Source: a virus. From it: a DNA stretch of 22,203 bases. Positions within the stretch are counted from its first letter, which is position 1. Each line of letters starts with the position of its first letter. Shown piece by piece: positions 1-22,203 of this stretch. A program made the position numbers and the translations under genes. The stretch is from positions 1-22,203 of the IMG/VR virus record IMGVR_UViG_3300007072_000049. One strand, given 5' to 3'. Under the pieces are notes generated by a model that saw only the letters and a list, made by a program, of their open reading frames with translations, was not told the origin of the DNA and did no database searches.

Positions 1-2
1 AA

Positions 3-1175
3 TTTGGTCTCAAAGATTTAGTAGGAGATTTACTGCCTCTTGCCGGCGAAGATTCCCCCGGTTTTAATCCCGACGATAATATAGAATATAGGGATCCTGA
101 GGAAGTTGAAAAAGAAATAGAAGGAGAAAAGAAAAGCGCTTCTTCAAAGAAAGACACTGCTCAAAAAACAACTAAGAAAACAGACGAAGAAGAGGAAGAT
201 GAGGAATTAGAAGACTCAGAAGAAAAAGACGAAGAAGACAGCGAGAAAGATGACGAGGGTAAAAGTAAGGGAGAAGAATCTGATGAGGGTTCTGATGAAG
301 AAAAATCTTCCGAGCTTGGTGAGTATGAAAGCGAAATAGCCGAATTCTTTGTTTCTAAACTTGCTGAAGAACTTGGTTGGGAAATAGATGAAGACCTAAA
401 GGTTGAAGGGGTTTCTGATGTTGTTGAACTTATAAAGAAAACAGTTGAAGAAAATTCTAGACCAGAATATCCAAGCGAAGAAGTTGAGGAGGTTGCTAGA
501 TTTGTTGAAAACGGTGGCAGTCTTAAGGATTTCGTTGAAACCGTTTATGGTGGAGAAGTTGATTTTAAAAACATAGACCTTGATGACGAAGAAAATCAGA
601 AAAAAGTTATAAGGGAAAACTTAAAAGATCTTGGGTACTCTGCTGAAAAAATTAACAAGGTTGTAGACAGATATGAAACCGCCGGAGTACTAGAGGACGA
701 GGCAAGAGATGCTTTAGAAACACTAGTACAGAGAAGGGAAGAAACTAAGAAAAAGCTATTAGAAGAGCAGGAAAATTATAACAAAATTATAAAAAAACAA
801 CAACTCGAGTTTATTAATAACGTAAATAAAGAGTTGAAAAACACAACCGATTTTTACGGTTATCAATTAACTGATAAAGAAAAGAAAGAACTTTACGACG
901 ATTTATTTAAACCACTTGCAGACGGTCAGACAAAGTTCCAGAAAGAATATAATAAAAACGGAGTAAGAAATTTAATAGAAACAGCAATGTTTCTAAAATA
1001 TAAAGACAAATTATTTAAAGACGTTTCAAAGAAGGCTGAGAGTAATGCTACTAAGAAACTACTGCAAAAAATAAAGGAAAACAAGGGAACTTCAAATAAA
1101 ATGAAGGGCTCTGGATCTGGCGGTGGCGAAAGTAGCACTTCGCTTAGTGATCTTGGAAGGTTTTTCAATAAATAA
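3..1175 (+). CDS. Scaffold-like / prohead core protein, 5' end outside the window
   Basis: The reading frame is open from the left edge to TAA at 1175, giving about 390 visible residues without an N-terminus. No ATG lies in this frame in the window, so the gene starts upstream; the TTG at 834 is not a credible start. Visible residues ~30-110 are a very acidic, low-complexity Glu/Asp/Lys/Ser tract. Two charged, mostly helical stretches follow, including a likely coiled coil around residues 215-275 rich in Glu, Lys and Gln. The tail is a Gly/Ser linker (residues ~364-378) ending in a short hydrophobic segment, SLSDLGRFF. An acidic, helical, coiled-coil protein directly upstream of the major capsid gene is the usual picture for a scaffolding or prohead core protein, which would guide capsid assembly and then be removed. 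The role is inferred from composition and position; no catalytic motif is visible. Confidence 0.6.
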   Translation, partial: FGLKDLVGDLLPLAGEDSPGFNPDDNIEYRDPEEVEKEIEGEKKSASSKKDTAQKTTKKTDEEEEDEELEDSEEKDEEDSEKDDEGKSKGEESDEGSDEEKSSELGEYESEIAEFFVSKLAEELGWEIDEDLKVEGVSDVVELIKKTVEENSRPEYPSEEVEEVARFVENGGSLKDFVETVYGGEVDFKNIDLDDEENQKKVIRENLKDLGYSAEKINKVVDRYETAGVLEDEARDALETLVQRREETKKKLLEEQENYNKIIKKQQLEFINNVNKELKNTTDFYGYQLTDKEKKELYDDLFKPLADGQTKFQKEYNKNGVRNLIETAMFLKYKDKLFKDVSKKAESNATKKLLQKIKENKGTSNKMKGSGSGGGESSTSLSDLGRFFNK

Positions 1176-1204
1176 AAACAAAAACACAAGAAATGTATTA
1201 GTAT

Positions 1205-2668
1205 ATGGAAAATAATCTTTTAAACAGTCTAGTACTGTATAGAACTAAATGGAACTCAGGACTAGCAGATTCTAATTTGCTTTCAAACGCTCTACTTACA
1301 CAGCCCGCACAGATGTCAACAGTCATATCCTATATTTTTGGTAGATTTGATCAGGGAAATATCCTCGACTATCTTACTCAGGGTATGGGAAGAACCATGG
1401 TTGTTGAAAACAGCGAGTTTGAATGGCCGGTTATGATTGAACATGACAAGGCCGTTACAATTAGGGATGCTAAATGGCAGGGAGCATCTATTTCTGCTAC
1501 AGATACTCCCGGTGCTGGCGGATCTGTTATTCAGTTGTGGTTAGATGAAAAGTGGTTTGGCCCTGGTGCAGTACTTGAATTCGACGACAAAGAATATCAG
1601 GTTAGGGTTAAGGGCGAGCCTTATCAGGACGGTTCTCTTTGGGTGTATGAAGTTGTAGTAGCTGATGGTCAGGTTGAATCTTATATTCCGCCTTCACTTT
1701 TGGCTGCCGGTAAACAGGTTAGTAGACTTGGTTCTGCTTACGAAGAATACAGCGAAGAAGCCGACTTTGTAAACTATGCCACACCGTTTAAGCTGCGTAA
1801 TCAGCTTACAACTATGCGTATGTCTTACGACATTACGGGTACTGTTTTCAGCGATGTTATGGTCATTGAACTCAGAGACCCCAAGACTAAGAAAGCCACT
1901 CGTTATTGGGCTCCTTATCAGGAATGGACAGCTTGGAGGCAGTGGTATGAAAGAATAGATAGAATGTCTGTTTATTCTAAATACAATAAGAATACTGACG
2001 GCTCTATTTCTCTTATTGGTTCTAACGGACGCCCTGTTCCTATTGGGGCTGGGCTTCTTCAGCAGATTTCTCCTTCAAATAGGCGTTATTATACAAAGTT
2101 GACTCTTGATACACTTGATACCTATCTTGGCGATCTTTCATACAACATCCTGGGATTTGGCGAACGTAAGTTTGTTGCTCTCTGTGGTGAAATGGCAATG
2201 AAAGAACTTGATAGAGTTCTTCGTGAAAAAGCTTCTGCTTATACATTGGTTGATTCCAAATTTATAACTGGTAGTGGACAGGAACTTGCTCTTGGTGGAC
2301 AGTTTGTTACCTACAAGGGACTTAACGGTGTAGAACTTACACTTAAACACTTCCCGCTGTATGACAATCCTGTTTATAATAGGAAGCTTCATCCTATATC
2401 TGGTAAACCTCTCGAATCTTACCGAATGACGTTTATTAACTTCGGTATGAGAGATGGTGAATCAAACGTTGTTAAAGTTGTTAAAAAGGGTAGGGAACTT
2501 GTTACTTGGTACACTGGTGGATCTGTTGGTCCTCAGGGATTCTCGAATTCTATTAACAATCTTCGTTCGAACGCCAGAGATGGTTATCAGGTTCACTTTT
2601 TGTCAGAGCAGATACTTGCTATTAAAGATCCGACAACTTGCGGTGAACTTATTTGCGACGCTGAATAA
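1205..2668 (+). CDS. Major capsid protein (HK97-fold, crAss-like)
   Basis: This 487-residue protein is the expected length for crAss-like major capsid proteins (about 490 residues), which build the icosahedral shell with an HK97-type fold. The C-terminal part (residues ~375-485) carries a pattern I associate with capsid proteins of crAss-like and related Bacteroidota phages: PLYDNPVYNRKLHP, then KPLESYRMTF, and a last block ending in DPTTCGELI. It lies 29 nt after a scaffold-like gene and 16 nt before a conserved structural gene, as expected for a head block. The start ATG has no Shine-Dalgarno; the leader is A-rich. A nearby ATG at 1193 is followed at once by TAG and is not a start. A shadow annotation on another strand or frame is unlikely, since codon use matches the neighbouring genes. 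The fold and family come from memory, not from a structural comparison. Confidence 0.85.
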   Translation: MENNLLNSLVLYRTKWNSGLADSNLLSNALLTQPAQMSTVISYIFGRFDQGNILDYLTQGMGRTMVVENSEFEWPVMIEHDKAVTIRDAKWQGASISATDTPGAGGSVIQLWLDEKWFGPGAVLEFDDKEYQVRVKGEPYQDGSLWVYEVVVADGQVESYIPPSLLAAGKQVSRLGSAYEEYSEEADFVNYATPFKLRNQLTTMRMSYDITGTVFSDVMVIELRDPKTKKATRYWAPYQEWTAWRQWYERIDRMSVYSKYNKNTDGSISLIGSNGRPVPIGAGLLQQISPSNRRYYTKLTLDTLDTYLGDLSYNILGFGERKFVALCGEMAMKELDRVLREKASAYTLVDSKFITGSGQELALGGQFVTYKGLNGVELTLKHFPLYDNPVYNRKLHPISGKPLESYRMTFINFGMRDGESNVVKVVKKGRELVTWYTGGSVGPQGFSNSINNLRSNARDGYQVHFLSEQILAIKDPTTCGELICDAE

Positions 2669-2684
2669 TTAAATATAGAATAAA

Positions 2685-3572
2685 ATGATAGTAGTTGTAC
2701 GCCCACTGGGCAGGAATAGTTGGTCAGGTTTTTCTAGGTACAAAAATTGTACAGAATACCTAGGCACATATTACACACGTTCTGGTGCACTTTATACTGG
2801 ATTGACGCCAGAAGATGCTGAAAGGCTTGGAAATTTACTGGGACTTGATTTAAGACCCTCTTCTGCATATTGGGAAAGTTTTGTTATACCTATGACCGGT
2901 AAGGATTTGTATTTAGACACTTCATACCCGTCAGATGAATTAAAGTATTTGTTTCTCAAGAACCATAAGAGGGTCCAAGCCTCTATCTCAGAAGTAAAGC
3001 CTGGTGCAAATTATGTAATGATTGATAAAACAAACGAGGCTAAGGAAGCCAATAAGTTTAATAGAATTAAGAGAAGGGCTGCGGTGGAATTTGAAAAAAT
3101 GTCATTGGACGATATGCGTAAGTGTTTACGTCTGTATGGCTATAATTCAGAAAGTTCTTCTGCCGAGATTATAGAAAGCACTTTGTATGACCTTATTGAA
3201 GGTAATCCTGAAAGATTTCTTGATAAGTGGGTTGATAATAAGGATAGGGAGCTATATGTTTTGCTAGAGACTGCAATATCTAAAAATATTATAAGGAAAT
3301 CTGGTGGAATGTATAGATACGGTGGTGAAATACTTGGTAATAGTAAAGACGGTGCCGTTGCTTACCTTAAAAACCCAACAAACCAAGATATTAGGGTTGC
3401 TATAGACAGAGAAGTTGCTGGTAAACCAGAATTTTCTATGGTAGACAGGTCTGCAGAAATAAACGAGGAAGAAGAATCTCCAGCTGCAAAAGCCATTTCT
3501 AAAGCTAAAAAACTTAAAAAACAAGACGTTTCTGATGAGGCAGATGTGCCTAACGAACTTCTTGTAAAATAA
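2685..3572 (+). CDS. Conserved virion structural protein downstream of MCP
   Basis: The 295-residue product directly follows the capsid gene. The N-terminal ~85 residues are aromatic-rich and probably a beta domain. Residues ~135-210 form a helical, SAP-like segment (SLDDMRKCLRLYGYN, then an aliphatic/acidic helix and NPERFLDKW). A short module with KNIIRKSGG and GEILG follows, of the type seen in structural proteins of crAss-like and other large phages. The last ~45 residues are a disordered Glu/Lys tail. In crAss-like phages a conserved gene of this kind follows the capsid gene; its exact position in the particle is not something I can state. The start ATG lacks a Shine-Dalgarno. The stop codon is only 3 nt before the RNA stem starting at 3576. 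Confidence 0.6.
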   Translation: MIVVVRPLGRNSWSGFSRYKNCTEYLGTYYTRSGALYTGLTPEDAERLGNLLGLDLRPSSAYWESFVIPMTGKDLYLDTSYPSDELKYLFLKNHKRVQASISEVKPGANYVMIDKTNEAKEANKFNRIKRRAAVEFEKMSLDDMRKCLRLYGYNSESSSAEIIESTLYDLIEGNPERFLDKWVDNKDRELYVLLETAISKNIIRKSGGMYRYGGEILGNSKDGAVAYLKNPTNQDIRVAIDREVAGKPEFSMVDRSAEINEEEESPAAKAISKAKKLKKQDVSDEADVPNELLVK

Positions 3573-3575
3573 ACA

Positions 3576-3622
3576 GTAAATAAACGGCAGCTTTATTTAC
3601 GACTTGTATATACACTGCTGCC
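3576..3622 (+). promoter_or_regulatory. Predicted H-type RNA pseudoknot in the 3573-3769 gap
   Basis: A perfect 9-bp inverted repeat pairs GTAAATAAA (3576-3584) with TTTATTTAC (3592-3600), leaving the 7-nt loop CGGCAGC. Six loop bases, GGCAGC (3586-3591), are the exact complement of GCTGCC (3617-3622). The layout is a classic H-type pseudoknot: stem 1 of 9 bp, a 1-nt first loop, no spacer between stems, and a 16-nt second loop, which is geometrically feasible. The second loop contains the palindrome TGTATATACA (3605-3614). The element begins 3 nt after a stop codon inside an otherwise gene-dense operon, and could protect an mRNA end, act as a cis regulator or belong to a small RNA. The pairing is seen directly; any function is inference. 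Confidence 0.5.
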
Positions 3623-3677
3623 AAATTAAAAGGGAGAGTTTGACGTGGAAATGCTAATAAGCAAAGTAGAAGAACTT

Positions 3678-3744
3678 TATCCCAAAGACTTGTTAGTCTT
3701 AGGGATAGTAAAATCACAACTGTCCCTGTATTACTGCAAAGTAA
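3678..3744 (+). promoter_or_regulatory. RNA hairpins upstream of the 3770 gene
   Basis: A 13-position stem pairs 3678-3690 with 3695-3707 (12 bp, one A-A mismatch) across a TGTT loop. A second hairpin pairs TTACT (3731-3735) with AGTAA (3740-3744) across GCAA, a GNRA-type tetraloop. The GGGATA arm (3702-3707) could instead pair with TGTCCC (3721-3726, one G-U), so alternative folds exist. No T-run follows the strong stem, so a simple terminator is unlikely. Together with the pseudoknot at 3576-3622 most of this ~197-nt gap can fold. It may be one structured RNA or a leader controlling the gene that starts at 3770. Confidence 0.4.
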
Positions 3745-3769
3745 ATAATAACTAACTAACAAGTTAAAA

Positions 3770-4774
3770 ATGATTGATAGAGTTCATAGCGTTATAGTTG
3801 GAAAGAACATAAGCAGGACAGCTAGTTTGGTAATCTATTCTTTGAATGGGAGTGCCGGAAACTTAGCTGATGGTGAAGTTTTTGTAGCAGACAAGAACAA
3901 GAAATTTGTAGAGGGTTCTATTGGTGTTGAAGATACTGATACTATCTACATTGGTGTTGGTCTTGGTTCTACAGTAACTTACGCCGATGCTAATGGTAAT
4001 TCACTTACAACTAGACGCATAAAATGGTCTGCCCCCATTATGGGCAAATATGTTAAATCTTATGTTGGGACACCGTATACGGCTCGTGCTCAACAGTCTT
4101 CATCTTTTGCACACAGTATTACACCTGTGGCAGGAAAAGAGTATGTTCTTAGGATTATCTACAAAGACATGGTAGAACATCCCGGACAGTTTACTCATAC
4201 TTATAGGTATATTGCTACTAGTTCAGAAACAACTTCTGACGCTCTTTTTGCAAAACTTGCTGCTGTTGTTAATAAACACAGTGGTCGTAGGGTGACTGCT
4301 AGCAATAACAGTGGTACGTTTACACTCACAGCCCTTGCTATTCCGGAATCTACAACTTCAGTAAACGATATAGATCCTGATATCCCAGTACATTTTGTGC
4401 CGGTGTTGGCTTCTGTAGAATCTACTGGTTGGGTTAATATTCCCGGAACATGGACTCATACCCCCACAGTTAAAGGTGCTGGAAACTGGTTTCAGGTTAG
4501 AGATCGTGAAAAAGCCGCTCTTGGTTATCAGGGTGTTACTAACCAGACTTTGTTTCCTGTTAAGAAACCCGATATTAGTGCTGTTGTTGGTTCTACTTAT
4601 CACACTATTATCATAGAGAGTGAAATTGAATACAAAGCTGCTGACGATAGAGTTAGGAGAGCGCCTGTTACTGTTGAAATTTTTATTCCTTCGGCAGCTG
4701 GTCAGCTTGCTAACGTAGTGTCTACGCTTAACAGCTATATGGGTTCTGTTGGAAAAGATTCTATAGTTTTTTAA
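3770..4774 (+). CDS. Virion structural protein of the head block, unassigned
   Basis: The 334-residue protein is rich in beta-forming residues with few charged helices. The N-terminus has DRVHSVIVGKN followed by SLADGEV-like text (residues ~30-40, NLADGEVFVAD). The middle part (residues ~150-200) has a helix plus SGRRVTASNNSGTFTLTA, and the C-terminal part has PVTVEIFIPSAAGQ. These features recall structural proteins in Bacteroidota tailed phages. Plausible roles are an auxiliary capsid protein or a tube/connector component; I cannot choose between them. It follows the structured gap at 3573-3769, so its expression may be set by that leader. There is no Shine-Dalgarno; the sequence before the ATG is A-rich. 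Confidence 0.5.
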   Translation: MIDRVHSVIVGKNISRTASLVIYSLNGSAGNLADGEVFVADKNKKFVEGSIGVEDTDTIYIGVGLGSTVTYADANGNSLTTRRIKWSAPIMGKYVKSYVGTPYTARAQQSSSFAHSITPVAGKEYVLRIIYKDMVEHPGQFTHTYRYIATSSETTSDALFAKLAAVVNKHSGRRVTASNNSGTFTLTALAIPESTTSVNDIDPDIPVHFVPVLASVESTGWVNIPGTWTHTPTVKGAGNWFQVRDREKAALGYQGVTNQTLFPVKKPDISAVVGSTYHTIIIESEIEYKAADDRVRRAPVTVEIFIPSAAGQLANVVSTLNSYMGSVGKDSIVF

Positions 4775-4786
4775 TTTATAATTTAT

Positions 4787-4791
4787 AGGAG
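4787..4791 (+). promoter_or_regulatory. Shine-Dalgarno AGGAG before the 4800 gene
   Basis: AGGAG lies 8 nt before the ATG at 4800, an ideal spacing. I saw no comparable site before any other called gene in the window, where starts are preceded by A/T-rich sequence as usual in Bacteroidota. It fixes the start of the decoration-like gene and suggests strong translation. Confidence 0.7.
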
Positions 4792-4799
4792 ATTTTAAA

Positions 4800-5270
4800 A
4801 TGGCTACGAAAAAATATAGATCTTTTGCATCTAAAAGAATTCAGAAGTTTACATGGAAGCAGTCTGTGGATGGTGGTACAAGAAATACTACCATAAGCCT
4901 TGGTACACTTCCTGCTAACATTTTGGTTTGTGGTGGTTTTGCTGTTGTTAACACACAGCCAATAGGTTCTAGTACTAGTATATCTTTTGGTTATACTGGA
5001 CAAACTACGGCTCTTTATCCGCTTACTGCTGTATCAAACCTTACTGCTAACAAGGTTATAAAACTCCTTCCTGGGGCTGTTGACCTTAACAGTAGTGTTG
5101 CATATTCAGATTTTAATACAGCGGCTAATATGGTGTCTGCAACCAGAACTGGTAGTGCCCATGGTGCCTTTGTACTTACAGCGCCCAAGGATGTTGTTAT
5201 TAGTATATCTAACAACACCGACCTTAGTGCTGGTGATATAACGTTGTTTATTGAGTACTATGTACTCTAA
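4800..5270 (+). CDS. Small beta-rich virion protein, probable capsid decoration protein
   Basis: The 156-residue product begins with a basic segment (MATKKYRSFASKR) and is then almost entirely beta-type sequence with Gly, Ser, Thr, Val and Ala. A stretch reading SLGTLPANILVCGGFAVV (residues ~32-50) resembles the 'LPAxxxVxxVxV' strand pattern of small phage head decoration proteins, and the end IFIEYYV-like strand (LFIEYYVL) closes a compact domain. There are no membrane segments. The gene is bracketed by the only good Shine-Dalgarno in the window and by an intrinsic terminator immediately after its stop, an arrangement suited to a high-copy capsid surface protein. The decoration role is inferred from size, composition and context; a head-fibre or minor structural role is also possible. 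Confidence 0.5.
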   Translation: MATKKYRSFASKRIQKFTWKQSVDGGTRNTTISLGTLPANILVCGGFAVVNTQPIGSSTSISFGYTGQTTALYPLTAVSNLTANKVIKLLPGAVDLNSSVAYSDFNTAANMVSATRTGSAHGAFVLTAPKDVVISISNNTDLSAGDITLFIEYYVL

Positions 5271-5280
5271 TGTATAATTT

Positions 5281-5314
5281 GGGGGTTCCTCAAAGGAGCC
5301 CCCTTATTTTGTTT
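5281..5314 (+). terminator. Intrinsic terminator after the decoration-like gene
   Basis: GGGGGTTCCT (5281-5290) pairs with AGGAGCCCCC (5294-5303) across a 3-nt CAA loop, giving a 10-bp stem with one T-G wobble. A T-rich tail, TTATTTTGTTT (5304-5314), follows. It is the clearest Rho-independent terminator in the window. It lies 11 nt after the stop at 5270 and just before the lysis cassette, so it should limit read-through from the head genes. Confidence 0.85.
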
Positions 5315-5317
5315 AAA

Positions 5318-5626
5318 ATGAATGATATTGAATTGGCTGTTAAGCTTTCAAAAATAGATGATAAATTAGAGGCCATATTGCAACAGGTCACTAAAACAAA
5401 CGGTAGGGTTACCGATTTAGAAAATAGGGTTGATGTTATAGAAAAAGAACATATAGCAAATCCTATAAAAGTTTACAAAGAAGATTTAGAAAATTTAAAA
5501 AAAGATATAGAAGTTATTAGAATGTTTTCTTCAAAACCAAAAATTTTAATGCTTACCATAGCCGGTATTTTATTTTTATTACTTGCTAGTGGTATTTTTG
5601 ATTTCATTAAGTTGCTTGCTAGATAA
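5318..5626 (+). CDS. XhlA-like coiled-coil membrane protein, holin accessory
   Basis: From the ATG at 5318 the product has 102 residues. Residues ~5-68 are charged heptad-like helix (KIDDKLEAILQQV, then VTDLENRVDVIEKEH), and residues ~75-98 are one strong hydrophobic membrane segment (ILMLTIAGILFLLLASG) near the C-terminus. This order, coiled coil then C-terminal membrane anchor, matches the XhlA type found beside phage endolysins. An in-frame ATG at 5270 would add 16 residues, but those would be encoded by the terminator stem, so 5318 is preferred. The stop TAA overlaps the next ATG by one base (TAATG), which suggests translational coupling to the endolysin. A spanin- or antiholin-type role is an alternative. 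Confidence 0.6.
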   Translation: MNDIELAVKLSKIDDKLEAILQQVTKTNGRVTDLENRVDVIEKEHIANPIKVYKEDLENLKKDIEVIRMFSSKPKILMLTIAGILFLLLASGIFDFIKLLAR

Positions 5627-6120
5627 TGGAAAATATAAGTAAACATATAAGTTACGAAGAGGCAACATTTAGTCCAGAGGCTAAAAGGTTGAGGATTGAC
5701 AACACGCCAGATAAGGATAACCTTGAAAATATGAAGGCGTTGGCTGAGAAAGTTTTTGAGCCTATAAGGGAGAAATTTGGCGTTCCAATTTACATTCACT
5801 CTTTCTATAGGTCACAAAAACTTAACAAAGCCATTGGTGGTTCAAAAACAAGCCAGCATATGGCATTAGAGGGCAGTGCTGCTATAGATATAGACTTTGA
5901 AGTCTATAAAAGGAATGTTACAAACAAAGAAGCGTTTGATTGGATACGAAAAAATATTGAGTTTGACCAACTTATAGCCGAGGACATTGATGATAAAGGT
6001 AATATAAATTGGATACATATAAGTTACAACAGGTTTGGAAAGAACAGGGGTCAAGTTATGAAAATGGTTATTAAAGTAGATGAAAATGGAGAACGAAAAA
6101 AAATCTACGAAGAGTACTAA
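5626..6120 (+). CDS. M15-family peptidase endolysin
   Basis: The 164-residue protein has the marks of the M15 D,D-/L,D-carboxypeptidase-like family used by phages to cut peptidoglycan stem peptides. After the N-terminal helices come FYRSQKLN (residues 60-67), SQHMALEGSAAIDID (76-90) and, following FDQLIAED (113-120), WIHIS (129-133). Probable zinc ligands are H78, D88 and H131, with E119 the likely catalytic acid/base. The spacing between the first His and Asp is longer than the usual SxHxxGxAxD pattern. There is no signal peptide, so a holin is needed for export; holin-like and XhlA-like genes flank it. The start overlaps the upstream stop by one base. The last ~40 nt overlap the holin-like gene. 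The family call is firm; cleavage specificity is not visible. Confidence 0.85.
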   Translation: MENISKHISYEEATFSPEAKRLRIDNTPDKDNLENMKALAEKVFEPIREKFGVPIYIHSFYRSQKLNKAIGGSKTSQHMALEGSAAIDIDFEVYKRNVTNKEAFDWIRKNIEFDQLIAEDIDDKGNINWIHISYNRFGKNRGQVMKMVIKVDENGERKKIYEEY

Positions 6121-6322
6121 AATAGGATTCTTCGAAGAAGATGTTAATGTTTTTAGTATTACAAGACTTATATTTGCGGTTGGTATTCTATGGTCCATTG
6201 TATTTACGACAGCATATTCTTTTAAAGAAGGAGTTACTGCTAGTGATTTGGCGTTAATCTTTGGTTCATTCTCTGGGGTATTTTCTGCTTTGAAAATAGG
6301 TAATAAAATTTTTGAAAAATAA
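6080..6322 (+). CDS. Holin-like small membrane protein
   Basis: The 80-residue product has a charged N-terminus (about 22 residues, Lys/Glu/Ser/Thr-rich) and two hydrophobic segments: residues ~26-48 (SITRLIFAVGILWSIVFTTAY) and ~56-74 (DLALIFGSFSGVFSALKIG), ending in a Lys-containing tail. Size, topology and position directly after an endolysin fit a phage holin that permeabilises the inner membrane at the end of infection. It overlaps the endolysin gene by 41 nt in another frame. ATGs at 6080 and 6086 are both possible starts, differing by two residues; such paired starts are known in some holin genes, but no evidence for a dual start exists here. No specific holin family is assigned. Confidence 0.7.
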   Translation: MKMENEKKSTKSTKIGFFEEDVNVFSITRLIFAVGILWSIVFTTAYSFKEGVTASDLALIFGSFSGVFSALKIGNKIFEK

Positions 6323-6327
6323 ATATT

Positions 6328-6906
6328 ATGTTTAATAATATTAAGGTTCTACTTTTTGCTATAGGCGTGTTTGTACTGCTTGGTATAACCAATATAATGC
6401 AGTATAAACAAATAAAGGCTTTACAAGAAAGTCTTAGAATAAGTGAAAATAACTACATAGCTGTAGTAGATGAAAACTCTAGGCTTCAGGAACTTACTGT
6501 TGACCAGTTTAGAAAATACAATTACAAACTAGATAGTATAGCAAAAAACCTTAATATAAAATTAAAACCTGGTGTTCAGGTTGTTCAATCTACGTATACC
6601 TATAAGGATACTGTAGCTTATAGAATAGAATTCAAAGATTCTACAATTTATAATATAATCAAAGGTGATACTTTAAAGTTTGTAGCCCCAAAAGGTTGTT
6701 TTGAGGTTTCTGGAATGGTTACCAAACAAGGCGTGGACATAGAAAACGTTGCAATAAAAGACGAGCTAACTGTATTTGTTAATGTAAAGGGTTACGACAA
6801 GAAATTTTTGTTTTTTAAATGGAAGCCCTATTATAGAGCTGTTGTTTATTCAAAGTGTAATAATGATACTATACACGTTGAAGATTATATAAAAATAAAG
6901 AAATAA
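6328..6906 (+). CDS. i-spanin-like inner-membrane protein (DUF6549-like)
   Basis: The 192-residue protein has one N-terminal membrane segment (residues ~4-24, IKVLLFAIGVFVLLGITNIM), a helical coiled-coil stretch (residues ~25-80) and a C-terminal beta-rich periplasmic part. Signal-anchor plus coiled coil placed last in a lysis cassette is the pattern of i-spanins (Rz-like), which help fuse the inner and outer membranes. The sequence recalls small Bacteroidota phage and prophage proteins annotated DUF6549; that link is from memory. No lipoprotein o-spanin gene is visible nested in or beside it. It starts 5 nt after the holin-like gene's stop and ends 3 nt before the next gene. The beta-rich C-terminal half is unusual for a classical Rz and may carry another function. 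Confidence 0.55.
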   Translation: MFNNIKVLLFAIGVFVLLGITNIMQYKQIKALQESLRISENNYIAVVDENSRLQELTVDQFRKYNYKLDSIAKNLNIKLKPGVQVVQSTYTYKDTVAYRIEFKDSTIYNIIKGDTLKFVAPKGCFEVSGMVTKQGVDIENVAIKDELTVFVNVKGYDKKFLFFKWKPYYRAVVYSKCNNDTIHVEDYIKIKK

Positions 6907-6909
6907 GCA

Positions 6910-8172
6910 ATGAATATAGACGAAATGCACATAGCCTTTAGAATAGGGCTTGACAAGACAACCTCTGGGTCATACCCGGACTTTTTGCCTGAAGAAATAG
7001 ACTATTGGCTAAATATTGCTACAAGGGAATTTGTTAAAACAAGGTACAGCGGTGCCAACTCTAAGCAAGAAGCTTTCGAGCAAACCCAAAAGAGGACAGA
7101 AGATCTAAAGACTCTTGTTAAGAATACACTAATAGAAATGAATAGCGTGAGTAAGTGTAGGTCATACGCTTACCAAGATTATGTTTGTAGGTTTGATGTT
7201 GGTAATAGGGTTAATTCTTATCTTGGTTTTCTTCCTACTAAACAAAAAATAATCAACACCGAAAACGGTATAAGGCACGTAAGACCTATGTGGATAGTTT
7301 TGAATGAGTCCACATGCTTAGAAATTCCTACTGGTGGTGTTTATTCCTATGATATAAACATACCACCTATGTTTAATTACTCGCAGGGTGGTGTTATAAT
7401 AAAAGCAACATTTACAAAAAATTCTAATGTTGTAACTGGTGACATGAGTGGTTTTAATTTACTACAAGGATACATGTCTACTGGGTTGTGGGTTATATTA
7501 GACAATGATTTCTTTAATGGTAAATTCAAAAATATATCTAAGGTAAATAGTATAAACAGTTCTACAGAAATAATTTTAGAAGAAAAGTATAAAGGAGAAG
7601 GTGGAGTTGGTTATATGTTTTATTATTCAAATGCTACTTATCCAATAAACATTCCAGGAAGTACTATAACAAATAAGAGATTTCCTGTTAAAGATAGTGA
7701 TTTAAACAGGTTTTCCATGGATTTTGAAGATCCGCTTGGAGAACATGTTTTACAATATGGTTATGCAAGACCTATAAGATTGTTTAGGGATAATATGGTT
7801 GAGTTGGTTACCGATGGTAATTATATACCTGTATACTATGATTTAACATATTTAGCAAAGCCAATGTCAGTAAATTCTCTTACAAATACCACAACTTCAA
7901 TAGAAGAAGACAAGGTTTATAAAGTTACTGGTGGTAGTATTAAGTATGATAATTGTTTGTATAACCAAAACGAATACTTTATAGGTGTTCGTGGTGTGAG
8001 CGCGTACTCTACACAATCTGGTACGCCCGTAATAACAATGCAAAAGGTTGATAGTGATATGCCAGAGCATACACATGATGAAATTGTTAACATTGCTGTG
8101 ACTAAAGCTTTAAGCAATATAGAGTCACCTAGGTATCAACAGAATTTAATTGAAACTTTAAAACAAGAATAA
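6910..8172 (+). CDS. Tail/connector structural protein with inserted beta domain
   Basis: The 420-residue protein starts with a helical domain (residues ~1-85: NIDEMHIAFRIGLDK, LPEEIDYWLNIATREFV, SQKR-like QKRTEDLKTLV) typical of a recurring structural family in crAss-like and other Bacteroidota phages. Residues ~159-240 read as an inserted beta module (VVTGDMSGFN ... GLWVILDN ... ISKVNSINSSTEIILEE), similar in pattern to small Ig/OB-like inserts in phage tail proteins. Later segments include YDLTYLAKP (residues ~310-318) and a final EHTHDEIVNIAVTKAL helix. The two ends therefore pair with each other while the insert protrudes. Likely roles are a head-tail ring or tail-hub component onto which the fibre is mounted, because the giant fibre gene follows after 3 nt. 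Placement within the particle is inference. Confidence 0.6.
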   Translation: MNIDEMHIAFRIGLDKTTSGSYPDFLPEEIDYWLNIATREFVKTRYSGANSKQEAFEQTQKRTEDLKTLVKNTLIEMNSVSKCRSYAYQDYVCRFDVGNRVNSYLGFLPTKQKIINTENGIRHVRPMWIVLNESTCLEIPTGGVYSYDINIPPMFNYSQGGVIIKATFTKNSNVVTGDMSGFNLLQGYMSTGLWVILDNDFFNGKFKNISKVNSINSSTEIILEEKYKGEGGVGYMFYYSNATYPINIPGSTITNKRFPVKDSDLNRFSMDFEDPLGEHVLQYGYARPIRLFRDNMVELVTDGNYIPVYYDLTYLAKPMSVNSLTNTTTSIEEDKVYKVTGGSIKYDNCLYNQNEYFIGVRGVSAYSTQSGTPVITMQKVDSDMPEHTHDEIVNIAVTKALSNIESPRYQQNLIETLKQE

Positions 8173-8175
8173 TAA

Positions 8176-11100
8176 ATGTCATACAAAGTATATAATAGGT
8201 TTGATTTGGCTAGAATGATAGTATCTTATCTAGATGGGGTAAGATACGTATCAATAGACGGTGCCTCTACAGTATTTTCTACTGGCACGTTGGTAATAAA
8301 GCCGGGTAATAATATTACCTTTTCTACTTTTTCCAACGGATTTAGTATAATTGGTGATACAGCTGGTACAGCCAATTCTACCAATTATATGATGGCATCA
8401 GAGAGAGATAATTATTTTAAAACCTCTGCTAACACTTTTGCAAACTCAACTCACACCCATGGTAGTCTAGCGTTAACCAATTTGTCTGGTACCTCTAACA
8501 GCAATGGTCTTTCTTTAAGTGCTCCCAACATAGGTATAGCTGGTAATATAATATCTGCCGGATCTCAATCTGCAAATGCCAGTGGTACGGTTGTATTCTT
8601 TAATTCAAACGGTGTTAGTTTTGGTATGTCTGGCAATTCCATGATAACTGCCAGTATAGACAATTTAAATTCTCAAGCTGTTGTCAGTTTAAACGGCTCG
8701 TCTGGTACACTTTCTTTAAGCGCTACAGACAACATATCTATTCAAAACACTTCAAACACTATAGTTATAGGTGGTCCAGCATCTGTTATAAAAGCTCTTT
8801 CTATTGGTGGTACGGACAGTTCAAATGTTATATACAATGAGGGTGTTTATATAGAAGCTGGTAATAATGTGACACTTTCTAAAAGTGATAATTCTATAAC
8901 AATAGGTGCGGATTTTTCAACGACATTACAAAATGTTGTATACCCAGCAGTCTCAGACACAACATTTCAAACAGGCATAGTTCTTGTGCAAGGATTAAAC
9001 AATATAACTGTAACTTATAACAGTAATACCATAAACATAGTTGGTCCAGATGTTCCGCAACAGCAAACTGGTATTTCTGGTATAGCTGGCTCTGCAGCGT
9101 CTACGGTTACAGATGGTACGGTAGTATTTGCTAATGCAAATGGTATTTCATTTGGGTTATATAGCAACACAATGACAGCTAGTCATGACGCTATTACATC
9201 ACAAAGTATTCAAACACAGAATGTTCACAATCTAATAATAGATGGTAATACAACCGGTACAACTTCAGAAATTTCATCTGGTACACTTTATCTAGTTGCT
9301 GGTAGTAATATAACATTAAGTCAAGATAATAATACGATAACAATAATAGGGCAGTCTGGTGGTACAGTAACTGGTACTGCTGCTGCAGATGGTATAAATG
9401 CACTGGTTGTTAACTCTGGTGCATCTACTTCTGCCACAACCCTAACACTTTCTAATAGCAACAACGTTTCGTTTGGAATAAACAACGGTATAATTACTGC
9501 GTCAGCGTCGTTTTCATCTACACAACTTAATCAAGTAGTAAGTGCACCAAATGGAACATATAGTTTTGAAACTTTAAAACTTGTTAATTCTAATGGCGTA
9601 AGCTGGTTAACCGGAACTGGTGGTATAATAGCTAGTGTAAATACTGGTTATATAACATTAAACTCTAGCTCCGTGTTTATGAATACTAGCGAGCGCGGAA
9701 ATTATTTTTATACTTCTGTTTCTAGTAATTTATACTTTGCAGATTCTAACGGAGTTACTTTTGGTTCTAGTACAAGTGGCGATAGTACTACAATAACAGC
9801 TTCTGTAAGTCTTGGTACTGGTGGTGGCGGTGCTGGTGTTGGTTCTTTTGTTATACTTGGTAATACTACAAATAATACAACAGCATCCGGTAGTACTATA
9901 GCATTATCTGCAGCAAATAATATAACAATAGGCGCTTCTAATAACAGTATTATAAGATTTATAGGTCCAGAAGCCAGTTTATATTTTGTAAACTCTAATA
10001 ACATAAGCTTTGGTACATCTACCAGTGGTATATCGACTACTGTGACACTTTCTGTTTTGGGTGGTGCTACAGCTAATTTTGAGCTTTCTGGCAATACAAG
10101 TGGTAATAGTACTGTAAATGGTTCTTTGATAAGGCTAATTGCTGGTAATGGTGTAACATTTTCTGGTACAAATACATCTCAACTGAGAATAGACGCTGCT
10201 ACAGACTATGTTAAAACAGCAAGTTCTAGTCTATTTCAACACACTTCTAATACTAGCGCCATAACGTCAAATGCAGTAAATACAAGCCAATCCTCTTTAT
10301 TTCAACTTACATCCGCAACCAGCGCAATAACTTCAAACGCATTAAACACAAACCAGTCTTCACTATTTCAGCTTACATCTGCAACAAGTAATATAACTAC
10401 TAATGCTGCTTATAGTACACATACGCACGGCATCCCAACATTATATTTAACTAACTTAAGTGGTACAACAAATTCTGCTTCTAACGGGTTAAGTATAAGT
10501 CTATCAGCTCAAACGGTTGGTGGAGGTGGTGGAGCTGTTATAGCTGCTGGAACACAGACCGGTAATACCAGCGGAACGGTGATATTTTCAAACAGCAATA
10601 GTTTTACTTTTGGAATGTCTAATAATTCAATAATCACTGCTAGTTTCTCTGAATCAACGCATGCCCATCCATACATAGAAACGTCTCAGTCCTCGTTATT
10701 CCAACTTACGTCTGCTACTAGTGCAATAACCTCAAGAGCATTAAATACTAGCCAATCTTCACTATTTCAACACACATCTGCTACTAGTGCAATAACAACT
10801 AATGCGGCTTATAGTACTCATACTCATGGTAATGTTTCATTATATCTAACCAATTTAAGCGGTACTACAAACTCCGCTTCTAACGGGTTGTCTATAAGTT
10901 TATCTGCAGCAACTGGGGCTGGTGGCGGTGATGGTCTTGTTGTTATTGCAGCCGGTACTCAAACAGGCAACACAACTGGGACTGTTGTGTTTTCAAACAG
11001 CAATAGCTTTACCTTTGGAATGTCTAACAATTCTGTAGTTACTGCTAGTTTTTCTCAATCAACACACGACCATCCGTATGTAAATACGTCACAATCTTCT

Positions 11101-13071
11101 TTGTTCCAACAAACATCTGCTACCAGCGCTATAACTTCAAACGCACTAAATACTAATCAATCATCGTTGTTTCAACACACTTCGGCAACAAGTAATATAA
11201 CTAGTAATGCTATAAATACCAGCCAATCCACGTTATTCCAACACACAAGTGCTACGTCTGCAATAACTACTGGGGCTGTCGGTAGGATATGGTTATCTGG
11301 TAATTATGCTGGCGACAGCACTTTGTCTGGTAATACAATAAGGATATATGGCGGTAACAATGTAACGGTTTCTGGAACAAATACTACTGCTTTTTATATA
11401 CACGGTAGAGCCGGTAGTATATATTTTAACGATAGTAATGGTGTTACATTTGGGGCTAGTGTTAGTAGCGAATCGACAACAATTACTGCATCACACGACG
11501 CCGTTAGGTTGTTTGTACTTTCAGGAAATACTTCTGGTCAGTCTACTGCTTCTGGTAATAGTATAAGGTTGGTTGGTGGCAATAATATAACTGTAAGTGC
11601 AGGAACTGGTACTAATTCTAGTATAATACAAATTAATGGGGGTGCTGGAGCTGGTGCAGATGGTTATAACTCTGTACAATTTACAAACTCCACAGCAAAC
11701 TCAACGATGCCAATAGTCTGGGCTGGTAATTCTAATGGTTCTGGTAATATAACCTTGGGGTTGACTGGTTCGACTGTAACCGGTTCTGCTCCATCTGGTG
11801 GTGTTGGTAGTTATAATATACTTGCGGCAGGTACACAAACTGCAAATACCACTGGAACTGTTGTTTTTAGTAATTCCAACGGTCTTTCATTTGGAATGAG
11901 TAACAATAGTGTTATAACGGCATCTCATGAAGAAAGGTCTTTGTATTTTTCAAACGCCAACGGTGTGACTTTTGGTACGTCAACAAATGGTTCTAGTACT
12001 ACGGTTAGTGCTTCTGTTAATGTCGGTGGTGCAGCAAATACAGTAACAATCTACGCTGGTCAGGATAGTACAACATTTACAGACAATTTTAGACTCTTAA
12101 ACGATGCTACTTTAACAGCTAGTCAATATGTAGCTTTTTACACTACAATTAGTACAGCAACAAACGGTAATACATTTGGTATAGCGGCAAGAGTTCCAAA
12201 AGCAATAGCCTTGAGTAGTTCTACTAGGTTTGCTGGTACAGGCACGTCTGCAACTAATGCTAGCATTACACTAGACTCAAACGGTCTTGCGATCAGCGTT
12301 GCAAATCCTGGCGGTGATGGTGGTTATACCTTAACTGGTTACGATCCGTTTAATTTTGGTATGGGTGGGTTGAATACAGCCACTTCTGTAACATCATTTA
12401 GTACAAATAGGACTGTTGTAAATGCTGTACAAATACCATTTCCTGTAGTATTTAATAAACTACAATTGTTAGAAAGTTTCAGTGTTTCTGTAAGTAACGC
12501 TACGGCAGCAACAACATTGGCAAATTCTTTTAATCTAACAAATAACTTTACTTTGTTTGAAAGATATGATAATCCTGGTAATACTGCTAGTACATTATTT
12601 AGTTCTGTAACAAGTGGCTCAGCAGCTCTTACTTTTTCTTACAATTTTGTTGGAGCTACTCAAACCTATGGTATTGCTTATTATAAAGACAGTACTGGTG
12701 GAGTTAATGTATACAGTACTAGTAATACCACTACTATAAGTAATGGTAGTAGTATATTTACTGGTATAAAATTAGTAGAAATACCCATACCAGATGTTAC
12801 CCTAACTGCTGGGGAATACTTTTTAGCTTTAAAACAAAGTACTTCTGGTAATAGTTTTTCAGTTTCTAATGTAATTGTAAATTTACAGGGTAATACTTTA
12901 AGGTTGCTTATAAATCCTGCGTCTAGTACTGCACAATTGCATTTTGGTGGTGGTTATGATTTTGCGGGCAATGGCTATGCTACTACTATTAGCAATGGTG
13001 AAGCTATATCAAAAGTAACTGCTGATGGTAGGAAGATGTATTATAGGCTAGGTTATGGTAATGTTTACTAA
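8176..13071 (+). CDS. Giant repeat-built tail fibre (1631 residues)
   Basis: The product is extremely rich in Ser, Thr, Asn, Gly and Ala, with few charged residues and no signal peptide. A short N-terminal region (residues 1-40, FDLARMIVSYLDGVRYVSIDG) probably docks to the virion. Three repeat families fill residues ~45-1290: about eleven 'SNSNGVSFG...ITAS' beta units, about nine 'GGNNITVS...' beta units, and eight 22-residue helical units (residues 684-749, 839-882, 974-1039). Gly-rich hinges (GTGGGGAG near 550 and GGGGGA near 785) separate blocks. Five HxH motifs occur at residues 93-95, 749-751, 829-831, 882-884 and 964-966. The last ~340 residues are non-repetitive and beta-rich (RFAGTGTSATNASITL, then FERYDNPGNTASTLF, TAGEYFLALKQS) and are the probable receptor-binding or tip-domain end. 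A trimeric fibre contacting the host surface is the most likely role. Confidence 0.8.
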   Translation: MSYKVYNRFDLARMIVSYLDGVRYVSIDGASTVFSTGTLVIKPGNNITFSTFSNGFSIIGDTAGTANSTNYMMASERDNYFKTSANTFANSTHTHGSLALTNLSGTSNSNGLSLSAPNIGIAGNIISAGSQSANASGTVVFFNSNGVSFGMSGNSMITASIDNLNSQAVVSLNGSSGTLSLSATDNISIQNTSNTIVIGGPASVIKALSIGGTDSSNVIYNEGVYIEAGNNVTLSKSDNSITIGADFSTTLQNVVYPAVSDTTFQTGIVLVQGLNNITVTYNSNTINIVGPDVPQQQTGISGIAGSAASTVTDGTVVFANANGISFGLYSNTMTASHDAITSQSIQTQNVHNLIIDGNTTGTTSEISSGTLYLVAGSNITLSQDNNTITIIGQSGGTVTGTAAADGINALVVNSGASTSATTLTLSNSNNVSFGINNGIITASASFSSTQLNQVVSAPNGTYSFETLKLVNSNGVSWLTGTGGIIASVNTGYITLNSSSVFMNTSERGNYFYTSVSSNLYFADSNGVTFGSSTSGDSTTITASVSLGTGGGGAGVGSFVILGNTTNNTTASGSTIALSAANNITIGASNNSIIRFIGPEASLYFVNSNNISFGTSTSGISTTVTLSVLGGATANFELSGNTSGNSTVNGSLIRLIAGNGVTFSGTNTSQLRIDAATDYVKTASSSLFQHTSNTSAITSNAVNTSQSSLFQLTSATSAITSNALNTNQSSLFQLTSATSNITTNAAYSTHTHGIPTLYLTNLSGTTNSASNGLSISLSAQTVGGGGGAVIAAGTQTGNTSGTVIFSNSNSFTFGMSNNSIITASFSESTHAHPYIETSQSSLFQLTSATSAITSRALNTSQSSLFQHTSATSAITTNAAYSTHTHGNVSLYLTNLSGTTNSASNGLSISLSAATGAGGGDGLVVIAAGTQTGNTTGTVVFSNSNSFTFGMSNNSVVTASFSQSTHDHPYVNTSQSSLFQQTSATSAITSNALNTNQSSLFQHTSATSNITSNAINTSQSTLFQHTSATSAITTGAVGRIWLSGNYAGDSTLSGNTIRIYGGNNVTVSGTNTTAFYIHGRAGSIYFNDSNGVTFGASVSSESTTITASHDAVRLFVLSGNTSGQSTASGNSIRLVGGNNITVSAGTGTNSSIIQINGGAGAGADGYNSVQFTNSTANSTMPIVWAGNSNGSGNITLGLTGSTVTGSAPSGGVGSYNILAAGTQTANTTGTVVFSNSNGLSFGMSNNSVITASHEERSLYFSNANGVTFGTSTNGSSTTVSASVNVGGAANTVTIYAGQDSTTFTDNFRLLNDATLTASQYVAFYTTISTATNGNTFGIAARVPKAIALSSSTRFAGTGTSATNASITLDSNGLAISVANPGGDGGYTLTGYDPFNFGMGGLNTATSVTSFSTNRTVVNAVQIPFPVVFNKLQLLESFSVSVSNATAATTLANSFNLTNNFTLFERYDNPGNTASTLFSSVTSGSAALTFSYNFVGATQTYGIAYYKDSTGGVNVYSTSNTTTISNGSSIFTGIKLVEIPIPDVTLTAGEYFLALKQSTSGNSFSVSNVIVNLQGNTLRLLINPASSTAQLHFGGGYDFAGNGYATTISNGEAISKVTADGRKMYYRLGYGNVY
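10225..10422 (+). repeat. 22-residue fibre repeat, cluster 1 (three units)
   Basis: Three exact-length 66-nt units at 10225-10290, 10291-10356 and 10357-10422 encode SSLFQ...TS..ITxNAxNT-type helical repeats in the tail fibre. There are no gaps between units. Hydrophobic spacing in a 22-residue period (two hendecads) suits a trimeric coiled coil. Codons differ between units at many synonymous positions. Confidence 0.85.
10690..10821 (+). repeat. 22-residue fibre repeat, cluster 2 (two units)
   Basis: Two units at 10690-10755 and 10756-10821, same 66-nt length and pattern as cluster 1. The cluster ends in an HTH-type HxH motif (10819-10827). It starts the second copy of a larger super-repeat: the first spans 10291-10689 (399 nt) and the second 10690-11094 (405 nt). 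Each super-repeat holds two helical units, a THTHG turn, the LYLTNLSGTTNSASNG segment, a Gly-rich loop, an AAGTQTGNT strand block and an STHxHPY end. Confidence 0.85.
11095..11292 (+). repeat. 22-residue fibre repeat, cluster 3 (three units)
   Basis: Units at 11095-11160, 11161-11226 and 11227-11292. The first two are close to the consensus; the third begins STLFQ and its C-terminal half has drifted (ITTGAVGRI), making the transition back to beta-type repeats. Same period and phase as clusters 1 and 2. Confidence 0.85.
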
Positions 13072-13082
13072 TAAAAATTAAT

Positions 13083-13670
13083 ATGGCTACTTATACAGAC
13101 AGTTTTACATACACACAAAACCAAGATCTTGATGGACTTGGTAATTGGGTAAAAGTAATAGGCAGGTTTACTACAAAAGGTGGTACCAGAGTTTGTGTCG
13201 ATGATTTTGTAAATGCTGGAGAATCTTGTTATAGGTATAACGCATCTTTGGGTAATGATCAGTATTCTCAAGCTGTTATAGTGGCTAGGGATACGTCTGG
13301 ATATCATTGTTATGGAGTAGCTGCCAGAATATCAACAAGCGCCACTACATATTACGCTTTTTATGCTGATGACAATGGAGGTTGTTATCTAATAAAATCT
13401 GTTAATGGAACAGTTACAGAACTTGATAACGCGACCTATACTACAACTGTTAACGATGTTCTTAGGATAGAATGTAATGGTACTTCTATTGTTGGAAAAG
13501 TAAACGGTGTTACTAAAGTCTCTGCAACAGATAGTAGTATAACATCTGGACAAGCTGGACTTGCCGGTTATTTATCAGACGATATTACGGGGTTGGATGA
13601 TTGGGAAGGTGGAGATTTAGGGTCCAGCCAAGTGTTTGGGTTTAAAGTTGGTTATATTAAAGTATCATAA
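13083..13670 (+). CDS. Concanavalin A-like lectin/glucanase-fold protein
   Basis: The 195-residue protein reads as one jelly-roll domain. It begins TDSFTYTQNQDLDGLGNW, the usual opening of ConA-like domains in phage and bacterial sugar-binding proteins. The following strands contain YGVAARISTSATTYYAFY (residues ~79-97) and YLIKSVNGTVTEL, followed by VLRIECNGTSIVGKVNG (residues ~120-136) and SGQAGLAGY. No catalytic Glu pair of GH16 type (ExDxxE) is visible, so binding rather than cleavage is more likely. It lies between the fibre gene and a glycoside hydrolase gene, 11 nt after the first and 1 nt before the second, which suggests a role in gripping host surface polysaccharide. It may be a fibre tip or a separate receptor-binding subunit. 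Confidence 0.65.
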   Translation: MATYTDSFTYTQNQDLDGLGNWVKVIGRFTTKGGTRVCVDDFVNAGESCYRYNASLGNDQYSQAVIVARDTSGYHCYGVAARISTSATTYYAFYADDNGGCYLIKSVNGTVTELDNATYTTTVNDVLRIECNGTSIVGKVNGVTKVSATDSSITSGQAGLAGYLSDDITGLDDWEGGDLGSSQVFGFKVGYIKVS

Positions 13671-13671
13671 T

Positions 13672-15324
13672 ATGTCTGTAAGTCTAAATATAAATAAATG
13701 CTTTAGGTTTGGAACTTATACACCTGGTGGTCAAACAGGTGAGTATAACAATCTCCCGGAGGGAATGACTTTTTTATACGAACCTTTTATTTATTCTACA
13801 GGCGATCCTTCTATAACAGGGTATGCACATAAAGTTAGACATAGAACAACTCCGGAGAATTTGGGCGTGTCGATATTCAATTTAGACGATTATGTTACAA
13901 ATACTGGTAGTTGGAAAATGGAAACGGCTACAAAGACATTACTGCAAGATCTTAATTTAAAATATACTCGTTTCTATAATCTTAGGTCATTGAGTGGTGG
14001 TGTTACCGATGGTGTTAATAGAGCTTATTATTTGTGCAATCATTTAAATATACCAACTGATAAAGTTGTTTTATCTCTAGAACACTACCAAGAATCCTCA
14101 AAACCATCTACACAAATTTATACAAACGCTCTGACACAAAATAAAAATCAGGGGTATGGATTTAAGAATTGGGAAGTAGCAAATGAACCATATTATACAA
14201 ATACCGGTGTATTCAATCCGGCAAGTGAATATGTTTCATATTTCAACAGTGTTTATACTGCAGCTAAAGCAGCAGATAGTAGTTGTAAATTGGGGCTTGC
14301 TGTGCAAAGGGTTAGTTCTTGGGCGCAAACAGTTATAAATGGGTGTGCTGGTAAATATGATTTTGTATGCCCACATTTCTACGCGTGGAATGACTGGAGA
14401 GACTACCCAAGCATTAGCGGGGCAATATCTCCACTAAACAAAGCTGTCTTACAAGATTATGCGGCTCTTAATAATTATACAAAAACAGTTAACGGTTCTA
14501 TAAAACCAATTTATGAAACAGAGTGGAGGTTATATTCGTTTGGGGCACCGCAAGTTAACTCACAGGGTGTAGACGATTATGATGGCGAGTATCATCCAAG
14601 AAATGGTAATATAGTCGGGGCATGCCACGAAGCTGTGAGGTTGATATACACAATACAAAATGGATTGTCGCTAGCTGCTGGTAACTGGAGATTGGTTGAC
14701 AACAAGTCACAAGCTGTTTTGCCAAGGGGTTGGTGGTACGATGCGCTGTACGGCAATGGGTGGATAAACTTAACTGGTAAAACATCAGTAAGATATTGGT
14801 TAAGGTATTATTTTTCTAGATATATGGGTGACTATGTGTGTACATATAGCGGCACTACACGCTCTTTAACAAATAACGTTTTACATAATTACGAAAGTTC
14901 TCAATCTACACAAACATTTGATACTACACCAACGCTTATAACAATGTCTGCAGATGGTACAACTTTATATATAATAGCAGTAAATGCAAGTAATTCTACC
15001 ATTAGCATTGATTTTAGTATTAACGGCTTTGAATTGGACATGCCGCTTGATGGCAGCAATATATCAGCGAAACTTATAACACAATCCTCCGTAGACAGTA
15101 AGTGGTGGTGTGATAGCGAATCAGATGTTGTTTCGTCATACAATATAAACGGAGGTCAACAATTCCCCTATTTGTGGGCAGAATCTACATGGAATGTTTA
15201 TGAAACTCCTCATGAGGGTTGTGCTTTTGGTACTAATGATTTTCTACCATACAGTATAATTTTTATAAAAGCCAAAGGACAATTAAAAGCAAATTTTGAA
15301 CATTATCCAGAACCACAATCTTAA
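13672..15324 (+). CDS. Clan GH-A-like glycoside hydrolase (GH39/GH51-like), virion-associated depolymerase candidate
   Basis: From the ATG at 13672 the protein has 550 residues; an in-frame upstream codon at 13636 would overlap the previous gene by 35 nt and is less likely. Residues ~60-390 look like a (beta/alpha)8 barrel. NWEVANEPYY (166-175) carries the Asn-Glu pair of clan GH-A, with E172 as acid/base. CPHFYAWNDW (233-242) is the strand with the conserved His-x-Tyr, and IYETEWRLYS (280-289) holds the likely nucleophile E284 (E282 also possible). A C-terminal beta sandwich (residues ~415-550) follows, as in GH39/GH51 enzymes. No signal peptide is present, so the enzyme probably rides on the virion rather than being secreted. 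Flanking lectin-like genes fit a role in cutting capsule or surface glycan. Exact family and substrate are not decidable by eye. Confidence 0.7.
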   Translation: MSVSLNINKCFRFGTYTPGGQTGEYNNLPEGMTFLYEPFIYSTGDPSITGYAHKVRHRTTPENLGVSIFNLDDYVTNTGSWKMETATKTLLQDLNLKYTRFYNLRSLSGGVTDGVNRAYYLCNHLNIPTDKVVLSLEHYQESSKPSTQIYTNALTQNKNQGYGFKNWEVANEPYYTNTGVFNPASEYVSYFNSVYTAAKAADSSCKLGLAVQRVSSWAQTVINGCAGKYDFVCPHFYAWNDWRDYPSISGAISPLNKAVLQDYAALNNYTKTVNGSIKPIYETEWRLYSFGAPQVNSQGVDDYDGEYHPRNGNIVGACHEAVRLIYTIQNGLSLAAGNWRLVDNKSQAVLPRGWWYDALYGNGWINLTGKTSVRYWLRYYFSRYMGDYVCTYSGTTRSLTNNVLHNYESSQSTQTFDTTPTLITMSADGTTLYIIAVNASNSTISIDFSINGFELDMPLDGSNISAKLITQSSVDSKWWCDSESDVVSSYNINGGQQFPYLWAESTWNVYETPHEGCAFGTNDFLPYSIIFIKAKGQLKANFEHYPEPQS

Positions 15325-15328
15325 CACT

Positions 15329-16084
15329 ATGAGTACTAGTTTTGACCCAAAACAATATAAATTTGCCAAAGCTTTTAGAGCAGACGGGCTTGCTGCAAGC
15401 TTTAGATTCAACGAGACTTCTGGTAATTTCTATGACACTTCTGGCACAACAGGGGTGTCTTTGTTAGATTACGGCTTGCCAAATATTCATAGTTCTGGTG
15501 GCATACTTAGTAGTAACTGTGCTTATTTTGACGGTACTTACTTTATACAAATTCCAGACATTTCCAGTCATATATATCTGCACGAAAAAGTTTCGTTTTG
15601 CGTGTGGTTAAAAACCACTGTAGTACCATTAGGTAAATATGTGGTAAGATTTGTTGGTAGCACTGGGAGTCCAGACATTAGGCTATATATAACAAACGGT
15701 CCTTCTTCAACTCTTTACATAAGAATAGGCGATCTGAAAATTTCTGGTGGTAACAATGAGATACAGAGTGAGTGTACAGTACCGCAATCATTAATAGTAG
15801 ATGGAAATTGGCATTTTATAGTGTTTACAATAGACAGAACATTGTCTGGAATAGACCAACATAAGATATACATAGACAACGTAGAAAAGACACTGTCGTT
15901 ATATTATAGTCAAGGATCAGATCCGTCTGGAGATGTTGGCAAAGTAAATATTATTGTTGGTGGAAGTCCATCTTCGTATTATATTACTGGTTATATAGAC
16001 AGTTTGTTGGTGTTTGACAATAAAACCTTAACTACCGAAGAGATTTCTAATCTCTATAACAGCGGAAGTGGTGTAGAAATTTAA
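15329..16084 (+). CDS. LamG-type (Laminin_G_3-like) lectin protein
   Basis: The ATG at 15329 gives 251 residues; it lies 4 nt after the previous stop. A TTG at 15296 in the same frame would overlap the hydrolase gene and is not preferred. The domain is textbook in order: GLAASFRFNETSGNFYDTSG (residues ~19-38), CAYFDGTYFIQIP (~64-76), KVSFCVWLKT (~86-95), DGNWHFIVFTID followed by HKIYIDNVEK, and finally GYIDSLLVFDNKTLTTEEI with a short LYNSG helix. LamG domains bind glycans or proteins and have a ConA-like fold. With the ConA-like and hydrolase genes upstream it forms a sugar-recognition set. No membrane segment or catalytic residues are visible. Confidence 0.75.
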   Translation: MSTSFDPKQYKFAKAFRADGLAASFRFNETSGNFYDTSGTTGVSLLDYGLPNIHSSGGILSSNCAYFDGTYFIQIPDISSHIYLHEKVSFCVWLKTTVVPLGKYVVRFVGSTGSPDIRLYITNGPSSTLYIRIGDLKISGGNNEIQSECTVPQSLIVDGNWHFIVFTIDRTLSGIDQHKIYIDNVEKTLSLYYSQGSDPSGDVGKVNIIVGGSPSSYYITGYIDSLLVFDNKTLTTEEISNLYNSGSGVEI

Positions 16085-16097
16085 TTTAATTATATTT

Positions 16098-16823
16098 ATG
16101 GATAATAAACCACAGATAGTTACTGTAGATCCTGTTGGATTTCACAACAAGGATATTGACAATTCTATAAACAGGCTTAAAAAAGCCGGTACTTATAAGG
16201 ATTTGTCTACTATAATAGTTTGCCCTACTAGGGGGTACATACACGCTAAAGTTGTACAATCATGGATGGGGATGTTAAGACCCATGAATCAAAAGGTAAT
16301 TGGACCTCTTTTTGCAATAGGTATGGAAGTTGGTGAGGCCTATAACAGTATGGTCTCAATGATACTTAATAATCCAGATTTAAAGAATTGGAAGTATATG
16401 CTTACAATAGAAGAAGATAATATACCTCCCCCAGATGGATTGTTGAAGTTATACGAGGACATGGAATATTTTGACGTTGTTGGTGGTTTATACTGGACAA
16501 AGGGCGAGGGAGGACAACCAATGATTTATGGGGATCCCGCAGTGTTTCCTAGAAATTATATACCACAAGTTCCGAAGCCTGATACCCTACAACCAGCTTG
16601 TGGTCTCGGAATGGGTTTTAATATGTTTAAAATAGATATGTTTAAAAATATAGAACAGCCTTGGTTTAAAACTCTTCAAGAGCATGATCCCAGTAAGGGT
16701 TCTGCATTGATGACACAGGATCTATATTTTTATGAAAAAGCTAGTAAGGCTGGTTATAAATTTGCCTGTGATACTAGGATTAAAGTAGGACATTATGATG
16801 CTGAAAACGATATAATTTGGTAA
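16098..16823 (+). CDS. GT-A-fold glycosyltransferase-like protein
   Basis: The 241-residue protein shows a GT-A type layout. STIIVCPTRGYIH (residues ~37-49) is a first strand and loop of the nucleotide-sugar type, KYMLTIEEDNIPP (99-111) carries a DxD-like acidic motif (E105, E106, D107), FDVVGGLYWTKG (125-136) is the next core strand, and ALMTQDLYFYEKASKAGYKF (203-222) has an acidic residue at D208 in the catalytic position. VGHYD (230-234) offers the usual late His. A cytosolic enzyme moving a sugar from a nucleotide donor is likely. Its acceptor could be phage fibre protein, phage DNA or a host glycan. Its place between lectin genes and a methyltransferase gene favours modification of a virion part. 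Similar genes in phages are often annotated as family 2 glycosyltransferases. Confidence 0.6.
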   Translation: MDNKPQIVTVDPVGFHNKDIDNSINRLKKAGTYKDLSTIIVCPTRGYIHAKVVQSWMGMLRPMNQKVIGPLFAIGMEVGEAYNSMVSMILNNPDLKNWKYMLTIEEDNIPPPDGLLKLYEDMEYFDVVGGLYWTKGEGGQPMIYGDPAVFPRNYIPQVPKPDTLQPACGLGMGFNMFKIDMFKNIEQPWFKTLQEHDPSKGSALMTQDLYFYEKASKAGYKFACDTRIKVGHYDAENDIIW

Positions 16824-16825
16824 TT

Positions 16826-17413
16826 ATGAATAAGAAAACTGTTAAGAAAAACGCTTTTAAAAATAGCGAAAATAACAAGGTTGAAGTTAAATCTCAGGAT
16901 AATACTCCTTTGAGACTGAATCTTGCCTGTGGTAATGTTAAAATTGAAGGCTTTGTAGGTGTTGATATTGTAAAGACAGAAGCTGCTGATATTACGGTGG
17001 ACTTAGAAAAATTTCCGTGGCCTTGGAAAGACGAGTCTGTAGATGAGATATTCTGTTCACACTATGTTGAACACACAAACGATCTTATAAAATTCATGGA
17101 CGAGTGCTATAGGATTTTGAAACCAGGTGGAAAAATTAAAATTATAGCTCCTTATTATAATTCAATAAGAGCTTGGCAAGACCCCACACATAAAAGAGCT
17201 ATAAGTGAAGCTACATTTTTATATTTTAATAGGCAGTGGAGAGAGGTTAATCGTTTGGATCATTATAGTATAAAATCTAATTTTGATTTTAATTACGGTT
17301 ATGATATGAATCCCGAGTGGGCGTCTAGAGCACAAAGCGCTAGGGATTTTGCTATTAAACATTATACAAACGTTGTAAACGACATACACGTTGTTTTAGA
17401 AAAGAAACAATAA
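16826..17413 (+). CDS. Class I SAM-dependent methyltransferase
   Basis: The ATG at 16826 gives 195 residues and lies 2 nt after the previous stop; a TTG at 16817 overlaps that stop and is not needed. After a basic N-terminal tail (residues ~1-27), LRLNLACGNV (29-38) is motif I for SAM binding, with D47 in GFVGVDI as the acidic residue that holds the ribose. DEIFCSHYVEHT (73-84) is the post-motif II/IV strand and YRILKPGGKIKIIAPYY (95-111) is the classic motif of Methyltransf_11-type enzymes. Substrate is not visible. Its neighbour is a glycosyltransferase-like gene, so O-methylation of a transferred sugar is one possibility. No target-recognition domain is present, so it is unlikely to be a DNA methyltransferase of a restriction system. 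Confidence 0.85.
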   Translation: MNKKTVKKNAFKNSENNKVEVKSQDNTPLRLNLACGNVKIEGFVGVDIVKTEAADITVDLEKFPWPWKDESVDEIFCSHYVEHTNDLIKFMDECYRILKPGGKIKIIAPYYNSIRAWQDPTHKRAISEATFLYFNRQWREVNRLDHYSIKSNFDFNYGYDMNPEWASRAQSARDFAIKHYTNVVNDIHVVLEKKQ

Positions 17414-17414
17414 G

Positions 17415-17768
17415 ATGGATAAGAATATTACGGTAAAGATACAAAAGGGCACGATATTTAAAGCTAATATAACTTTTAAAGCAAATAGGGTGCCTATAAA
17501 CCTAACTGGTAAAACAGTGTTTTTTACAGTAAAGCAGTTGAACGATAATTCTGGTGACGATGATTTAGCGCTTATTAAAAAGACTATTACAGTACACTCC
17601 GATCCAACAAATGGTAAAACAGTTTTGGAGCTGTCTGCCACAGACACGGATATCAATATTTCTAAATATAAAGCAGATTTTAAAATCTTCGAGAGTGGTT
17701 CTTTAAACTCAAACTCTGACCAGTTTATAATAGAAATTGTAGATGTTGTAACAAAACGAACTTCATAA
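17415..17768 (+). CDS. BppU N-terminal-like Ig-fold virion protein
   Basis: The 117-residue protein is one compact beta domain: KNITVKIQKGTIFKANITFK (residues ~3-22), NLTGKTVFFTVKQL (29-42), TVHSDPTNGKTVLELSATDTD (59-79) and YKADFKIFE (85-93). The order 'low-complexity strand, dLtG, tV.ftvK, dp..G, dT' is the pattern of the BppU N-terminal Ig-like domain found in phage baseplate and fibre proteins. It could serve as an adaptor linking fibre or enzyme to the tail. It follows the methyltransferase gene with 1 nt between them and is followed by a 45-residue gene. Structural role only; no catalytic residues. Confidence 0.6.
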   Translation: MDKNITVKIQKGTIFKANITFKANRVPINLTGKTVFFTVKQLNDNSGDDDLALIKKTITVHSDPTNGKTVLELSATDTDINISKYKADFKIFESGSLNSNSDQFIIEIVDVVTKRTS

Positions 17769-17772
17769 TTCT

Positions 17773-17910
17773 ATGGGAATACTTGATGGAAATATAACTA
17801 TTTTAGTACATAACGGTGCTGATTTAACTCTTAACATCAGTAATAGTAAGGACTTATCGTTGGGTATTCAAACTGACTTAGATATGGCACTTGATGTATA
17901 TTATGTTTAA
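17773..17910 (+). CDS. Small uncharacterised protein (45 residues)
   Basis: An ORF from ATG 17773 to TAA 17910 fills the space between the BppU-like gene and the ring-protein gene, with 4 nt before and 11 nt after. The product begins MGILDGNITILVHNG and ends in ALDVYYV, and reads as two or three beta strands with many Asp, Asn and Leu. No motif is recognised. The tight packing and lack of an alternative gene here support it as real. It may be a small structural partner of the preceding Ig-like protein. Confidence 0.5.
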   Translation: MGILDGNITILVHNGADLTLNISNSKDLSLGIQTDLDMALDVYYV

Positions 17911-17921
17911 ACAATGTAACA

Positions 17922-18623
17922 ATGATTAATTTTGTATCTTTAAATACAATACAGAGAGATCTGTTAGAAATAATAAGAGGTTCACAAGTAGTGGCGTCTG
18001 AAAATATATCACCAAATCAGATAGAAAAGTGGATACACGAGTATAGGGCTATACTTCTCAAGAAGGATATAGATAGGGGTAAAAGTTTAAACCCCGCTTA
18101 CATTCAAGAAATTCCTATAGTAAAACTTGTAGAAGTAGATTTGGCAAATGATTTATCTGAAGTTAAGACAAATCTTTATACTTTTAGAACAGAGTATAAG
18201 ATCCCTAAAACAATAGATTTTATATTCAAACCAGGTATAGTATCTGTGGAAACACCAGAGGGTGAAGAGATACAGTTTGTTCCACAGAAAAGGGCAAGGT
18301 ATCAGAAGTATAAAAAGTATACTGGTAATGATATGGTTGCTTATTTAAAAGACGATTATATCTATATAGAAGGATGCCATGAAGATTTATATTACGTTAG
18401 AATAAGGGGTGTGTTTGAAGTTCCAACAGAGGTAGACACGTTCCAATCTGGTGATATAACTGAACACACTTATACAGCAAATGATAAATATCCAATACCT
18501 ATAGACGTTGTACCATTACTGAAAGAACTCATTTTACAGAAAGAACTTTCTATTTCTGTACAAACACCGCAGGATACTGTTAACGATTCTGCAAATAGGG
18601 TACAGCAAAATTATAAGAAATAG
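17922..18623 (+). CDS. Head-tail connector ring protein, crAss-like
   Basis: The 233-residue protein starts with a helical stretch (residues ~5-48, IQRDLLEIIRG then IEKWIHEYRAILLKKD) and has a central beta part (~70-175) ending in VRIRGVFEVP. The C-terminal helical tail has VPLLKELILQKELSI and the Asn-rich end DSANRVQQNYKK. This pattern is shared by a conserved late structural protein of crAss-like phages that I take to be a ring/adaptor component below the portal. It opens the last tail block and is followed after 4 nt by the IHF-like gene. It ends in TAG, the only gene in the window to do so; reading through would add seven residues and stop at TAA 18645-18647. Confidence 0.55.
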   Translation: MINFVSLNTIQRDLLEIIRGSQVVASENISPNQIEKWIHEYRAILLKKDIDRGKSLNPAYIQEIPIVKLVEVDLANDLSEVKTNLYTFRTEYKIPKTIDFIFKPGIVSVETPEGEEIQFVPQKRARYQKYKKYTGNDMVAYLKDDYIYIEGCHEDLYYVRIRGVFEVPTEVDTFQSGDITEHTYTANDKYPIPIDVVPLLKELILQKELSISVQTPQDTVNDSANRVQQNYKK

Positions 18624-18627
18624 TACT

Positions 18628-19104
18628 ATGTATTTTGGTAGAGGTAAGAATAAAGTACAGAACCCAATAACCATAGTAGACATATACAAAGATTACATAA
18701 AGAACATTGGTGGTAGTGAAGATTTGTATTATGTTGACTATAATACTTTTTCCAATATTTGGAAAGAGTATATTTCGTTTATAATAGAAGAGGTTTTGTT
18801 CAAGGGTAAGAAGTTTAAAATGCCAAACAATCTTGGTGTTTTACAGATTATAAAGAAAAAGGTTAGTAGTTCTAATATTCTTACTATGCCAATAGATTGG
18901 AAAACTACATTGGAGGTTGGTAAAAAAGTGTGTTTCTTTAATGACCACACTGGTGGTTTCAAATATCTTTTTAGGTGGAATAAAACTAACTCCACAATAA
19001 AGTTTAAATACTACTACGCATTTTCTGCTACAAGGACATTGAAGAGAAAGTTGGCAAGGTTGATTATAGACAATAAAGTTGATTTTTTTGAATACCAAAA
19101 TTAA
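18628..19104 (+). CDS. IHF/HU-like small protein of the structural block
   Basis: The 158-residue product is basic, with an N-terminal helical region (residues ~10-55) including ITIVDIYKDYIKNI, and a segment VLFKGKKFKMPNNLGVLQI (residues ~53-71) recalling the HU/IHF beta-arm. Crassvirales genomes carry IHF-like genes in the structural region, as far as I recall. The C-terminal half (CFFNDHTGGFKYLFRWNK, then YYAFSATRTLKRKL) has aromatic and basic residues that may contact DNA or a ring protein. A role in packaging or in coating the DNA end near the portal is possible. The relation to IHF is remote and by eye. Confidence 0.45.
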   Translation: MYFGRGKNKVQNPITIVDIYKDYIKNIGGSEDLYYVDYNTFSNIWKEYISFIIEEVLFKGKKFKMPNNLGVLQIIKKKVSSSNILTMPIDWKTTLEVGKKVCFFNDHTGGFKYLFRWNKTNSTIKFKYYYAFSATRTLKRKLARLIIDNKVDFFEYQN

Positions 19105-19112
19105 TAATAGAA

Positions 19113-20081
19113 ATGATATATAAATATACATCCGTTAGGGAAATTATAGCAAAGGTTTTTACAGACCTTAACCTTCAGGAAGAGGCTCAACGAATCTCTG
19201 ACATGATTGAGTGGTGTGGCGAAGCTATGGAAAAGATTGGGTCTTATAATCAATATATCCTTAAAGTTGCTGGTAAAGCTGGTGAAGACGTTTTAACTGT
19301 AGACAATTATCAGGCAAAATTACCTGATGATTTTCATAGTTTAGTACAGGTAGCTTATTCACAAACGGCTGTAGGACCTTTTTATCCTATGAGATATTCT
19401 GGTGGTTCGTTTGATACTAATAGGCGACTTACTGCAGCTATGAAACTAGACGATTCTAATTATCTAGACAATCCCTCAGCTCTTATTACTCTTAACGACA
19501 TTATATGGACAATGACGTTATTTGATTTAAGCTATCAAGACTCTATGGCAAAATTGCAGGCAGAGCCGCAATTAGCAGAACTTATGAGGTATATACTTAG
19601 TAAAAATAATATCACAGATATAAATAATGTATCTGATGGTAATACCTCTTTTACTGAGGGTGTTGTCTTTACAATAAACAATAACTATATAAAGACCAAC
19701 ATGCAAACCGGTTATATAGTTATGGCATATCTAGCAATGCCTACAGATGAAGAGGGTTATCCAAAGATACCCGACAATTCAGCTTATAAAGAAGCCATAT
19801 ACTGGTATATAACCATGAAGTTGTTGTATCCAAAGTGGGTTTCTGGTCAAATAAAACCAGATGTTTACTATCACGCAGAATTAAAATGGCAGTTTTATAG
19901 GAAGCAGGCTTATGCAGAAGGTATGATGCCAGACGTAGAACAGTTAGAATCTATAAAGAATTTGTGGTTAAGGATTATACCCACTATCAGTGAACATGAT
20001 ACATTCTTTTCTAATCTTGATAGAATGCAGCAAATGTACACACACTCTTATAAGGGCAGGGGTTTTAATAAGAATATTTAA
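19113..20081 (+). CDS. Tail tubular / ring protein (T7 gp11-like, crAss-like)
   Basis: The 322-residue protein opens with a helical domain (residues ~5-42, SVREIIAKVFTDL then MIEWCGEAMEKIG), a common start of tail tubular protein A-type gatekeepers. The central part has LPDDFHSLVQVAY (residues ~69-81). Later NNYIKTNMQTGYIVMAYLAMPTDEEGYPKIP (~190-220) forms the beta sheet plus loop typical of this class, followed by YKEAIYWYITMKLL and a C-terminal helical part. Such proteins form a dodecameric ring under the portal adaptor that receives the nozzle. It lies between the IHF-like gene and the muzzle-like gene, 8 and 5 nt away. Exact equivalence to the ring proteins of a named crAss-like phage is not established. 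Confidence 0.6.
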   Translation: MIYKYTSVREIIAKVFTDLNLQEEAQRISDMIEWCGEAMEKIGSYNQYILKVAGKAGEDVLTVDNYQAKLPDDFHSLVQVAYSQTAVGPFYPMRYSGGSFDTNRRLTAAMKLDDSNYLDNPSALITLNDIIWTMTLFDLSYQDSMAKLQAEPQLAELMRYILSKNNITDINNVSDGNTSFTEGVVFTINNNYIKTNMQTGYIVMAYLAMPTDEEGYPKIPDNSAYKEAIYWYITMKLLYPKWVSGQIKPDVYYHAELKWQFYRKQAYAEGMMPDVEQLESIKNLWLRIIPTISEHDTFFSNLDRMQQMYTHSYKGRGFNKNI

Positions 20082-20086
20082 ATACT

Positions 20087-22203
20087 ATGGAATTTTCTAT
20101 AAATACTTTTACTGGTGGAATGGATACCGATACAGACAAAAGTTCTGTAACCGGTAATAAGTACCTCATGGCTAAAAATTTCAAGCTTTCTACAGACAAA
20201 GTTTCTAATCAAGCTGCTTTGGTTTCCGGTATTTCAATGGTTGAACAAGATTTAGGAACGTATCTTCCATCTGGTACGCTTGTGGTTGGTACAATATATT
20301 GCATAGATTTCTTCGTTGTGTTTTGTACAAAAGCTAATTTTACACTATATCCAGAAAGTGCTTCTGATTATACTAGTTACATATACAAAGTTGGTGTAGA
20401 TAGCGATGGTAGAATAACATACATAACAAAGTTATATGAAGATAGTGCTGCACTTGGTAGATTGTATTTTAAACCTGGCTATGAGATACGCGGTGTTTAT
20501 AGAAAAGAAAGCGAGTCTGTTCAGAAGATATATTGGACTGATAATGTAAACAATGTTAGATATTGTAATATAGCAGATCCAAACCTTTCTAGTTATAAAG
20601 CTGTAGATTTTGAGCTTATAAAATTAAACAAATTTAAACAACCAAAAGTAATTGCTACCACCGGCGGGTCGTTAAAAGTTGGTAAATATCAATATGCCTA
20701 CCAATTGTTCAAGAAAAGGGGAGCAGAGACTTTCTATTCCCCAGCTAGTATACCTTTTAATCTTATAAAAGCCAATACTAGTCTTTCAGTAAATACGAAA
20801 AGCTATGGCGGAGTACAAGATGACAATTCTAATAAGGCTATAAGGGTAAGTATAGAGTTTGATAATAGTGGTGACTTTGACTATATAAGGATAATATCAA
20901 TATACTATAAAGATAGAACTTCTGTACCAGAGATAAAGATAATAGATGATTTTAAGATTGGTCAAGATCAGGAAAATATAACTATAGTTGATAATGGTTA
21001 TTATAACGGTGAAATTACGTTAGAAGAATTTGGTATTGTGTTTAAAAGATTATTTGCTTGTTCTGACCTATCTTTTAAGGATAACATATTGTTTGCTGCA
21101 AATATTTCAGAGAAAGACTTTAAGGTAGATTTTGACGCAAAAGCTTTTAGGGCAAATAATGATGGTAATTACATAACGTATGGTAAGACGTTATATAATA
21201 ACGTGTTAATAGACACGTATATGAAGCTTACTGGTTATGCAAATGACAATGCCTGGGCAGATAGCATGACGTGGGAATTAAGAAAAGTGTCTGATAATTC
21301 TGTTATAGGTACTTATAACGTCAAATCAATACCAGAAGAGTATGATTACAGAAATGATTATAATAGTGCCGCAAGTAAAAAAACACAGGACTCTTCTATG
21401 AATCCTTGTAAGTATAAATTCAAGAGTGGTAGTTACTATCTTCTTGGTGGCAAGGGTTATAACATAGAATATGAATTTGGTATAAAGTCTATAAGAATAG
21501 ATCAAAATAATGAAAGTGATATAAAAGATTTTAAAGATTTCTTTAATAACTCAACAACATATACAAACTTCGGTGGTTATAATAGTCCTATCATAGCTTC
21601 TAATTTTGTAGGTTATAAAAGAGATGAAATATACAGATTTGGAATACAATTTTTCGATAAGTATGGAAGACCTTCTGATGTTAAATGGATAGCTGACATA
21701 AGATTTCCATCAATGTTTGATATTGATGGTACAACAAAATACGATAAAGACGGAAACGGTACTAATGATACTAGTGATTTTTTGACATTTTTTAGAAGGA
21801 CATCTGGAACAAATGTTGGTGTTTATATAAACGTCTTATACCCGAAGTTTAGAGTAAGGAATTTACCTAGCGACGTATACGGTTATAGAATAGTAAGGGC
21901 TGTAAGAAATAGTGAGGATAAAACAATAGTATCTCAGGGGTTTATTGGTTTTCCAGCTCAAGATTCCAATGACAAATATATACCAAGAATAGTTCCTACA
22001 TGCGGAGCAAACTCTTACACTACAACAACAAGGGCATACTTTTGCTCACCAGAAGTTACTTTTGGTAACTTTGATATAACTTCTTCTACTATTTTTAAAC
22101 CGCAGTGTTATACAACAACTCCCGACAATGTTACTGGTCAATATGCTACACATAAACAAACGCCTTTGTATTCTTCGTATTTACCGTCAAATAGTGGTGG
22201 CGG
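20087..22203 (+). CDS. Muzzle-like large tail protein, 3' end outside the window
   Basis: From ATG 20087 the frame is open to the right edge, giving 705 complete codons with no stop. The start reads MEFSINTFTGGMDTDTDKS, with YLMAKNFKLSTD, matching the opening of large late tail proteins in crAss-like phages (the muzzle, or tail-stabilisation type). The region around residues ~510-545 has YRFGIQFFDKYGRPSDVKWI followed by ADIRFP, which I recall as characteristic of this family. The protein is beta-rich with many Asn, Tyr and Ser. It would form the distal tail channel that contacts the host envelope. It follows the tail tubular gene by 5 nt. Full length and C-terminal domains cannot be judged here. 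Confidence 0.65.
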   Translation, partial: MEFSINTFTGGMDTDTDKSSVTGNKYLMAKNFKLSTDKVSNQAALVSGISMVEQDLGTYLPSGTLVVGTIYCIDFFVVFCTKANFTLYPESASDYTSYIYKVGVDSDGRITYITKLYEDSAALGRLYFKPGYEIRGVYRKESESVQKIYWTDNVNNVRYCNIADPNLSSYKAVDFELIKLNKFKQPKVIATTGGSLKVGKYQYAYQLFKKRGAETFYSPASIPFNLIKANTSLSVNTKSYGGVQDDNSNKAIRVSIEFDNSGDFDYIRIISIYYKDRTSVPEIKIIDDFKIGQDQENITIVDNGYYNGEITLEEFGIVFKRLFACSDLSFKDNILFAANISEKDFKVDFDAKAFRANNDGNYITYGKTLYNNVLIDTYMKLTGYANDNAWADSMTWELRKVSDNSVIGTYNVKSIPEEYDYRNDYNSAASKKTQDSSMNPCKYKFKSGSYYLLGGKGYNIEYEFGIKSIRIDQNNESDIKDFKDFFNNSTTYTNFGGYNSPIIASNFVGYKRDEIYRFGIQFFDKYGRPSDVKWIADIRFPSMFDIDGTTKYDKDGNGTNDTSDFLTFFRRTSGTNVGVYINVLYPKFRVRNLPSDVYGYRIVRAVRNSEDKTIVSQGFIGFPAQDSNDKYIPRIVPTCGANSYTTTTRAYFCSPEVTFGNFDITSSTIFKPQCYTTTPDNVTGQYATHKQTPLYSSYLPSNSGG

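Follow-up and report, generated by a model that had tools for sequence, protein, structure and literature searches.

Glycosyltransferase and methyltransferase genes linked to a Ser/Thr/Asn-rich repeat fibre in a crAss-like phage fragment and in many dissimilar phages

We have analysed a stretch of 22,203 bases, here called the window, which is a fragment of a crAss-like phage (Crassvirales) as judged from matches to the major capsid, ring and muzzle proteins of that group. A search of named phages at the DNA level for close relatives of the window found none, and L003 and L004, relatives whose capsid proteins are nearly identical to that of the window, both end short of the glycosyltransferase gene (GT). 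Between a large fibre gene and the Ring 2 gene lie five open reading frames (ORFs) of one direction, listed at 13083-13670, 13636-15324, 15296-16084, 16098-16823 and 16817-17413. This row had been described in the initial annotation and is confirmed on one strand, with the addition of a BppU-N-like ORF between the row and Ring 2. As listed, three of the five ORFs start at TTG codons which run into the upstream neighbour, and ATG codons at 13672, 15329 and 16826 are more suitable starts. The features are as follows, MT standing for methyltransferase:

1205-2668, major capsid protein (phrog_11589, E 9e-130)
8176-13071, plus strand, repeat fibre of 1631 aa with two related repeat units (sequence composition, repeats)
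13083-13670, plus strand, 195-aa ORF, earlier called ConA-like (no family match)
13672-15324, plus strand, putative clan GH-A (GH51/GH39-like) glycoside hydrolase (profile, conserved Glu)
15329-16084, plus strand, LamG/ConA-superfamily lectin-like protein (Laminin_G_3)
16098-16823, plus strand, GT, glycosyltransferase of predicted GT-A fold (PHROG, structure model, conserved residues)
16826-17413, plus strand, MT, Class I SAM methyltransferase and partner of the GT (Methyltransf_11)
17415-17768, plus strand, BppU-N-like small protein after the GT-MT pair (sequence match)
17922-18623, Ring 2 (CrAss_Ring_2, E 1e-52)
19113-20081, Ring 1 (CrAss_Ring_1, E 1e-80)
from 20087, muzzle (crAss_MUZ, E 5e-102)

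The fibre had been singled out as exceptionally rich in Ser, Thr and Asn, and these three residues indeed make up 40.8% of it, with no Cys present. It is composed of repeat unit A, GNTxG...SSGTLxLAGGNNITLSQ...ITISG, and repeat unit B, SGTVVFSNSNGVSFGLSGSTITAS; the repeat fibres tested, from the window and from other phages, gave no family match of weight in Pfam or PHROG. In a set of 354 repeat units, where overlap between loci of a single contig means that certain units are counted more than once, conservation of polar residues is highest at the Asn (91%) and Thr (90%) of GNTxG and at the Asn (85%), Thr (86%) and Ser (87%) of N-I-T-L-S. These conserved residues may be sugar acceptors, or may only be the residues that hold the repeat together.

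The functions first assigned to the five genes fared unevenly: those of the LamG protein and the MT are strongly supported, that of the GT is supported by structure and that of the hydrolase as a clan GH-A member by profile, while no confirmation was obtained for the ConA-like lectin. The GT has no match of weight in Pfam and two family-level matches in PHROG, both weak, to PHROG 12406 (glycosyltransferase, E 2e-6) and PHROG 1574 (3e-11), neither of whose descriptions mentions a tie to a repeat fibre. Its structure model is confident (pLDDT 96.3) and best matches STIV A197 (PDB 2c0n; Z 21.3, 2.1 A over 169 residues), which is also the sole match of the GT family profile among PDB sequences (E 8e-5). 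Next come LH3, Mnn9, mimivirus R699 and COLGALT1, which are mostly protein-glycosylation enzymes; the fold matches also include the wall-polymer enzymes TarP and RmlT and polysaccharide synthases, so that the acceptor cannot be read from the fold by itself. With A197 and many other GT-A enzymes matching its Rossmann-like fold, the PHROG match, the model and the A197 match together settle the predicted fold as GT-A. Seven residues (N64, D107, Y132, K135, F190, D208 and H232) are invariant over 83 sequences, and the DxD-like motif E105-x-D107, in which E105 is kept in at least 90% of the 83 rows and which is followed later by the invariant His, would be the metal-binding site. As for the MT, it matches Methyltransf_11 of Pfam at E 7.5e-11 (43 bits against a cut-off of 21.2), in keeping with a Class I enzyme.

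In the window just 2 bases separate the stop codon of the GT from the ATG of the MT, and this proximity recurs elsewhere. A GT alignment run against viral contigs gave 365 confirmed relatives, 80 of which supplied loci; in a parallel search with an MT alignment 80 of 223 did so. Where at least 2 kb was present on both sides, an MT lay within 1.5 kb in 57 of 58 GT loci and a GT within 1.5 kb in 55 of 57 MT loci, with a median gap from GT to MT of 6 bases, all among the matches listed. The sole exception among these GT loci (L083) has the repeat fibre sitting between GT and MT, and there a 43% relative of the BppU-N-like protein sits between the GT and the fibre. GT and MT are thus a real conserved pair. 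Four loci (L100, L137, L142 and L215) carry a gene of the NAD-dependent epimerase or GDP-mannose 4,6-dehydratase type between the two, and a fifth (L220) has a weak match to such a gene, and in those phages the pair is thus connected with sugar metabolism.

The other three genes of the row behave differently. The 195-aa ORF gave no match of weight in Pfam, PHROG, NCBIfam or PDB sequences, the last yielding only low-weight antibody-like matches, and among fetched loci it recurs only in G003, a near-copy of the window phage (94%). For the hydrolase, a single-sequence Pfam search gave only GH39 at E 0.033, below the cut-off. A three-sequence profile matched, in PDB, only GH51 arabinofuranosidases (best E 2e-4) and GH39 xylosidases over a partial alignment, a relation by sequence that points to clan GH-A. 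The two Glu residues typical of this clan, with Asn-Glu at the acid/base, are present in the motifs W-E-V-A-N-E172-P and T-E284-W-R and kept in 3 of 3 sequences, making E172 and E284 the candidate catalytic residues; the fold of the clan is a (beta/alpha)8 barrel, and the structure model here was too poor for a fold search (pLDDT 39). Hydrolase relatives were found in only two other fetched phages (L113/G014 and L107), with the GT some 5 and 8 kb away; none turned up in the phage collection, nor in a scan of viral contigs with short peptide patterns from one sequence, a weak query. The LamG gene, whose domain is clear (Laminin_G_3, E 1.4e-10, 42 bits against a cut-off of 27.6), has relatives in a few crAss-like loci among those fetched, and other crAss-like loci have different large genes at its position. 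Because the hydrolase and lectin genes are sporadic and do not accompany GT-MT elsewhere, the five genes as a unit are rejected, and the joint cassette originally envisaged, which would cut host glycan and dress the phage in sugar, is not supported. For the hydrolase and lectin genes the preferred reading is that of exchangeable genes, for host attachment or depolymerisation, which were inserted between fibre and GT; a role in attack on host polysaccharide is plausible for them.

What does recur together with the pair is the repeat fibre. A first hint came from the high-GC contig G001 and the podovirus ctKR88 (MW202524), both unlike the crAss group, each of which has a window-type repeat fibre shortly before the GT with one small gene in between. 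All fetched loci were next scanned with models built from the repeats. To assess linkage we kept loci that had been chosen for their GT or MT and not for a fibre, that had 3 kb or more of upstream sequence and that remained after redundancy was removed at 90%. Among the matches listed, the repeat fibre was present within 6 kb upstream in 67 of 71 non-crAss-like GT loci, and within 1.5 kb in 58 of them. Since these models had been refined on the very loci tested, the count was repeated with models made from the window fibre only, which still placed a fibre within 6 kb upstream in 56 of the 71 loci (again among the matches listed), so that circularity can be rejected as the source of the association. 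Chance or composition is likewise rejected as the source of the repeat matches, as reversed and shuffled proteins give zero. The fibre ORF was upstream of the GT in 76 cases and downstream in 2, among the matches listed, and outside one crAss-like clade discussed below it is usually the nearest large upstream ORF, three genes intervening in the window.

The association also holds in the reverse direction. Here the peptide pattern GG[NP]N[IV]T[LVM]S[QG] was the sole criterion for drawing contigs, giving a sample which favours repeats resembling the query, itself from a GT-linked fibre. A GT was found within 6 kb in 48 of 52 loci with room downstream, and an MT too in 45; after removal of known or duplicate GTs the figure was 29 of 33. 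A repeat without a nearby GT was seen in G018 and in the sampled loci L249, L300, L301 and L307, the last being on the same contig as L080, which has a GT elsewhere. The fibre-linked loci span a GC content of about 0.32-0.68, and the linkage has been kept while the GT diverged to about 45-60% identity and the flanking genes diverged too. Grouping the 67 fibre-linked loci by shared flanking gene families gives 45 groups when at least three families are required, 27 when at least two are required, and 10, one of which holds 53 loci, when a single shared family suffices. The linkage thus covers many gene backgrounds, shared descent of parts of the tail module being a further possibility, and because the loci are partly related by descent the counts are not to be taken as independent trials. 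Co-occurrence of the pair with Ser/Thr-rich fibres in other phages, proposed at the outset as a check, is therefore borne out by the genetics, many phages having the pair linked to a repeat fibre rich in Ser, Thr and Asn.

The exception is found in the crAss-like phages themselves, where the fibre was present within 6 kb upstream in 3 of 24 nonredundant GT loci, among the matches listed. The repeat was searched for in the crAss-like records G008, G014, G024, G027 and G028, some of which are long and none known to be complete, and was not found. In the GT tree 19 crAss-like rows of this fibre-less kind, plus one row not marked as crAss-like, form a single clade (100/100 support), nested in a larger group with fibre-linked forms from crAss-like phages and Patescibacteria bins. 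The initial annotation had held that occurrence of the GT and MT in relatives without such a fibre would refute decoration of the fibre; this applies in part, to crAss-like phages and mostly to this one GT clade, and is not the pattern outside them. One crAss-like clade keeps GT-MT without the repeat fibre, and the link to the fibre is accordingly not absolute. In this clade the pair comes directly after a gene of 124-156 aa, itself behind a homologue of gene 3, and its substrate may be another virion protein. Between the window and G005, a phage whose GT falls in the fibre-less clade, identity is 84% for the capsid protein and only 55% for the GT; between the window and the unrelated G001 it is 62% for the GT. 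These identities would agree with transfer of GT-MT from phage to phage, and also with its loss and relocation in a single clade.

The recurrence of fibre, GT and MT in many otherwise dissimilar phages suggests a dedicated kit with which a phage coats its own fibres with a methylated sugar, and we propose that GT-MT is probably a phage-encoded virion-glycosylation pair with the repeat fibre as its main substrate. The GT-A enzyme would act in the infected cell, using a metal and a host nucleotide sugar, which in some phages would be modified by the phage; it would put the sugar on Ser/Thr or Asn of the fibre repeats, and the MT would then methylate the fibre-bound sugar. In this scheme the fibre would be the acceptor of the GT, and the target of the MT would be the sugar and not the protein. 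Possible gains would be, for example, solubility, resistance to proteases or masking. Decoration of the virion fibre by the two enzymes, as first suggested, has strong genetic support, namely the pairing and the tie to the fibre seen from both directions, and is qualified by the crAss-like clade which has the pair and no fibre, by the repeats that have no GT nearby and by the three genes lying between fibre and GT in the window.

Glycosylation of some other virion protein (for example a head fibre, the small gene-4-like protein or a tail tip), with the fibre a mere neighbour in the late module, seems unlikely but has the most to recommend it among the alternatives. It would agree with the gene order of the fibre-less clade, and capsid and tail-tube glycans of mycobacteriophages have been reported, as cited in PMC12619734. 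Against this, the fibre is the linked gene beyond that clade, and the GT is retrieved by the repeat alone. Prophage serotype-converting transferases modify the host envelope, and the pair could do likewise, for receptor masking or superinfection exclusion; the presence of TarP, RmlT and polysaccharide synthases among the fold matches would suit this, as would the epimerase genes, which are typical of surface polysaccharide pathways too. We consider it improbable, as the pair is embedded in structural genes in a fixed order with one kind of fibre, and on the locus maps, where neighbours were not systematically annotated, no constant flippase or membrane-anchored neighbour was noticed.

Simple hitchhiking, in which fibre, GT and MT travel as one block and none acts on the others, is about equally improbable: tail modules do recombine as blocks and the fibre-less clade has kept GT-MT, but the linkage has outlasted the divergence of both the GT and the flanking genes. 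Phage glycosyltransferases often act on DNA, according to PMC12619734. Modification of phage DNA is nevertheless highly improbable here, given a GT-A fold whose nearest matches are protein and glycan enzymes and a location among virion genes. Hydroxymethyl-pyrimidine routes of DNA modification need thymidylate-synthase-family genes, and these occur in just 1 of 18 GT-bearing records, many of which are fragments.

Returning to the fibre as substrate, a more specific picture can be put forward tentatively, with rather less confidence than the proposal itself: a mobile "glyco-fibre" unit, spread over dissimilar tailed phages and composed of a hitherto unnamed repeat fibre, its own GT, a sugar MT and, in some cases, a nucleotide-sugar epimerase/dehydratase. 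Every repeat would bear a methylated sugar at fixed residues (candidates being the Thr of GNTxG and the Thr and Ser of NITLS), somewhat as in collagen. If the fibre is the substrate, the trio of repeat fibre, GT and MT would allow glycosylated fibres to be predicted from sequence for many phages not in culture, would point to the acceptor, and might explain the regular repeat in Ser/Thr/Asn-rich fibres; glycosylation of the fibre bears on its contact with the host. Few cases of phage virion glycosylation are known. In the open-licence literature we found no description of the trio, subscription papers being mostly outside this search, so that its unpublished status is not implied.

Among known systems the closest by structure is STIV A197, an essential glycosyltransferase of a virus whose coat protein is glycosylated, the acceptor of A197 being unproven (PMC10551542). 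Both it and the window GT are minimal-size viral GT-A enzymes, although STIV is an archaeal non-tailed virus and A197 is about 20% identical to the GT. To our knowledge A197 has neither an MT partner nor a repeat fibre. The next-best fold matches LH3, COLGALT1 and mimivirus R699 are about 10-12% identical; LH3 and COLGALT1 act on collagen, a fibrous repeat protein, where the acceptor is hydroxylysine, and this resemblance in the type of substrate may be chance. A further comparison is with the mycobacteriophages (Freeman et al., 2023, as cited in PMC12691614 and PMC12619734), in which phage-encoded glycosylation of virion proteins is described, as we propose here; their glycans are reported on the C-termini of the capsid and tail-tube proteins, whereas here they would be on the fibre.

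The repeat fibre differs in length between the window phage and its near-copy G003 (locus L074), the major capsid proteins of which are 99% identical. It measures 1631 aa in the window (8176-13071) and 1832 aa in G003, where the reading frame lies as follows:

11938-17436, in coordinates of the reverse complement: fibre ORF of L074 (G003)

Because these fibres of near-copies align only partially, over some stretches, the repeat region seems, judging from the two sequences, to be quick to change length.

The repeat fibre was also found inside the pair formed by the glycosyltransferase (GT) and its methyltransferase (MT), in locus L083 (4865-10501), where the order is GT, BppU-N-like gene, repeat fibre and MT. 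Of the GT loci sampled that have at least 2 kb on either side, it is the only one in which the MT lies more than 1.5 kb from the GT. The loci L141 (at 9995 and 12332) and L161 (at 4949 and 6745) carry the GT family in two copies. Nine of the ten GT relatives retrieved from GTDB genome contigs (L228-L237) fall in Patescibacteria (CPR) bins, and in some a beta-lactamase-like gene separates GT from MT; the contigs in these bins could either belong to phages of CPR bacteria or be phage contigs placed in the wrong bin. Podovirus ctKR88 (L075, 3147-7307) has an additional, second methyltransferase before its GT, and three further genes with sugar-transferase-like annotation names soon after the capsid gene.

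In the window, the gene at 2685-3572, which follows the capsid gene, scores above the cut-off for a RecA C-terminal-like domain (E 1.1e-7), a match that is unexpected within a structural block. In the crAss-like relative G021 (L042, L066, L067) the Ring 2 frame contains four TAG codons, which suggests that TAG is recoded in this phage.
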